Assembly (NCBI RefSeq): GCF_004339015.1 | Contig: NZ_SMFQ01000005.1 | Coordinates: forward strand, 186,001 to 250,000 | Reading direction: 5' to 3' | Length of the DNA stretch: 64,000 nucleotides | Source: Cocleimonas flava | GTDB lineage: Bacteria; Pseudomonadota; Gammaproteobacteria; Thiotrichales; Thiotrichaceae | Part shown: in pieces, positions 1-64,000 of the stretch | Layout: each line of letters opens with the position of its first letter | Position numbering within the stretch: position 1 is the stretch's first letter | Made by a program: the position numbers and the translations under genes | Notes under the pieces: model-generated | Told to the model about the DNA's origin: nothing | Databases searched by the model: none | The model's input: the letters and a program-made list of their open reading frames with translations, nothing else

Positions 1-1013
1 CTATCATCCAGGCTCCGATGGCCGGAGTTCAGGATAGTACGCTCGCATTGGCTGTCTCAGCAGCTGGTGCGTTAGGCTCCCTTCCCTGTGCAATGCTGAG
101 CAATGATGCATTAAAACAAGAATTAGATGTCCTGAAATCTCATACGGATAACCCAATTAATATTAACTTTTTCTGCCACACTCCACCGACACCTAATAAA
201 GATGCCGAAAATAATTGGCACAAAGCACTTCAGCCCTTCTTTAGTGAATGTGGTATTGACCCTAATGACATTCCAGACGGCCCAAGTCGCGAACCATTTA
301 GCCACGATATAGCTGATATTCTGGAAGCCTTTAAACCCACGATAATAAGCTTTCATTTTGGCTTACCCGCAAAAGATCTTTTACAACGAGTTAAAGGCTG
401 GAGCACAAAAATCATTAGCTCTGCCACCACAATTGAAGAAGCATTATGGTTAGAGGCCAATGGGGCGGATGGTATTATTGCTCAAGGGCTAGAAGCAGGC
501 GGACATAGAGGCATGTTCTTATCAAAAGATCTGAACACCCAAATGGGAACATTCGCGTTGCTGCCTCAAATTGTTAAACGAGTAAATGTGCCCGTGATAG
601 CAGCTGGAGGCATTGCAGATGAACACGGTGTTGCCTCTGCATTAAAACTGGGCGCATCAGCGGTACAAATTGGTACGGCATATCTACTTTGCAATGAATC
701 GAATGTTACTCCACTACATCGGACGGCTCTTAAAAGTGACACTGCTCATCAAACAGCTATCACCAATGTATTTTCTGGCAGACCAGCTAGAGGAATAATT
801 AATCGGATAATTTCAGAACTAGGACCGATCAGCACTCAAACACCAGAGTTTCCATTAGCATTGACAGCTATTTCGGCCCTGAGAAATAAAGCAGAAGCTC
901 AAGGTTCTTCAGATTTTTCCCCTTTATGGAGCGGCCAGAATATCAGCGGGTGTAAAGAAATCTCAGCCACCGAATTGACAAAGCAATTAGCCTCGGGCGT
1001 TAAAAGAATTTAA
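1..1013 (+). CDS. nitronate monooxygenase (2-nitropropane dioxygenase family), 5' end cut by window edge
   Basis: FMN-dependent TIM-barrel enzyme that oxidises alkyl nitronates to a carbonyl compound and nitrite. The open frame runs in from the window start with residues IIQAPMAG, the conserved N-terminal strand of this family, so the ATG at 18 is internal and only a few codons are missing. Visible family marks are the segment GLEAGGHRG at about 490-515 (the His is the usual catalytic base), PVIAAGGIAD at about 590-620 and GASAVQIGTAYL at about 650-685, the last two forming the FMN phosphate site. The stop codon overlaps the A-run of an intergenic repeat copy. The family assignment is firm; the true substrate is not readable, since many members are annotated only by homology. 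The neighbours give no pathway context. Confidence 0.9.
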   Translation, partial: IIQAPMAGVQDSTLALAVSAAGALGSLPCAMLSNDALKQELDVLKSHTDNPININFFCHTPPTPNKDAENNWHKALQPFFSECGIDPNDIPDGPSREPFSHDIADILEAFKPTIISFHFGLPAKDLLQRVKGWSTKIISSATTIEEALWLEANGADGIIAQGLEAGGHRGMFLSKDLNTQMGTFALLPQIVKRVNVPVIAAGGIADEHGVASALKLGASAVQIGTAYLLCNESNVTPLHRTALKSDTAHQTAITNVFSGRPARGIINRIISELGPISTQTPEFPLALTAISALRNKAEAQGSSDFSPLWSGQNISGCKEISATELTKQLASGVKRI

Positions 1014-1040
1014 AAAAAGGCTTATAAGTAGGGGGGTGTC
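1012..1040 (-). repeat. C6-TACTT intergenic repeat, copy 1 (minus orientation)
   Basis: Read on the minus strand this is ACACCCCCCTACTTATAAGC followed by a T-run. The C-run lies at 1031-1036 and the T-tract at 1012-1018, touching the stop codon of the nitronate monooxygenase gene. It is one of two single copies in opposite orientation in this convergent gap. Confidence 0.75.
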
Positions 1041-1109
1041 AAATTAGCTATATCGAATGGAATTGCCTATACAAGATCATAAAAAACACAAGTTTCTTTT
1101 AATAAACCT

Positions 1110-1138
1110 AAGTCCCCCCCTACTTTTGGGTAGTTTTT
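1110..1138 (+). repeat. C7-TACTTTT intergenic repeat, copy 2
   Basis: A run of seven C at 1114-1120 is followed by TACTTTTGGG and a T5 tract. AAGT and ACTT flank the C-run as short inverted arms, and CCC/GGG can pair across the TACTTTT loop. It lies about 70 bp from copy 1 in the opposite orientation, in the gap between two convergent genes. Confidence 0.75.
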
Positions 1139-1217
1139 AGATTTTAATGCTTTTAAGACTCATATTAAATTCATGAAGTATTAGATATTGCTTACAAAGG
1201 ATTTTCCAAACTCTAAA

Positions 1218-1562
1218 TTACTCGCCTTCGTAATGTGAGCCCAACAATAAAGCTTTCATATTTCCTTTAGATTTATATGAGTGAAATAACAAATACGCAA
1301 AACCAAACATGCCCCCCATGAAAATACTCAGAAAGCCGTATATTGAACCTTTCAGTTTGGATTCTTCCCGCCAATAAACCCAAGCACAAAGTAACAACAA
1401 ATGTATCAGGAAATCAGTATTAAACTGAGAACGCCATTCATTACCAAACAGATCACCAAAGAAAACCGCAGGCCAATTGAAGCCAAGCTGAGTTACGGCA
1501 TATAGAGTGATACCCATAATTAACAGCCAGGATAGCATGAGGAAACCTCTTAAAATTGTCAT
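1218..1562 (-). CDS. small three-helix membrane protein, DUF2834-like
   Basis: A 114-residue hydrophobic protein of unknown function. I see about three membrane segments, at residues 5-25, 48-65 and 75-95, separated by short polar loops, with a charged C-terminus. The size, segment pattern and the loop NWPAVFFGDLFGNEW resemble the DUF2834 family of small integral membrane proteins, but this is pattern recognition only. The start has a good ribosome site (GGGAG ahead of the ATG at 1562). It diverges from the XRE regulator gene, with a perfect palindrome in the shared promoter region, so that regulator may control it. Its biochemical role cannot be read. Confidence 0.65.
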   Translation of the reverse strand: MTILRGFLMLSWLLIMGITLYAVTQLGFNWPAVFFGDLFGNEWRSQFNTDFLIHLLLLCAWVYWREESKLKGSIYGFLSIFMGGMFGFAYLLFHSYKSKGNMKALLLGSHYEGE

Positions 1563-1623
1563 TACGTACTCCCTTAATTTTTAAATTGATGAATACATTC
1601 TTTCATTGACGGGTAATCAAAAC

Positions 1624-1642
1624 AATTACCTCAGAGGTAATT
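1624..1642. promoter_or_regulatory. 19-bp perfect palindrome, probable operator
   Basis: AATTACCTC and GAGGTAATT are separated by a single A. The site lies in the divergent region just upstream of a TATAAT -10 box at 1663-1668 that points toward the XRE regulator gene, so it overlaps the -35 region. Its size and symmetry fit a dimeric helix-turn-helix regulator, most simply the adjacent XRE protein acting on itself and the divergent membrane gene. That binding is inference. Confidence 0.6.
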
Positions 1643-1662
1643 TTATAAAAGTCATTTCGTCA

Positions 1663-1668
1663 TATAAT
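1663..1668 (+). promoter_or_regulatory. -10 box of the XRE regulator promoter
   Basis: A consensus TATAAT hexamer lies 39 bp upstream of the ATG at 1707. No good -35 is present at 16-18 bp spacing, which would be expected if the promoter depends on or is controlled through the palindrome just upstream. Confidence 0.5.
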
Positions 1669-1706
1669 ATGAATCACTAGAAACATTCTATTTGTACAAA
1701 CTAACC

Positions 1707-2504
1707 ATGAATATCGGCGAACAATTACGTTTTTGGCGTAAACACAAAAACTTTAGTCAACTTGATTTAGCCTTAGAGTCCGGCGTAAGCAACAAACACA
1801 TTAGTTTTATTGAAACGGAACGTAGTAAACCGAGTAAGCAGATGATCCTTACCCTCTGTGATGTACTCAATATACCGATAAGGAATCGCAATGAAATGCT
1901 ATCTGCCGCGGGTTTTTCAGATCATTACACACGGACTCCTATTGATCATGCAGAAATGTCGAGATTAAGACAAACTTTGGAAATTATTTTAGAGAAGCAA
2001 GAACCATATCCTTTGACAGTTTTGGATTGGGAGTGGAATATCATTTTAAAAAATAATGCATTCGATCATATCACTCAAACAATAAGAGCCGAGTTCCCAG
2101 AATTTACCTCTTCAATGAATATCGCTGAATTAGTTCTCTCACCCAATGGATTTAAAACTTTCTTACAAAATTGGGAAGAAGTAGCCATCACGACATTAAG
2201 ACGATTACAACAAGAACAACAAGAGTCTCCTGGACGTCATCACAAAATACTAAATAACCTTAAGAATTATCCCGGTGTTGCAGAATTAGCATTATCTGCA
2301 ACACTCGAAAGAAAATCCGAGCCTTTTATTTATGTTGATTTTTGTATGGGAGAACAGACATTGAAATTTCTCACAACATTAACCTCGTTTGGCACCCCCA
2401 TAGATATCACAGCCGCGGAAATTATGATCGAATCGTATTACCCTGCAGATGATGATACCCGCTCATATCTTGAACAAGCAGCAACAGAATCAACCAGTCA
2501 TTAG
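1707..2504 (+). CDS. XRE-family transcriptional regulator with MmyB-like ligand domain
   Basis: DNA-binding regulator of 265 residues. Residues about 5-60 form a Cro/C1-type helix-turn-helix (GEQLRFWRKHKNFSQLDLA, then SNKHISFIETERSKPS), followed by a C-terminal domain from about residue 100 with the PYPLTVLDWEWNIILKNNAF signature of the MmyB-like, PAS-like ligand-binding family. An in-frame TTG at 1692 would add five residues; the ATG at 1707 is preferred because it begins with the usual MNIGEQLR pattern. Proteins of this type often govern adjacent oxidoreductase genes. Here an aldo/keto reductase lies immediately downstream in convergent orientation and a small membrane protein lies divergently. 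The ligand and targets are unknown. Confidence 0.88.
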   Translation: MNIGEQLRFWRKHKNFSQLDLALESGVSNKHISFIETERSKPSKQMILTLCDVLNIPIRNRNEMLSAAGFSDHYTRTPIDHAEMSRLRQTLEIILEKQEPYPLTVLDWEWNIILKNNAFDHITQTIRAEFPEFTSSMNIAELVLSPNGFKTFLQNWEEVAITTLRRLQQEQQESPGRHHKILNNLKNYPGVAELALSATLERKSEPFIYVDFCMGEQTLKFLTTLTSFGTPIDITAAEIMIESYYPADDDTRSYLEQAATESTSH

Positions 2505-2531
2505 TTAAGTGATGCTCATACTTAACAATAA

Positions 2532-3527
2532 TCAATCTCTTTCTGAATCTATGCTTTCCATCAATGCTTTTGAATAACGCTCACCTTTGACAGTTTCATC
2601 ATTAATCAATTGATCTAACTGCTCAACGATTTCTATAGAAAGTTGTATATCGCCGGCTCCCGCATTTTCTAACATGTGATCAATGTTGCTGGTTCCTGGA
2701 ATTGGAATAATGTCCTCACCTTTAGCAAGTAGCCAGGCAAGTGATAATTGCGCCATAGTACAATCGACTTGTTCTGCAATTTCAGCGAAAGGAATAAGTA
2801 ATTTAGCGTTTTCAGCAAAGTTTTCAGGTTCAAAACGAGGACGCGCAATAGTCGCACGAAAATTATCATCACCCAGTGTGGAGACATCAGTAATCTTACC
2901 CGTCAAGAATTGACGACCTAAGGGAGAAAACGCAACAAAGGTCACTCCTAACTCTCGACAGGTATCCAATACTTTTCTTTCAGGGGTTCGTGACCATAAT
3001 GAATATTCAGACTGCAATGCAGTGATAGGGTATTCATTATGCGCACGTTGGAGACTATCAGAGCTGACTTCTGACAACCCGACACTACGAATCTTCCCTT
3101 GCTCAACTAAACGCGCTAAAGCGCCTACACTCTCTTCTACGGGGATATTAGGATCTATACGATGCAAGTAATAAAGATCAATCACATCGGTGTTTAATCG
3201 CTTAAGACTGTCTTCACAGGTTTTATAGAGTACTTCCGGCCGACCATTTGTTTCTGTATGACCTTCTGCATTCTTATAGATGCCACATTTACTTGCCAAC
3301 GTGAATTCTGAACGACGATGTGAGAGCCCTTTACCAATTTGTTCTTCACTATGACCCATTCCATACATTGCGGCAGTATCTAGGAATGTATAGCCACTAT
3401 CGAGCGCTTCGTTGAGCAGCTGGTGAGAATATTCTTCAGTCGGTCTTGGGCCGTAACCCATAGAATAATTCATGCACCCCAAACCGAGTGAAGATATTGT
3501 GAACAAACCTAATTTTCTTGTATGCAT
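2532..3527 (-). CDS. aldo/keto reductase
   Basis: NADPH-dependent oxidoreductase of 331 residues with an (alpha/beta)8 barrel, reducing aldehydes or ketones. The tetrad residues are visible: Asp in FLDTAAMYG, Tyr in the same motif, Lys in LASKCG and His in YYLHRID. The C-terminal IPIPGTSNIDHMLENAGA segment is the usual NADP-binding end. The closest general type is the AKR13/YajO-like subgroup that begins KLG...SSLGLGCMNYS. It converges on the XRE regulator gene with a 27-bp gap. A copy of the intergenic repeat and the rpsT terminator lie upstream. The physiological substrate cannot be assigned. Confidence 0.92.
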   Translation of the reverse strand: MHTRKLGLFTISSLGLGCMNYSMGYGPRPTEEYSHQLLNEALDSGYTFLDTAAMYGMGHSEEQIGKGLSHRRSEFTLASKCGIYKNAEGHTETNGRPEVLYKTCEDSLKRLNTDVIDLYYLHRIDPNIPVEESVGALARLVEQGKIRSVGLSEVSSDSLQRAHNEYPITALQSEYSLWSRTPERKVLDTCRELGVTFVAFSPLGRQFLTGKITDVSTLGDDNFRATIARPRFEPENFAENAKLLIPFAEIAEQVDCTMAQLSLAWLLAKGEDIIPIPGTSNIDHMLENAGAGDIQLSIEIVEQLDQLINDETVKGERYSKALMESIDSERD

Positions 3528-3619
3528 TGTTGTCAGCTTCTAATGTTAATTTGTTAGATGTTTATGAGGCACATTATATAATGAAATCCCCTCTGAAATA
3601 GATGGTTTTTAAAATACCC

Positions 3620-3643
3620 CACCCCCCTACTTTAGAGGCATTT
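3620..3643 (+). repeat. C6-TACTTT intergenic repeat, copy 3
   Basis: A C-run at 3622-3627 is followed by TACTTTAGAGGCATTT. It is antisense to both flanking genes (rpsT and the aldo/keto reductase are on the minus strand). The T-tract is short here (T3) and hairpin potential is weak, so it is not a convincing terminator in either direction. Confidence 0.7.
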
Positions 3644-3660
3644 CCTGTTTATTTTAGGCA

Positions 3661-3694
3661 AAAAAAAGCCAGCTAATAAAGCTGGCTCTTTTTA
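3661..3694 (-). terminator. rpsT terminator (bidirectional hairpin)
   Basis: Perfect 8-bp stem AGCCAGCT / AGCTGGCT (3667-3674 and 3680-3687) with loop AATAA. For leftward transcription it is followed by a seven-U tract (A-run at 3661-3667). It starts 14 bp after the rpsT stop codon. Confidence 0.92.
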
Positions 3695-3707
3695 AATCTT
3701 TCAGATC

Positions 3708-3968
3708 TTACATTGCTTGAACTTTTGCATTCAAACGGCTTTTAGATCTTGCAGCTTTATTCTTATGAATAATGCCTTTGTTTACGCTAGAGTCGATAGC
3801 AGGCACAGCTTCTTTATAAGCTGCTACAGCCTTTTCTTTATCACCAGCTTCTATAGCGTATAGAACGTTCTTAACGGTTGTGCGCATACCAGAACGGATG
3901 TGTTTATTATGCTGACGTCTGTTTTCAGATTGACGTGCGCGCTTCTTAGCTGATGTAATATTTGGCAA
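3708..3968 (-). CDS. rpsT: 30S ribosomal protein S20
   Basis: Basic, alpha-helical primary-binding protein of the small subunit body that contacts 16S rRNA helices 9 and 44. At 86 residues it matches the family length. It shows the typical lysine/arginine-rich start [18 protein letters not shown] and the C-terminal [14 protein letters not shown]. It is a single-gene unit with its own promoter (TTGAAG / CATAAT) about 40 bp upstream of the start and a strong hairpin terminator just downstream. The preceding bioB gene also reads leftward but ends 128 bp away. Confidence 0.97.
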
Positions 3969-4007
3969 TGTACTTCTCCCACATGGGCATTTAAAAACAA
4001 GGGACGC

Positions 4008-4036
4008 ATTATGCCGATTTTTATTTACAACTTCAA
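4008..4036 (-). promoter_or_regulatory. rpsT promoter
   Basis: On the minus strand: -35 TTGAAG (4031-4036), a 17-bp AT-rich spacer and -10 CATAAT (4008-4013), followed by a GCG discriminator. The string GGCATAATGCG is shared exactly with the putative promoter in the rpsJ-rplC gap, which suggests common growth-rate control. Confidence 0.75.
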
Positions 4037-4096
4037 CAGTCTTTTCGGCATAATTACATTAAAAATGAAAATAAATTTACTTAGTGATTCTGTACC

Positions 4097-5092
4097 CTAA
4101 GCTAATTGTTTTTCTGGCATGTTTTCTTGCTCTGCATTAAGTCCTTTTTCAGGGTTAATATCTAAGCGAGTAAACAATTTTTGATCATGACTTTCTTCTG
4201 GATTATCAGTGGTTAACAGCCTATCACCATAGAACATGGAGTTAGCTCCAGCGAAGAAACACCAGGCCTGCATTTCGTCATTCATCTCCGTTCTGCCCGC
4301 AGATAAACGAACATATGATTTTGGCATAATAATACGAGCTACAGCGATGGTACGTATAAATTCAAACGGGTCAAGCTTATCAATTCCATCTAAAGGAGTA
4401 CCTTTTACTTGAACCAGATCATTGATAGGTACAGATTCAGGATGCTGAGGTAGGTTAGCAAGTTCTTGCAAAAGTCTTGCACGATCTCTGCGTGTCTCGC
4501 CCATACCTAAAATACCACCAGAACATACGTTGATACCTGCATTTCGTACATGCTCAAGCGTATCTAAACGATCCTGATATGTACGCGTTGAAATAACAGT
4601 GCCGTAGAACTCAGGAGAAGTATCAAGATTGTGGTTGTAATAATCCAAACCAACCTCTTTTAACTTTTGTGCTTGCTGCTCTTTTAACATTCCAAGCGTT
4701 ACACAAGTTTCCATCCCCATGTCTTTAACTGTCTTAATCATCTCAATGACATGATCAAGACTTTTGTCTGTAGGATTACGCCACGCTGCACCCATACAAA
4801 AACGAGTTGCACCATTGTTTTTAGCTTCAGTAGCTGCTTCAACAACTTCAGATATAGGTAATAATCTTTCTCGCTCTAGACCAGTATCATTTTTTGAAGA
4901 TTGTGAACAATAAGAACAATCTTCAGGACAAGCGCCTGTTTTAATACTTAACAAAGTACTAATCTGAACCTCATTAGGATTGAAACATTCTCTGTGTATC
5001 GAGTGTGACTTAAACATTAAGTCATTAAACGGTAAATCGAATAATGCTTCAATTTCTTCAGTGTTCCAGTTGTTACGTACTTCGACCATCAT
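4097..5092 (-). CDS. bioB: biotin synthase
   Basis: Radical-SAM enzyme that inserts sulphur into dethiobiotin, the last step of biotin synthesis, using a [4Fe-4S] and a sacrificial [2Fe-2S] cluster. The CxxxCxxC motif is at C55, C59 and C62 ([15 protein letters not shown]). [16 protein letters not shown] and [11 protein letters not shown] are further family blocks, and the 331-residue length is normal. The ATG at 5092 overlaps the stop of the upstream membrane-protein gene (ATGA), so the two are translationally coupled. No other bio gene is in the window, so the pathway is split elsewhere in the genome. A second ATG follows immediately, so the start is uncertain by one codon. Confidence 0.97.
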
Positions 5093-5499
5093 GTATTACC
5101 TGTATTCCTTGTATTATCCTTGTACTCTGTATCTTTCCAATCTTCACGATTGATCTGCATTATCTCTTTAATAGACAGAGGAATCAAAACTAATGCACAT
5201 AATCCCCACAATAAAAGCGCATAACGAATATCTTCAAATAATACTCTCGGTGCAAAAGTAAGAATAACAACCAAAAAACCAGCTAGAGAATAAAAATAGT
5301 AAGCACCCTTCTGGGTGTAGTAACCGACTCTAGGATTAGGATGATGACGATATAATGCGTAAACAAACATAGATGCGCCAAACCAGAATATAAATAACGG
5401 GAAAGGGATAGCTATTGATAGAATATTTCCATAATGAAATAAACGCGCATTTTTCTTTGCCTGTTCTGCGGTAACAGTTTTATTGCTTCCTAGTGCCAT
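5089..5499 (-). CDS. small membrane protein coupled to bioB, function unknown
   Basis: A protein of 136 residues with about three hydrophobic segments ([20 protein letters not shown], then [18 protein letters not shown], then [17 protein letters not shown]) and a polar, charged C-terminal tail. The ATG at 5499 is preferred over the upstream frame opening at 5547, which would add an unlikely hydrophobic leader and overlap the promoter. Its stop overlaps the bioB start by four bases. Because bioB is the only coupled partner, a role near biotin metabolism or transport is possible, but no recognisable transporter motif is present. I do not recognise the family. Confidence 0.75.
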
Positions 5500-5529
5500 T
5501 ATCTTGTACTTGTTAAATAAGAGGCAAAC

Positions 5530-5557
5530 AGTGTAGCCCCAAATCATTTTCAGTCAA
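5530..5557 (-). promoter_or_regulatory. promoter of the membrane protein - bioB operon
   Basis: On the minus strand: -35 TTGACT (5552-5557), a 16-bp spacer and -10 TACACT (5530-5535), about 31 bp upstream of the ATG at 5499. It is a good sigma-70 match. I see no BirA-type operator. Confidence 0.65.
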
Positions 5558-5851
5558 TGACGAAAATCAAACGCACTGAAGTAATATCATTAGTAACTTT
5601 AAACCGCATCAAATAACAAAGAGAATAACCAAGACTAACCAAAAGATATCTTATTCTTATGTACTATGTAGTGAGTACAAGAGTTAGATAGATATAATTA
5701 AATAACCTTTTGAAGTAATACGAATATATTCGCAATTATCACAAGGTTACATTCTAAAATATAAACTACTCAACTCTTACAAATTCCTTTCAAGAATAAG
5801 TTAACGATTATCTATCTAATTTTAGATACGAATAATCTTTATAAAATTCAT
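5558..5851. other. gene-free stretch with nested inverted repeats
   Basis: No credible ORF. It contains an 11-bp perfect inverted pair (TTAGATAGATA at 5684-5694 and TATCTATCTAA at 5809-5819) and a 9-bp pair (CTTATTCTT at 5650-5658 and AAGAATAAG at 5792-5800). There are also a local hairpin TATCTAA-TT-TTAGATA (5813-5828) and a GTACT/AGTAC pair near 5661-5678. The stretch is very AT-rich. It could be the relic of a small mobile element or a structured 3' region after rplQ. Confidence 0.4.
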
Positions 5852-5882
5852 AAAAAAAGCCGAGATAAACTCAGCTTTTTTT
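5852..5882 (-). terminator. rplQ (alpha operon) terminator
   Basis: Hairpin with arms AAAAAAAGC-GAG and CTC-GCTTTTTTT around loop ATAAA. It lies 17 bp after the rplQ stop, with a long U-tract in both directions. It ends the long leftward S10-spc-alpha transcript. Confidence 0.9.
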
Positions 5883-5898
5883 ATTTCTTAGTTACAGA

Positions 5899-6270
5899 TT
5901 ACTCTGCAGCTTCAGGACGATCTACAAACTCAATGTAAGCCATTGGAGCATTATCACCAGCACGATAACCGCACTTAATGATTCTTGTGTATCCACCCGG
6001 ACGCTCTTTGTAACGAGGACCTAATTCATTGAATAAGATGCCTACACACTCATCGTCACGCAATCTTGCAAATGCAGTACGACGGTTATGAACTGAATCT
6101 TCTTTAGCACGTGTAACTAATGGCTCAGCCACACGACGCAATTCTTTTGCTTTAGCAACAGTTGTTTTGATAGCTCCATGCTTAATTAAAGCTGTAGATA
6201 AGCTCTGCAATGTTGCTTTACGGTGACTACTGTTACGGCTAAGTTGTCTGCCTATTTTATGATGACGCAT
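5899..6270 (-). CDS. rplQ: 50S ribosomal protein L17
   Basis: Large-subunit protein near the exit-tunnel face and the last gene of the alpha operon. It has 123 residues, starting [19 protein letters not shown] and containing [18 protein letters not shown] and the C-terminal [12 protein letters not shown], all typical of bacterial L17. It follows rpoA with a 54-bp gap and is closed by a strong terminator. The bacterial-only family makes the call secure. Confidence 0.97.
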
Positions 6271-6324
6271 GTTGTAAACCTTAAATTTTTGTTTCTAATT
6301 AGTTAATTATTCGATTATATCGAA

Positions 6325-7323
6325 TTAACCAACTCTTACATCCTTAGTCTCAATTGATGCAGGAGGCCAGTTCTCTAAACGAGCGCCAAGCGTCAAACCA
6401 TGAGATGCAAGGATATCTTTGATTTCTGTTAAAGACTTCTTACCTAAATTAGGTGTTTTAAGTAGCTCTACTTCAGTTTTCTGTACTAGATCGCCAATGT
6501 AGTAAACTTGCTCTGCTTTAAGACAGTTAGCTGATCTTACAGTTAGCTCTAAATCGTCGACTGGACGAAGAAGAACTGGATCTATTTCAGGCTCTGGCTC
6601 AACTTCTGGCTCAGGCTCAATAATTGTAAGATCGAAGAATACAGCTAATTGCTCATGCAATATAGTTGCAGCATCACTGATCGTTTCTTCTGCGTCTATT
6701 GATCCATCAGACTGAAGCTCAATAATTAATTTATCAAGATCAGTTCTGTTTTCTACACGAGCACTATCAACATCATAAGACACACGCACGACTGGACTAA
6801 AAGATGCATCCAAAACCAAAGTTCCCAAAGGAAGCTCTGGAGAATCAGGACCACGGCGAACAGGAGCTGGTTGATACCCTCTTCCCTTTTCTACCTTAAT
6901 CGTCATCTCTAACTCTCTATCAGTAGTTAGAGTAGCGATAACAGCATCAGGATCAACAATTTCAACGTCGTGATCCAATTGAATATCACCAGCAGTAATA
7001 ACACCCGGACCTTGTTTTCTAAGGTCAAGTGATACTTCTTCTTTAGTATTCAAACGGAATGCAAGCTTCTTCATATTAAGAAGAATATCTACTACATCTT
7101 CCTGAACACCATCAAGAGCTGTGTATTCATGATCAACACCAGTGATCTTAACTTCTGTTACAGCACAACCAGGCACAGACGACAGAAGAATTCTACGTAG
7201 GGCATTACCTAACGTGTGACCAAACCCTCTTTCAAGTGGTTCTAGTACAATCTTCGACGTATGATTACCCAGATCTTTGACCTGGATATTACGTGGCTTC
7301 AATAAATCTGTTGTTTTAGACAA
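6325..7323 (-). CDS. rpoA: DNA-directed RNA polymerase alpha subunit
   Basis: Dimerises to nucleate assembly of core RNA polymerase. The N-terminal domain (about 1-235) carries the assembly motif [20 protein letters not shown]. The C-terminal domain (about 250-325) carries [11 protein letters not shown], whose Arg263 corresponds to the E. coli Arg265 that binds UP elements. The linker is an unusually regular Glu-Pro run (about residues 236-249). The length of 332 is close to the family norm (329 in E. coli). AT-rich tracts seen upstream of several promoters here fit an alpha-CTD of this type. It sits in the standard alpha-operon position between rpsD and rplQ. Confidence 0.98.
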
Positions 7324-7362
7324 AATATAAACCTCAATATTACTGAGACAAACTTAAGAAGT

Positions 7363-7983
7363 TTACTTAGAGTAAAGTTCCACAATTAGAGATTCATTAA
7401 TCTCTGCGGGCAATTCTTCACGTTCTGGGTTTGCCTTATAAGTACCTTCAAGTTTTTTAACATCAACTTCAAGCCACTCTGGAATTCCAATCTGATCAGC
7501 AACTGATACGGAATCAAGTATTCTTGTCTGCTTTTTAGATTTCTCTCTAACAGAAACAACATCACCAGCTTTAACTTGGTAAGATGGTATGTTTACAGCT
7601 TTACCGTTAACTAGTATTGATTTATGACTTACTAATTGACGAGCTTCTGCACGAGTTGATCCGTAACCCATTCTGTAGGTGACGTTATCTAATCTACTTT
7701 CTAAAAGCTGAAGCAGATTTTCACCTGTAGAACCTTTAAGGCGAACTGCTTCTTTAAAATAGTTTCTGAATTGCTTTTCAAGAACACCGTAGATACGACG
7801 TACTTTTTGCTTTTCACGTAACTGTAATCCGTAGTCTGATAAACGCGTACGTCTTTCACCGTGAACTCCTGGAACTTTTTCTAAGTTACATTTGTTCTCT
7901 AGTGCACGTCCACGTCCTTTCAAGTAAAGATCTGTACCTTCACGACGCATTAACTTACATTTAGGTCCGATATATCTGGCCAT
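7363..7983 (-). CDS. rpsD: 30S ribosomal protein S4
   Basis: 16S rRNA primary-binding protein that nucleates the 5' domain and, in E. coli, represses the alpha operon. It has 206 residues, beginning [19 protein letters not shown]. The S4 RNA-binding domain (about 95-155) shows [22 protein letters not shown] and [14 protein letters not shown]. The frame stays open to 8031, but that start would overlap rpsK by 35 bp and add residues foreign to the family. The ATG at 7983 lies 13 bp after the rpsK stop. The length equals that of E. coli S4. Confidence 0.97.
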
Positions 7984-7996
7984 TACTTTTCTCCGA

Positions 7997-8383
7997 CTAC
8001 ACTCTACGCTTTTTAGGTGGACGACAACCATTATGTGGAATAGGTGTCACATCAATAATATTTGTAATTTTATAACCGATGTTATTAAGGGCACGAACAG
8101 CAGACTCTCGTCCTGGACCTGGTCCTTTCACATGAACATCTAAGTTTTTCAAACCAAATTGCTTAGCAGTTTCACCTGCTGTTTCAGCAGCAACCTGAGC
8201 CGCAAAAGGTGTACTTTTACGAGACCCACGGAATCCTGAACCACCAGCAGTAGCCCATGCTAAAGCGTTGCCTTGACGATCGGTTATAGTAATGATCGTG
8301 TTATTGAAAGAAGCATGCACATGTGCAATTCCATCGCTAACCGACTTTTTAACTTTTTTACGTGATTTGGTGGCTGTTGCCAT
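7997..8383 (-). CDS. rpsK: 30S ribosomal protein S11
   Basis: Platform protein of the small subunit, near the E-site codon and the Shine-Dalgarno helix. It has 128 residues with the family cores [18 protein letters not shown] and [14 protein letters not shown] and the C-terminal [13 protein letters not shown], close to identical to other gammaproteobacteria. Standard alpha-operon order: rpsM - rpsK - rpsD. Confidence 0.98.
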
Positions 8384-8440
8384 CTTTAATTACCCACTAA
8401 AATAAATGTTTTATATAGATTAATAATCTATATCGATTAA

Positions 8441-8797
8441 TTACTTACGAATTGGTTTTCTTGGACCTTTTCGTGTTCTAGCATTTGTTTTAGTACGTTG
8501 TCCACGTAGTGGTAATCCACGACGATGACGAACACCTCTAAAACAACCTAGATCCATAAGACTTTTGATATTCATAGAAACTTCACGTCTCAAATCACCT
8601 TCAACAGTGAATTTACCGACAGCGCTTCTAATGCGTTCAATTTCATCTTCAGAAAGTGCACTAATCTTAGTTGCTGGAGCTACATTAGCTTCAACACAAA
8701 TATTAGCTGCACGTGTTCTACCTATACCGTAAATAGAAGTTAATGCTATTACAGTATGCTTATTAACAGGGATATTAATACCCGCGATACGAGCCAT
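8441..8797 (-). CDS. rpsM: 30S ribosomal protein S13
   Basis: Head protein that contacts the P-site tRNA and makes the inter-subunit bridge with L5. It has 118 residues with [14 protein letters not shown] at the N-terminus, the helix-hairpin-helix segment [13 protein letters not shown] and the basic C-terminal tail [15 protein letters not shown]. The ATG at 8797 has a good ribosome site (AGGAG). The TTG one codon upstream is not needed. It is the first gene of the alpha cluster proper, following rpmJ. Confidence 0.97.
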
Positions 8798-8872
8798 CAA
8801 AACTCTCCTGACTGCTTGGAAAAGCGGGCAACAATACCCGAATTCACAGTGTTAATCAATAAAAAAAACATA

Positions 8873-8986
8873 TTAACCCTGACGTTGTTTATGACGTGGA
8901 TCAGTACATATAACACGCACAATACCTTTACGCTTTACAGTACGACAATTACGGCACATTTTTTTAACAGATGCACGAACCTTCAT
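8873..8986 (-). CDS. rpmJ: 50S ribosomal protein L36 (zinc-binding form)
   Basis: A 37-residue protein, [14 protein letters not shown] at the start and DPRHKQRQG at the end. C11, C14, C27 and H32 form the zinc ribbon, so this is the C+ paralogue and not the zinc-free form made under zinc starvation. It lies between secY and rpsM, as in E. coli. It binds 23S rRNA in the large subunit near the peptidyl-transferase region. Confidence 0.95.
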
Positions 8987-9024
8987 GAGTTAAACCTCTA
9001 ATTAAATCTTATACCAAGAAACAA

Positions 9025-10380
9025 TTAACGTGTTTTCTTGGGCTTTTTACCACCAGCTTTAAAGTTTGCTTTTTTCATCAAACCTTCATACTGATGAGAC
9101 ATCATATGCGATTGAACCTGGGCAATGAAGTCCATAACAACAACCACAATAATTAATAGTGAAGTGCCACCAAAGTAAAATGGGACATTCCAACCTAAAA
9201 TCAAAAACTCTGGCAACAAACATACTAAAGTAATGTAGATTGCTCCAACAGTAGTAAGACGAGTCATCACACCGTCAATATATTTTGCTGTTTCTCTTCC
9301 TGGTCTAATACCCGGAATAAAAGCACCTGCCTTCTTCAAATTATCAGCAGTTTCTCTAGAATTAAAAACTAGAGCTGTATAGAAGAATGTAAAGAATATG
9401 ATGGCTAAGGCATAAAACAGAACATATAAAGGTTGCCCTGGCTGTACCATAGTTACAAAATCCTGCAGCCATTCAGCACCATTCGCATCAGATATCCAAC
9501 GCCCTAAACTAGAAGGGAACAAGATAATACTTGATGCAAATATTGGAGGTATAACACCTGCCATATTTAATTTAAGAGGTAAATGACTTGATTGACCCAT
9601 AGCCATCTTTCTACCTTGTTGCCTATTCGCATAGTTAACAGTAATACGTCTTTGCCCTCTTTCAACAAAAACAATAAATGCTGTAACCAGTACTGCTAAT
9701 GCTAATAATATAATAACGAAAGCTGGAGACAACTCACCGTTACGAGCAAGTTCTAGTGTCCCGCCAATAGCAGTAGGTAGACCTGCAACAATACCAGCAA
9801 ATATTATAAGTGATATACCATTACCAATACCACGTTCTGTAATCTGTTCACCTAACCACATTAAAAACAAGGTACCTGTAACAAGAGACACTACAGTTGT
9901 AATAGTGAATCCTAGCCCAGGATTAAGTGCGATAGTTTGACCACCACCCAAGTCCTGACCACCCAGAGCCATAGATATACCAATACTTTGGAAAAGAGCT
10001 AACGCAACCGTTCCGTATCTTGTGTACTGAGTAATCTTACGTTTCCCAGACTCACCTTCATTTTTTAATTGCTTTAATGTTGGTACTACATGCGTCATTA
10101 ACTGCACAATAATAGAGGCTGATATGTACGGCATGATACCAAGAGCGAAAATACTCAATCGCTGCAATGCACCACCAGAAAACATATTAAAAACACCTAA
10201 TATGGTTCCTGAGTTTTGGTCAAAGAATGACTGTAACGCAGCTGGATTAACACCCGGGATCGGGATAAAAGTACCAATTCTATATACAATCAAAGCGAAA
10301 AAAACAAAGGCAAGCCTTTGTTTGATTTCTGCAATATTGCCAACACCCGAAAGCATTCCTGTAGCGTTATTTGTTGCCAC
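9025..10380 (-). CDS. secY: protein translocase subunit SecY
   Basis: Ten-helix channel of the Sec translocon in the inner membrane, working with SecE (encoded at 35.9 kb), SecG and SecA. It has 451 residues. The first helix includes [20 protein letters not shown], the plug region [18 protein letters not shown] follows, and the cytosolic loop ENRGQRRI-like segment [18 protein letters not shown] lies near residue 240. The C-terminus is basic (GGKKPKKTR). Spc-operon position between rplO and rpmJ is conserved. Confidence 0.97.
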
Positions 10381-10394
10381 TTTATTAACCCCTG

Positions 10395-10829
10395 TTAGTC
10401 TTCGACTTTTCCGCCTGCAGCTTCAATAGCTTTTAAAGCACCTTTACTAACTTTAATACCCTTTAGAGTAACAGGTTTATTAAGCTCACCAGATAGCATT
10501 ACTTTTACATTAAGTATGCTCTTATTGATAAGGTTAGCTTCTTTAAGTGAATCAAGATCGATAACATCAGCTTCTACAGAAGCTAATTCATGTAAACGAA
10601 TTTCAGCAGAAACACGACCCACACGAGAAGTAAAACCAACTTTAGGTAGACGTCTTTGAAGTGGCATCTGACCACCTTCAAAACCTACTTTATGAAATCC
10701 ACCAGAACGTGATTTTTGTCCTTTATGCCCACGAGCACAAGTTTTTCCCCAACCACTTCCAATACCACGACCAACTCGCTTACGATTAGAAACGCTGCCT
10801 TCGCCTGGCTTTAATGTATTAAGTTTCAT
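10395..10829 (-). CDS. rplO: 50S ribosomal protein L15
   Basis: Late-assembly large-subunit protein with a long basic N-terminal extension threading into 23S rRNA. It has 144 residues. The signature [22 protein letters not shown] and the segment [21 protein letters not shown] are diagnostic. It abuts rpmD without a gap (start directly after its stop), as is usual for rpmD-rplO coupling. Confidence 0.97.
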
Positions 10830-11018
10830 TTAAACTTCCTCTACATGTAACATGTAAGAAATTTTATTAATCATGCCGCGATTTTCTGGCGTATCAGTAA
10901 CAATAACACTGTTATGCATTTTTCTGATACCTAATCCTCGAGCACAAGATTTATGAGCTTTTAATCTACCATTCATGCTACGGTACATAGTAAGCTTTAA
11001 TTCTTTAGTAGCAGCCAT
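10830..11018 (-). CDS. rpmD: 50S ribosomal protein L30
   Basis: A 62-residue protein with the L30 ferredoxin-like fold. The motif [21 protein letters not shown], with the following [13 protein letters not shown], is the conserved core. It is sandwiched between rpsE and rplO with gaps of 1 and 0 bases. Length is normal for the short bacterial form. Confidence 0.95.
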
Positions 11019-11019
11019 T

Positions 11020-11529
11020 TTAACCTCTAATCTCTTCTACTGTCTTTCCACGTTTAGCAGCAACTAGCTCTGGTGAATTCATATCAGCCAGACCTTTAAT
11101 TGTTGCACGAACAACATTAATAGGATTTCTAGAACCTACACATTTCGCTAATACGTTTTTAACACCAACAACTTCAAATACCGCACGCATAGCTCCTCCA
11201 GCAATGATTCCAGTACCATCAGATGCAGGCTTCATGAATACATGTGCAGCACCGTGTCTAGCATTCACTTCATATTGCAGAGTATCATCAACCAAAGCTA
11301 CATTTACGATGTTTTTACGTGCTTTTTCCATAGCCTTTTGAATCGCTACAGGTACTTCACGAGCTTTGCCGTAACCAAACCCAATTCTTCCGTTTCCATC
11401 ACCGACAACTGCCAATGCTGTGAAACCAAAAACACGGCCACCTTTAACTACTTTAGCAACACGATTAACGTGAACTAGTTTTTCCTGAAGGCCGTCTGTT
11501 GCCTTTTCTGTATTATCTGATCTAGCCAT
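11020..11529 (-). CDS. rpsE: 30S ribosomal protein S5
   Basis: Small-subunit body protein at the mRNA entry, contributing to decoding accuracy. It has 169 residues. The N-terminal double-stranded RNA-binding-like domain contains [22 protein letters not shown]-like sequence (here [21 protein letters not shown]), and the C-terminal domain contains [19 protein letters not shown]. Standard spc position, between rplR and rpmD. Confidence 0.97.
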
Positions 11530-11540
11530 TGTCTTAACCT

Positions 11541-11894
11541 TTAGAACTGTAATCCTGCTTCACGTGCTGCTTCTGCTAACGCTTTAACACGACCATGATA
11601 TTTAAAACCTGAACGATCAAACGCTACAGACTCTACACCCTTTTCTTTTGCACGTTCTGCAACCAACTTACCGATAGCAGCTGCTGCATCTGAATTTCCT
11701 GTATAAGAAAGCTCATCACGCATTGACTTTTCAACTGTTGAAGCAGATGCAATAACTTTATTTTCATCACCTGAAATAATTTGAGCGTAGATATGACGAG
11801 AACTTCTATATATAGAAAGACGTGTAACACCCAACTCACGCATTTTCATTCTAGAACGTTTGCCACGACGAATTCTGGCTTCTCTTTTATTCAT
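11541..11894 (-). CDS. rplR: 50S ribosomal protein L18
   Basis: Binds 5S rRNA and helps dock it in the central protuberance together with L5. It has 117 residues with the basic start [19 protein letters not shown] and the signature [16 protein letters not shown], ending AREAGLQF, as in other gammaproteobacteria. Spc-operon gene, 12 bp after rplF. Confidence 0.97.
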
Positions 11895-11906
11895 CTTACA
11901 ATTACC

Positions 11907-12443
11907 TTAGGTTTTCTTAGCTTCTTTACGAATAATTCTTTCATCAGCGTACTTAACACCTTTACCTTTGTAAGGCTCTGGTGGACGGTAAGATCTAATT
12001 TCCGCCGCAGTTTGACCGATAACTTGTTTATCTATACCACGTAGTATAATTTCTGTCTGACTAGGAGTCTCAACAGTAACACCTTCGGGTATATCGTGAA
12101 CAACAGGATGTGAAAAACCTAAAGTAAGGTTTAATTTATTGCCTTGTGCCTGTGCTCTGTAACCAACACCCACTAACTCTAGCTTCTTTTCAAAACCATC
12201 GCTAACACCTGTAACCATATTGAAAGTAATTGCTCTCATGGTTCCAGCCATTGCCCAATGCTTTTTATTGCTTTCGTTCTTAGGCTTAACAACTAGTTGA
12301 CTACCCTCTTGAGTAATTTCAACGTGATTGTTTAAAGTATAATCAAAGGCACCCTTTCCACCTTTGATATTTATATTTTGACCGTTAATTTTTGCCTCAA
12401 CACCTGCAGGCAAATCAATCGGCATTTTTGCTATTCTAGACAT
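11907..12443 (-). CDS. rplF: 50S ribosomal protein L6
   Basis: Two-domain protein at the base of the L7/L12 stalk, next to the sarcin-ricin loop. It has 178 residues. The first domain opens [20 protein letters not shown], and the C-terminal signature [19 protein letters not shown] is the L6 family motif. It lies 13 bp from rpsH. Confidence 0.97.
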
Positions 12444-12456
12444 GATTTAGTACCGC

Positions 12457-12852
12457 TTATTCAACTATACAAAGAACTTCGCCACCATGACCAACAGCTC
12501 TTGCTGCACGATCACTCATAACACCTTTTGACGTAGATACAATTGCAACACCCAATCCAGACATAACATTTGGTAACTCTTCCTTACCTTTAAATATTCT
12601 AAGTCCTGGACGACTAATTCTTTTCAAAGTATTTATTACTGGCTCACCTTGAAAATATTTTAATGCAACAGTTGTTACAGGCTTACCTTCTACTTCTGCA
12701 GTTTCATAACCAACTATGTAACCTTCATCTTTTAGGACATCTAAGATTGCAGATTTTTTATTAGAAGCTGAAAACTGAACATCAACTTTATTAGCGCGCT
12801 GTCCATTTCTAATACGTGTCAACATATCCGCAATAGGATCACTCATACTCAT
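12457..12852 (-). CDS. rpsH: 30S ribosomal protein S8
   Basis: Binds the central domain of 16S rRNA and, in E. coli, represses the spc operon by binding near the rplE start. It has 131 residues with [15 protein letters not shown] at the N-terminus and the C-terminal [20 protein letters not shown]. Of two nearby ATGs the upstream one (12852) has AGGAG at the better distance. Confidence 0.97.
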
Positions 12853-12864
12853 GATACGTACTCC

Positions 12865-13170
12865 TTACCAACTAGCTTTGGTCAAACCAGGAATATCACC
12901 TTCCATAGCAGACTCTCTTAATTTATTTCTACAAAGACCAAACTTGCTATACACGCCATGTGGTCTACCAGTAATTACACAACGGTTACGTTGTCTAACT
13001 TTTGAACTATTCCTAGGAAGCTTTTGAAGCGAATCTGTTGCCGCCATTACTTCTTCAAAGCTACTCTTTGGTGAACGGATAATCTCTTTTAACTGAGCTC
13101 TCTTCTTAGCATATTTAGCAACTAACTTAGTACGCTTATCTTCACGTGCTATCATTGATTTCTTAGCCAT
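12865..13170 (-). CDS. rpsN: 30S ribosomal protein S14 (zinc-free long form)
   Basis: Head protein of the small subunit. At 101 residues it is the long form lacking the CxxC zinc ribbon. The signature is [20 protein letters not shown], followed by [15 protein letters not shown] and the C-terminal LTKASW. Spc position, between rplE and rpsH. Confidence 0.97.
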
Positions 13171-13189
13171 TTTTTAAACTATCCTGTAT

Positions 13190-13732
13190 TTACTTTTTCT
13201 TAAATGGGAAATTAAAAGCTTCTAACAATGCTTTTCCTTCCTCATCGGTTTTAGCTGTAGTTGTGATAGCGATATCTAAACCACGTAGCTTATCAATTTT
13301 ATCATAATCTATTTCGGGGAAAATGATTTGTTCATTGAACCCCATACTATAGTTTCCTCGCCCATCAAATGAACGCGGATTCATTCCACGAAAGTCTCTT
13401 ACGCGAGGAATAGAGATGTTAATTAGACGATCTAAAAATTCGTACATATGATGACGACGAAGGTTTACTTTACAACCTATTGGCCAATTATCACGAATCT
13501 TAAATCCAGCAATAGATTTTCTAGAAACAGTAACTACTGGTTTTTGACCACTAATTTTAGTCATATCTGAAACAGCATGTTCAACTATTTTCTTATCACC
13601 AACAGCATCACCCAAACCCATATTCAATGAGATCATAGTAATCTTTGGAACTTCCATTACATTTTTATAAGAAAACTTTTCAGTAAGCTCTTGTATTACT
13701 GTTTCCTGATAAAAATCCTGCAATCTAGACAT
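13190..13732 (-). CDS. rplE: 50S ribosomal protein L5
   Basis: 5S rRNA-binding protein of the central protuberance and partner of S13 in the inter-subunit bridge. It has 180 residues. It carries [17 protein letters not shown], the signature [20 protein letters not shown] (as GCKVNLRR... thereafter) and [19 protein letters not shown]. Follows rplX. Confidence 0.97.
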
Positions 13733-13773
13733 CTTAATACCTTTTAAATTCTATTCATCTATCAATTAAAAAA

Positions 13774-14088
13774 TTAACTGACGACTTCACCATTAGACTT
13801 GAAACAACGTACTTTCTTTCCGTCTTCAAGTATTTTGAAACCTACACGATCAGCTTTATCAGTTGCAGGATTTACCAACATTACGTTAGACGCATCAACT
13901 GGCATTTCCTTTTCAATGATCCCACCAGGAATACCAGCTTGTGGATTTCCTTTCTGATGCTTCTTAGCTAGGTTTAGACCTTGCACAAGTAATTTACCAT
14001 TATCAAGAACCTGAGTAACGTTACCACGTCTCCCTTTATCTTTACCTGACACAATTACTATTTGGTCATTTTTTACTATCTTATTCAT
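13774..14088 (-). CDS. rplX: 50S ribosomal protein L24
   Basis: Assembly initiator of the large subunit that binds the 5' domain of 23S rRNA. It has 104 residues with a KOW motif at residues 7-25 ([20 protein letters not shown]), followed by [19 protein letters not shown]. Spc position, 10 bp after rplN. Confidence 0.97.
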
Positions 14089-14098
14089 GAGATAACCT

Positions 14099-14467
14099 TT
14101 ATAAAACTTCAGGAGCCAAAGAGATGATCTTCATGAAGTTTTTATCACGAAGCTCACGTGTAACAGGCCCAAAGATTCTAGTACCAATTGGCTCAAGTTT
14201 TGTATTAAGTAATACCGCAGAGTTATTATCAAAACGGATAGTTGAACCATCCTTCCTTCTAACACCCTTAGCCGTTCTAACAACAACAGCTGTATAAACA
14301 TCACCTTTTTTAACTTTGCCACGTGGAATAGCTTCTTTAATACTTACTTTAATAATATCGCCGATACCAGCGTATCTACGGTGAGAGCCACCAAGTACTT
14401 TTATACACTGTACTCTTCTAGCACCACTATTATCCGCGATATCTAAATTTGTTTGCATTTGAATCAT
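14099..14467 (-). CDS. rplN: 50S ribosomal protein L14
   Basis: Interface protein that, with L19, contacts 16S rRNA; also the docking site for the RsfS silencing factor. It has 122 residues with [20 protein letters not shown] at the N-terminus and the C-terminal [20 protein letters not shown]. It is the first gene of the spc group, only 24 bp from rpsQ, so S10 and spc are probably one transcript. Confidence 0.97.
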
Positions 14468-14491
14468 TGTAATATACCGATTTATGCTTTC

Positions 14492-14755
14492 TTAAGAAGC
14501 TGTTTTTTGAAGCACTTTAACTAATGTCCATGACTTAGTCTTAGATAAAGGACGACACTCTTGAATTTCTACAGTGTCACCAATATTGCACTCATTATTT
14601 TCATCATGCGCATGGTATTTAGTTGATCTACGTATGAACTTACCATAAAGAGGATGTTTGACTTTTCTTTCACCCATTACGACAATACTTTTGTCCATTT
14701 TATTGCTAACGACTTTACCAGTTACGCTATGCTCAACTTTAGCTGTTTCCGACAT
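14492..14755 (-). CDS. rpsQ: 30S ribosomal protein S17
   Basis: OB-fold protein binding the 5' domain of 16S rRNA. It has 87 residues, beginning [20 protein letters not shown]. The signature [20 protein letters not shown] is at the C-terminus. The frame is open to 14788, but the ATG at 14755, one base from the rpmC stop, is the family start. Confidence 0.96.
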
Positions 14756-14756
14756 A

Positions 14757-14960
14757 CTACTCACCTGCACCTGTTGACTGCATCTCATTCATAATTGTTT
14801 TAATTCGAGCAATTTTACGACGAACTTTCTTCATCTCAGATGGACGATTAAGTTGACCACTTGCTCTTTGCATTCTTAAAACAAATTGCTCTTTTAGACT
14901 TTCCAAAAGCTCAGTAGAAAGTTCTTCTGTATTCTTCTTACGAATTTCATTCGCTTTCAT
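14757..14960 (-). CDS. rpmC: 50S ribosomal protein L29
   Basis: Small helical protein at the nascent-chain tunnel exit, near the SRP and trigger-factor docking site. It has 67 residues from the ATG at 14960, which overlaps the rplP stop (TGATG). A GTG one codon upstream is also possible. The motif [19 protein letters not shown] followed by RRKIARIKT is typical. S10-operon order rplP - rpmC - rpsQ. Confidence 0.96.
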
Positions 14961-15373
14961 CACATCACCGTCCTAGTGACAAACACTGTCTTGATTGGTA
15001 ATTTAGCAGCTGCTAACGCAAAAGCCTCTCTTGCCAACTCTTCGGAAACACCTTCCATTTCATAAAGCACTCTTCCAGGCTGTATCAAACATACCCAGTA
15101 CTCTACATTACCCTTACCTTTACCCATACGTACTTCTAATGGCTTACTAGTAATAGGCTTATCTGGAAAAACACGTATCCAAATTTTACCACCACGTTTG
15201 ATGTGGCGAGTCATGGCACGTCTAGCAGCTTCAATTTGTCTTGCCGTTAAACGACCACGACCAACTGCTTTTAGACCATACTCTCCAAAACTCACTTTAC
15301 TTCCAACAGTTGCAAGGCCACGATTTCTACCTTTAAACTGTTTACGAAATTTTGTTCTCTTAGGCTGTAACAT
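14960..15373 (-). CDS. rplP: 50S ribosomal protein L16
   Basis: Large-subunit protein close to the A-site tRNA elbow. It has 137 residues with [19 protein letters not shown], the signature [15 protein letters not shown] and [13 protein letters not shown]. It carries an Arg ([10 protein letters not shown] region) as in other L16 proteins that are hydroxylated by RoxA, although that modification cannot be judged here. It overlaps rpmC by one base. Confidence 0.97.
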
Positions 15374-15382
15374 CTCAGACCT

Positions 15383-16072
15383 CTATCTCTTCTTTTTGCC
15401 AGCAGGGGCAGCAGAATTTGATTGTTTTTGCTCTAGATCGAAAACATCGCCTTTATAGATCCAGACCTTAATACCAATAACACCATACGTCGTATGAGCT
15501 TTAGCAGTTGAATAGTCGATATCTGCACGCATTGTATGTAAAGGTACTCGACCTTCTCGATACCACTCAGTTCTAGCGATATCAGCACCATTCAAACGGC
15601 CACCACAACTAATCTTAATTCCTAACGCTCCAAGTCGCATTGCATTACCAACCGCTCTCTTCATAGCGCGGCGGAACATAATACGTCTTTCTAGCTGATT
15701 AGCAATACTTTCCGCAACTAATTTTGCATCTAATTCTGGTTTGCGAATTTCTTCAATATTAACTTTAACGTTATTAGGATGAAGACCCATCATTTTCGCA
15801 GTATCAGTTCTAAGACGCTCTATATCTTCACCCTTCTTACCGATAACTACACCAGGTCTTGCAGTATGAATAGTTACGAAAGCTGACTTAGCAGGACGCT
15901 CGATTTGAATACGGCTAACAGATGCATGCTTGAGGCTTTTCTCGATAGAAGCTCTAACCTCCAGGTCTTTATGCAAAAACTCAGCATATTCTTTGCCTTC
16001 TGCATACCACTTAGAACGCCAATCTGCAGCGATACCAAGACGAAACCCAATTGGATGTATTTTCTGTCCCAT
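15383..16072 (-). CDS. rpsC: 30S ribosomal protein S3
   Basis: mRNA-entry-channel protein with helicase-related activity, together with S4 and S5. It has 229 residues. The N-terminal KH domain (about 40-107) includes [20 protein letters not shown]. The C-terminal domain includes [21 protein letters not shown]. Its start overlaps the rplV stop by one base (TAATG). Confidence 0.97.
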
Positions 16073-16413
16073 TATTTAACCTCACCATCGCCAACAAACA
16101 AAGTAATATGACTAGTTCGCTTTAGTATTCTATTTGCACGACCTTTAGCACGAGGACGTATACGTTTCATTGTAGGTGCCTGATCTACCATTACCTGAGT
16201 AATAGTTAAATCATCAATATCAGCGCCTTCATTATGTTCTGCATTAGCAATTGCCGAATCTAGTATCTTTTTAACCATTGCAGCCGCTTTCTTTTGACTG
16301 AATGATAAAACCTCAAGAGCACTTTCTACAGGCATACCACGAACTTGGTCTGCTACCAATCTAGCCTTTTGAGGAGAGATTCGTGCGAACTTTAATTTTG
16401 CTTTAACTTCCAT
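16072..16413 (-). CDS. rplV: 50S ribosomal protein L22
   Basis: Lines the nascent-peptide tunnel; its beta-hairpin tip is the macrolide-resistance site. It has 113 residues with [20 protein letters not shown] at the N-terminus. The hairpin segment [20 protein letters not shown] looks wild type, without the short deletions seen in resistant strains. S10 order rpsS - rplV - rpsC. Confidence 0.97.
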
Positions 16414-16432
16414 TATAAAATCCTAACGCCTA

Positions 16433-16705
16433 TTATCTTGACGACTTATCAGCAACATGACCACGAAACATTCTAGTAGGTGAAAACTCACCTAGCTTAT
16501 GCCCAACCATATGCTCATTAACCAATACAGGTACATGTTGACGACCATTATGGATAGCAATAGTTAATCCAACCATATCTGGCACTATCATTGAACGTCT
16601 TGACCAGGTCTTAATTGGCTTACGATCTCCAGCATCTACAGCTTTCAGAACTTTAGTCATCAGATGATGATCTATAAATGGGCCTTTTTTTAATGAACGT
16701 GGCAC
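16433..16705 (-). CDS. rpsS: 30S ribosomal protein S19
   Basis: Head protein that forms a pair with S13 and bridges to the large subunit. It has 90 residues, beginning [19 protein letters not shown]. The signature [20 protein letters not shown] closes the protein. It is 5 bp from rplB. Confidence 0.97.
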
Positions 16706-16710
16706 TTCAA

Positions 16711-17538
16711 TTACCTCTTGTTTCTACGACGTACGATAAGATTATCTGTACGTTTGTTTTTACGTGTTTTAAAGCCTTTAGTTGGCGTACCCCATGGAGA
16801 CACAGGATGTCTACCACCAGATGTTTTACCTTCACCACCACCATGTGGATGATCAACCGGATTCATTACAACACCACGAACCGTTGGTCGAACACCACGA
16901 TGACGACTTGCACCAGCTTTACCAAGCTTAACTAAGCTATGCTCAGAATTACTTACTTCACCTATCGTTGCACGACACACTGATAAAACTTTTCTCATCT
17001 CACCAGAACGTAATCTTAAAGTTGAATATCTTCCTTCACGAGCAACTAACTGAGCAGAAGTACCAGCACTACGTGCAATCTGAGCACCTTTACCAGGCTT
17101 CAATTCGATACAGTGAATAACGGTACCAACTGGAATATCTTTAATCTCAAGAGTATTCCCTGGAGCAATAGTAGCCTCAGAACCAGACATTACCGAACCA
17201 CCAGCTTTTAAGCCTTTTGGTGCAATGATATATCTTCTCTCACCGTCCGCATATTTAAGAAGAGCAATATTAGCCGTTCTATTCGGATCGTATTCGATAG
17301 TTTCCACTTCCGCAGAGATACCATCTTTAGTACGCTTAAAATCAATAACACGATAATGCTGCTTATGACCACCGCCGATGTGGCGAGTAGTGATTCGACC
17401 ATTATTATTACGACCACCAGACTTACTTTTCTTTTCAAGAAGAGACTTACAAGGACTCCCCTTATGCAATTCATTATTTACAACTCTTACCTGATGACGA
17501 CGACCAGGTGAAGTTGGTTTCATTTTTAAAATAGCCAT
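16711..17538 (-). CDS. rplB: 50S ribosomal protein L2
   Basis: One of the largest proteins of the 50S subunit, needed for peptidyl-transferase activity and subunit joining. It has 275 residues. An OB-like domain comes first, then the SH3-like domain with [20 protein letters not shown], which includes the conserved His near the active site. Length is close to the E. coli protein (273). It is 3 bp from rplW. Confidence 0.98.
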
Positions 17539-17541
17539 GAC

Positions 17542-17844
17542 TTAACCCTCTGCCTCAACATTAAGAGTAGAACCTTCTGCCAATCTGACATAGGCTTTTT
17601 TCCAGTCTTTTCTAGAACCTTTTCTTTTTCCGAAGTTTTTGCTTTTTCCTTTAACATTCACTGAACGAACATCGGCAACTTTGACTTCAAAGAGAGTCTC
17701 TACAGCAGTTTTAATCTCACCTTTTGTAGCAGTAGTAGCAACTTTAAATACATGTGTATTAGACTCATTACCTGAAACTGCTTTTTCTGTAACATGAGGT
17801 CCGTAAAGAACCTGATACAACCTTTCTTCTACTTTACTTATCAT
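17542..17844 (-). CDS. rplW: 50S ribosomal protein L23
   Basis: Tunnel-exit protein, docking site for trigger factor and SRP. It has 100 residues, beginning [20 protein letters not shown]. The ATG at 17844 overlaps the rplD stop by four bases (ATGA), which is the usual S10 coupling. A GTG three codons upstream would also be in frame but is unnecessary. The basic segment [20 protein letters not shown] is typical of the C-terminal half. Confidence 0.96.
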
Positions 17845-18446
17845 GACAACCACTCCTGAACCTTAGACACAGCCGAAGAAGTCATAACAACACTGTCGTG
17901 AGAAACCAAACTTACAGGATTTAGCTGAGCAAGCTCAACATATTCACAGTTTGGAATATTACGTGAAGAAAGACTTACATTATCTTCTTTTTCAACACCA
18001 ACCAAAAGAGAATCTGAAGACACCTTCCAATCTGCTAACGCATTAACCATGCTTTTAGTCTTAGGATCAGAAATCGCAAAATCATCAATAATAATTAATG
18101 ATTCTGAACGCACCAACTCAGAAAAAATAGATCTCATTGCAGCTCTATACATCTTCTTATTGAGCTTCTTAGAATAATCTCTAGGTCTAGCAGCAAACGT
18201 AACACCACCAGAGCGCCAAATTGGACCTCTAGAAGTACCAGCTCTAGCACGACCAGTTCCTTTTTGTCTCCATGGTTTAGCACCACCACCACTAACATCA
18301 GAACGAGTTTTTTGTGCTTTAGTACCAGCACGACCCGCACTCATATATGCAACAACTGCCTGATGAACCAAGGTTTCATTATATTCACTTGCAAAAACAG
18401 CATCATCCAACTCAACCGCTTTGCCTTCTACACTCTTTAATTTCAT
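17841..18446 (-). CDS. rplD: 50S ribosomal protein L4
   Basis: Tunnel-constriction protein. In E. coli it also represses the S10 operon through a leader RNA and has extraribosomal roles with RNase E. It has 201 residues with the tunnel loop region around [20 protein letters not shown] and [17 protein letters not shown], both intact. A hairpin-bearing leader lies upstream of rplC, two genes before its start, and L4 is the obvious candidate to act on it (inference). Confidence 0.97.
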
Positions 18447-18451
18447 AAGAA

Positions 18452-19084
18452 TTAAACCTTAACAGCTGGCTTCACGAGCACATTTCCACCACGCGAACCT
18501 GGGACTGCACCTTTAACCAACATCAAATTACTTTCCAAATCAATACTTACCACAGTAAGATTTTGAGTTGTTTGCTTAACAGCACCCATGTGACCAGACA
18601 TTTTCTTGCCTTTAAAAACTCGACCAGGCGTCTGATTCTGACCAATAGAACCAGGAGTTCTATGATTTATAGAGTTACCGTGAGTAGCATCTTTACCAGC
18701 GAAATTATATCGCTTCAAAACACCAGCAAAACCTTTACCTATAGTTGTACCAGTAACATCTACCTTCTGACCTGCTTCAAACAAATCCAAAGACAATTCT
18801 GAGCCAACTTCATATCCATCGACCGAATCAACTCTTGATTCACGAGTAACCAAACCAGATTCCATTGACGCTTTTGCAAAATGCCCAGAACCAGGCTTGT
18901 TTACCTTTGAAGCTTTTTTAACGCCTGCGGTTAATTGCAAAGCATTATAACCATCAGTCTCAACTGTCTTTATTTGAGAAATACGGTTTGGCGTCATTTG
19001 CAAAACCGTTACTGGTGTTGCACTACCATCTTCATTGTATATCCGGGTCATTCCTACTTTAGAACCCAGTAGACTGATTGCCAT
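18452..19084 (-). CDS. rplC: 50S ribosomal protein L3
   Basis: Assembly-initiating large-subunit protein whose extension reaches near the peptidyl-transferase centre. It has 210 residues with the signature [20 protein letters not shown] and [14 protein letters not shown], where the Gln methylated by PrmB in E. coli is present (NQTPG). Unlike in E. coli, it is separated from rpsJ by 222 bp containing its own apparent promoter and a hairpin. Confidence 0.97.
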
Positions 19085-19150
19085 TTGGCCACCTCATTAA
19101 AACTTAAAACCGATATAAGTATCTAAACCATATCAGAAGATATTTTTTGG

Positions 19151-19184
19151 AAAAAATCGGCCCGAAACAATAAGTGTCGAGCCG
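19151..19184 (-). terminator. hairpin with U-tract in the rpsJ-rplC gap (terminator or attenuator)
   Basis: On the minus strand the stem is CGGCTCGA (19177-19184) pairing with TCGGGCCG (19158-19165) around an 11-base loop, with one wobble pair, followed directly by ATTTTTT (19151-19157). It lies only about 6-15 bases after the predicted transcription start of the rplC promoter, so it would sit in the first 40 nt of the leader. It could end the str-tuf-rpsJ transcript, attenuate the rplC transcript, or both. Confidence 0.75.
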
Positions 19185-19197
19185 AAGAAAGCCGCGC

Positions 19198-19226
19198 ATT
19201 ATGCCAGATAAATCTGAGATAGGGAA
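19198..19226 (-). promoter_or_regulatory. probable S10 operon promoter between rpsJ and rplC
   Basis: On the minus strand: -10 CATAAT (19198-19203) with a GCGCGG discriminator, a 17-bp spacer and a weak -35 TTCCCT (19221-19226), preceded by a run of A/T (about 19230-19275) resembling an UP element. GGCATAATGCG is identical to the rpsT promoter core. The predicted leader to rplC is about 105 nt. Confidence 0.6.
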
Positions 19227-19306
19227 CTCTAAAATTATTTTTTATTTATATTTTTTAAAGTACAAAAATATATACAAAAAAACTTAGAGAAACCCTCACA
19301 CACGCA

Positions 19307-19618
19307 TTATAAAAGTTTGATCTGTACATCCACACCAGTTGCTAGATCTAGCTTCATTAGAGCATCAACTGTACGATCTGTTGGCTCTACAATATCCATT
19401 AGGCGCTTGTGCGTTCTAATTTCATATTGATCTCTAGCATCTTTATTAACATGAGGAGAAACAAGAATAGTAAATCTTTCTTTTCTTGTCGGAAGCGGAA
19501 TAGGACCCTTAACTCGAGCACCAGTTCGCTTTGCTGTTTCTACTATTTCTCCAGCTGAACGATCAATTAACTTATGATCGAACGACTTAAGACGGATTCG
19601 GATTTTTTGACCTGACAT
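19307..19618 (-). CDS. rpsJ: 30S ribosomal protein S10
   Basis: Small-subunit head protein; in E. coli it also acts as NusE in transcription antitermination with NusB. It has 103 residues with [20 protein letters not shown] and the signature [20 protein letters not shown]. Here it follows tufA by 21 bp with no visible promoter, so it appears to belong to the str transcript rather than heading the S10 operon. The gap to rplC is unusually long. Confidence 0.97.
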
Positions 19619-19639
19619 ATTTATATACTCAATTAAGTA

Positions 19640-20824
19640 TTATTCGATAATTTTTGCAACAACACCGGCACCAACTGTACGACCACCTTCGCGTATTGCG
19701 AAACGTAGACCTTCATTCATTGCTATCGGATTGATTAGGGTTACTGTCATCTTGACATTATCACCTGGCATAACCATTTCTGTTCCATCAGGAAGATCAC
19801 ATGCACCTGTTACGTCTGTTGTTCTGAAGTAGAACTGCGGACGATAACCATCGAAGAATGGCGTATGACGACCACCCTCATCTTTTGATAAAACATATAC
19901 TTCTGCTTCAAACTTTGTATGAGGCGTAATTGACTTAGGCTTACATAGAACCTGACCACGCTCTACATCTTCACGTTTAGTACCACGTAGCAATACACCT
20001 ACGTTATCACCAGCCTGACCTTGATCAAGAAGCTTACGGAACATTTCAACACCCGTACAAGTTGTTGTAGTAGTGTCTTTGATTCCAACGATTTCGATTT
20101 CATCACCTACGTGAACGATACCGCGCTCGATACGACCAGTAACAACTGTACCACGACCAGAGATTGAAAATACATCTTCTACTGGCATTAGGTAATCACC
20201 ATCGATAGCACGCTCTGGCTCAGGGATATAAGTATCTAGCGCTTCAACCAACTCAACAATCTTAGCTGTGTAAGCTTCATCACCTTCTAACGCTTTAAGC
20301 GCTGAACCAGTAACGATTGGCGTATCATCACCAGGAAACTCATACATATCTAGAAGCTCACGCACTTCCATTTCAACAAGCTCTAGTAGCTCTTCATCAT
20401 CTACCATATCAGCTTTGTTTAGGAATACTACGATGTATGGAACACCAACCTGACGTGACAACAAGATGTGCTCACGAGTTTGTGGCATTGGGCCGTCTGC
20501 TGCAGATACAACAAGAATAGCGCCATCCATTTGAGCTGCACCAGTAATCATGTTTTTCACATAATCAGCATGACCAGGGCAATCTACGTGTGCGTAGTGA
20601 CGTGTATCTGATTCATATTCAACATGAGAAGTCGCGATAGTTATACCACGTGCTTTTTCTTCTGGCGCATTATCGATTTCATCGAATGCTTTAACTTCAC
20701 CACCCATCTTCTCTGCCATTACTTTTGTAAGCGCAGCAGTTAGCGTAGTTTTACCGTGGTCGACGTGACCAATTGTGCCCACGTTTACATGGGGCTTATT
20801 ACGTTCAAATTTTTCTTTGGACAT
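19640..20824 (-). CDS. tufA: elongation factor Tu (copy 1)
   Basis: GTPase that delivers aminoacyl-tRNA to the ribosome. It has 394 residues. The GTPase motifs are GHVDHGKTT (P-loop), [12 protein letters not shown] (G3) and NKADMVDD (G4). The protein is identical to the second copy at 36563-37747; the two genes differ only by scattered silent changes. It is in str-operon position, after fusA (6-bp gap) and before rpsJ. Confidence 0.98.
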
Positions 20825-20830
20825 GATTAC

Positions 20831-22933
20831 TCACCTTTCAATTATCATTGCATCAGCCACCGATTTTGGGACCTCTGCATACTTCGCAAACTCCATTGAA
20901 TAGTTAGCTCGACCTTGCGACACTGATCTTAAAGCAGTGGCATAACCGAACATTTCAGCCAATGGAACTTCCGCACGAATGATTTTACCCGCAGGTGCCT
21001 CATCCATGCCCTGAACAATGCCACGACGACGATTTAAGTCACCCATAACATCACCCATATTTTCTTCTGGAGCCACAACCTCTACTTTCATAACAGGTTC
21101 TAGCAACTTTGGGCCCGCAGCTATTACGCCATCGCGTATTGCCATCGATCCAGCAACCTTGAACGACATCTCACTAGAATCAACATCATGAAATGAACCA
21201 TCATACAAAGTAACTCTAATATCAACGACCGGACAACCAGCCAACACTCCATTTTGAAGCTGCTCTTGAATACCATTATTCACAGCAGGTATAAACTCCT
21301 GCGGAATTGACCCACCTACAACTTCATCTATAAACTCATAACCAGAACCTTCTTCTAAAGGCTCTAGCTTTATCAATACATGGCCATAATGACCTTTACC
21401 ACCAGATTGACGAACAAACTTGCCTTCGGCATTTACCGATTGACTTATTTTTTCGCGGTATGACACCTGTGGATTACCAACATTAGCATCAACACTAAAT
21501 TCACGCTTCATTCTATCTACGATAATATCAAGGTGTAATTCACCCATACCAGATATTATCGTTTGCCCTGTCTCTTCTTCAGTATGAACTCTGAACGAAG
21601 GATCTTCTTGAGCCAGCTTAGCTAATGCTTGTGCCATTTTCTCCTGATCAACCGTCGTTTTCGGCTCAACAGCAACCGAAATAACTGGCTCAGGAAAATC
21701 CAGCCTCTCTAATGTTACAGGATTAGACTTATCACAAAGCGTATCTCCGGTAGTAACATCTTTAAGACCAACAGCCGCAGCAATATCTCCAGCAAAAACT
21801 TCTTTTACTTCTTCTCTAGAATTAGAATGCATTTGCAAAATACGCCCAATTCTTTCTTTCTTTCCCTTTAAGGGATTCAAAACCATATCACCAGTTTTGA
21901 GCTTTCCAGAATATACCCTGAAAAATGTCAACGTACCCACAAAAGGATCAGTTGCTATTTTAAATGCTAATGAAGCAAATGGCTCTTCATCAGATGCTTT
22001 TCGCTCTACTTCTTTACCTTCTTCTGTCCCATCATCTACAACTCCCGTAATTGACGGAACATCCAATGGCGATGGCATATAACGAACTACCGCGTCCAAC
22101 ATCGCCTGGACACCTTTATTCTTAAATGAAGAGCCACACATAGCAGGAACTATCTCACCCGCTAAAGTACGGATACGTAAACCCTGATGAATCTGATCTT
22201 CAGTAAGATCACCATCATTTAGATACACATCCATCAATTCTTCATTAGCTTCAGCAGCAGCTTCTATCAGTTTTTCACGCCACTCTTCAGCATCAGCCTT
22301 AAGACTCTCAGGAATATCTTCCAAGGCATAGGTTAACCCCATATCTTCATCATTCCAGTTAATTGACTTCATCTTTATTAGGTCAATTACACCTTTAAAA
22401 CCTTCTTCTTCGCCATTTGAAATCTGAAGAGGAACAGGAACAGCACCTAAACGCTCTTCTATCTGGCTTACTACACGTAAAAAGTTTGCCCCAACCCGAT
22501 CCATCTTATTAACAAAGACCAATCGTGGAACATGATATTTATTCGCTTGCCGCCAGACAGTTTCAGATTGCGGCTCAACACCACCAACAGCACAAAAAAC
22601 AGCAACAGCACCATCAAGCACTCTTAGCGAACGCTCAACCTCAATAGTAAAATCAACATGACCGGGGGTGTCGATTATATTTATTCTATGCTTATTAAAT
22701 TGCTTTTCCATGCCTGACCAAAAACAGGTCGTAGCAGCCGAGGTAATAGTAATACCCCTCTCTTGTTCCTGCTCCATCCAATCCATGGTAGCAGCACCGT
22801 CGTGAACCTCACCAATTTTGTGAGACACACCAGTATAAAACAAAATTCTTTCTGTAGTAGTCGTTTTTCCAGCATCAATATGCGCCATAATTCCTATATT
22901 GCGATATTGATTAAGAGGTGTTACACGAGCCAC
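20831..22933 (-). CDS. fusA: elongation factor G
   Basis: Translocase GTPase that moves tRNA and mRNA through the ribosome and, with RRF, recycles it. It has 700 residues (704 in E. coli). Motifs: [19 protein letters not shown] (P-loop and switch I), [20 protein letters not shown] (G3), [10 protein letters not shown] (G4) and the domain IV tip region GGKGHYGHV. The start codon is GTG at 22933. The str order is rpsL - rpsG - fusA - tufA. Confidence 0.98.
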
Positions 22934-22991
22934 TTTATTTACCTTATTAAAACTTCTTGCCGGAAAACCGACAAGAAACCATAAATCCTAA

Positions 22992-23477
<486 letters not shown>

Positions 23478-23558
23478 CTATTTGTTTACTATTATTCAAC
23501 AACCTACTGACATCTTATCAACAGGCAAAATTACTACTTAATCCAAACTATTCTGACA

Positions 23559-23933
23559 TTAAGACTTTGGACGCTTAGCACCATACTTTGAACGACCTTG
23601 TCTACGTTCTTGAACGCCCTGCGTATCAAGAGAACCACGAACAACGTGATAACGTACACCAGGCAAATCTTTTACACGACCACCACGGATTAATACAACC
23701 GAATGCTCTTGCAAGTTATGACCTTCACCACCAATGTAACTACTAACTTCGAAACCATTTGTCAAACGTACACGAGCTACTTTTCTCATTGCTGAGTTTG
23801 GCTTCTTAGGAGTAGTGGTATATACCCTTGTACATACTCCACGACGTTGAGGACAAGCTTCCAAAGCTGGAACATTGCTCTTTTCCATCTTGCGCTTTCG
23901 AGGTTTGCGCACTAACTGATTAACAGTAGACAT
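23559..23933 (-). CDS. rpsL: 30S ribosomal protein S12
   Basis: Decoding-centre protein at the A site and streptomycin-response determinant. It has 124 residues from the ATG at 23933 (the frame stays open upstream, but the family starts [15 protein letters not shown]). The two streptomycin-sensitive regions TPKKPNSA and [12 protein letters not shown] carry the wild-type lysines, so no target-site resistance is visible. First gene of the str operon, with its own promoter 89 bp upstream. Confidence 0.97.
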
Positions 23934-24021
23934 TAAATCTATTTCTCCAACTTTATTACCCTGCACCAGCATTATCTGACACAAGAAAAATCAACAATCG
24001 TCTTAACGATAAAGGCGCGGA

Positions 24022-24050
24022 ATTCTATTACCCCTACGCCCTTATGTCAA
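24022..24050 (-). promoter_or_regulatory. str operon promoter (rpsL)
   Basis: On the minus strand: a consensus -35 TTGACA (24045-24050), a 17-bp spacer and -10 TAGAAT (24022-24027), with a TCCGCGCC discriminator. An AT-rich stretch (24060-24085) lies just upstream where an UP element would be. It is the strongest promoter readable in the window. Confidence 0.85.
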
Positions 24051-24107
24051 GACAGGATTCTATTTAAAAAATGTATTTTTTAAGATGAGTCTAAATCTGT
24101 AACCAAA

Positions 24108-24155
24108 CACCCCCCTACTTTTAACGGTATAAAAACCGCTATAAGTAGGGGGGTG
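24108..24155. repeat. palindromic double copy of the C6-TACTT repeat (rpoC-rpsL gap), copy 4
   Basis: CACCCCCC (24108-24115) pairs perfectly with GGGGGGTG (24148-24155). TACTTTTA (24116-24123) pairs with TATAAGTA (24140-24147) with one mismatch, and an inner CGGT/ACCG (24125-24128 and 24135-24138) closes a six-base loop. Read on either strand it is a full motif copy, so this is two copies sharing one centre. It begins 27 bp after the rpoC stop and may end the rpoBC transcript. Confidence 0.8.
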
Positions 24156-24182
24156 CCTTTTAGAGTCTTCTTAAGGTTAAAA

Positions 24183-27100
24183 TTACTCTTCTGTAGCTTC
24201 TTCTATCTCTATTGCAATTGGCTCTTCTGAATCACCGTCTGGCAGCTCAGCCATTAAAGACGAAAGCTGTTGCTGTAACTCTTCCTGTTTTTTACGGCGA
24301 GCAAGATGATGAGTCAAACCAGTACCAGCTGGAATCAAGCGACCCACAATAACATTCTCTTTAAGCCCACGAAGATCATCACGAGCACCTTTCACAGAAG
24401 CTTCTGTTAATACTCTTGTAGTCTCCTGGAATGACGCCGCTGATATAAACGAATCCGTCACAAGAGATGCTTTGGTAATACCTAGCAATACACGATCGTA
24501 TTTCGCCGGCAGTTTACCGTCTGCAATAAACTTCTCGTTTTCTTCATCAATCTGCCAGTAATCAAGCTGCTCACCTTTCAACATGCGAGTATCACCTGAT
24601 TCAGTTATTACAGCTTTACGCATCATCTGGCGCGAAATAATTTCAACGTGCTTATCATTAATTTTTACACCTTGTAAACGATAAACTTCCTGAACCTCTT
24701 TCACCAAATGCTCTGCAAGTGCAACTGGACCCAATAGACGTAGAATATCGTGAGAACTTGGCTCACCATCAGCAATCATCTCACCCTTAGCTACCTTCTC
24801 ACCCTCAAATACATCAAGGTTACGCCATTTAGGTATTAGTACTTCGTAGTGCTCTCCTTTATCCGGAGTAATAACTAAACGCTTCTTGCCTTTAGTTTCT
24901 TTACCCCAAGAGAACGTACCAGAAATTTCTGCAAGTATAGCAGGCTGCTTAGGCTTTCTAGCCTCGAACATATCAGCTACACGAGGAAGACCACCGGTAA
25001 TATCACGAGTCTTAGAAGATTCCTGAGTTAAACGAGCAAGTACATCACCAACTTCAACTTTTACACCGTTAGTCAAACCAACAACTGCGCCACCTGCCAA
25101 AGGATATTGAACTGGTATTTCAGAATTCTCGAAGAATAATGAATTGCCATTATCATCCAATAGTCTAATCATTGGGTTAAGATCTTTTGAACCTGAACCA
25201 CGAGATGCAGGATCAGTAACAATCGTTGAACTTAAGCCTGTTACTTCATCAATATGTGTATTGATAGTTGAACCATCAACAAAATCAACAAAATCAACAG
25301 TACCTGCAACTTCCGTAACGATAGGATGCGTATGAGGATCCCATGTTGCTACCTCTTGACCCATCTCTACAGAATCATTGTCTTTGATAGTTACAACAGC
25401 ACCATAAGGCAATCTATAACGCTCACGTTCACGACCTTGATCGTCAACAACACTGATTTCACCAGAACGAGATACTGTTACCAGATTTCCGTCCTTATTT
25501 ATTACAGTCTTAACATTAGATAGACGCGCTGTACCTACCGACTTAACAAGAATATTATTATCAGCAGCCGCACGACTAGCAGCACCACCGATGTGGAAAG
25601 TACGCATCGTTAACTGAGTACCTGGCTCACCAATTGACTGAGCGGCGATTACACCCACTGCCTCACCCATATTAACCAGATGACCACGACCTAGATCGCG
25701 ACCATAACATTGCGCGCAAACACCCTTTCTTGATGCACAAGTAATAGCAGAACGAACTAAAATCTCATCTACACCTAATTCATCAAGCTTTGATACCCAC
25801 TCTTCATCTAATAAGGTCTTTGCTGGAATTACAAGCTCGCCTTTATGATTCATTACATCAACAGCAGCCACACGACCTAGAACTCGATCACCTAATGGCT
25901 CAACTACATCACCACCTTCAATAATAGGCTTCATGGATAAACCATTTTCAGTGCCACAATCATCTAAAGTAACAACCATATCCTGAGAAACATCCACAAG
26001 ACGTCTAGTTAAATAACCAGAGTTAGCTGTTTTCAATGCTGTATCGGCAAGACCCTTACGAGCACCATGAGTTGAGATAAAGTATTGAAGTACGTTTAGC
26101 CCTTCACGAAAGTTTGATGTAATTGGCGTTTCGATGATAGAACCATCCGGCTTAGCCATCAAACCACGCATACCTGCTAATTGTCTAATCTGAGCTGCAG
26201 AACCACGAGCTCCAGAATCAGCCATCATATAGATAGAGTTGAAAGACTCTTGAGAAACAATTTTGCCATCTGCATCTTCAATATCTTCTTTACCCATACC
26301 ATCCATCATGGCTTTAGCAACTTGCTCGTTAGTACGAGCCCAGATATCTACAACTTTGTTATAGCGCTCACCCTGTGTAACAAGACCTGATGAATATTGA
26401 TCTTCAATTTCTTTAACATCATCTTCAGAGCGACCAATAATGGTAGCTTTTTCATCAGGAATCATCATGTCATTAGCACAGAATGAAACACCTGATAATG
26501 TCGCATATTTGTAACCGGTATACATCAATTGGTCGGCAAGAATAACAGTGTCTTTAAGACCTATTCTTCTATAACCCTCGTTGATGAGGTTAGAAATATT
26601 CTTCTTCTTCATTACACAGTTAATTTTCTCAAACGGAATACCGTCTGGCAAAACATCAGATAAAATAGCACGTCCAACGGTTGTATCAACACGACGGGTT
26701 TTAACAATAAGCTCACCATTATCATCGTATTCACTATCTGTAATGCGAACCTGTACCTTTGCATGAAGTGACACAAGATCTGTCTCATAAGCACGCTTAG
26801 CTTCTTTAGCGTCTGCAAAAATCATGCCTTCGCCTTTAGCATTAATGCTTTCGCGAGTCATATAATAAAGACCCAGAACTATATCTTGAGACGGAACAAT
26901 AATCGGCTCACCATTAGCTGGCGATAGCACATTATTAGTCGCCATCATAAGCACACGAGCTTCAGTTTGCGCTTCAAGAGACAATGGAACGTGAACAGCC
27001 ATCTGGTCACCATCAAAGTCAGCATTGAATGCAGAACATACAAGCGGATGCAACTGGATCGCCTTACCTTCGATTAGTACAGGCTCAAACGCCTGGATAC

Positions 27101-28412
27101 CCAATCTATGAAGAGTAGGAGCACGATTCAATAGAATGGGATGCTGACGAATGATTTCAGCCAGGATATCCCAAACTTCTGGAGTCTCTCTTTCTACTAA
27201 TTTTTTAGCTGCTTTAATTGTAGTAGCCAGGCCACGTCTTTGTAATTTACCGAAAATGAATGGCTTGAATAATTCAAGCGCCATTTTCTTAGGCAATCCA
27301 CATTGATGCAATCTTAATGAAGGACCAACAACGATTACAGAACGACCAGAGTAATCGACACGCTTACCTAATAGATTCTGACGGAAACGACCTTGCTTAC
27401 CTTTGATCATATCAGCCAAAGATTTTAACTGACGTCTGTTAGACCCAGTTATAGCACGACCACGACGACCATTATCAAGCAACGCATCAACAGATTCCTG
27501 AAGCATACGCTTTTCATTACGCACGATGATATCTGGCGCATTTAAGTCCAACAAACGTCTTAGACGGTTATTACGGTTAATTACACGACGGTACAAATCA
27601 TTTAGATCTGACGTCGCAAATCGACCACCCTCAAGAGGAACAAGCGGACGTAAATCAGGCGGCAATACAGGAAGTATTGTCATTATCATCCAGTCAGGCT
27701 TATTACCTGAACCTAGGAATGACTCCATTAACTTCATTCGCTTACTAATACGCTTAAGCTTAGTTTCTGACTTAGTCGCATCAGCTTGTTCGTTTAAGTC
27801 TTCAATTGCTTCTTTGATATCAACTGTCTTAAGCATCTTAAGAACAGCCTCAGCACCCATTCCCGCATCGAATTCGTCTCCAAACTCTTCAACAGCTTCT
27901 AGGTAAGCTTCATCACTTAGCAATTGACCTCTTTCAAGAGTCGTCATGCCAGGCTCTACAACCACAAATGCTTCGAAATACAACACACGCTCAATATCAC
28001 GCAATGTCATATCCAGGAATAATCCTATTCTTGAAGGCAACGACTTAAGGAACCAGATATGCGCTACTGGACACGCAAGATCTATATGACCCATGCGGTC
28101 ACGACGCACTTTAGTATTAGTTACTTCAACGCCACATTTTTCACAAACAACACCACGGTGCTTTAAGCGTTTATATTTACCACATAGACACTCATAATCT
28201 TTAACTGGACCAAAAATTTTGGCACAAAAAAGACCATCACGCTCTGGCTTAAAAGTTCGATAGTTGATTGTCTCTGGCTTCTTTACTTCACCATATGACC
28301 ATGAACGTATTACTTCAGGTGATGCTAAACCAATACGTATTGCATCGAATTCTTCTGTATCTGCTTGCTGCTTAAAAATATTCAGCAAGTCTCCCATACC
28401 TTTATTCATCAT
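24183..28412 (-). CDS. rpoC: DNA-directed RNA polymerase beta' subunit
   Basis: Catalytic subunit carrying the active-site Mg. It has 1409 residues (1407 in E. coli). The N-terminal zinc ribbon is [24 protein letters not shown] (cysteines about 70-88); the catalytic triad of aspartates is in [12 protein letters not shown]; the trigger-loop region and a second zinc site ([19 protein letters not shown]) are present. The ATG at 28412 is preceded by AGGTGA; ATG codons at 28409 and 28397 are alternatives. It is 11 bp after the rpoB stop. Confidence 0.98.
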
Positions 28413-28423
28413 AACGTCACCTA

Positions 28424-31400
28424 TTAACTATCTTTTTCAAGTTCAATATTAAGAGCCAAAGATCGAATCTCTTTCATCAATACATTAAAGGATTCTGGCA
28501 TACCAGCTTCCATATGAAGATTTCCATCTACGATGTTCTTGTACATCTTATTTCTACCCTGAACATCATCTGACTTAACCGTTAGCACTTCTTGCAATGT
28601 ATATGCTGCTCCATACGCCTCAAGAGCCCAAACTTCCATCTCTCCGAAACGCTGACCACCAAACATAGCTTTACCACCCAGTGGTTGCTGAGTAACTAGA
28701 CTGTATGGCCCAGTAGAACGTGCATGCATCTTATCGTCAACTAAGTGATTCAATTTCAACATATGCATATAACCTACAGTAATCTTTCTTTCAAACGCTT
28801 TACCTGTTCGGCCATCATATAAAGTTGTTTGACCTGATTCAGGCAAATCTGCCAACTTAAGCATATTCTTAATTTCTGTCTCAGCAGCACCATCGAATAC
28901 TTGAGTAGCCATTGGAACACCGCGACGCAGATTACCAGCCATTTCTATAACTTCATCATCCGTCATCTCAGAGATATCACCCTGATCTGGATTACCATCA
29001 AGACTATAGATCTCAGTTAAAAACTTACGAAGCTCATCAACTTTAGCTTTAGCATCAATCATTCTACCGATTTTCTCACCTAGGCCTTTAGCAGCCCAGC
29101 CAAGATGCATCTCAAGAACCTGTCCAACGTTCATTCGAGAAGGAACACCAAGAGGATTCAAAGCGATATCTACGGGAACTCCAGACTCGTCATAAGGCAT
29201 ATCTTCAACAGGAACGATACGTGAAACAACACCTTTGTTTCCATGACGACCAGCCATTTTATCACCAGGCTGCATACGACGGCGAACTGCCACGTAGACT
29301 TTTACGACTTTAAGTACACCAGGAGCCAGATCATCACCAGCAGTAATTTTATCTTTCTGCTTCTGCAAACGCTCTTCATAACGTTTCTTTTGCTCATCTA
29401 AAAGTACCGAAAGCTTTTCAAGCTGAACGTTAGCTTCTTCATTACGCATACGTAATGAGAACCATTCTTTCTGATCGAGATCAGTTAAATAAGCTTTAGT
29501 AACCTTTCCGCCAGCTTTAATACCAGCCGGACCACCATCAACAATTTTATTGAGTACTAACTTCTCTACACGTGCATAAATATCTTCTTCAAATACAAAT
29601 AACTCATCACGTAAGTCATTTCTAACCTTGGATAGAGCTTCTTCTTCTAAAGCGATTGCACGAGCATCTTTCTCAACACCATCGCGTGTAAATACTCTTA
29701 CATCGATAACAGTACCAAACATGCTTGATTTAACACGTGAAGATGTATCTTTAACATCAGAAGCTTTCTCACCAAAGATAGCACGTAACAATTTTTCTTC
29801 TGGAGTTAGTTGCGTCTCACCTTTAGGTGTAACTTTACCAACCAGGATATCACCAGGCTTAACTTCAGCACCAACATGTACGATACCTGACTCATCCAAT
29901 TTAGAAAGTAGATGCTCACTAACATTTGGAATATCCGCAGTAATCTCTTCTGCGCCCAACTTAGTATCACGAGCAAGACAAGTAACTTCTTCTATGTGAA
30001 TAGAAGTAAAACGATCTTCCTCTACCACTCTTTCAGAAACAAGTATTGAATCCTCAAAGTTGTAACCATTCCAAGGCATGAAAGCTATTTTGATATTTTG
30101 ACCTAAAGCCAACTCACCAAGATCTGTCGACGAACCATCAGCTAGCACATCACCACGCTGAACCTTGTCACCAATCTTTACAATAGGCTTTTGATTCACA
30201 CAGGTATTCTGATTCGATCGGGTGTACTTGATAAGATTGTAAATATCTACACCACCGTCCTGAGCTTCGTCATCATTCACACGAATAACGATACGAGCAG
30301 CATCAGCAGCTATAACTTCGCCACCACGCTTAGACACGACTGTTGTACCAGAGTCAACCGCTACAACACGCTCCATACCCGTTCCACTTACAGGCGTTTC
30401 CGCACGTAAACAAGGAACAGCCTGACGTTGCATGTTCGACCCCATCAAAGCACGGTTAGCATCATCATGCTCCAAGAATGGAATCAATGACGCAGCTACC
30501 GAAACGATCTGCTTTGGAGATACATCCATATATTGAATATCTTCAGGAACGGACATCGCAAATTCATTTTGATAACGACAAGAAATCATGTCATTTGTAA
30601 ATTTATTGTCTTTATCCAGAACAGCATTTGCCTGAGCTATGACAAAGCGAGACTCTTCGATTGCAGATAAATAATCGATTTCATCTAACACTTGACCATT
30701 TTCAACTTTACGATAAGGAGTCTCTAAGAAACCATAATCATTAGTCTTTGCAAAAACAGCAAGAGAGTTTATCAAACCGATGTTTGGACCCTCTGGAGTC
30801 TCGATAGGACAAACACGACCATAATGAGTTGGATGAACGTCACGAACCTCAAAACCTGCTCTTTCACGAGTGAGTCCACCTGGGCCTAACGCAGAAATTC
30901 TTCTTTTGTGAGTAATCTCAGACAATGGATTATTTTGATCCATGAATTGAGACAACTGACTTGAACCAAAGAACTCTTTTACTGCTGCAGATACAGGTTT
31001 TGCATTTACCATGTCTTGCGGCATTAAACCTTCACTTTCAGCTACAGTCAGGCGTTCTTTAACAGCTCGCTCTACCCTGACAAGACCGATACGGAATGCG
31101 TTCTCGGCCATTTCACCAACACTTCGAATACGTCTGTTTCCAAGGTGATCTATATCATCTATTACACCAAAACCATCACGGATACCAATTAAGGTTTTAA
31201 GAACGTTTACGATATCAGAGTCAGTCTTTCCAGAATTCTTAAGCTCTTCATATTGAGGACCAAATTCTTCCACCAATGCCTTAGAAGCAGCATCAGTTCG
31301 ACCCGATAAATAACCAAGGTCAAAAAGAATAGCGGGACCAGTTTCTACTGTATATTCAAGACGACGATTAAACTTCATTCGTCCAACAGCTGAAAGATCA

Positions 31401-32602
31401 TAACGATCTTCCGAGAAGAATAAATTATGAAAAAGGTTCTCAGCAGCTTCTTTTGTTGGTGGCTCACCAGGACGCATCATGCGGTAAATTTCAATCATCG
31501 CCTCAAGCGGTGTTTGAGTCGCATCAACTTTTAGCGTATTTGAAATAAATGGACCACGATCTAATTCATTCGTATAAATTACGTCGAATTTTTTGATATC
31601 ATTTTCACGCAATAGCTCTATTAACTCTTCAGTTAACTCACTATTCGCTTCAGCAATAAACTCACCTGTAGATTCATCCACAATATTGTGAGCTATCATT
31701 TTGCCGAACATGTACTCATTAGGCACTTCTAGCTTGCTAATTTTAGCCTTCTCTAACTCACGAACGTGTTTTGCAGTAATTCTCCGACCAGACTCAACAA
31801 TCTTTTCACCACCAACTACGATATCAAAAGAAGCTAATTCGCCTCTTAATCTAACTGGATCTATAGCTAATTGAATTTTGGTTTTCTGAAGAGTTACTTC
31901 AAGCTTTTCATAGAAACAGTCAATAATCTCTTCAGTCTCCATACCAAGAGCTCTGAGCAGAATAGTAGCAGGAAGCTTTCTACGACGATCGATACGAACA
32001 AAAACAGCATCCTTAGGGTCAAACTCAAAATCAAGCCAAGAACCACGATATGGTATTACGCGAGCATTATGCAACAACTTACGTGCAGTATTGGTTTTAC
32101 CTTTATCATGATCAAAGAAAACACCAGGAGAACGATGTAACTGAGAAACAATTACACGCTCAGTACCATTAATTACAAAAGTACCTTTTTCCGTCATTAA
32201 AGGCATTTCACCAAGATACACATCTTGTTCTTTTATATCTTTGACAACTTTTGTTTTCTTTGGTGCATCTTTATCGTAAATAACCAATCGTAAAGTTGCA
32301 CGCAACGAAGTAGCGTAAGTAAGACCACGCTGCTGACACTCACGCACATCAAACACCGGCTCAGCTAAATTGTAATCTACATACTCCAGCATAACAAAAC
32401 CAGAGTAACTAACTATAGGAAAAACAGATGTAAAAGCACCATGCAATCCTGCATCTTTACGATCTTCTACTGAAACATCAGTCTGCAAATATTGACGATA
32501 TGACTCCAGTTGAATAGCTAAAAGATAAGGTATATCTAATACCTGTGGGCGTTTACCAAAATCCTTGCGGATACGTTTTTTCTCAGTAAAAGTCAGAGCC
32601 AT
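28424..32602 (-). CDS. rpoB: DNA-directed RNA polymerase beta subunit
   Basis: Core polymerase subunit forming one jaw and the rifampicin pocket. It has 1392 residues, somewhat longer than E. coli (1342). The rifampicin cluster [20 protein letters not shown] is wild type, so no resistance change is present. Other marks are [19 protein letters not shown] and [17 protein letters not shown]. It is preceded by a 259-bp gap holding the rplL hairpin and transcribed together with rpoC. Confidence 0.98.
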
Positions 32603-32783
32603 CTTAATTCCTCTTCTGAAACCAGTTCAGTAACCTAATAGCAAAGGTCACAACACACCTTTGCCGAATACTTATTGCAGCTTCAACAACAGCTACAACA
32701 AAAAAATTTTTAAAACATTTTAGATCAGAGACATTCTTCTGATCACCACAAGACCAGAAAGATCTTATAGTTATTTAAGCGAC

Positions 32784-32817
32784 AAAAGGCCGACAGCAAT
32801 TATTCACTGTCAGCCTT
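32784..32817 (-). terminator. rplL-rpoB attenuator
   Basis: On the minus strand an 11-bp arm AAGGCtGACAG (32807-32817) pairs with CTGTCgGCCTT (32786-32796), one mismatch, around a 10-base loop, followed by only four U. It sits 45 bp after rplL. In E. coli the corresponding hairpin lets a fraction of transcripts through, setting the ratio of L7/L12 to polymerase; the short U-tract here fits partial termination. Confidence 0.85.
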
Positions 32818-32861
32818 ATGTATCATGAAGGAGCGCAAGGCCCTTTCATGCAAAGAAGAAA

Positions 32862-33242
32862 TTATTTCAACTCTACTGAAGCACCAGCTTCTTCAAGTTG
32901 CTTCTTAACATCTTCAGCTTCTTCTTTAGAAGCGCCTTCTTTAACAGTAGCAGGAACGCCTTCTACCATTTCTTTAGCTTCTTTCAGACCAAGACCTGTA
33001 ATACCACGAACAGCTTTGATAGCACCAATCTTGTTATCGCCAAAGCTAGTCATTACAACATCAAACTCCGACTGAGCTTCAGCAGCAGCTCCACCAGCGT
33101 CTCCGCCAGCAGCAGGTGCAGCAGCAACTGCAGCAGCAGCAGACACACCAAATTTTTCTTCCATATCAGAGATCAATTCTACGATCTCCATTACACTCAT
33201 GTTTGATATTGCTTCTAGAATATCATCTTTAGAAACAGCCAT
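32862..33242 (-). CDS. rplL: 50S ribosomal protein L7/L12
   Basis: Stalk protein present in several copies per ribosome, recruiting translation GTPases. It has 126 residues: an N-terminal dimerisation domain (1-33), an alanine-rich flexible hinge (about 34-55) and the C-terminal factor-binding domain with [19 protein letters not shown]. It binds L10, the product of the gene 89 bp upstream. Confidence 0.97.
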
Positions 33243-33331
33243 TGTATTTCTCCTAAACCTAAATCAATCGTCGCAAAACGCGACTAGTAAATAAAAATAA
33301 ATCAAATTGCCTGAGAACAAAGAATGCTTTA

Positions 33332-33856
33332 CTAAGCAGGCTTTGAATCACGAACAGCAGCGACAGTACGAACAAGTTTTCCAGGAACTTCGTTAAGCGT
33401 ACGAGCAAGTTTCTCAACAGGAGCTCTAAACGTACCAGCCAAAATAGCCAGCGCTTGATCTCTTGTTGGCAACTTAGCCAAACGATCGATATCAGAAGCA
33501 GGAAGCAATTCCCCACCAACAGATAACATTTTCACTTCTAACTTATCATGCTCTTTAGCGAAGTCTTTCAGGACACGGGCCGCAGCACCAGGATCTTCTT
33601 GCGAAAATGCCAACACTAACGGACCAACAAAACCTTCACTCATACAAGAAAACTCTGTATCAGCAAGGGCAAGTTTTGCCAGATTATTCTTCACTACGCG
33701 TAGATAAACACCACCTTCACGCGCTTTTACACGCAATTCAGTCATCTCTCCTACACTTAATCCGTGGTACTCTGCAGCAACAGCGGAATGAGCTTCTGTA
33801 GCAACTGCAGCGACCTCAGAGACAATCTTCTTTTTGTCTTCAAAAGTTAATGCCAC
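33332..33856 (-). CDS. rplJ: 50S ribosomal protein L10
   Basis: Base of the ribosomal stalk, binding 23S rRNA and L7/L12 dimers. It has 174 residues starting at a GTG (33856) with AGAGGTAG seven bases upstream. The open frame to 33901 would add a segment foreign to the family. The protein begins ALTFEDKKKIVSEVAAVA and shows GVYLRVVKNNLAKLA. The gap upstream probably holds the autoregulatory L10 leader. Confidence 0.95.
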   Translation of the reverse strand: MALTFEDKKKIVSEVAAVATEAHSAVAAEYHGLSVGEMTELRVKAREGGVYLRVVKNNLAKLALADTEFSCMSEGFVGPLVLAFSQEDPGAAARVLKDFAKEHDKLEVKMLSVGGELLPASDIDRLAKLPTRDQALAILAGTFRAPVEKLARTLNEVPGKLVRTVAAVRDSKPA

Positions 33857-34137
33857 AACATCTACCTCTTTAATTCGGCAGCATAACCACCGTTTAATCA
33901 AAACAATTGACTCTTACGAATCAAAAGTCCTAAACGACGTGCCCCGAATCGACTGATTCAGGTTACGCCATCTACGCAGGATATTAAGCATCAAAACCTT
34001 AAAAGGATCTGACACACCTACGGTCTTTGACGACATACACCAGGTATATCCATCAATAACTCTTAATATTTATTTGAATCGTAAAACCCAATCAAACACA
34101 AAGAGCTTGCACAAACAACGTGCAAATTCTTTACAAC
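33857..34137 (-). promoter_or_regulatory. probable L10 leader region (rplA-rplJ gap)
   Basis: A 281-bp non-coding stretch ahead of rplJ. It holds a small hairpin right after rplA (TTGCAC / GTGCAA, near 34098-34116 on the minus strand) and the segment TGCGTAGATGGCGTAACCTG nearer rplJ. In E. coli the same gap carries the leader where the L10-L7/L12 complex represses translation. The position supports that; I have not verified the fold. Confidence 0.5.
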
Positions 34138-34833
34138 TTAATACTTAACTGAAGAAGTATCCACACTTAAGCCAGCACCCATGGTACTAGAAACAGATAT
34201 CTTCTTTAAGTAAACACCTTTAGCAGAGCTAGGCTTAGCCTTAACAAGATCAGCAACCAACGCATTCAGGTTTTCAGACAAAGCATTGCTATCAAAATCC
34301 AGATTACCAATACGACATTGAATAATTCCGGCTTTATCAGTTCTGTAACGAACCTGACCGCCTTTAGCATTCTTAACCGCTGTAGCAACATCAGCACTTA
34401 CAGTACCAACCTTAGGATTAGGCATTAAACCACGAGGACCTAAAACCTGACCTAACTGACCAACAACTCTCATCGCATCAGGACTAGCAATTACAACATC
34501 AAAGTCCATATTGCCTTTCTTGACTTCTTCAGCCAAGTCTTCCATACCAACAACATCTGCGCCGGCCTCTTTAGCCGCCTCAACATTATCACCCTGAGTG
34601 AAGACAGCAACTCGAACTGTTTTACCCGTTCCGTTTGGAAGTACAGTAGAACCGCGTACAGCCTGATCAGATTTCTTAGCATCAACACCAAGATTAATAC
34701 TGACATCAACACTCTCTGTAAACTTAACTGGAGGAAGCTCTTTTAATAAACTAAAAGCTTCAACAACATCATATAATTTATCTGCATCAACTTTTTCATT
34801 GATCAGCTTTTGGCGCTTAGTTAACTTAGCCAT
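34138..34833 (-). CDS. rplA: 50S ribosomal protein L1
   Basis: L1-stalk protein that guides tRNA out of the E site; it represses rplK-rplA translation in E. coli. It has 231 residues. The signature is [21 protein letters not shown]. Its start overlaps the rplK stop by one base (TAATG). Confidence 0.97.
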
Positions 34834-35267
34834 TACTTAACACCCTCTGTTTCAAGACCCATACTACGCGCACTACCCGCAATAGTTCTAACAGCCGCAT
34901 CTAAATCAGAAGCAGTCAAATCAGGCTCTTTAGCTTTTGCAATTTCTTCAAGTTGAGCTCTAGAAACTTTGCCAACTTTATTAATATTAGGAACAGCACT
35001 TCCCTTTTGAACACCAGCCGCTTTCTTCAACAAAATCGAAGCAGGCGGAGTTTTCACATCGAACGTGAAACTCTTATCACTGTAAACAGTAATAACTACT
35101 GGTAAAGGCATACCTTGCTCAGCACTTTGAGTAGCAGCATTAAACGCTTTACAGAATTCCATGATATTCAAACCAACCTGACCCAGAGCTGGACCAACAG
35201 GTGGACTTGGATTTGCCTGACCAGCAGGCACTTGCAATTTGAGATATCTCTCAACTTTTTTAGCCAT
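34833..35267 (-). CDS. rplK: 50S ribosomal protein L11
   Basis: GTPase-centre protein, target of thiostrepton and needed for RelA activation. It has 144 residues. The N-terminal domain shows [20 protein letters not shown] with the conserved prolines, and the C-terminal RNA-binding domain ends [16 protein letters not shown]. The 81-bp gap to nusG could contain a promoter. Confidence 0.97.
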
Positions 35268-35290
35268 TATCTAACTCTCCACGAGTTCAA

Positions 35291-35317
35291 ACGTTATCAG
35301 CAAGCCAACTAAGTCAA
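35291..35317 (-). promoter_or_regulatory. possible rplK promoter
   Basis: On the minus strand TTGACT (35312-35317) is followed after 15 bp by TAACGT (35291-35296). The spacing is short and the -10 weak, so this is a tentative call, placed where E. coli has its L11 promoter. Confidence 0.35.
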
Positions 35318-35348
35318 CCCCTTCAAACTCCTCGAATAAATATTAAAA

Positions 35349-35882
35349 TTAAGTTTTTTCTACCTGAAAAAACTCGAGCTCAACAGGTGTCGAACGCCCA
35401 AAAATCTGAACTGCAACACGCATTGTACTTTTCTCGTAATTGACTTCTTCAACTACTCCATTAAAGTCATTAAAAGGCCCATCATTAACTCGAACCACTT
35501 CACCAACTTCAAATAAAACTCTTGGACGAGGAGCATCAACCCCTTCTTCCATACGATTCATGATCGCATTTGCTTCTTTCTCTGTTATTGGCGCTGGCCT
35601 ATCACTTGTACCACCAATAAAACCTAATACTCGCGGCGTATCTTTAACCAAGTGCCAGCTATCATCATTGAGATCCATCTCAACCAATACATACCCAGGA
35701 AAGAACTTTCGGGTACTTTTTTTCTTTTGACCTTCACGCATCTCCACAACTTCTTCAGTGGGAATCAATATCTCACCAAAAGAATCCTGAAGACCATAAC
35801 GTTCAATACGCTCTTTTAACGCTTCTTTTACACGCATTTCGTAATTTGAATACGCATGCACAACAAACCATTGCATTGACAT
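35349..35882 (-). CDS. nusG: transcription termination/antitermination factor NusG
   Basis: Elongation factor that binds RNA polymerase and links it to Rho or the ribosomal S10. It has 177 residues from the ATG at 35882, one base after the secE stop. The NGN domain is [16 protein letters not shown] through [11 protein letters not shown] and [13 protein letters not shown]; the KOW domain contains [16 protein letters not shown]. An ATG two codons later is an alternative start. Order secE - nusG - rplK is conserved. Confidence 0.96.
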
Positions 35883-35883
35883 C

Positions 35884-36261
35884 TTAGCCACCCACCGACA
35901 ACAGAGCCTTAACACCAGCTCCTAGCAACATATCAACAAACCAAAGGAAAATAGCCAAAATAACCACCATAATGAAAACCATCAAGGTAGTTTGCATGGT
36001 TTCAGCACGAGTAGGCCAAACCATTTTTCTGACTTCTGAACGAGCCAGACCAAGAAAACTTATCAACCCCTTCCCTTTAACAGTAGTTGCAGATATACCA
36101 ACAGCGATACCTACCGCCGCAAGAATACCAAGAACCTTATAAAGAAGTGGCTGCTCTGCAAAATAGTAGAACCCTACTATCCCAGCGATTAAAAACACTA
36201 AAGCCAACAATAACTTAATAGTATCGAACGCCGAACCCTGAGCTTCTGAATTAGTTGCCAT
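35884..36261 (-). CDS. secE: preprotein translocase subunit SecE
   Basis: Clamp subunit of the SecYEG channel. At 125 residues it has the three-helix form seen in E. coli: hydrophobic segments at about 15-33, 40-58 and 92-112. The conserved amphipathic segment [20 protein letters not shown], which lies against SecY, comes just before the last helix. It follows tRNA-Trp and precedes nusG. Confidence 0.96.
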
Positions 36262-36340
36262 AATTTGATTTACCAGCTTTTCTCAGCCTATCCATATATA
36301 TAGAACATTTACTTATAAGCCTTTCTTCATTGATCAGAAA

Positions 36341-36417
36341 TGGCAGGCCAGGAGGGACTCGAACCCCCAACAATCGGTTTTGGAAACCGGTGCTCTACCA
36401 ATTGGAGCTACTGGCCT
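36341..36417 (-). tRNA. tRNA-Trp (anticodon CCA)
   Basis: 77 nt including an encoded CCA end. Acceptor arms AGGCCAG and CTGGCCT pair fully; the T-arm GGGGG-TTCGAGT-CCCTC and a CCA anticodon in a TTTCCAAAA loop are visible. It lies between tufB and secE. Confidence 0.96.
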
Positions 36418-36466
36418 AGATTTTAAAACAAAGTCAAAAAACCAAGTTTCTGAAACAACAAAAGAA

Positions 36467-36497
36467 CGAAGAACAATTACTTAGTAATTACCCTTCG
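36467..36497 (-). other. long hairpin in the leader of the tRNA-Trp - secE - nusG transcript
   Basis: CGAAG (36467-36471) pairs with CTTCG (36493-36497), and inside this AATTACT pairs with AGTAATT around a single T. It lies between the predicted transcription start and the tRNA-Trp 5' end. No strong U-tract follows, so it could be a processing signal rather than a terminator. Confidence 0.5.
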
Positions 36498-36516
36498 CTC
36501 TCTAAAAGGACGCGGA

Positions 36517-36544
36517 AGTATAACAGAAAGATTTATTAACTCAA
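36517..36544 (-). promoter_or_regulatory. promoter of tRNA-Trp - secE - nusG
   Basis: On the minus strand: -35 TTGAGT (36539-36544), 16-bp spacer, -10 TATACT (36517-36522) and a TCCGCGTCC discriminator typical of stable-RNA promoters. Confidence 0.75.
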
Positions 36545-36562
36545 TCTATTCCGCAGTCTTAA

Positions 36563-37747
36563 TTATTCGATGATTTTTGCAACAACACCGGCACCAACTG
36601 TACGACCACCTTCGCGTATTGCGAAACGCAGACCTTCATTCATTGCTATCGGATTGATTAGGGTTACTGTCATCTTGACATTATCACCTGGCATAACCAT
36701 TTCTGTTCCATCAGGAAGATCACATGCACCTGTTACGTCTGTTGTTCTGAAGTAGAACTGTGGACGATAACCGTCGAAGAATGGTGTATGACGACCACCC
36801 TCATCTTTTGATAAAACATATACTTCTGCTTCAAACTTTGTATGCGGCGTAATTGACTTAGGCTTACATAAAACCTGACCACGCTCTACATCTTCACGTT
36901 TAGTACCACGTAGCAATACACCTACGTTATCACCAGCCTGACCTTGATCAAGAAGCTTACGGAACATTTCAACACCCGTACAAGTTGTAGTAGTAGTGTC
37001 TTTGATTCCAACGATTTCGATTTCATCACCTACGTGAACGATACCGCGCTCGATACGACCAGTAACAACTGTACCACGACCAGAGATTGAGAATACATCT
37101 TCTACTGGCATTAGGTAGTCACCATCGATAGCACGCTCTGGCTCAGGAATATAAGTATCTAGCGCTTCAACCAACTCAACAATCTTAGCTGTGTAAGCTT
37201 CATCACCTTCTAACGCTTTAAGCGCTGAACCAGTAACGATTGGCGTATCATCACCAGGGAACTCATACATATCTAGAAGCTCTCGCACTTCCATTTCAAC
37301 AAGCTCTAGCAGTTCTTCATCATCTACCATATCAGCTTTGTTTAGGAATACTACGATGTATGGAACACCAACCTGACGTGACAACAAGATGTGCTCACGA
37401 GTTTGTGGCATTGGGCCGTCTGCTGCAGAAACAACAAGAATAGCGCCATCCATTTGAGCTGCACCAGTAATCATGTTTTTAACATAATCAGCATGACCAG
37501 GGCAATCTACGTGTGCGTAGTGACGTGTATCTGATTCATATTCAACATGAGAAGTCGCGATAGTTATACCACGCGCTTTTTCTTCTGGCGCATTATCGAT
37601 TTCATCGAATGCTTTAACTTCACCACCCATCTTCTCTGCCATTACTTTTGTAAGCGCAGCAGTTAGCGTGGTTTTACCGTGGTCGACGTGACCAATTGTG
37701 CCCACGTTTACATGGGGCTTATTACGTTCAAATTTTTCTTTGGACAT
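36563..37747 (-). CDS. tufB: elongation factor Tu (copy 2)
   Basis: Second gene for EF-Tu, 394 residues, identical in protein sequence to the copy at 19640-20824. The silent differences between the genes are sparse and scattered, as expected if gene conversion keeps the pair uniform. It is cotranscribed with the upstream tRNA-Tyr, tRNA-Gly and tRNA-Thr genes, the classical tRNA-tufB arrangement. GTPase motifs are [18 protein letters not shown] and NKADM. Confidence 0.98.
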
Positions 37748-37827
37748 GGTGAATCACCCTTCTCTAAAATCTAATAATATTAAAAATCTTCCACTATCAT
37801 TACAAAACATAACAACAGCAATAAACT

Positions 37828-37903
<76 letters not shown>

Positions 37904-37969
37904 ACATCAACGAACTACAGGAACTTGTGCAATTATAGCCCACAAAACCGCAAATCATTTAACTCAATG

Positions 37970-38043
37970 TGGAGCGGATGGCGGGAATCGAACCCGCAGC
38001 ATCAGCTTGGAAGGCTGAGGTATTACCACTATACGACATCCGC
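37970..38043 (-). tRNA. tRNA-Gly (anticodon TCC)
   Basis: 74 nt including CCA. The acceptor stem is GCGGATG / CATCCGC, and the anticodon loop CTTCCAA gives TCC for GGA and GGG. Confidence 0.96.
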
Positions 38044-38112
38044 ATCTTTTAACTCACTCAAAGCTCGAAAGAGCACTTACTCTTTTCAACTAACTTTGAA
38101 TAAAAAAACTAA

Positions 38113-38196
38113 TGGTGGAGGGGGGTGGATTCGAACCACCGAAGCTTACGCGTCAGATTTACAATCTGATCCCTTTGGCCGCTCGGGAACCCCTCC
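38113..38196 (-). tRNA. tRNA-Tyr (anticodon GTA)
   Basis: 84 nt including CCA, a class II tRNA with a long variable arm. The acceptor is GGAGGGG / CCCCTCC and the anticodon stem-loop CAGATTGTAAATCTG gives GTA. First gene of the tRNA-tufB unit. Confidence 0.96.
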
Positions 38197-38211
38197 AAAA
38201 TCAAGCGGGCA

Positions 38212-38240
38212 ATTCTGAGGCAAAGCTAAGGTTGTGTCAA
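38212..38240 (-). promoter_or_regulatory. promoter of the tRNA-Tyr - tRNA-Gly - tRNA-Thr - tufB operon
   Basis: On the minus strand: consensus -35 TTGACA (38235-38240), 17-bp spacer, -10 CAGAAT (38212-38217) and a TGCCCGC discriminator, 16 bp upstream of tRNA-Tyr. Confidence 0.82.
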
Positions 38241-38532
38241 CCATCTAAATGCATTTATTTTAATGTTTTTTATGTTTAATTTACACCTAAACTGGATTTC
38301 CAAATAAACCACTAAAAAAGCCCTGAAAAACAACATATAAATATCAATATTATATGCCACATAATTTAAGTTTACCCCAGTAATCTCAACACATACCTAT
38401 AAGCTACAACTATTAATTTACCCATGAACCCAAACAACCTTTACATCGCCCAAATATAGAAAAATATTTACAATACGGTACTATTAAACTAATTAATTCA
38501 AATAGACTATTACAAGGCTAAGTAAACCCAAT
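38241..38532. other. AT-rich gap between tRNA operon and UDP-glucose dehydrogenase gene
   Basis: No ORF, repeat or hairpin stands out. It presumably carries the promoter of the + strand gene starting at 38533, but I cannot pick one with confidence; only a weak AAGG ribosome site is visible before the ATG. Confidence 0.4.
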
Positions 38533-39858
38533 ATGAAAATAACAATTTATGGTGCTGGTTATGTCGGCTTAATTACAGGTGCCAGCATGGCCCAAGTCGG
38601 TAATGATGTTTTGTGTGTAGATATTGATGAAGAAAAAATAAAAAGACTTTCCAAAGGTAAAACCAGTATTCACGAACCTGGTCTAAAGAAATTGCTTGAG
38701 GAAAACATCAAGGCAGGAAGATTAAAATTTACGACATCTGCAGCTGAAGGCGTCGAACATGGTTTATACCTTTTCATAGCGGTTAATGTTCCTTCTGACG
38801 ATTCAGGCAACTGCGATACCCGGCACATTCTAACAGTTGCAAAATCTATTGCAGATAACATGAATGGCTACCGCATCATTATAAGCAAATCTACTGCTCC
38901 CGTTGGGACCTCAGACAAGGTTAAAGGAATTATCAGCAACACACTTCGTGAAAGAGGTGAAAAACATGAATTTGATATGATATCAAACCCCGAGTTCCTT
39001 AAGACCGGTGTTGCGATAGATGACTTTATGAAACCAGACAGAATTATCATTGGCTCAGACAACCCTCGCACCATAGAACTCATGCGCGAACTATTCTCAC
39101 CTTTTAACCATAATCGTGATCGTATTGTTGCCATGGATATTCGCTCTGCAGAATTAACCAAATACGCAGCCAATGCTTTATTAGCCACCAAAGTCAGTTT
39201 CATGAACGAACTTTCAAACATCTCTGAAATTCTTGGCGCCGATATTGAACAAGTCCGAATTGGCATAGGATCAGACCCAAGAATTGGCTATCATTTCATT
39301 TACCCTGGCTGCGGCTATGGCGGTTCACGCTTCCCCAAAGATGTTAGGGCGCTCGCGCATTGTACCGAAGACCAAGGCTATACCGCTGAATTACTGAATG
39401 CCGTAGAAGCTGTCAATTATCGACAAAAAGAAAAACTCTTCGAAAAGCTTACCAAATATTACGGCGAATCATTAAAAGATAAGACCATTGCAATATGGGG
39501 CTTATCATTTAAACCTGATTCAGCCGACATGAGAGGTGCAGCAAGTCGCGTATTAATGAGACAGTTATGGAATATCGGTGCAACCGTAAGAGCTTACGAT
39601 CCTGCCGCAAACAAAGCATGCAAAAAACTCTACGGCGACAAAGAAGCATTAACGATATGCAATACTGCTGATGAAGCACTTGAGGGAGCAGACGCCCTAG
39701 TGATACCTACCGAATGGCAAGAATTTAGATCACCTGATTTCAACAAGATCATTAACACGCTTAACGATCCTGTCATTGTTGATGGAAGAAATCTCTACAA
39801 GCCAGATCACATGAAAGATTTAGGTATTACTTACTATGGTATTGGACGGGGTGAATAG
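38533..39858 (+). CDS. ugd: UDP-glucose 6-dehydrogenase homologue lacking the catalytic cysteine
   Basis: Normally oxidises UDP-glucose twice to UDP-glucuronate with NAD, feeding surface polysaccharides. The 441-residue protein has the N-terminal Rossmann motif IYGAGYVGLITGASMA, the STAPVG and SNPEFLKTGVAIDD blocks, Lys210 and Asn214 in ELTKYAANALLATK, and Asp270. The active-site motif, usually GYGGSCFPKD, reads GYGGSRFPKD: residue 266 is Arg (codon CGC at 39328-39330), one transition from Cys TGC. Without this thiol the second oxidation should fail, so the protein may be inactive, stop at the aldehyde, or have another role; a sequencing error is possible. It stands alone between a tRNA operon and trmB, with no sugar genes beside it. 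Confidence 0.9.
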   Translation: MKITIYGAGYVGLITGASMAQVGNDVLCVDIDEEKIKRLSKGKTSIHEPGLKKLLEENIKAGRLKFTTSAAEGVEHGLYLFIAVNVPSDDSGNCDTRHILTVAKSIADNMNGYRIIISKSTAPVGTSDKVKGIISNTLRERGEKHEFDMISNPEFLKTGVAIDDFMKPDRIIIGSDNPRTIELMRELFSPFNHNRDRIVAMDIRSAELTKYAANALLATKVSFMNELSNISEILGADIEQVRIGIGSDPRIGYHFIYPGCGYGGSRFPKDVRALAHCTEDQGYTAELLNAVEAVNYRQKEKLFEKLTKYYGESLKDKTIAIWGLSFKPDSADMRGAASRVLMRQLWNIGATVRAYDPAANKACKKLYGDKEALTICNTADEALEGADALVIPTEWQEFRSPDFNKIINTLNDPVIVDGRNLYKPDHMKDLGITYYGIGRGE

Positions 39859-39905
39859 TAGCTAATCGACGCCCATTGAAAATAAGCTACTAACAATTAT
39901 CTTTA

Positions 39906-39936
39906 AGGCACCTCCCCACTTTGGGGCACTTTTTTT
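39906..39936 (+). repeat. C-rich intergenic repeat, copy 5 (terminator-like)
   Basis: CCTCCCC-ACTTT-GGGG followed by CACTTTTTTT. A four-base CCCC/GGGG stem with loop ACTTT and seven U makes this copy a plausible terminator of the UDP-glucose dehydrogenase gene; the gap is convergent with trmB. The C-run is interrupted by a T. Confidence 0.65.
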
Positions 39937-39994
39937 AACAAAAAGTAAAGTGCTTATTAACAAACAGATCTAATTAACAGGATCAACGAGAATT

Positions 39995-40678
39995 TTAATC
40001 CTGCTTTTGATAAAGCAAATCCCAAACACCATGACCTAATTTTATGCCGCGTGTTTCAAATTTTGTCGTTGGACGCTCTTCTGGTTTTGGCGAATAAGGC
40101 GTATCCGCCATAGAGCTAAAATCAGCTGATGCTTCCATTACCTCTGCCATGTGTTCAGCATAAGGCTCCCAATCTGTAGCCAAATGAAAAACACCACCTG
40201 GCTTTAAACGACTCGCTATTAACGAAACAAAATCGTCTTGGACAATACGTCGCTTGTTGTGACGTTTCTTATGCCAGGGATCTGGGAAGAATAACTGCAC
40301 TCGATCTAAAGAGGCTTCAGGAATTCTATTTTTGATAATTTGTACCGCATCATCATCCATGACACGCACATTGGTGAGTTTCTTTTCATCGATTAAATGC
40401 AATAAACGTCCCACACCAGGCTTGTGCACTTCAATGCCGATGAAGTTTTTGTCTGGCGCATTTTCTGCCATTGTCGCCAAAGATACGCCGTCACCAAATC
40501 CAATTTCCAACGTGACTTGCGCTTTTGATTCAAACAGATTATCGACATCTAACGCCGAATCACCACGATCGATTCCAAAAACAGGCCAGAAATTCTGCAA
40601 AGCATCATCCTGCCCTCTGGTTAATCGGCCTTGACGTAGAACAAAACTGCGCACGGGGCGCATAAACTTATCAGTCAC
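39995..40678 (-). CDS. trmB: tRNA (guanine-N7-)-methyltransferase
   Basis: SAM-dependent enzyme that makes m7G46 in the variable loop of tRNAs. It has 227 residues. Motif I is LEIGFGDGVSLATMA (about residues 57-71), followed by the family motifs NFIGIEVHKPGVGRLL, LFFPDPWHKKRHNKRR and the C-terminal TKFETRG. The start is GTG at 40678, with an ATG five codons later as alternative. Convergent with the UDP-glucose dehydrogenase gene. Confidence 0.96.
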   Translation of the reverse strand: MTDKFMRPVRSFVLRQGRLTRGQDDALQNFWPVFGIDRGDSALDVDNLFESKAQVTLEIGFGDGVSLATMAENAPDKNFIGIEVHKPGVGRLLHLIDEKKLTNVRVMDDDAVQIIKNRIPEASLDRVQLFFPDPWHKKRHNKRRIVQDDFVSLIASRLKPGGVFHLATDWEPYAEHMAEVMEASADFSSMADTPYSPKPEERPTTKFETRGIKLGHGVWDLLYQKQD

Positions 40679-40736
40679 TATAATCTCTCTTTTATCAATA
40701 TCTTATGATTACACGCCACATATTGAATAAATAGAG

Positions 40737-40765
40737 GTCACCCCCCTACTTTTAGCGTGTTTTTT
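40737..40765 (+). repeat. C6-TACTTTT intergenic repeat, copy 6
   Basis: TCACCCCCCTACTTTTAGCG followed by TGTTTTTT. C-run 40741-40746. It is antisense to both neighbours (trmB and the DUF3549 gene are on the minus strand), so it cannot serve as their terminator by its T-tract. Confidence 0.75.
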
Positions 40766-40803
40766 GGTGTTAGTTATTTCGCATTAAGGAATAACTTGAA
40801 AAA

Positions 40804-41868
40804 CTAAGCCTTCGCGTTGATGGCTTGCATAAACACCCCAAAACGCTGAGCCAGTTCAGGCGAACGATTCTCGCTTCTCATACTCGCCAATATTAATTCA
40901 CGCATACCCGGAATCATAATTAAATCAGCGAGTATCGCATTGAATGCCATTTGTTCTTGCGTCGCTAACTTTTCCACAAACAACGCCATCAACTCTTTAT
41001 TTTCTAAATCCGCCCACGATCGTCCAGAAATAGCAGCGATAACTTCTATTTCCTTTGCTAATGGTGACCGCAATATTTCTGACAGTATTTTAGTTTTTTC
41101 AGCATCTAAATCCTGTGAAGAAATAGCACGTATTAACGCAGCAATCAGCACAACATCGTCACCACTAACCAGCTCTGCTCTTAATCTAAGCAAAATAGAA
41201 CCAAATAAAGGCTTATCAAAAACGGTATTTTCCAGACCATGCGCAAAACTCTGCAAAGGCGTTGATGGCATGTCAGCAATAGCACTTGCCAGCAAAGATG
41301 CATTATTATCTTCACCTAATCTGGCAATCACATCCGCAATTCCCTGCAAACCTAAAAACTGCCATTGTTCGTATCCGGGGCCACCCTGATCTTTTGGCAA
41401 CAAATAATCATGTGCGTACTGATAATGTTGCGACGGCTCCTGACTCAACTCAACAGTTGCCAATGCATGAAACATGGAAAGTCGATCTTCACGAGGCTTA
41501 AATGCAAATGGAGATTCACCCAGACCATCTTCTACAGCATCACCCTGCTGTTTCGCCTGAATATTTTTACCCGTCTGCTCAAGCAGATCAATTAAGAAAG
41601 CATCACGAGAAAGCTGCTTTAAATAACCCAACTCATCAATAGGAAACTGAAGAAACCAAATAACAGCTTGATCTTCCTTGTTTTTTGGCCAAAATAATAA
41701 AGCCAGCCATGCCTTCTGCTGAAAGGGGTAAGGAAAAAGTTGTTTCTGCTTTTCTATCTGTTCAAAATCTTCATTTGAAATCGGGCAAACCTTACGCCCC
41801 ATGTCGTACACGCGATAATTAAAATCCTCAGTTTTCAAGAAATCGGTAATACTGTCGAACTTTTCCAT
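40804..41868 (-). CDS. DUF3549 family protein
   Basis: A soluble protein of 354 residues with no signal peptide. It begins MEKFDSITDFLKTEDFNYRVYDMGRKV and shows PFQQKAWLALLFWPK and IWFLQFPIDELGYL, the pattern of the DUF3549 family found in Pseudomonas, Vibrio and relatives. The C-terminal half looks like helical repeats (ALIRAISSQDLD, LRSPLAKEIEVIAAISG). The function is unknown. It diverges from a [2Fe-2S] ferredoxin gene with a 107-bp gap. The protein is acidic and probably cytosolic. Confidence 0.8.
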   Translation of the reverse strand: MEKFDSITDFLKTEDFNYRVYDMGRKVCPISNEDFEQIEKQKQLFPYPFQQKAWLALLFWPKNKEDQAVIWFLQFPIDELGYLKQLSRDAFLIDLLEQTGKNIQAKQQGDAVEDGLGESPFAFKPREDRLSMFHALATVELSQEPSQHYQYAHDYLLPKDQGGPGYEQWQFLGLQGIADVIARLGEDNNASLLASAIADMPSTPLQSFAHGLENTVFDKPLFGSILLRLRAELVSGDDVVLIAALIRAISSQDLDAEKTKILSEILRSPLAKEIEVIAAISGRSWADLENKELMALFVEKLATQEQMAFNAILADLIMIPGMRELILASMRSENRSPELAQRFGVFMQAINAKA

Positions 41869-41975
41869 TGTTTAGCATTTCTCAGGATCAGAAAAATCGG
41901 GCATAATCGCACATCTTACAAGCATTCTTCAACTAACACTGTAACTAGTGTGTTAACTTAACGTATCAATTAACT

Positions 41976-42302
41976 ATGTCATATTATAAAAATCACGTTT
42001 TTTTCTGTACCAATCACCGCGAAGACGGTAGCCAATGTTGTGCGCAATACAATGCACAAGAGATGCGTGATTACATGAAAAAACGCAGCAAAGAATTAGG
42101 CCTGGTTAGCAGAGGTGAAGTAAGAGTTAATTCAGCAGGCTGTTTAAACCGTTGCGAACTTGGACCGGTTATTGTGGTTTACCCAGATGAAACCTGGTAC
42201 ACCTTTGTCGACAAAGATGATATCGACGAAATAATTGAAGAACACCTATTGAAAGGTAACAAAGTAGAACGCTTATTACTCGATAACGAGTCTCCGTGCT
42301 GA
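41976..42302 (+). CDS. thioredoxin-like [2Fe-2S] ferredoxin
   Basis: A 108-residue iron-sulphur protein of the thioredoxin-fold ferredoxin group. The cluster cysteines are C11, C21 or C22, C56 and C60 (FFCTNHRED; SQCCAQYN; SAGCLNRCELGP). Such proteins are electron carriers related to the NuoE C-terminal domain. The partner is not readable. It is followed by ubiA after 57 bp, so they may be cotranscribed, but a functional link is not established. Confidence 0.88.
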   Translation: MSYYKNHVFFCTNHREDGSQCCAQYNAQEMRDYMKKRSKELGLVSRGEVRVNSAGCLNRCELGPVIVVYPDETWYTFVDKDDIDEIIEEHLLKGNKVERLLLDNESPC

Positions 42303-42359
42303 TCAACGCTTTTCACGTTTTCACTCTACTATCATCATTTACCAAAGACTCATTAATCA

Positions 42360-43217
42360 ATGAATAGCGAGAAATTAAGACTCTACGCAGAGTTAATTCG
42401 TTTCGATCGCCCGATTGGCACGTATTTATTACTGTGGCCAACTTTATGGGCTTTATGGATAGCTTCTGAAGGCATCCCGGATTTCAAACTATTAATCATT
42501 TTTAGCCTGGGCGTGTTTCTGATGCGTTCTGCTGGTTGTGCGATTAATGATTACGCGGATCGTGATATTGATTTACATGTCGCACGCACCAAAAACCGTC
42601 CGTTAACGAGCGGTAAAATTAGTGCAAATGAAGCACTGGGTGTTTTTGCTGTGCTTTGTCTTGTGGCCTTTTTGATAGCCTTACAACTCAACACATTAAC
42701 TATCATGCTTTCTTTTGCTGCTGTTGCTTTAGCAGCAAGCTATCCCTTTATGAAGCGCTACCACCACTTTCCACAAGTACACCTTGGCGCTGCATTCTCG
42801 TGGTCTATCCCAATGGCTTATACAGCCGTGACTGGCATACTTCCCCCCATAGAAGCCTGGCTTTTATATGTTGCGGCCTTACTTTGGACAACTGCTTATG
42901 ACACCCAGTATGGCATGGTCGATAAGGAAGACGATTTACTAATAGGCGTCAAATCGACCGCTATTTTATTTGGCAAATATGACAACTTTATTATTGTTAC
43001 ATTGCAGTTATTGGCCTTAATTATAATTACTGTCGTAGGAATAATGACTCAGCGTGGCCCTGCTTTTTATACAAGCATTCTGCTTGCTTGTGGCTTTATT
43101 GCATACCAACAGACCCTAACACAATTCAGAGAGCCTCAAAAATGCTTAACGGCATTTCTCAATAATAACTGGCTGGGGATGATTATCTTCATTGGTATAG
43201 CAATAGATTATGCTTAG
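42360..43217 (+). CDS. ubiA: 4-hydroxybenzoate polyprenyltransferase
   Basis: Membrane enzyme that attaches the polyprenyl tail to 4-hydroxybenzoate in ubiquinone synthesis. It has 285 residues with about eight hydrophobic segments. The two Mg-diphosphate sites are visible: NDYADRDIDLHVARTKNRPLTSG, with the DxxxD pattern, and the second YDTQYGMVDKEDD. The start gives MNSEKLRLYAELIRFDRPIG. No ubiC neighbour. It works with the ubiK and coq7 products encoded further right. Confidence 0.95.
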   Translation: MNSEKLRLYAELIRFDRPIGTYLLLWPTLWALWIASEGIPDFKLLIIFSLGVFLMRSAGCAINDYADRDIDLHVARTKNRPLTSGKISANEALGVFAVLCLVAFLIALQLNTLTIMLSFAAVALAASYPFMKRYHHFPQVHLGAAFSWSIPMAYTAVTGILPPIEAWLLYVAALLWTTAYDTQYGMVDKEDDLLIGVKSTAILFGKYDNFIIVTLQLLALIIITVVGIMTQRGPAFYTSILLACGFIAYQQTLTQFREPQKCLTAFLNNNWLGMIIFIGIAIDYA

Positions 43218-43378
43218 GAAACACCGACAATATTGAGACTAAGATTCAAAATTGACTCTCAATTACCACCAAGTCCCAACTATTTGCACTGGTCGAACCC
43301 CCTAATATCAAGTAATATCGCCATTCTTTTATATTTTAAAGACATAGACTCACATTACAAAATCAGGATTCACACACG

Positions 43379-43900
43379 ATGGAAACAGAAAGAAAAAGTT
43401 CATACAGCTACGAAGACCTCATTAAAAGCGGAAACGGCGAATTATTTGGCCCAGAAAATGCCCGCCTACCTGCACCACAAATGTTAATGATTGATCGTAT
43501 CGTTGAAATCAATTCTGATGGTGGTGAATTTGAAAAAGGTCAAATCATAGCTGAATTAGATATAAACCCAGATCTTTGGTTTTTCGACTGTCACTTTAAA
43601 GGCGACCCTGTAATGCCTGGTTGTTTAGGTCTAGATGCTATGTGGCAATTAGTCGGATTCTTCCTATGTTGGTCAGGAAGTCCGGGACGCGGTCGTGCGC
43701 TAGGTGCTGGCGAAGTTAAATTCACAGGACAGGTTCTTCCTGATGCCAAGAAAGTTACTTACAAAATTGATATCTCTCGCCTAATTCAACGCAAGTTGGT
43801 TATGGGTGTTGCAAATGCAAGCATGGAAGTAGATGGCAAAGAAATCTACACAGCGAAAGACCTAAAGGTTGGATTATTTACTTCAACAGAAAATTTCTAA
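43379..43900 (+). CDS. fabA: 3-hydroxydecanoyl-[ACP] dehydratase/isomerase
   Basis: Introduces the cis double bond in anaerobic unsaturated fatty-acid synthesis. It has 173 residues with a hot-dog fold. The active-site His72 is in [20 protein letters not shown], which also holds Asp86. The ribosome site GGA precedes the ATG at 43379; an upstream frame start at 43233 belongs to another frame and is rejected. Its usual partner fabB is not adjacent. Ends at a strong shared terminator. Confidence 0.96.
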
Positions 43901-43926
43901 GTTAAGTTCAACAAAATTCAGACACT

Positions 43927-43965
43927 AAAAAGCCCGTGATTCTTTCGAATCACGGGCTTTTTTTA
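43927..43965. terminator. bidirectional terminator between fabA and the Bax-inhibitor-1 gene
   Basis: Perfect 12-bp stem AGCCCGTGATTC (43931-43942) and GAATCACGGGCT (43947-43958) with loop TTTC, flanked by A4 and T-runs, so it works in both directions for the two convergent genes. Confidence 0.95.
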
Positions 43966-44009
43966 TACTTAAAATTTCTTAATAAGTTATATAGGCTCTA
44001 AGCAATCGC

Positions 44010-44723
44010 TTAGTCGTCACCCATGCTCATGAAGAATTGCAAGATGTACCAGAACAATAATCCAACACTAGAGAATAGAGATAGGGAAGCCGCTACATGC
44101 TGCTCAGTGTGGTACTCATGTATGATATTTGATGTGCTGTAAAGTACAGAAGCCGCAGCAAATAGGATCATTCCACCGGAGAACCAAAGCCCTAGAGAGA
44201 AGCCGAACATAATGCTCGCAAGGATTAAGCCCATTGCAACAAAACCACCAATCATCAAGAAACGTCCCATAAATGAGAAGTTAATTTTGGTAGAAAACGC
44301 AGTGAATGTTAAACCAGCAACAAGTGCGGCAGTAACGATTGCAGCGTTTTGCAACAGATGCCCATCAGGTGCTCTAACTAATGCCATGTAAATTAGCGGC
44401 ATAAAGATAATCGCTTCAGCAATAACGAAAAGCCCTAAGCCCATGTATTGCTTTTCGCGAGAAATCCCAGAATGCGCCCAGTTATTCGCAACGGTAGACA
44501 CTAACATAAATGCGCCTAAAACGATTAACCAGCTCCATTTACTACCTGAAAGCATGCCCATAAAAGAAAGCGCTACACCAGACTTGATTAATAGTGTTTC
44601 TATTACAGCAAACGCAGCAATTGCGCCGGCCAAATGTACGTATGTACGTTTAATAAAATTAGCACGTTCGCTTTCTGCTGCATTTGCAACAATCTGGCCC
44701 GTACTCATATCTAACTGACTCAT
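44010..44723 (-). CDS. Bax inhibitor-1/YccA family membrane protein
   Basis: An integral membrane protein of 237 residues with seven predicted helices. The family segment FSTKINFSFMGRFLMIGGFV and the C-terminal VLYSTSNIIHEYHTEQHVAA are visible, together with the acidic end MGDD. Members (YbhL, YccA, YetJ) are proton- or Ca-sensitive channels or FtsH-linked proteins. Which type this is cannot be told. It converges with fabA. Confidence 0.9.
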   Translation of the reverse strand: MSQLDMSTGQIVANAAESERANFIKRTYVHLAGAIAAFAVIETLLIKSGVALSFMGMLSGSKWSWLIVLGAFMLVSTVANNWAHSGISREKQYMGLGLFVIAEAIIFMPLIYMALVRAPDGHLLQNAAIVTAALVAGLTFTAFSTKINFSFMGRFLMIGGFVAMGLILASIMFGFSLGLWFSGGMILFAAASVLYSTSNIIHEYHTEQHVAASLSLFSSVGLLFWYILQFFMSMGDD

Positions 44724-44893
44724 TCTTTTCTCCGTAAAATAAAAGTAGATCTACGTGTTTGATATTTAAAAACGCAGATCATGTTTAATATCAACACTAT
44801 ATTAGTCTATCATAAAGTTTAAAAGTTCTATGAATAGACAGACAAACGATAGGTTATTTTTATTTAACACTATTCTTAGTTAACACAACTATC

Positions 44894-44927
44894 AAAGCCA
44901 CCCCCCTACTTTGAGGGGCTTTTTTTT
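44894..44927 (+). repeat. C6-TACTTT intergenic repeat, copy 7 (best terminator-like hairpin)
   Basis: AAAGCC (44894-44899) pairs with GGCTTT (44917-44922), with C/G pairs next to it, around a TACTTTGA loop, followed by eight T in total. The hairpin is strong for + transcription but both flanking genes are on the minus strand, so it would stop only antisense transcripts. Confidence 0.78.
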
Positions 44928-44947
44928 ATAATGCTATAAAAGCCTGG

Positions 44948-46903
44948 CTAAACGATTTGCGCCGCTGCGCTTTCATATTCTTCACTGATTTCCATCCACT
45001 GCATTTCTACAGCTTCCAGCTTCTTATCCAGTTCACTTTTGTCTAACACCAGACTTTTCAGCTTTTGTTTGTTTTCTTCCTGATAAATATCGGGGTCAGA
45101 AAGTTGTTTTTCAAGTTCTGCTTGCTTGGTAGAAAGATCATCGAGCTCTTTTTCCGCTTTTTTCAATTGATTCAACAAGGGTTGCAATTGTTTGCGGCGC
45201 TGCGCTTCTAACTGACGTTGTTCTTTTTTCGACAAACCTTTTTCAGAATCATCCTGATTATCCCCTAAAGCGGCTTCCTTACTGGCTGAGGCAAGTTGCT
45301 TATTTGACTCATTGATGAATTTTGCATAATCATCCAGATCACCATCAAACTCTTCTGCTTTGCCATCATGCACAATCACTAATTCATCCGTAACTGTTTT
45401 TAGCAAATGACGATCATGGGAAACAATTACCATTGCGCCTGCAAAACCCTGCAATGCCACACTCAAGGCATGACGCATTTGCAAATCCAGATGATTGGTC
45501 GGCTCATCTAACAATAATAAGTTAGGTTTTTGATATACCAGTAAAGCCAAAACCAGACGTGCTTTTTCCCCTCCGGAAAAGGGCTCAACAGGCTCATCGA
45601 CTCTTTCGCCTTTAAAACCAAACCCACCCAGATAATTCCGCAAATCTTGTTCTCTTGCCTCTTTATCTAAAGCACGAAGTTGCTGCAACGCCGTTAAATC
45701 GACTCTTAATTGCTCTAATTGGTGCTGGGCAAAATAGCCTATCTTCAGATCTTGAGCTTCCCAGGACTCATCTTCTTTATTTTCTTTATCACCCTCTTTA
45801 TCTTCACAAGTATTGGTCGCAATTGATTGCAGCTCTCCTGCCAAATATTTGATTAAGGTTGATTTACCTGCACCGTTTGGGCCAATCAAACCTATACGTT
45901 GACCCGGCATTAACTGCATTTTCACATTTTTGACAATGATTTTGTCACCATAACCAATAGATGCATTGACCACATTGAGCAAACGCTCAGGTAGTTTCTC
46001 GGGATCAAAAAATTTAAAGTGAAACGGCGAATCCACTTGCGCCGCAGAAATTTCTTCCATGCGACCTAAAGCCTTCAAACGACTCTGCGCCTGCTTTGCC
46101 TTGGTTGCCTGAGCGCGAAAGCGGTCCACATATTTTTGCATGTGTGCTTTTTCACGCTGTTGCTTTTCGTAAGCACTTTGCTGTTGCGCCAGACGCTCCG
46201 CCCTGATTTTCTCAAACGCCGTATAATTTCCGGTGTATAAGGTTACCTTTGCATGTTCGATATGGGCGACGTGCTTAACCACCGCGTCGAGAAATTCTCT
46301 ATCGTGCGATATTAATATCAACGTTCCTTCATATTGCACTAACCAGCTTTGAAGCCAGATAACCGCATCTAAATCCAGATGGTTAGTTGGCTCATCGAGT
46401 AACAACAAGTCAGAACGGCACATCAATGCTTGCGCCAGATTCAAGCGCATTCGCCAACCACCGGAAAAACTATCGACAGGGTTATTGATTTGCTCTTGAG
46501 AAAAACCCAGACCATGCAATAAAGTCGCTGCGCGGCTTTCGGTGGTATAACCATCTATTGCATCTAAACGACCATGCAATTCACCGAGCAATGCGCCTTC
46601 TGCATCTTCTAATTGTTTATGCAGATCGATGTATTCGGTATCGCCTTGCAAGGCATATTGCAAGGCAGAGATAGTAGTTGCAGGCGTTTCCTGCGCCACA
46701 TGCGCGACTACCCAGTTTGGCGGAATACTGACAGTACCTTCGTCCTGACCCAACTCACCACGCAACATGGCAAAAAGGCTCGATTTACCAGTGCCATTGG
46801 CGCCGGTTAAGCCAACTTTATAACCCGGGTGTACGCTAATCGACACATCGGATAAGAGCTTTTGTGGGCCACGTCTGAGCGTGACATCAGAAAGTACAAT
46901 CAT
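44948..46903 (-). CDS. ABC-F family ATPase, YheS-like
   Basis: Cytosolic ribosome-associated protein with two ABC domains and no membrane domain. It has 651 residues from the ATG at 46903 (MIVLSDVTLRRG). An upstream start at 46945 would run into a repeat copy. Walker A motifs are GANGTGKSS and GPNGAGKST, signatures FSGGWRMR and FSGGEKAR, and both Walker B motifs read LLLLDEPTNHLDL. The C-terminal region (about 540-651) is a coiled coil. ABC-F proteins rescue stalled ribosomes or confer drug resistance; YheS similarity rests on the start and the domain spacing. Confidence 0.92.
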   Translation of the reverse strand: MIVLSDVTLRRGPQKLLSDVSISVHPGYKVGLTGANGTGKSSLFAMLRGELGQDEGTVSIPPNWVVAHVAQETPATTISALQYALQGDTEYIDLHKQLEDAEGALLGELHGRLDAIDGYTTESRAATLLHGLGFSQEQINNPVDSFSGGWRMRLNLAQALMCRSDLLLLDEPTNHLDLDAVIWLQSWLVQYEGTLILISHDREFLDAVVKHVAHIEHAKVTLYTGNYTAFEKIRAERLAQQQSAYEKQQREKAHMQKYVDRFRAQATKAKQAQSRLKALGRMEEISAAQVDSPFHFKFFDPEKLPERLLNVVNASIGYGDKIIVKNVKMQLMPGQRIGLIGPNGAGKSTLIKYLAGELQSIATNTCEDKEGDKENKEDESWEAQDLKIGYFAQHQLEQLRVDLTALQQLRALDKEAREQDLRNYLGGFGFKGERVDEPVEPFSGGEKARLVLALLVYQKPNLLLLDEPTNHLDLQMRHALSVALQGFAGAMVIVSHDRHLLKTVTDELVIVHDGKAEEFDGDLDDYAKFINESNKQLASASKEAALGDNQDDSEKGLSKKEQRQLEAQRRKQLQPLLNQLKKAEKELDDLSTKQAELEKQLSDPDIYQEENKQKLKSLVLDKSELDKKLEAVEMQWMEISEEYESAAAQIV

Positions 46904-46944
46904 TGAATTTCTATGGTTTTTACTAAAAGTGGAATATGAAAACA

Positions 46945-46970
46945 CACCCCCCCACTTATAGCGAGTTTTT
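46945..46970 (+). repeat. C7-ACTTAT intergenic repeat, copy 8
   Basis: CACCCCCCCACTTATAGCGA followed by TTTTT. C-run 46947-46953. It is located between two divergent genes, just upstream of the ABC-F start, where no transcription terminator is expected. Confidence 0.7.
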
Positions 46971-47078
46971 ATCAGTAACGGCAGTCGAATTATTATCTTT
47001 AAAACAAAAATATATTAAATATCACTTAAAAAAGATATTTTAATTACAACCACATATTTTAATTAAACGAGAAGTAGC

Positions 47079-47483
47079 ATGAAAGCCAATAAATCTAGCG
47101 GTATAGAATTTTTATTTGGGATGACCGCATTACTGATATTCCAACTTTTAGGCGAAGTCAGCGTTCGTTTGCTCGACCTACCTGTTCCGGGACCAGTTGC
47201 CGGCTTGCTTTACCTTCTCGTGTTATTGCTGGCCATGGGAAAGTTTAAACGCCCTGCTCCTGAATCTCTGGAGCAATCATCGCTGGCGTTATTGAATCAC
47301 CTTTCACTGCTATTTGTGCCTGCAGGTGTAGGCGTCATGGTTCACTTTCAACGTTTGGAAGAAGAGTGGTTACCAATTACAGTGGCACTATTTTTAGGTG
47401 TGCTGATTACGATGGGTACCACCGCTTTGAGTATGCAATTTCTTATGCGTTTCTTTGATAAGAAAGCCAAAAAAAGCTCTTAA
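47079..47483 (+). CDS. lrgA: LrgA/CidA-like membrane protein
   Basis: Small holin-like inner-membrane protein of 134 residues with four hydrophobic segments. It has the family pattern GEVSVRLLDLPVPGPVAGLL and NHLSLLFVPAGVGVMVH. In Staphylococcus, CidA/LrgA influence lysis; in E. coli YohJ and in some bacteria the pair imports glycolate or pyruvate. Cotranscribed with the LrgB gene 67 bp downstream. Confidence 0.88.
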   Translation: MKANKSSGIEFLFGMTALLIFQLLGEVSVRLLDLPVPGPVAGLLYLLVLLLAMGKFKRPAPESLEQSSLALLNHLSLLFVPAGVGVMVHFQRLEEEWLPITVALFLGVLITMGTTALSMQFLMRFFDKKAKKSS

Positions 47484-47550
47484 CAATAGCTGGATATTAA
47501 AGAACAAAATAAACCAGCAACCATTATCGCAAGACAAACAAACTCAAATT

Positions 47551-48285
47551 ATGCAAAACACAGACCTACAAACACTCTGGGTATATTTATCCACTTCGCC
47601 ATTAACGGGATTAACGATAACGTTAGTGGCATATTTAACCGCATATACTCTGCATCGAAAAACAGGCACCCACCCCTTAACCAATACCGTTTTGATCTCG
47701 GTAATTTTATTGATTTTGATCTTAGAAGTTACCGATACTGAATACGCAACCTACTTTGAAGGCGCGCAATTTATTCACTTTTTATTGGGGCCTGTAACGG
47801 TTGCTCTGGCGATTCCCTTATTTCAACAATTTGCTCAAGTAAAGCGGCTTTTTATTCCCATTATTTTATCGATGGTCATTGGTATTACGGTAGGCACTAT
47901 TGCGGTTATGTTTATTGCCAAATTATTAGGCGCAGATTTAGCCACGCAGATTTCATTATCAGCACGTTCGGTAACCGCCCCTGTGGCGATGGGTATCGCA
48001 GAAAAAATTGGCGGTATACCTTCGTTAACTGCGGTACTTGCGGTGTTAACCGGCATTATTGGCGCAGTGTTAGGAACCCACTATTTGAATTTACTGAAAA
48101 TCAAAGACAATAGCGTCAAAGGTATCGCCATTGGTAATAGCTCTCATGGTATCGGAACTGCCAGAGCATTCACCTTAAATACCAGCATGGGTGCTTTTGC
48201 GGGTTTATCTATGGCTTTAGCCGCTTTGTTAAATGCATTAATGTTGCCCTGGCTGGTAAAAGGTTTTTTATTAGTAACGGGGTGA
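47551..48285 (+). CDS. lrgB: LrgB/CidB-like membrane protein
   Basis: A 244-residue multipass protein, partner of LrgA. The family blocks SARSVTAPVAMGIAEKIGG and IGNSSHGIGTARAFT are present. The ATG at 47551 is preferred over the frame opening at 47455, whose extra part is hydrophilic, overlaps lrgA and is absent from the family. The pair may act in murein hydrolase export control or small-organic-acid transport; no regulator is adjacent. Confidence 0.9.
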   Translation: MQNTDLQTLWVYLSTSPLTGLTITLVAYLTAYTLHRKTGTHPLTNTVLISVILLILILEVTDTEYATYFEGAQFIHFLLGPVTVALAIPLFQQFAQVKRLFIPIILSMVIGITVGTIAVMFIAKLLGADLATQISLSARSVTAPVAMGIAEKIGGIPSLTAVLAVLTGIIGAVLGTHYLNLLKIKDNSVKGIAIGNSSHGIGTARAFTLNTSMGAFAGLSMALAALLNALMLPWLVKGFLLVTG

Positions 48286-48304
48286 TTTTTTTGATCAGCT
48301 TCTT

Positions 48305-48332
48305 ACACCCCACTACTTATAGGCCTTTTTTT
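48305..48332 (+). repeat. C-rich intergenic repeat, copy 9 (degenerate)
   Basis: ACACCCCACTACTTATAGGC followed by CTTTTTTT. The C-run is shortened to CCCC with an A inserted, but ACTTATAGGC and the T-tract are kept. It lies in the convergent gap between the lrgB and orn genes. Confidence 0.65.
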
Positions 48333-48341
48333 ATAGTCGTT

Positions 48342-48887
48342 TTAAATGGACAGAATCGCTTTACGATAAAATTGCAATTCATCAATTGAATCCAAAATAT
48401 CATCCAACGCCAGATGAGCACCTTTCTTTGTGTGCTGCTCCAATACTTCTGGCTTCCAGCGTGCCGCCAATTCTTTCAAAGTACTGACATCAAGATTACG
48501 ATAATGAAAGTAATCTTCAAGAATTGGCATCTCGCGCGCCATAAAACGTCTATCCTGACAAATGCTGTTACCGCACATAGGTGAGGCACCTTTGGGGACG
48601 TACTCTTCTAGAAACTTGATGGTTTCAGCTTCTGCCTGAGCAGCAGAATAGCTACTTTCTTTTACCCGTTTGACCAAACCAGAACTGCCATGATGGGATT
48701 GATTCCATTCATCCATACCCTCCAAAACACTATCAGGTTGATGGATAGCAATCACAGGGCCTTCGGCAAGTTTATTCAGGTCTTTATCTGTCACTACGGT
48801 AGCGATTTCGATAATGACATCATTAATAGTGTCTAGTCCTGTCATTTCCAGGTCAATCCAAATCAAATTATTCTTGTCTTGGCTCAT
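48342..48887 (-). CDS. orn: oligoribonuclease
   Basis: 3'-5' exonuclease that degrades two- to five-nucleotide RNAs and pGpG. It has 181 residues with the DEDDh exonuclease motifs: [10 protein letters not shown] (Exo I), [12 protein letters not shown] (Exo II) and [11 protein letters not shown] (Exo III, with His and Asp). Stands alone, divergent from the M48 protease gene. Confidence 0.97.
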
Positions 48888-49000
48888 AGGGTATAATGCT
48901 CGGTTGAATTTAATTGATATTAATTATATTGGTATTTTTACCGTAATTTACGTGAATACTCATGTTGAATTAATAAAACTGAGCCTTATTTTATAGAACT

Positions 49001-50242
49001 ATGCATACATTTACTTTTATTTTTCTAGCACTTCTGATCATTACAACAGGGGTGCAATTATGGCTTTCTTTGCGAAACGCCAAACACGTTGCACAACATC
49101 GTTCTGCAGTTCCTGAAGAGTTTGCCGACAAAATCACGCTTGAAGAACACCAAAAAGCTGCCGATTACACACGCACCAAGGGCAGCTTCGGACGTTTCAA
49201 CCTGATTCTAAGCGCTGTTGTTTTACTGCTTTGGACTTTAGGCGGTGGACTGGAGCTACTGGATAACGCAATGCGATCGTTCAGCTGGGGCCCATTAACC
49301 ACAGGTGTCGCGGTTATCATCGGTTTCTCGCTAATTTCAAGCATCATCGATATCCCAACTTCGTTATATAGTACTTTCGTTATTGAAGAAAAATTTGGCT
49401 TCAACAAATCAACGCTTAAAGTATTTTTCATCGATATGTTTAAAGGTGCGGCGCTATCGGTTGTGATAGGTATTCCGCTGATCATGTTAGTTTTATGGCT
49501 AATGGAATCTGCGGGCAGCTTATGGTGGCTTTATGCCTGGGTGGCACTAACTGCTTTCTCAATTTTGATGATGTGGGCCTACCCAAAATTTATCGCGCCA
49601 ATCTTCAATAAATTTAAACCATTGGAAGAAGGTGAAGTGCTTAATCGCATCACGACGTTGCTCGATCGTACTGGCTTTAATTCAGACGGTGTATTTGTAA
49701 TGGATGGCTCTAAACGCTCTAGCCATGGTAACGCCTATTTCACAGGCTTTGGCAAAACCAAGCGCATCGTCTTCTTTGACACACTGCTTAAACACCTGAC
49801 TCCGACACAAGTAGAGGCTGTTCTGGCACATGAGTTAGGTCACTTTAAACATAAGCATGTACTGAAAGGCATGATCGTTTCAATGACGATGACACTGGTA
49901 GGCTTCGCCGTACTAGCGTGGCTAATGCAACAACAGTGGTTTTACAATGCGCTGGGCGTATCACAACCTTCTACATATATGGCGTTATTGTTATTTATTC
50001 TGGTTAGCCCTGCTTTCACTTTCTTTATTGGGCCGATTATGTCACGCTGGTCTCGTAAACATGAATTTGAAGCAGATAGCTTTGCCGCCCAACAATCTGA
50101 TTCTGCGGAACTTATCAGTGCACTGGTTGGTCTATATAAAAAGAACGCGGGAACATTAACGCCAGATCCTTTGTATTCGGCATTTTATGATTCTCACCCA
50201 CCTGCATCAATTCGCATTGCGCACTTGAAACAAGCAGGATAA
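49001..50242 (+). CDS. M48 family membrane metallopeptidase (Ste24-like)
   Basis: Inner-membrane zinc protease of 413 residues. The zinc-binding motif HELGHFKHKH is near residue 277, with the third ligand Glu in EFEADSFAAQ near residue 358. Several membrane segments flank this (residues 1-20, 65-90, 100-120, 150-195, 295-350). The length and the extended N-terminal membrane region match the CAAX-prenyl-protease/Ste24 type rather than HtpX. Bacterial substrates of this type are poorly known. The start lacks a clear ribosome site. Confidence 0.9.
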   Translation: MHTFTFIFLALLIITTGVQLWLSLRNAKHVAQHRSAVPEEFADKITLEEHQKAADYTRTKGSFGRFNLILSAVVLLLWTLGGGLELLDNAMRSFSWGPLTTGVAVIIGFSLISSIIDIPTSLYSTFVIEEKFGFNKSTLKVFFIDMFKGAALSVVIGIPLIMLVLWLMESAGSLWWLYAWVALTAFSILMMWAYPKFIAPIFNKFKPLEEGEVLNRITTLLDRTGFNSDGVFVMDGSKRSSHGNAYFTGFGKTKRIVFFDTLLKHLTPTQVEAVLAHELGHFKHKHVLKGMIVSMTMTLVGFAVLAWLMQQQWFYNALGVSQPSTYMALLLFILVSPAFTFFIGPIMSRWSRKHEFEADSFAAQQSDSAELISALVGLYKKNAGTLTPDPLYSAFYDSHPPASIRIAHLKQAG

Positions 50243-50279
50243 ATAGAAAAGTAAGGCAATAAGGAAAACGGAGATTGAT

Positions 50280-50600
50280 ATGAAATTTTCAAAAACATCA
50301 TTTTCAAAGACAACTAAGATAATAACTAAAACAGTATTAGCGTCTTTAGCAGGTTTGCTAATTTCAAGCACAGCGATGGCCCAAGGCAATGCTGCTAATG
50401 GTAAAAAATTATTTACCCAATCAAAGTGTAACCAATGTCATACAACCAGCATCTTTACCAAGAAAGATAGAAAGGTAAACAGCTTAAAAGCGCTTGAAGC
50501 TCAGGTACGACGCTGTGACTCTAACTTGAACACTAACTGGTTTGATGATGAAATCCATGACGTTACTGCTTATTTAAACCAGCAGTATTACAAGTTATAA
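50280..50600 (+). CDS. small periplasmic monohaem cytochrome c
   Basis: A 106-residue protein with a signal peptide (basic start, hydrophobic 18-32, cleavage after AMA). The haem motif is CNQCH at C50, C53 and H54. The C-terminal part VRRCDSNLNTNWFDDEIHDV, with Tyr-rich end LNQQYYKL, resembles small cytochromes found near orn and rsgA in gammaproteobacteria. The distal axial ligand is not certain; no typical Met is found in the usual place. A clear ribosome site GGAGA precedes the ATG. Confidence 0.85.
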   Translation: MKFSKTSFSKTTKIITKTVLASLAGLLISSTAMAQGNAANGKKLFTQSKCNQCHTTSIFTKKDRKVNSLKALEAQVRRCDSNLNTNWFDDEIHDVTAYLNQQYYKL

Positions 50601-50616
50601 TCAGGATGTTCAAATC

Positions 50617-51531
50617 TTGAAGACAGAAGTAAATACCGGACGGGTAGTCACCCGTTTCGGGGCTGAACTTCTTGTAGAAAATACTGAAGATAATCCAGAT
50701 ATACCTCACGTACGCTGCACCGCCAAACGTAAATTCGATACTATCGTTTGTGGTGACTACATTACCTGGCATCACAACGAACATGGTAATGCCTCTGTTG
50801 ATGATTTACTCCCCAGAACCAATGCACTGACAAGGCCCGGTTATCGTGGTCGCCCTCGTACTATTGCAGCAAATATTGATCAACTTGTAATCGTTAACTC
50901 ATGGTTACCCGAAACTTCCTGGGATTTGGTAGACCGTTATCTGATTGCTGCAAATCAACTCAATGCCGAAGCTATTATCGTTATGAACAAGAGCGATTTA
51001 GCTGAAGCACATGCGACTGAGGCAGACTGGCAGGCGATGAAAAATTACGAAGAAATTGGTTATCCAGTACTTCAATTGAATGCTCACACCGGTGAAGGGA
51101 TTGAGCAACTGAAGCAAATGATGGATGACAAAACCAGTATTTTTAGTGGTCGCTCAGGCGTAGGTAAATCTTCCATAGCCAATCGTATTCTGCCGACATC
51201 AGACATTGCGGTTGGCATAATTTCCGATTCTGGAGAAGGCAAGCACACCACCACCACAGCTGACTTATATCGACTTGAAAACAAAGGGTATTTAATTGAT
51301 TCCCCGGGTGTTAGAGATTATGCATTAGGCGATATTAGCACCCAAGAACTCGCTGATGGCTATATTGAATTTGCGCAATACCAGAACAATTGTCGTTTTC
51401 ATAACTGTACTCATGATCACGAGCCTCGTTGCGCAGTTAGGACAGCTGTAGAAAACAACGAGATCAGCAAAGAAAGGTATCTTCGTTATCTCGATGCGTT
51501 ACATACCTTGAAAGAGAACTCCAATAGTTAA
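50617..51531 (+). CDS. rsgA: ribosome small subunit GTPase RsgA
   Basis: Circularly permuted GTPase checking late 30S assembly. It has 304 residues. In order: the OB-fold, G4 NKSD (about residue 128), G1 GRSGVGKSS, G3 DSPGVRDY, then the zinc knuckle CRFHNCTHDHEPRC. The start is TTG at 50617, the only in-frame option near the ribosome site; a four-codon ORF starting at 50606 ends with TGA overlapping this TTG. Adjacent to a cytochrome c gene. Confidence 0.94.
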   Translation: MKTEVNTGRVVTRFGAELLVENTEDNPDIPHVRCTAKRKFDTIVCGDYITWHHNEHGNASVDDLLPRTNALTRPGYRGRPRTIAANIDQLVIVNSWLPETSWDLVDRYLIAANQLNAEAIIVMNKSDLAEAHATEADWQAMKNYEEIGYPVLQLNAHTGEGIEQLKQMMDDKTSIFSGRSGVGKSSIANRILPTSDIAVGIISDSGEGKHTTTTADLYRLENKGYLIDSPGVRDYALGDISTQELADGYIEFAQYQNNCRFHNCTHDHEPRCAVRTAVENNEISKERYLRYLDALHTLKENSNS

Positions 51532-51834
51532 ACATAAAGCACTAATCTTAAGACAAAGGCGCAGCAACATACTTGCGATAAAAACATTGTAATTCGCAAA
51601 TAAAACCTTTAAAAAGAATCTATTAGTTATATCATGAATAATGATATATGAAGCTTGCAAAGAATGGGCTCTTTGTATGCCGTTAAATATTTATGTAATT
51701 ATTTAAACTTGTTACTTAAAATTAGCTACCTAAAACATATAACAACATCTATAAAAAAGTCACCCCCCCACTTTTAGCCTGTTTTTTTAACAGATGATTG
51801 TGATCAATGGGGTTCAGGGGAAAATATACTGATT
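51532..51834. other. gap rsgA - transglycosylase, only a repeat copy recognised
   Basis: AT-rich stretch with no ORF. The one recognisable element is repeat copy 10 (51757-51788). A TATACT close to the transglycosylase ATG would place the start of transcription almost at the start codon, and has no -35, so I do not call it a promoter. Confidence 0.5.
51757..51788 (+). repeat. C7-ACTTTT intergenic repeat, copy 10
   Basis: AAAAGT and ACTTTT flank a CA-C7 core (C-run 51763-51769); AGCCTG and seven T follow. Between two + strand genes (rsgA and the transglycosylase gene). The flanking arms alone could form a hairpin with a C-rich loop; no GG stem is possible. Confidence 0.75.
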
Positions 51835-53757
51835 ATGAAATCGGCACTTAAGATTATTTACAAGTCATTACTAGGAATAGTTTTTTTGCTATTCTTATCG
51901 CACAATTCTTTTGCTTATACTAACCAGAAACAGGTAAATGATTTTCATGAGGCTTATGACAAATTACACAAAGGTCAGCTTTACGATAGCTCTCATTTAA
52001 AAGGTTATATCCTTCACCCTTACCTTGATTATGAACGTCTAAAACAAAATATAAAAACCAGTAACAATCAGTCTCTACTCAATTTTATCCATCAAAATCC
52101 ACCTTCATGGTTATCTGATGATATTAATACAGAGTTATTGATAAAACTATCACAGCAACAACAATGGGGACAAATTCTTAAGTTCTATAAAAAAGGCCAA
52201 GGAGGCATTAAAGCAAGGTGCGTTAATGCAGAAGCCTCGATGCATATTAGGCCATCTGCGGCTATTAATAACGAAGCATTAAAAATATGGCTTTCGGCAA
52301 ATAGTCGCCCAAAAGTTTGCGACCCTTTGTTTGCACTTTTAGTGCGTAAAGGATTAGTCAATGACAGTAGAGCCTGGCAACGAATTACGCTGGCAATGGA
52401 CAAAGGAAAAACGGGCCTGGCCAGAGCGTTAAGTAAATACTTAAACGAACCAAGTCTCGTAAACCTATGGATTAATTTACGCAAGCACCCGCTTAAAAAT
52501 CTCAAAAATAAAAGACTAAAAAACAAAGATGGTCGAAGCACTCAATTAATTGCTTATGGCATAAAGAGATTAGCTAGAAAAAACACAGAAACCGCGAGAA
52601 GCCAATGGAATAAATTTCAACGATCGCATACTTTTTCGACAAAACTTAAAGCCGATGTTGAGAGCTATATCGGTGTACGCGAAGCATTGAATCACAATCC
52701 TTACGCATTACAAAAGCTTGCTGCCATCCCTGCCACTCTTCGTAGTGAAGAGGCAACTATCTGGACAGCACGAATGGCATTACGTCAAGGTGACTGGAGA
52801 AAATTACGTAGCGCAATTGATAGCATGCCAGCTGAAACTAAAACCAAAGACAGGTGGCGCTACTGGAGAGCACAAACAGGAAAGCGTTTAGGTGAGAAGA
52901 ATACACATCAACAGTTATTACCTGTGGCAAACAATGCATCATTCTATGGTTTTTTAGCTGCTGATGAATTAAGAAGACCTTACTCAGCGCAGATAAAACC
53001 AACAAGAAACTGGTCTCAGTTAACGCCTCGAATTGCTAATATGCCATCTATGCAAAGAGCAACCGAACTCTACGCAATCGGCAAACCCAAACTGGCAAAA
53101 AAAGAATGGTTCTGGACCTTGAAAAAATTAAATAAACAAGACAAATTAACTGCTGCGGCGTATGCCTTAGAAATCAATCAACCATTCTTAGCAATTATTA
53201 CGGTTTCTCAAACAAAAGACTGGAATCAAACTGGGTTACGGTTTCCCATGGAATACCAGTCGCTCGTTTCTAATTCAGCCCGAAAACATGGCATTATACC
53301 TGCCTGGGTATATGGCATTATGCGAAGAGAGAGCGCTTTTGACCCGCAAATTGTATCCAGCGCTAATGCCAAGGGTTTAATGCAAATTTTACCAGCAACT
53401 GCAAAAAACGTTGCTAGAAAGTTAGGCATTCGTTCTCATCGAACCTCTGATTTGTTTGTGCCTGAAAAGAATGCCAACCTAGGTGCAGCATACTTGAGTC
53501 AGATGCTAAAACGCTTTAAAGGCAATTATGTGAAAGCAACCGCCAGCTACAATGCTGGCCCCGGAAGAATCCCTCGCTGGACCCCCGACAAGCACATTTC
53601 AGCACCTCGCTGGATTGAAAGCATTCCGTTTGAAGAAACACGGAATTATGTGCGCGCAGTGATGTCGTATACAACTATCTATGATTATAAATTACATGCC
53701 AGAAATAACGCTAATCAACGTCTATCAAAACGACTACAGGCAGTCGGACCGAATTAA
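51835..53757 (+). CDS. slt: soluble lytic murein transglycosylase (Slt70-like)
   Basis: Periplasmic enzyme that cleaves the MurNAc-GlcNAc link of peptidoglycan to form 1,6-anhydro products. It has 640 residues with a signal peptide (about 1-28, cleavage near SFA-YT), a long helical superhelix domain and a C-terminal SLT domain. The catalytic Glu499 lies in GIMRRESAFDP, followed by SSANAKGLMQILPATAK and TASYNAGPGRIPRW. The stop overlaps the start of gspK (TAATG), linking cell-wall opening to secretion-system assembly. Confidence 0.93.
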   Translation: MKSALKIIYKSLLGIVFLLFLSHNSFAYTNQKQVNDFHEAYDKLHKGQLYDSSHLKGYILHPYLDYERLKQNIKTSNNQSLLNFIHQNPPSWLSDDINTELLIKLSQQQQWGQILKFYKKGQGGIKARCVNAEASMHIRPSAAINNEALKIWLSANSRPKVCDPLFALLVRKGLVNDSRAWQRITLAMDKGKTGLARALSKYLNEPSLVNLWINLRKHPLKNLKNKRLKNKDGRSTQLIAYGIKRLARKNTETARSQWNKFQRSHTFSTKLKADVESYIGVREALNHNPYALQKLAAIPATLRSEEATIWTARMALRQGDWRKLRSAIDSMPAETKTKDRWRYWRAQTGKRLGEKNTHQQLLPVANNASFYGFLAADELRRPYSAQIKPTRNWSQLTPRIANMPSMQRATELYAIGKPKLAKKEWFWTLKKLNKQDKLTAAAYALEINQPFLAIITVSQTKDWNQTGLRFPMEYQSLVSNSARKHGIIPAWVYGIMRRESAFDPQIVSSANAKGLMQILPATAKNVARKLGIRSHRTSDLFVPEKNANLGAAYLSQMLKRFKGNYVKATASYNAGPGRIPRWTPDKHISAPRWIESIPFEETRNYVRAVMSYTTIYDYKLHARNNANQRLSKRLQAVGPN

Positions 53758-54941
53758 TGCCTAAGCAGCAGAAAGGTATCGCACTTATTACCGCGATGAT
53801 TATTACCAGCATTGCTGTATCCCTAGCTGGGATGATTATGTATCGCCAGCAAATCCAGATACGATTATCGAGTAATATTGGTCACTTTGAGCAAGCTTAT
53901 CTGTATGCAAACGGCATGGAGGACTGGGCAGGAACGATACTGGATCAAAGTTTTGAAGATCATCCCGATTATGATTCTCTAACGGACGATTGGTATACCG
54001 AGACAGGCATTGTACTTCCTATTACTGGCGGCATAATGCAAGGTAAATTATATGATTTACAAGCTAGAATAAACCTTAATTCTTTAAATAGGCCTAAATC
54101 ATTAAATAAAACATCATCAACTTCTTCTAATTCTTCGACAACTACAAATGCATCTTTAGTAGCAGGGAATGAAAATACCGATACTAACAATGAAGAACAA
54201 GAAAATACTGAAGATAAAGACGAAAATAATGAGAAGTATTATTACCCTGCAGAAACTGCACGACAAAGGCTAATCAACCTTATGACCATTGAAGTTGACC
54301 CTGAACAGGAGCTTGGTCCACCAGAAAACTTCACAGATATCTTAAAAGACTGGATCGACAGTGATCAGGACAATGGCAATAAAGAACAAGGTGCAAATGG
54401 TAGTGGTAATGGAGCAGAAAGTCCTTATTACCAAACACTAGAGCCTGCCTATTTCAGTGCCGATACCACCATGATTAGCTTAACTGAGTTAAGACTATTA
54501 AAAGAAATGAAAGAAGGCATTTATAAAAAACTAGCAAGATACACAACAACACTCCCAATCGTTGACAACGCCAATAAAACCACCAGTACACCAATCAATA
54601 TAAATACTGCAGAAAAACCAGTACTACTTGCCATAGGCCTCACACCTGATAAGGCAGATGAATTAATTGAGCTTGTTAAAGAAACCCCCTTTGAGAATAT
54701 CAATGATTTCCTAGAGTCCAGCATTGTGAGCAATGATATAAAGACAGAAAGTAATCCAGATGGCGCTGTTGATACGGATCAATTAGATGTTAAAACTAAT
54801 TTTTTCTATTTAGAAGGAAGAGTAGAAATAAACAATACCAGAATTTTTATAAATTCTATTTTAGAACGGAAAAACGGTAAGGTTTCTGTCATAATGCGCG
54901 ACTTTAGCAATCCTCAATCTATAACGAAAGTCATCAATTAA
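53757..54941 (+). CDS. gspK: type II secretion minor pseudopilin GspK
   Basis: Caps the pseudopilus tip with GspI and GspJ. It has 394 residues. The prepilin leader KQQKGIALITAMIITSIAVS has the processing site after Gly7 and lacks Glu5, as is usual for GspK. A low-complexity Ser/Asn/Glu stretch (about residues 115-165) is an insertion compared with the typical 320-residue protein. A helix-hairpin-helix-like segment TPININTAEKPVLLAIG follows. Overlaps slt by one base and abuts gspL. Confidence 0.92.
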   Translation: MPKQQKGIALITAMIITSIAVSLAGMIMYRQQIQIRLSSNIGHFEQAYLYANGMEDWAGTILDQSFEDHPDYDSLTDDWYTETGIVLPITGGIMQGKLYDLQARINLNSLNRPKSLNKTSSTSSNSSTTTNASLVAGNENTDTNNEEQENTEDKDENNEKYYYPAETARQRLINLMTIEVDPEQELGPPENFTDILKDWIDSDQDNGNKEQGANGSGNGAESPYYQTLEPAYFSADTTMISLTELRLLKEMKEGIYKKLARYTTTLPIVDNANKTTSTPININTAEKPVLLAIGLTPDKADELIELVKETPFENINDFLESSIVSNDIKTESNPDGAVDTDQLDVKTNFFYLEGRVEINNTRIFINSILERKNGKVSVIMRDFSNPQSITKVIN

Positions 54942-56183
54942 ATGCAGTTACTGGTTATAAAATTAAAAGCGTCAGGATCAACACCTGAATACTCACTTTT
55001 AGGCAAGAAACAAGCTTCTGGTAATTTCATTGCTAGTGACTGGAAGCAGATTCGTTCACTCACTCGCGGAAGAAGAGTTGTCGCATTGATTCCCGCTAAC
55101 GATGTGGTAATCACATCTGTGAATATTCCAAGCAAGAACAAGAAGCAGCTCCTCCAAGCGATTCCATTTTCGTTAGAAGATTCTCTTGCTGACGACATAG
55201 AAGACTTACACTTCGCTGTAAAACAAGATGACACCAGCAATCACTCTCAAGTAGCGATTATTAAACGGTCCACTCTTGAAAAACACCTTGATACATTCCA
55301 GGAACACGGGATCACTGCACATTTCATGCTTCCTGAAACGTTAGGGCAATATTATCGTAAAGATGAATGGTCAATTATTTTCAATACAGACCAAGAAAGT
55401 GCAACTATTCGACTTGGTGAATTGGAAGGCTTTACTTGTGATGACAGTATGCTAGATATTTTTTTAGCAAAACCACTTGAAAACAACAAGCCCAAAAAGA
55501 TATTTTCAAATAAAGACAAGTCCAATCTTCCTGAAAGCTTACAGCAGCAAGATATTGAACCAATAAGCGCCAATACTATTGATTATGAAAGTATTAATAA
55601 CGCATTACCTTTAAATCTTATTACAAATTTTTCTCGTCAATCCAACAAATCAACCATCAACTGGAGTGTATGGCGACCTACGATTATATTAGCGGGTTTA
55701 TTAGCGAGTGTCTGGGCAGGTGTTTTCTTTTGGCAAAATAATTTATTGCAACAACAAAGTCAGCTATTAAACCAAAAAATTGAACAAGTCTATAAATCAT
55801 CTTTCCCAAAAGGAAGAATCGTCGACCCTTCTGTGCAAATGAAAGCAGCGCTAGATAAACTAAAGGAAAATGCCGGGAGAGTGGTAGATTCTCCGCTGCC
55901 CTTAATTTCAGATCTAAGCCCTTTATTAAAAGAATATAAAGACATGTCATTGAGCGAAATAAATTACAAAGAAAATGAATTAACACTCGTCATGCAATCT
56001 CCATCCTTGACACGCTTAGAAACATTTAAGCGAGATGCTGCAGAGAAGGTAAAACTCAAGGTTGACATTAAGTCTTCAACGACAACGTCCAACAAAGTTG
56101 AGGCAACCTTAATCATTTCCCCATTAATGACCTCATCGGCAAAAGATGTTACCCCAAATAATTTACCCAGGGGTAACTCATGA
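54942..56183 (+). CDS. gspL: type II secretion assembly protein GspL
   Basis: Bitopic inner-membrane protein that recruits the ATPase GspE. It has 413 residues: a cytoplasmic actin-like N-terminal domain (VVALIPANDVVITSVNIPSK, IPFSLEDSLADDIEDLHFAV), one membrane segment at about 248-266 and a periplasmic ferredoxin-like domain. It starts right after the gspK stop. GspE itself is not in the window. Confidence 0.9.
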   Translation: MQLLVIKLKASGSTPEYSLLGKKQASGNFIASDWKQIRSLTRGRRVVALIPANDVVITSVNIPSKNKKQLLQAIPFSLEDSLADDIEDLHFAVKQDDTSNHSQVAIIKRSTLEKHLDTFQEHGITAHFMLPETLGQYYRKDEWSIIFNTDQESATIRLGELEGFTCDDSMLDIFLAKPLENNKPKKIFSNKDKSNLPESLQQQDIEPISANTIDYESINNALPLNLITNFSRQSNKSTINWSVWRPTIILAGLLASVWAGVFFWQNNLLQQQSQLLNQKIEQVYKSSFPKGRIVDPSVQMKAALDKLKENAGRVVDSPLPLISDLSPLLKEYKDMSLSEINYKENELTLVMQSPSLTRLETFKRDAAEKVKLKVDIKSSTTTSNKVEATLIISPLMTSSAKDVTPNNLPRGNS

Positions 56184-56677
56184 AAAATTGGTACAACTCA
56201 CTTTCTCAAAGAGAACGCTTACTCGTTACTTACGGCTCAATTGCCGTGACATTGATACTATTATGGTTACTAGCTGTTAGACCCATGTATGCAAAACATG
56301 TTCGTCTGAATAACTTGATTGAACAGCAAGAAATAAAACTTGCGACCATGCAAAGACAAAGCATAGAGATTAAACAATTACAGCAGCAAAATATTAAAGT
56401 ACCCTCATCCAGTCGCACTCAAAACCCGCAACAATTGATTGAACGCTCATTACAAACATGGAGATTAAAAAAATCTCTGGAACGCATGCAGTCACAAGGT
56501 AGCAATGGCGTAAGACTCATATTAAAAGATGCAAATGCAGACAGGGTTATGCGATTCTTATATGAACTTGAAAATAAACACACGCTGGTCATCGACAATA
56601 TGCTAATCGACAAAAGTAAAAAAGAAGCAGGACTCGCTGACTTTAGACTAACAATTAAAAGAAATGATAAATCATGA
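56180..56677 (+). CDS. gspM: type II secretion protein GspM
   Basis: Partner of GspL in the inner-membrane platform. It has 165 residues with a short cytoplasmic start (WYNSLSQRERLLVTYG), one membrane segment (about 18-36), a coiled coil and a periplasmic end. It overlaps gspL by four bases (ATGA). The sequence is divergent, but SQRERLL and the context are typical. Confidence 0.88.
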   Translation: MKNWYNSLSQRERLLVTYGSIAVTLILLWLLAVRPMYAKHVRLNNLIEQQEIKLATMQRQSIEIKQLQQQNIKVPSSSRTQNPQQLIERSLQTWRLKKSLERMQSQGSNGVRLILKDANADRVMRFLYELENKHTLVIDNMLIDKSKKEAGLADFRLTIKRNDKS

Positions 56678-57420
56678 AAAAAATCATATTCTTTGGATTA
56701 ATAGCATTTCTATTAGCTGCAGTTTGGCAACTACCTTTAAGCATTGCACAGCCATATTTAGAAAAAACAGTGAAAGGTTTGTCACTAGGGCCAACTAGCG
56801 GAACAATCTGGAACGGTGAAGCAAAAGAATTCACACTAAATAATAATTCTTTAGGTGAGGTTAACTGGAAAATTCAGCCTTTGAAAAGCCTCACTTCTTT
56901 TAAGCTGAAGTCATACTTTAAAATTCAAGGAAAGGACATCAATGCCGAAGGGGTAGCAGGTATTGGGATAAATAAACAGCTTTCGTTTGATGATACTACT
57001 TTCGACATCAACTCTGACTACATAAACAAGTTACAAAAAAATGCAAAACTATCCGGCAATATCACTGGGGATATCTCACACGCTACACTTAGTGAAAAAG
57101 AGGTACCTCAAATCAAAGGTATTATCGACTGGAAAGACGGTGCTTTGAGCTCACCTATCAAATTAGGACCTGGAAATTACAAAGCCATCGTATCCCCCTT
57201 ATCTGGCGATTTAGACATCAAATTAAGCTCTAATGAAGCCCCTATAGACCTTAGTGGCGATATAAAACTGATCAAGGACTGGACTTACAGTACAAATATC
57301 AGCGCTAAATCGAGCGAACCCGGAATCGCCGCAATGTTAAACCTTGCGGGTAAAAAACAAGCCAACGGAAGTGTGACTATAGTTAACAAAGGTGATCTTT
57401 CACCCTTTATTACACCTTAA
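56674..57420 (+). CDS. gspN: type II secretion protein GspN
   Basis: Optional inner-membrane component of some type II systems. It has 248 residues: one N-terminal membrane segment (about 3-24) and a beta-rich periplasmic part with repeated GxWNGEAKEF-like strand patterns. It overlaps gspM by four bases. Only this, gspK, gspL and gspM of the system are present here. Confidence 0.85.
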   Translation: MKKIIFFGLIAFLLAAVWQLPLSIAQPYLEKTVKGLSLGPTSGTIWNGEAKEFTLNNNSLGEVNWKIQPLKSLTSFKLKSYFKIQGKDINAEGVAGIGINKQLSFDDTTFDINSDYINKLQKNAKLSGNITGDISHATLSEKEVPQIKGIIDWKDGALSSPIKLGPGNYKAIVSPLSGDLDIKLSSNEAPIDLSGDIKLIKDWTYSTNISAKSSEPGIAAMLNLAGKKQANGSVTIVNKGDLSPFITP

Positions 57421-57463
57421 CAATACTGATTTAAACTGCGATATTTAAATCTGAGAAACAGAT

Positions 57464-57736
57464 ATGGACAAACCAAAGCAAATAGATGAATTAGCAAAGA
57501 AGTTATCAGGACTTATGCCTGGCTCTTTACAAAACCTACAATCAGATATTGAAGAAAATGTGAAATCTACGCTAGAAAGTGGTTTACGTAAAATGAACCT
57601 AGTCACTAGAGAAGAGTTCGACATTCAACGAGCAGTACTTTTAAGAACAAGAGAAAAACTGGAAGCACTTGAAAAAGTAGTTGCAGAACTAGAGTCGAGC
57701 CTGAGCAAAGAATCTAAAACGGAGAATGAAAAATGA
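57464..57736 (+). CDS. ubiK: ubiquinone biosynthesis accessory factor UbiK
   Basis: A 90-residue, mostly helical membrane-bound factor (YqiC/BMFP family) that helps the Ubi complex. The C-terminal coiled coil (VTREEFDIQRAVLLRTREKL, EALEKVVAELESSL) is typical. Its stop overlaps the start of the Sel1-repeat gene (ATGA), so the two are translationally coupled. It supports the ubiA and coq7 steps. Confidence 0.9.
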   Translation: MDKPKQIDELAKKLSGLMPGSLQNLQSDIEENVKSTLESGLRKMNLVTREEFDIQRAVLLRTREKLEALEKVVAELESSLSKESKTENEK

Positions 57737-59112
57737 GAAAAATCTTTAAGTCTGTTTTTCTTGTGTCACTATTTACAGCGCCTGTAGCAGTTCCTATTTC
57801 AATGCTGCATGCACAACCCCATACACATGCTGGAAGATCCCATGATCACCCATTGCCTGCCCAAGGCGTCGGACATAGACATGGTAATGGTGCCCCTGGT
57901 ATCGCCTCTGGCGGCAAGGCTCCAGCAAAACGCGTGCAACAACAACCGGCACGCCCAAAACAACCAAACAATAACCAAAGACGCAACCCTGGTATCGCCA
58001 ATAATGCGAATACAGAATTACAAAGGGCATATAAGGCTAAAAATTACGCAAGGGTTTATCAAATTGCTTCAGGCTATGCCAAACGTGGAGACCCTGCTGG
58101 GCAATACGTGTTAGGGCAGCTATTTTTATTAGGCCAAGGACAAAAAAAGAACCCTCAAACCGCTTTCGGATGGTTCAAAAAATCAGCTGACAAAGGCCAC
58201 CCCGGATCCCAATATTTATTAGGCTCCCTATACGCAACAGGCCAAGGCACGCGCAAAAATCTTCAGCAAGCCTTCAAATACTACAAGCTTGCTTCAAATG
58301 CTGGAATTCCTGATGCGTATACTAGTTTAGGCATCATGTATGAGAATGGAGAAGGTGTTAAGAAACATCTACCGACAGCAATCAAGTACTATGAACTAGC
58401 GGCAAATAAAGGCGTTACCAACGTTCAATTAATGCTTGGCGAACGTTATGTTAAAGGCGTAGGCGTAAAGAAAAACCCCACTAAAGGTTTCAATTACGTA
58501 AAAATGGCACAACGCTCAGGCGCAACAGGAGCCACTTATTTATTAGGTGTACTCTATGCCAATGGAATAGGAACAAAAAAGAACCCTGCACAAGCCTTTA
58601 AATATGTCTCTATCGCTGCTAAAAAAGGAAATCGTGATGCTCAGTACGATCTTGCATCAATGTACGCTCAGGGACTTGGAACAAAGAAAAATATGGGCCA
58701 GGCAATAAATTGGTATAAAAAAGCATCTGCAAAAGGTGTAGCGCTCGCATCACATAACCTCGGACTTATTTATTTACAAGGTATGGGCACTGCCAAAAAT
58801 GAAAAAGCAGCCTTCTCATGGTTTAGTAAAGCCGCAAAAAAAGGCCTACCAATTTCACAATACTTTATGGGCGACCTCTATGTAGATGGTGTTGGTGTTG
58901 CAAAAAATCATGGCCAAGCATTAAACTGGTATAAAAAATCAGCCGCCCAAGGGCTTCCGGCTGCCGAATATAGTGTCGGCGCCATGTATGCAAATGGTTA
59001 CGGCACAAAAAAGAATATTGCAACAGCAAAACAATGGTTTCAAAAAGCCGCCAATCACGGAAGCCCTAAAGCTAAACAGGCATTAGCCATGCTTAAACAA
59101 AGAGGGTTATAA
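57733..59112 (+). CDS. secreted Sel1-repeat protein with His-rich N-terminal segment
   Basis: A 459-residue periplasmic protein. After a signal peptide (about 1-26, cleavage near LHA) comes a His-rich stretch, QPHTHAGRSHDHPLPAQGVG and HRHGNG (residues about 28-53), then a low-complexity Asn/Gln/Pro linker. From about residue 95, roughly ten Sel1 repeats of 36 residues run to the end (pattern A..YLG.LY..GQGT.KN...A..W). Sel1 proteins are scaffolds for protein complexes; the His segment could bind metal. Specific role not readable. Coupled to ubiK. Confidence 0.88.
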   Translation: MRKIFKSVFLVSLFTAPVAVPISMLHAQPHTHAGRSHDHPLPAQGVGHRHGNGAPGIASGGKAPAKRVQQQPARPKQPNNNQRRNPGIANNANTELQRAYKAKNYARVYQIASGYAKRGDPAGQYVLGQLFLLGQGQKKNPQTAFGWFKKSADKGHPGSQYLLGSLYATGQGTRKNLQQAFKYYKLASNAGIPDAYTSLGIMYENGEGVKKHLPTAIKYYELAANKGVTNVQLMLGERYVKGVGVKKNPTKGFNYVKMAQRSGATGATYLLGVLYANGIGTKKNPAQAFKYVSIAAKKGNRDAQYDLASMYAQGLGTKKNMGQAINWYKKASAKGVALASHNLGLIYLQGMGTAKNEKAAFSWFSKAAKKGLPISQYFMGDLYVDGVGVAKNHGQALNWYKKSAAQGLPAAEYSVGAMYANGYGTKKNIATAKQWFQKAANHGSPKAKQALAMLKQRGL

Positions 59113-59465
59113 GAAGGATTCTATAAACACAATTATTTATAATAAAAGTCACCCCCCTACTTTGAGGCACTTTTTGTGGAATAAGTAAGTGGGGGAATGA
59201 TTTTTAGAGAAGTTTAATTAAGAAGCGTTAAAGCAACTTACACATCATAAAATAATCATTAGTGCATTAAAATTACAAATTGTTAACCCGTTACTCAAAA
59301 ATTGATCGCAGCAACTTTAGCTCAGCCTCCAGCCTCTCAAAAGACATAAAGACAAATCAGCTATTGATTGGAATATTTAACGACACCTGTAAAAAAAAAC
59401 ACCCTCTACAACTTCTAAGGATTACTTCATCCCAAGCCAGGTAGAAAAATTCCTAACAGAAAAAA
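59113..59465. other. gap Sel1-repeat gene - coq7, holding repeat copy 11
   Basis: Convergent region of 353 bp. Apart from repeat copy 11 and its inverted partner (59147-59195), I see no ORF or hairpin. The rest is AT-rich. Confidence 0.5.
59147..59195 (+). repeat. C6-TACTTT intergenic repeat, copy 11, with inverted partner
   Basis: GTCACCCCCCTACTTTGAGG, then CACTTTTT (59147-59175), followed at 59182-59195 by a degenerate inverted copy (minus strand: TCCCCCACTTACTTA). This pairing mirrors the palindrome at 24108-24155. It begins 34 bp after the Sel1-repeat gene and could act as its terminator. Confidence 0.75.
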
Positions 59466-60110
59466 CTATATACGAGCAGACGTTTTTGTCATCACTTTAG
59501 ATAAAAGTGGCATTAACATTTTCTTAATTGGGAAAGGTAAATCTGCTGCTCCTGCTTCAACAGCGACATCAGCGTGATGTTCTTCGTCAATCTTCATTTG
59601 CGCTAGAATTGCTCTACTCGCAAGATCATTGTCGGGGAGTTTATCTAAATGGCTATCAAGATGTCTAACCACCTGATCTTCAGTCTCCTTAACAAAACCC
59701 AGGCTCCATTTATCGCCCGCTAGGCCCGCAGCAGCACCTATACCTAAAGACCCTAAATACCAAACAGGACTTAGATAGCTTTTATGAGACCCTAGTTCAT
59801 CTAAACGTTTTTCACACCAATTTAGATGATCATTTTCTTCCATCGCAGATATATTCATCTGCTGTTTAATCTCTTCAGACTTGGACATAAGCGCCTGACC
59901 GCGATAAAGCCCCTGTGCGGAGACTTCACCAGCATGATTGATACGCATCAAGCTTATAGATTTTTTACGCTCATCATCCGTTAAATCAACAGGATTATGT
60001 ATTTCAGCAGAGGGGTTAGGTCTATCAGTCGTGGGCGCAAGAGTATGAACAGTTCTCAATGCCTGATCTACTTCGTGTAACACTCTATCAACTAAATTCA
60101 ATGACCTCAC
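59466..60110 (-). CDS. coq7: Coq7-type demethoxyubiquinol hydroxylase
   Basis: Di-iron enzyme hydroxylating ring position 6 in ubiquinone synthesis. It has 214 residues from a GTG at 60110 with GAGGG seven bases upstream; a TTG at 60146 also in frame is less likely. The iron ligands are visible in HAGEVSAQ, MEENDHLNWC, ETEDQVVRHLDSH and KIDEEHHADVA. Many gammaproteobacteria use the flavin enzyme UbiF here; the Coq7 form is typical of Pseudomonas-like groups. Reads after the dsbA gene in the same direction. Confidence 0.94.
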   Translation of the reverse strand: MRSLNLVDRVLHEVDQALRTVHTLAPTTDRPNPSAEIHNPVDLTDDERKKSISLMRINHAGEVSAQGLYRGQALMSKSEEIKQQMNISAMEENDHLNWCEKRLDELGSHKSYLSPVWYLGSLGIGAAAGLAGDKWSLGFVKETEDQVVRHLDSHLDKLPDNDLASRAILAQMKIDEEHHADVAVEAGAADLPFPIKKMLMPLLSKVMTKTSARI

Positions 60111-60160
60111 AACAATACCCTCAAAAAGGCCCTTGCAGTGAAACAAAGGCCTTTCAATAA

Positions 60161-60892
60161 TTATTTATTTTCTTGTTTAGCAAGAAATCTAAGTACTTCC
60201 ATTACTTTATCATTACCACCAGCCATATAAGGACTAGTTCTATATTTTCCGTTAATGATAATTGTTGGCACTGACTGCGCCTGAGATGTTGAAGAGATCT
60301 CTTGGGCACGCTTCAATTTAGCCTGAAATGCCATCGAATTTCTAACATTATTCACTTGCTCTTCTGTGAAACCTTGTTGAACGAAGAAACGTGTTACGGC
60401 ATCTGGGTTTCTTAGACGACGCTTTTGATCATGAATAGCTTGAAAAGCACGGTGTATTAATTCTTTTTCACCTTTAGGATCTAACAGCTCTGCGATAAAA
60501 AAAGTATTTGCATCTGCTGACCAGCTAGGATTAAGCATCGCAGGAACTTGTTTAAACTCAACGTATTTTGGATGGTTTTCCTTGTACTTTAAAATTTGTG
60601 GCTCTAAAGAATAACAATGTGGGCACCCTAGCCACATTAATTCAACAACCTCTACTTTTCCTGGCTCAGAATCTGTCTGCATTTCCGGGAAGATTTCAAC
60701 ATAATGTTTTCCTTCCTCAAACTGAGATTCAACCTTTTTAGCTGCTGGCTGAGTTGTAGCAGTTGCTTCTACCGCAGGAGCAGAAACTTTTTTAATCTCT
60801 ACTTTTTTTGCATCAGATGAAGCCGAGCCACAAGCAGTAATAAATATCAGCGTCAAAGAAGCGAGAAGAGAAGTTTTATAAATTGTTTTCAT
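60161..60892 (-). CDS. dsbA: DsbA-type thiol:disulphide oxidoreductase, predicted lipoprotein
   Basis: Introduces disulphides into exported proteins. It has 243 residues. The signal peptide ends in a lipobox ITAC with Cys21 as the lipidated residue, so it is predicted to be membrane-anchored rather than free. A Lys/Ala-rich linker (about 28-60) precedes the thioredoxin domain, whose active site is CPHC (C90-C93); the cis-Pro loop is QSVPTI. It lies next to cytochrome c4, as in Pseudomonas. Confidence 0.92.
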   Translation of the reverse strand: MKTIYKTSLLASLTLIFITACGSASSDAKKVEIKKVSAPAVEATATTQPAAKKVESQFEEGKHYVEIFPEMQTDSEPGKVEVVELMWLGCPHCYSLEPQILKYKENHPKYVEFKQVPAMLNPSWSADANTFFIAELLDPKGEKELIHRAFQAIHDQKRRLRNPDAVTRFFVQQGFTEEQVNNVRNSMAFQAKLKRAQEISSTSQAQSVPTIIINGKYRTSPYMAGGNDKVMEVLRFLAKQENK

Positions 60893-61004
60893 TAATATCA
60901 GTCCTGTTGGTATATATCTATTTAGGACTATGATGATATCGCATAGTTCAACCCATAGAAATAAGGTTTTGATTAACTATTGGTAATGATTAATTTATTA
61001 TAGA

Positions 61005-61036
61005 CGAAAAAAAAGGCAACAATCGTCACCTCTTTT
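61005..61036 (-). terminator. weak hairpin after cytochrome c4
   Basis: On the minus strand AAAAAgAGG pairs imperfectly with CCTtTTTTT, so the long U-tract doubles as the second arm. It is 34 bp after the stop of the cytochrome gene and weaker than the other terminators. Confidence 0.5.
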
Positions 61037-61070
61037 TCCGTGTATTACACTGTGAAAAACTGATTACATT

Positions 61071-61700
61071 TTAATCACGTAATCCAGAGATATATTCTGC
61101 AACTGCATTCATTTCTGCATCAGTCATTTTTAACGCCACATTACGCATCATTTTTCCAGTGTCATTAGCACGTTTTGATGTTTTAAAATTCATTAGCTGT
61201 GTAACAGTATATTTGGCGTGCTGACCAGAGATCTTTGGAAACTTTGCAGCAGGATTTCCTGAACCTGTTGGCCCATGACATGCGGCGCATGCAGCAACAC
61301 CAGATGAAACCACGCCACCTTTGTAAATAGCTTCGCCTTTAGCAATCATGTCTGGTTTAGCAACACCAGGCTTAGCTTTTACTGAAGAAAAATAAGCAGC
61401 TAAATCCGCTACATCATCGTCTGACTTAATGGCTTTTGCCATAGCTGTCATACTAGGATCAACACGTTTGTCTGAACGAAAATCATGCAATTGCTTGGCT
61501 AAATAAGCTTCACCCTGGCCTGCTATTTTTGGCCAATCTGGATTAACAGAATTCCCATCTGCTCCATGACAAGCTGCGCACGTCCCACTAACCGCTTTAC
61601 CATTAGCTGCATCAGCTTTCCTTTCAGCTTCATTAGCACTTGCAGTTAGATTGAAACTTAAAGTTGCAACCAAGCCTAACATTACTACTATTTTCATCAA
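61071..61700 (-). CDS. dihaem cytochrome c4
   Basis: Periplasmic electron carrier between the bc1 complex and terminal oxidases. It has 209 residues with a signal peptide (about 1-22) and two similar cytochrome domains with haem motifs CAACH at 41-45 and 138-142. Each domain has a distal Met region (MTAMAKAI; MMRNVALKM). Divergent from engB with a 103-bp gap. Confidence 0.93.
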   Translation of the reverse strand: MMKIVVMLGLVATLSFNLTASANEAERKADAANGKAVSGTCAACHGADGNSVNPDWPKIAGQGEAYLAKQLHDFRSDKRVDPSMTAMAKAIKSDDDVADLAAYFSSVKAKPGVAKPDMIAKGEAIYKGGVVSSGVAACAACHGPTGSGNPAAKFPKISGQHAKYTVTQLMNFKTSKRANDTGKMMRNVALKMTDAEMNAVAEYISGLRD

Positions 61701-61803
61701 ACATACTCCTAAATACTTGTATACTTCTCGCCAACGAATAGCTGGCTCAACTGCCGCGATTTATATCACATCCTTAATCATACATCAAAGACAGAGATCA
61801 ATT

Positions 61804-62415
61804 ATGAGTGCTTTTTATCAACAAGCTAAATTTTTACAAAGTGCTTCTAGCGTAAATACACTACCTCCTGAATTTGGTAATGAAGTTGCTTTTGCAGGAC
61901 GCTCAAACTCCGGAAAGTCGAGCACTTTAAACAAACTTTGCCAACAAAAAAGTCTTGCACGTACAAGTAAAACACCAGGGCGTACTCAGTTAATCAATTT
62001 TTTCGGATTACCAGGAGACAAATTTCTAGTAGACCTGCCAGGATATGGATATGCAAAAGTGCCAGAAAAAGTCAAAATACAGTGGCAGCAATTCATAGAA
62101 ATATACTTAACCCAGCGCTCACCTTTAGCGGGTCTAGTGATTATGATGGATATAAGAAGACCCATGCTAGAAAACGACATGAATATGTTGGATTGGGCGA
62201 ATTCTAGAAATTTACCCGTCCATGTTGTCTTAAACAAATCTGATAAGCTAAAACATGGACAAGCTAAAAGTGCGCTTTTGAAGACACAGCAACAACTAAA
62301 ACAAATTAATCCTATCTATACAGTTCAAATTTTTTCTGCGCTAAAAGGGGTAGGAGTAGATGAGCTAAAAAAGAAATTAAATATCTGGTTTGAGAACGAA
62401 CCTGATTGCCAATAA
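61804..62415 (+). CDS. engB: ribosome biogenesis GTPase EngB (YihA/YsxC)
   Basis: GTPase needed for 50S assembly. It has 203 residues from the ATG at 61804; the longer frame to 61651 would cross the divergent promoter region. Motifs are GRSNSGKSSTLNKL (G1), TPGRTQLINFF (G2), DLPGYGYAK (G3) and NKSDKLKHG (G4). In E. coli and Pseudomonas the region just beyond it holds a small RNA gene, as appears to be the case here. Confidence 0.95.
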   Translation: MSAFYQQAKFLQSASSVNTLPPEFGNEVAFAGRSNSGKSSTLNKLCQQKSLARTSKTPGRTQLINFFGLPGDKFLVDLPGYGYAKVPEKVKIQWQQFIEIYLTQRSPLAGLVIMMDIRRPMLENDMNMLDWANSRNLPVHVVLNKSDKLKHGQAKSALLKTQQQLKQINPIYTVQIFSALKGVGVDELKKKLNIWFENEPDCQ

Positions 62416-62464
62416 CAGATACATATAAAAAGAATTAAGAATAAAAACCGGACAGTTAAAAAGC

Positions 62465-62610
62465 CATAAAAAAACCCCGTGCAGTAGGGGGCTACCGCCG
62501 GGGTCAAAATAACAGGTCTGGATTGGGGACACCAAACCTGTGTCCGCAAGGAAAATAAAGAACACCGGGCTTAAGTGTTCATTGTTTTTACTTTCCCTTG
62601 CTTGCGGATA
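62465..62610 (-). ncRNA. candidate structured small RNA at the Spot 42/ErsA-like position
   Basis: No ORF. On the minus strand, in order: (1) a long hairpin with CCGCAAG (62601-62607) paired to CTTGCGG (62544-62550), a mid stem, and a perfect GAACAC/GTGTTC tip (62575-62580 with 62560-62565); (2) ACAGGT/ACCTGT with an inner TTGG/CCAA; (3) a terminator ACCCCG/CGGGGT (62499-62504 with 62474-62479) with inner GTAG/CTAC, followed by seven U. It converges on engB as spf does in E. coli. It could instead be the 3' end of the HtrA-family transcript; the promoter could not be fixed. Confidence 0.55.
62468..62504 (-). terminator. terminator of the candidate small RNA
   Basis: GC-rich hairpin with seven-U tract on the minus strand. 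Its core, GCCCCCTACT followed by GCACGGGG and T7, resembles the intergenic repeat family in a form that makes a good terminator. Confidence 0.85.
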
Positions 62611-62780
62611 AACACAGATAACTGAATATGTATCAAATTAACTGCATGTATCTATAAAACTACAAATTCAAACTTCGTTCAACATCAAACTGATGAAGCT
62701 TATAATTACAAGGATAGCTGGCAAATGCATAATCTGCAAGTTTTGACTAAGATTTAGTTATACTATTTACCATCTTTTAT
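62611..62780. other. gap candidate small RNA - HtrA-family gene
   Basis: AT-rich, no ORF. Likely contains the upstream region of the candidate small RNA or the 3' part of the HtrA-family transcript. No convincing promoter pair was found. Confidence 0.35.
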
Positions 62781-63959
62781 TTAATTATCAACTTCAAAAG
62801 AGCCCCAAGGGCTAGCATTTTCGATCTCTGGCTTACTTTCTACCACTGGCTTTCTGCCGATCTCACGATATTTTCCGGCACTTACCTGCCCTACTTCAGC
62901 AACACATTTCTTAATCAATCCATTACGGAAATATTCCATTTGAACCTTGGAACCCATACGCAAATTTCCAATAATACTTTTCAAGTTAGAACTATTAGTC
63001 ACAGTGGTGCCATTAATACGAGTAATTATATCCCCTTCCTGTATTCCTGCTTTATCAGCTGGGGAAAGCGAAACAACGCCAGAAATTAATGCTCCCTGAC
63101 CATCAGGTAAATTAAAGGCTTTTACTAGCGCAGGTCTTATATCCTGAATTTCAATACCTAGCTGCCCTCTCTCCACACGACCATTTTCAACCAATTGGTC
63201 AGTAATATTAATGATCATATCTGCAGGGATGGCAAAACCTATTCCGACATTGCCACCAGATTTACCACCAAGAATAGCGGTATTTATGCCGATTAACTCG
63301 CCACGAAGATTAACTAATGCACCACCCGAATTCCCAGGATTGATTGGCGCATCTGTTTGAATAAAATCTTCATAATCTTCGATACCTAAACCTGTTCTAC
63401 CTAGCGCACTTACGATACCAGACGTAACTGACTGCCCCAATCCATAGGGGTTTCCAATAGCAACGACAAAATCGCCAACACGCGAGGGTTTGCCGGTTGC
63501 CACTACCATCGCTGTTAGTCTATCAGGTTGAATTTGTATAACAGCGACATCAGCCTTCAGGTCTTTACCGATGAGTTGAGCATAAAACTGACGCTTATCT
63601 TTAAGTGTAACGATGATTTTATCTGCATTTTCAATAACATGTGCATTTGTAACCACATAGCCATTGTCCGCATCAATAATGATACCTGAACCTGTTCCTA
63701 TGGGTTTACCCGGTTGAGTGGGGACATTTTTACCGAAAAAATGACGGTACACAGGATCCTTTACAGGTGTTCCTGACGAGCCATTCTCTGTAGATATATT
63801 TACAACTGCTGGGGTAATCCTCTCTAACATATCTGCTAAAGAAGGCAGCGCCTGACCATTTACTTCTACAGGTAACTTGGCAGAAGCAGTGTTTAAGCAT
63901 CCCAAAAGTATTAAAGTAGTTGTAAAAAATAGTGAAGCAACTTTGTTCAAAAACATCAT
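62781..63959 (-). CDS. HtrA-family serine protease with a single PDZ domain (DegS/AlgW-like length)
   Basis: Periplasmic protease. It has 392 residues: signal peptide with LILLGC (a possible lipobox, Cys21) and alternative cleavage near ASA-K, then the trypsin-like domain with His107 (VVTNAHVIE), Asp137 (KADVAVIQI) and Ser211 (NPGNSGGALVN), and one PDZ domain at about 265-355. DegP/DegQ normally have two PDZ domains; the length is closer to DegS or AlgW, which activate sigma-E. The tail (about 365-392) is Glu/Pro-rich. Its start region lies at the window edge but is complete; ATG 63959 or 63956. Confidence 0.92.
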   Translation of the reverse strand: MMFLNKVASLFFTTTLILLGCLNTASAKLPVEVNGQALPSLADMLERITPAVVNISTENGSSGTPVKDPVYRHFFGKNVPTQPGKPIGTGSGIIIDADNGYVVTNAHVIENADKIIVTLKDKRQFYAQLIGKDLKADVAVIQIQPDRLTAMVVATGKPSRVGDFVVAIGNPYGLGQSVTSGIVSALGRTGLGIEDYEDFIQTDAPINPGNSGGALVNLRGELIGINTAILGGKSGGNVGIGFAIPADMIINITDQLVENGRVERGQLGIEIQDIRPALVKAFNLPDGQGALISGVVSLSPADKAGIQEGDIITRINGTTVTNSSNLKSIIGNLRMGSKVQMEYFRNGLIKKCVAEVGQVSAGKYREIGRKPVVESKPEIENASPWGSFEVDN

Positions 63960-64000
63960 AAACCCGTTAGATTAGTATTGTTTAACACTTAAATACTCTT

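Follow-up and report, generated by a model that had tools for sequence, protein, structure and literature searches.

The 64,000-nucleotide stretch of the Cocleimonas flava genome analysed here (the window) very probably carries a genuine small RNA (sRNA) gene. We read it as a divergent Thiotrichaceae member of an old family of sRNAs with C-rich loops, whose genes in many Gammaproteobacteria stand between polA and engB. To this family we also assign sX13, ErsA and the RNAs matching the anti-hemB model. The RNA has a defined and covarying structure, is conserved as a single copy per genome, and is linked to RNAs of other families by covariance-model kinship and by a shared locus; we infer that it is transcribed, base-pairs in trans and acts as a repressor. 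It seems to be part of an RNA family widespread in bacteria, of which the few studied members bear separate names. In our best reading, the Thiotrichaceae RNA is distinguished within this family by the replacement of polA by htrA, by the loss of the anti-Shine-Dalgarno hairpin and by the lack of a conserved sigmaE promoter.

There is good support for an sRNA gene with three hairpins that converges on engB (Table 1). The minus strand from 62615 to 62465 folds at -61.8 kcal/mol, compared with -37.3 +/- 4.2 kcal/mol for dinucleotide shuffles (z -5.77), and none of 200 shuffles was equally stable. The plus strand too forms a stable fold (-54.3 kcal/mol, z -4.0), but a U tract following a G+C-rich stem is found on the minus strand only. 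A simple terminator scan missed the terminator at 62505..62473 and reported only the inner part of hairpin 1; hairpin 3 aligns with the terminator of the class-wide family described below (models R2 and R3). The original prediction placed three ordered minus-strand hairpins, the last a terminator, within 62465-62610; the fold and the U7 tract agree with this order, and the interval agrees with the conserved core. It also reported a 365-bp gap after engB with an HtrA-family gene in place of polA. Measured from the engB stop (62415) to the htrA stop (62781, minus strand), the gap is indeed 365 bp, and htrA does occupy polA's place. No hairpin with a CUCCCU loop (the anti-Shine-Dalgarno hairpin) is present in the fold of the window RNA or in the Thiotrichaceae alignment.

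Table 1. Features of the sRNA locus and its neighbours (window coordinates).
Feature	Position	Strand	Remarks
engB (YihA/YsxC GTPase)	61804..62415	+	Convergent neighbour of the sRNA gene
sRNA gene, conserved core	62468..62609	-	From fold, alignment and covariance models; 5' end may reach further upstream, to about 62704
Hairpin 1	62543..62608	-	Long interrupted stem UCCGCA...UGCGGA plus inner stem; loop UAAGCCC (62573..62567)
Hairpin 2	62512..62541	-	10-bp stem; loop UGUCCCCAAU (62531..62522)
Hairpin 3, intrinsic terminator	62468..62505	-	Stem 62505..62473, C-rich apex, U7 at 62474..62468
Alternative -10-like element TATAGA	62651..62656	-	Within the genus-conserved TGTAGTYTTATAG block, 7 of 11 genus loci
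Candidate promoter TTGCAG-17-TATCCT	62711..62739	-	Predicted RNA start near 62704; resemblance only
HtrA/DegQ-type protease gene	62781..63959	-	Same strand as the sRNA, 5' of the sRNA gene; occupies polA's place

A BLAST comparison with 39 genomes showed that the core is kept in the genus and in most of the family. R1, a covariance model of the Thiotrichaceae RNAs, finds one strong copy per genome (E below 1e-24) in 60 of the 63 genomes of the host's order, all from one family; among the other three, G005 gives a weak match only, and G042 and G058 give none. Named relatives with the RNA are Cocleimonas, Thiothrix and Leucothrix. A pattern scan of named genomes returned 48 records, a few of them MAGs with broader or unusual labels (e.g. 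Aquificaceae) and the others labelled Cocleimonas, Leucothrix, Thiothrix, Thiolinea, Thiofilum or Thiotrichaceae. In the family alignment, RNAalifold and pair counting revealed double changes at 17 of 26 base pairs, a level reached by none of 500 shuffles, and 93.7% of the paired cells do pair, compared with 29-50% when partners are slid. Hairpin 1 (helices 1-3) contributes double changes at 13 of its 16 pairs; in hairpin 2 (helix 4) 99.6% of the cells are paired, with double changes at four of ten pairs. Covariation in relatives, named in the original prediction as a check, is borne out by these double changes. The loop cores AAGCCC and UCCCCAAUCCA are invariant in all 23 aligned copies. This conservation bears on whether the interval might be a cis element, namely a two-way terminator that keeps apart the transcripts arriving from engB and htrA and does not act as an sRNA. 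Both strands do fold and both neighbours converge on the interval, but termination needs neither invariant loop cores nor a covarying 66-nt hairpin 1, and the RNA and engB are co-oriented in three genomes; we regard this explanation as highly improbable.

The neighbourhood is also stable in the family. Among 23 Thiotrichaceae loci, engB adjoins the RNA in 20, htrA in 20 and both in 19; in loci without engB or htrA, the neighbour is missing from the available DNA stretch. E. coli-type polA found no match in two Thiotrichaceae engB loci (L089 and L090).

Outside Thiotrichaceae, R1 matched 36 of 366 genomes (E up to 0.01). In the 27 of these loci that were retrieved, engB was present in 20, cytochrome c4 alone in two and neither in five, and the hairpins bore loops such as UCCUCCCU, UCCCCAA and CCCCCC. 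When 20 of them were scanned with Rfam, two passed the anti-hemB threshold, and at this place several also scored for sX13 and ErsA without reaching the threshold. The engB flanks of the class were also surveyed without bias. We located engB in 137 of the 158 class genomes, which nearly all represent different families, and its flanks were read in 130, seven partial or weakly matching cases being excluded. A crude count of hairpins with CCC loops was rejected for its lack of specificity in G+C-rich DNA (30 of 129 flanks on the native strand and 11 on the opposite strand, with about 10 given by shuffles). An ordered descriptor (a terminator preceded by two CCC-loop hairpins, in flanks of at least 200 nt) and covariance models were used instead. 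On the strand convergent with engB, this descriptor fits 25 of 129 flanks, compared with five of 5160 shuffles; three more flanks fit on the other strand.

Model R2 was built from 26 RNAs of other families, 16 obtained with the descriptor and ten first found with R1. The window RNA is its only match in the 64 kb, and all 22 other Thiotrichaceae loci supplied were also matched. At E up to 0.01, R2 has matches in 65 of the 130 engB loci and none in that of E. coli. The retrieved DNA includes polA at 48 of the 130 loci; among the 65 R2-positive loci, 41 have it. Searched genome-wide (E up to 0.001), it gives 99 matches in 87 of the 158 class genomes: 62 follow engB within 2 kb in convergent orientation, three follow it on the same strand and none lie upstream, the rest being elsewhere or on another contig (25) or in genomes where engB was not found (nine). 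With the 19 training genomes excluded, the R2 RNA is downstream of engB in 41 of 68 matched genomes. The same-strand arrangement was seen in L129 (G037), L209 (G154) and L124 (G147).

A further covariance model, R3, comprises 73 RNAs from 65 loci of other gammaproteobacterial families and excludes Thiotrichaceae, sX13 and ErsA. Its class alignment shows double changes at all 22 pairs, a result obtained in none of 500 shuffles. In a search of 866 kb, including 726 kb of the host chromosome, R3 picks up the window RNA with a full-length match spanning model positions 1-101 (E 1.1e-7), and its best match outside such loci has an E of 0.02. This kinship test is not fully independent, because ten of the 26 rows of the alignment A2 used in training R2 and R3 were first found with the Thiotrichaceae model R1. 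The window RNA shares the place of the class-wide family, just downstream of engB and convergent with it. It differs by having htrA on the far side, where the family often has polA, and by lacking the hairpin with the CUCCCU loop.

We also compared the window RNA with named RNA families. At Rfam thresholds, only four tRNAs are reached in the whole window, and a search of 62200..62900 that admitted matches with E up to 10 showed none to Spot 42, ErsA or sX13, which agrees with the original statement that the sequence is not recognisably Spot 42 or ErsA. Eight weak Rfam matches (LhrC, NsiR1, ar14, Betaproteobacteria toxic sRNA, anti-hemB and others, E up to 10) were set aside as being at chance level for the window. 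Among 369 genomes, Rfam cut-offs are exceeded by ErsA in one and by sX13 in three, and polA adjoins both RNAs. The sX13 RNA of Xanthomonadaceae (RF02232) resembles the window RNA in its three stem-loops, in its own terminator and, in part, in its C-rich apical loops. It adjoins polA and is 70 kb from engB in G035, whereas the window RNA adjoins engB and htrA. The sX13 loops carry 4C, 4C and 5C; those of the window RNA are UAAGCCC, UGUCCCCAAU and a C5 apex, with at least four C in two of the three, and the first loop is UAAGCCC where sX13 has CCCC. While the sX13 Rfam model (gathering score 50) does not match the window RNA, R2 finds three sX13 at E of about 5e-8, and R3 finds them (L240-L242) at E 3e-7 to 1.1e-6.

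ErsA of Pseudomonas (Pseudomon-1, RF01719) has an engB-side locus, C-rich loops and a terminator, all as in the window RNA, its locus being described as the polA-engB region (PMC8575079). The ErsA Rfam model (gathering score 50) has no match in the host genome at E 0.001; R2 finds ErsA at E 2e-4 over part of the model, and R3 finds it (L220) at E 6.7e-6 in 866 kb. The anti-hemB RNA (Burkholderia RNA 7, RF02837) has CUCCCU, UCCCC and C-rich terminator loops, as in the class family at engB. Its model exceeds the cut-off in eight of 158 class genomes, four of them at engB, and gives the window RNA 14.4 bits against a cut-off of 49.5. Alpha-r7 and other C-rich alphaproteobacterial sRNAs are described as having a polA locus, three stem-loops and C-rich motifs (PMC3771888); ar14/ar7 scores here were weak only. 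Rfam lists sX13, ErsA and anti-hemB as three families and joins them in no clan.

Unrelated sRNAs also carry C-rich loops, with Staphylococcus and Helicobacter named as examples (PMC3771888), and the anti-hemB model weakly matches five of 14 control genomes outside the class, none over the cut-off, so that its weak matches are unspecific. Three-hairpin sRNAs with such loops could thus have arisen repeatedly, and the likeness of the window RNA to ErsA, sX13 and the class family would then be superficial. What makes such independent origins very unlikely is that the RNAs share a place beside engB and cytochrome c4 and the order of their elements, and that full-length model matches run both ways, from R1 to 36 outside genomes and from R2 and R3 to Thiotrichaceae. 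Common descent with the class family is the reading that we retain.

Spot 42 has three hairpins. It occupies in E. coli the same gene neighbourhood (polA-spf-engB; Rfam RF00021) as the engB-side window RNA, and has also been described between polA and engB in Vibrionaceae and Erwinia. ErsA has been termed a functional orthologue of Spot 42 in a review (PMC8395346). The window RNA might on these grounds be a Spot 42 ortholog regulating carbon metabolism. With R3 filters off, the best match in the 6-kb E. coli locus is indeed spf, whose score of 16.3 bits (E 0.003 for a search space of 9 kb) lies below the chance level, as spurious R3 matches reach 21 bits in 726 kb of the host chromosome. With default filters and E up to 10, neither R2 nor R3 finds spf; in the R3 alignment Spot 42 lacks the C-rich loops, and the Rfam Spot 42 model itself found nothing here at E up to 10. 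Orthology with a role in carbon metabolism is accordingly improbable, and kinship of the window RNA with Spot 42 is only suggestive. The likeness to the Spot 42 and ErsA loci proposed in the original prediction has therefore fared unevenly: the link to ErsA now exceeds mere position, given its R3 match, while that to Spot 42 stays at the level of suggestion.

Promoters set the class-wide RNAs apart from those of Thiotrichaceae. A sigmaE-type pattern (GAACT-N16..19-TC[ATG][ATG]) lies upstream of 41 of 66 class RNAs, compared with 52 of 3300 shuffles, usually 45-65 nt ahead of the first hairpin in the model. The 66 were taken from 71 R2 matches (E up to 0.01); the two Thiotrichaceae loci, L125, and the additional copy in L113 and that in L120 were omitted. 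Thiotrichaceae show no enrichment of the pattern, with four occurrences in 41 upstream stretches, some genomes being counted twice, where 1.7 are expected; a sigmaE promoter for these RNAs finds no support. ErsA is reported to depend on sigma22, the Pseudomonas homolog of sigmaE (PMC8395346, PMC5819304). A TTGCAG-N17-TATCC block is found in eight of 11 genus loci with a varying spacer, and may be an ordinary promoter of the RNA in the host's genus.

Alternatively, the htrA mRNA might end in this structure, which would then be a 3'-UTR with its terminator, perhaps processed, and no independent gene. The RNA does follow htrA in the same orientation, and a promoter/terminator scan found no terminator between them on that strand. 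We consider this explanation unlikely: in other families the RNA follows polA and not htrA and usually has its own sigmaE-type promoter, the loops are conserved beyond the needs of a terminator, and the promoter-like block is kept upstream in the genus. An independent sRNA gene remains our preferred interpretation.

With respect to mechanism, the transcript would run toward engB and stop at its own terminator. The loops AAGCCC, UCCCCAAUCC and CCCCCU would be the likely base-pairing seeds, because loop sequences are fixed while stems covary. In sX13, C-rich loops repress mRNAs with G-rich motifs near the start, without Hfq (PMC3771888), and ErsA acts on some of its targets with Hfq and on others without it (PMC8575079, PMC8395346, PMC5819304). 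By analogy with sX13, the window RNA would pair with G-rich translation-initiation regions and block translation, and it probably represses mRNAs with such starts. Loop complementarity showed no excess at 649 translation starts, GGGG occurring in 33, compared with 33 in shuffled and 48 in coding controls; this is a weak target test, the starts being picked by a simple rule from 790 kb of the 4.49-Mb genome (18%). The second loop reached a count of 34 at -14 kcal/mol, which exceeds that of four of five shuffled loops and lies below the coding control (54). Two candidate targets were rejected: a gene that we take from its sequence to be dacB-like, where a 9-nt complement at the start is close to chance expectation, and htrA, where a 10-nt complement inside the gene occurs in the host genome only and not in relatives. 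At hfq, which is an sX13 target, GGGG was present at the start in none of the 30 relatives' loci read. While hfq is present in 60 of 63 family genomes, it has no match in the host genome (G000); as hflX, its neighbour in a relative, likewise finds nothing there, an assembly gap is likelier than loss of hfq.

The sX13 paper had already remarked on the polA locus, three stem-loops and C-rich motifs of Spot 42 and alpha-r7, proposed divergent evolution with retained structure, and in 2013 asked whether the polA locus of other bacteria encodes such sRNAs (PMC3771888). That question can now be answered from 158 class genomes: RNAs of such build are found at polA/engB in dozens of families. A search covering mainly open-access literature, and few subscription papers, found none that unites ErsA, sX13 and anti-hemB, and none on the Thiotrichaceae RNA. 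We regard this RNA as novel both for its variant build and for the support that it lends to the family, its function being what we infer from its relatives. The family offers a natural series for studying how the loops of a single sRNA gene persist through changes of neighbour, promoter and regulon. The Thiotrichaceae RNA illustrates this cleanly, with polA, one hairpin and the sigmaE promoter all lost. More tentatively, and with less likelihood than not in our judgement, an ancestral polA-engB sRNA with C-rich loops and a sigmaE promoter may have existed near the root of Gammaproteobacteria, Burkholderiales included, and given rise to ErsA, sX13, the anti-hemB-type RNAs, the Thiotrichaceae RNA and even Spot 42. 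If so, one polA-engB sRNA would have been rewired from envelope stress to other regulons, namely carbon metabolism in Enterobacteria, with the Thiotrichaceae copy standing next to the htrA protease gene.

Copy number also varies. The host genome has a second, weak R1 match at G000:C3:905300-905393 (E 0.013). Two sRNA copies each are present in L120, L146, L165, L113 and L212. Genome G324 carries five tandem anti-hemB-like RNAs (L081, 1542-2264), and genome G232 four tandem C-rich sRNA copies between engB and polA (L221/L244, 1090-1826 and 1500-2236).
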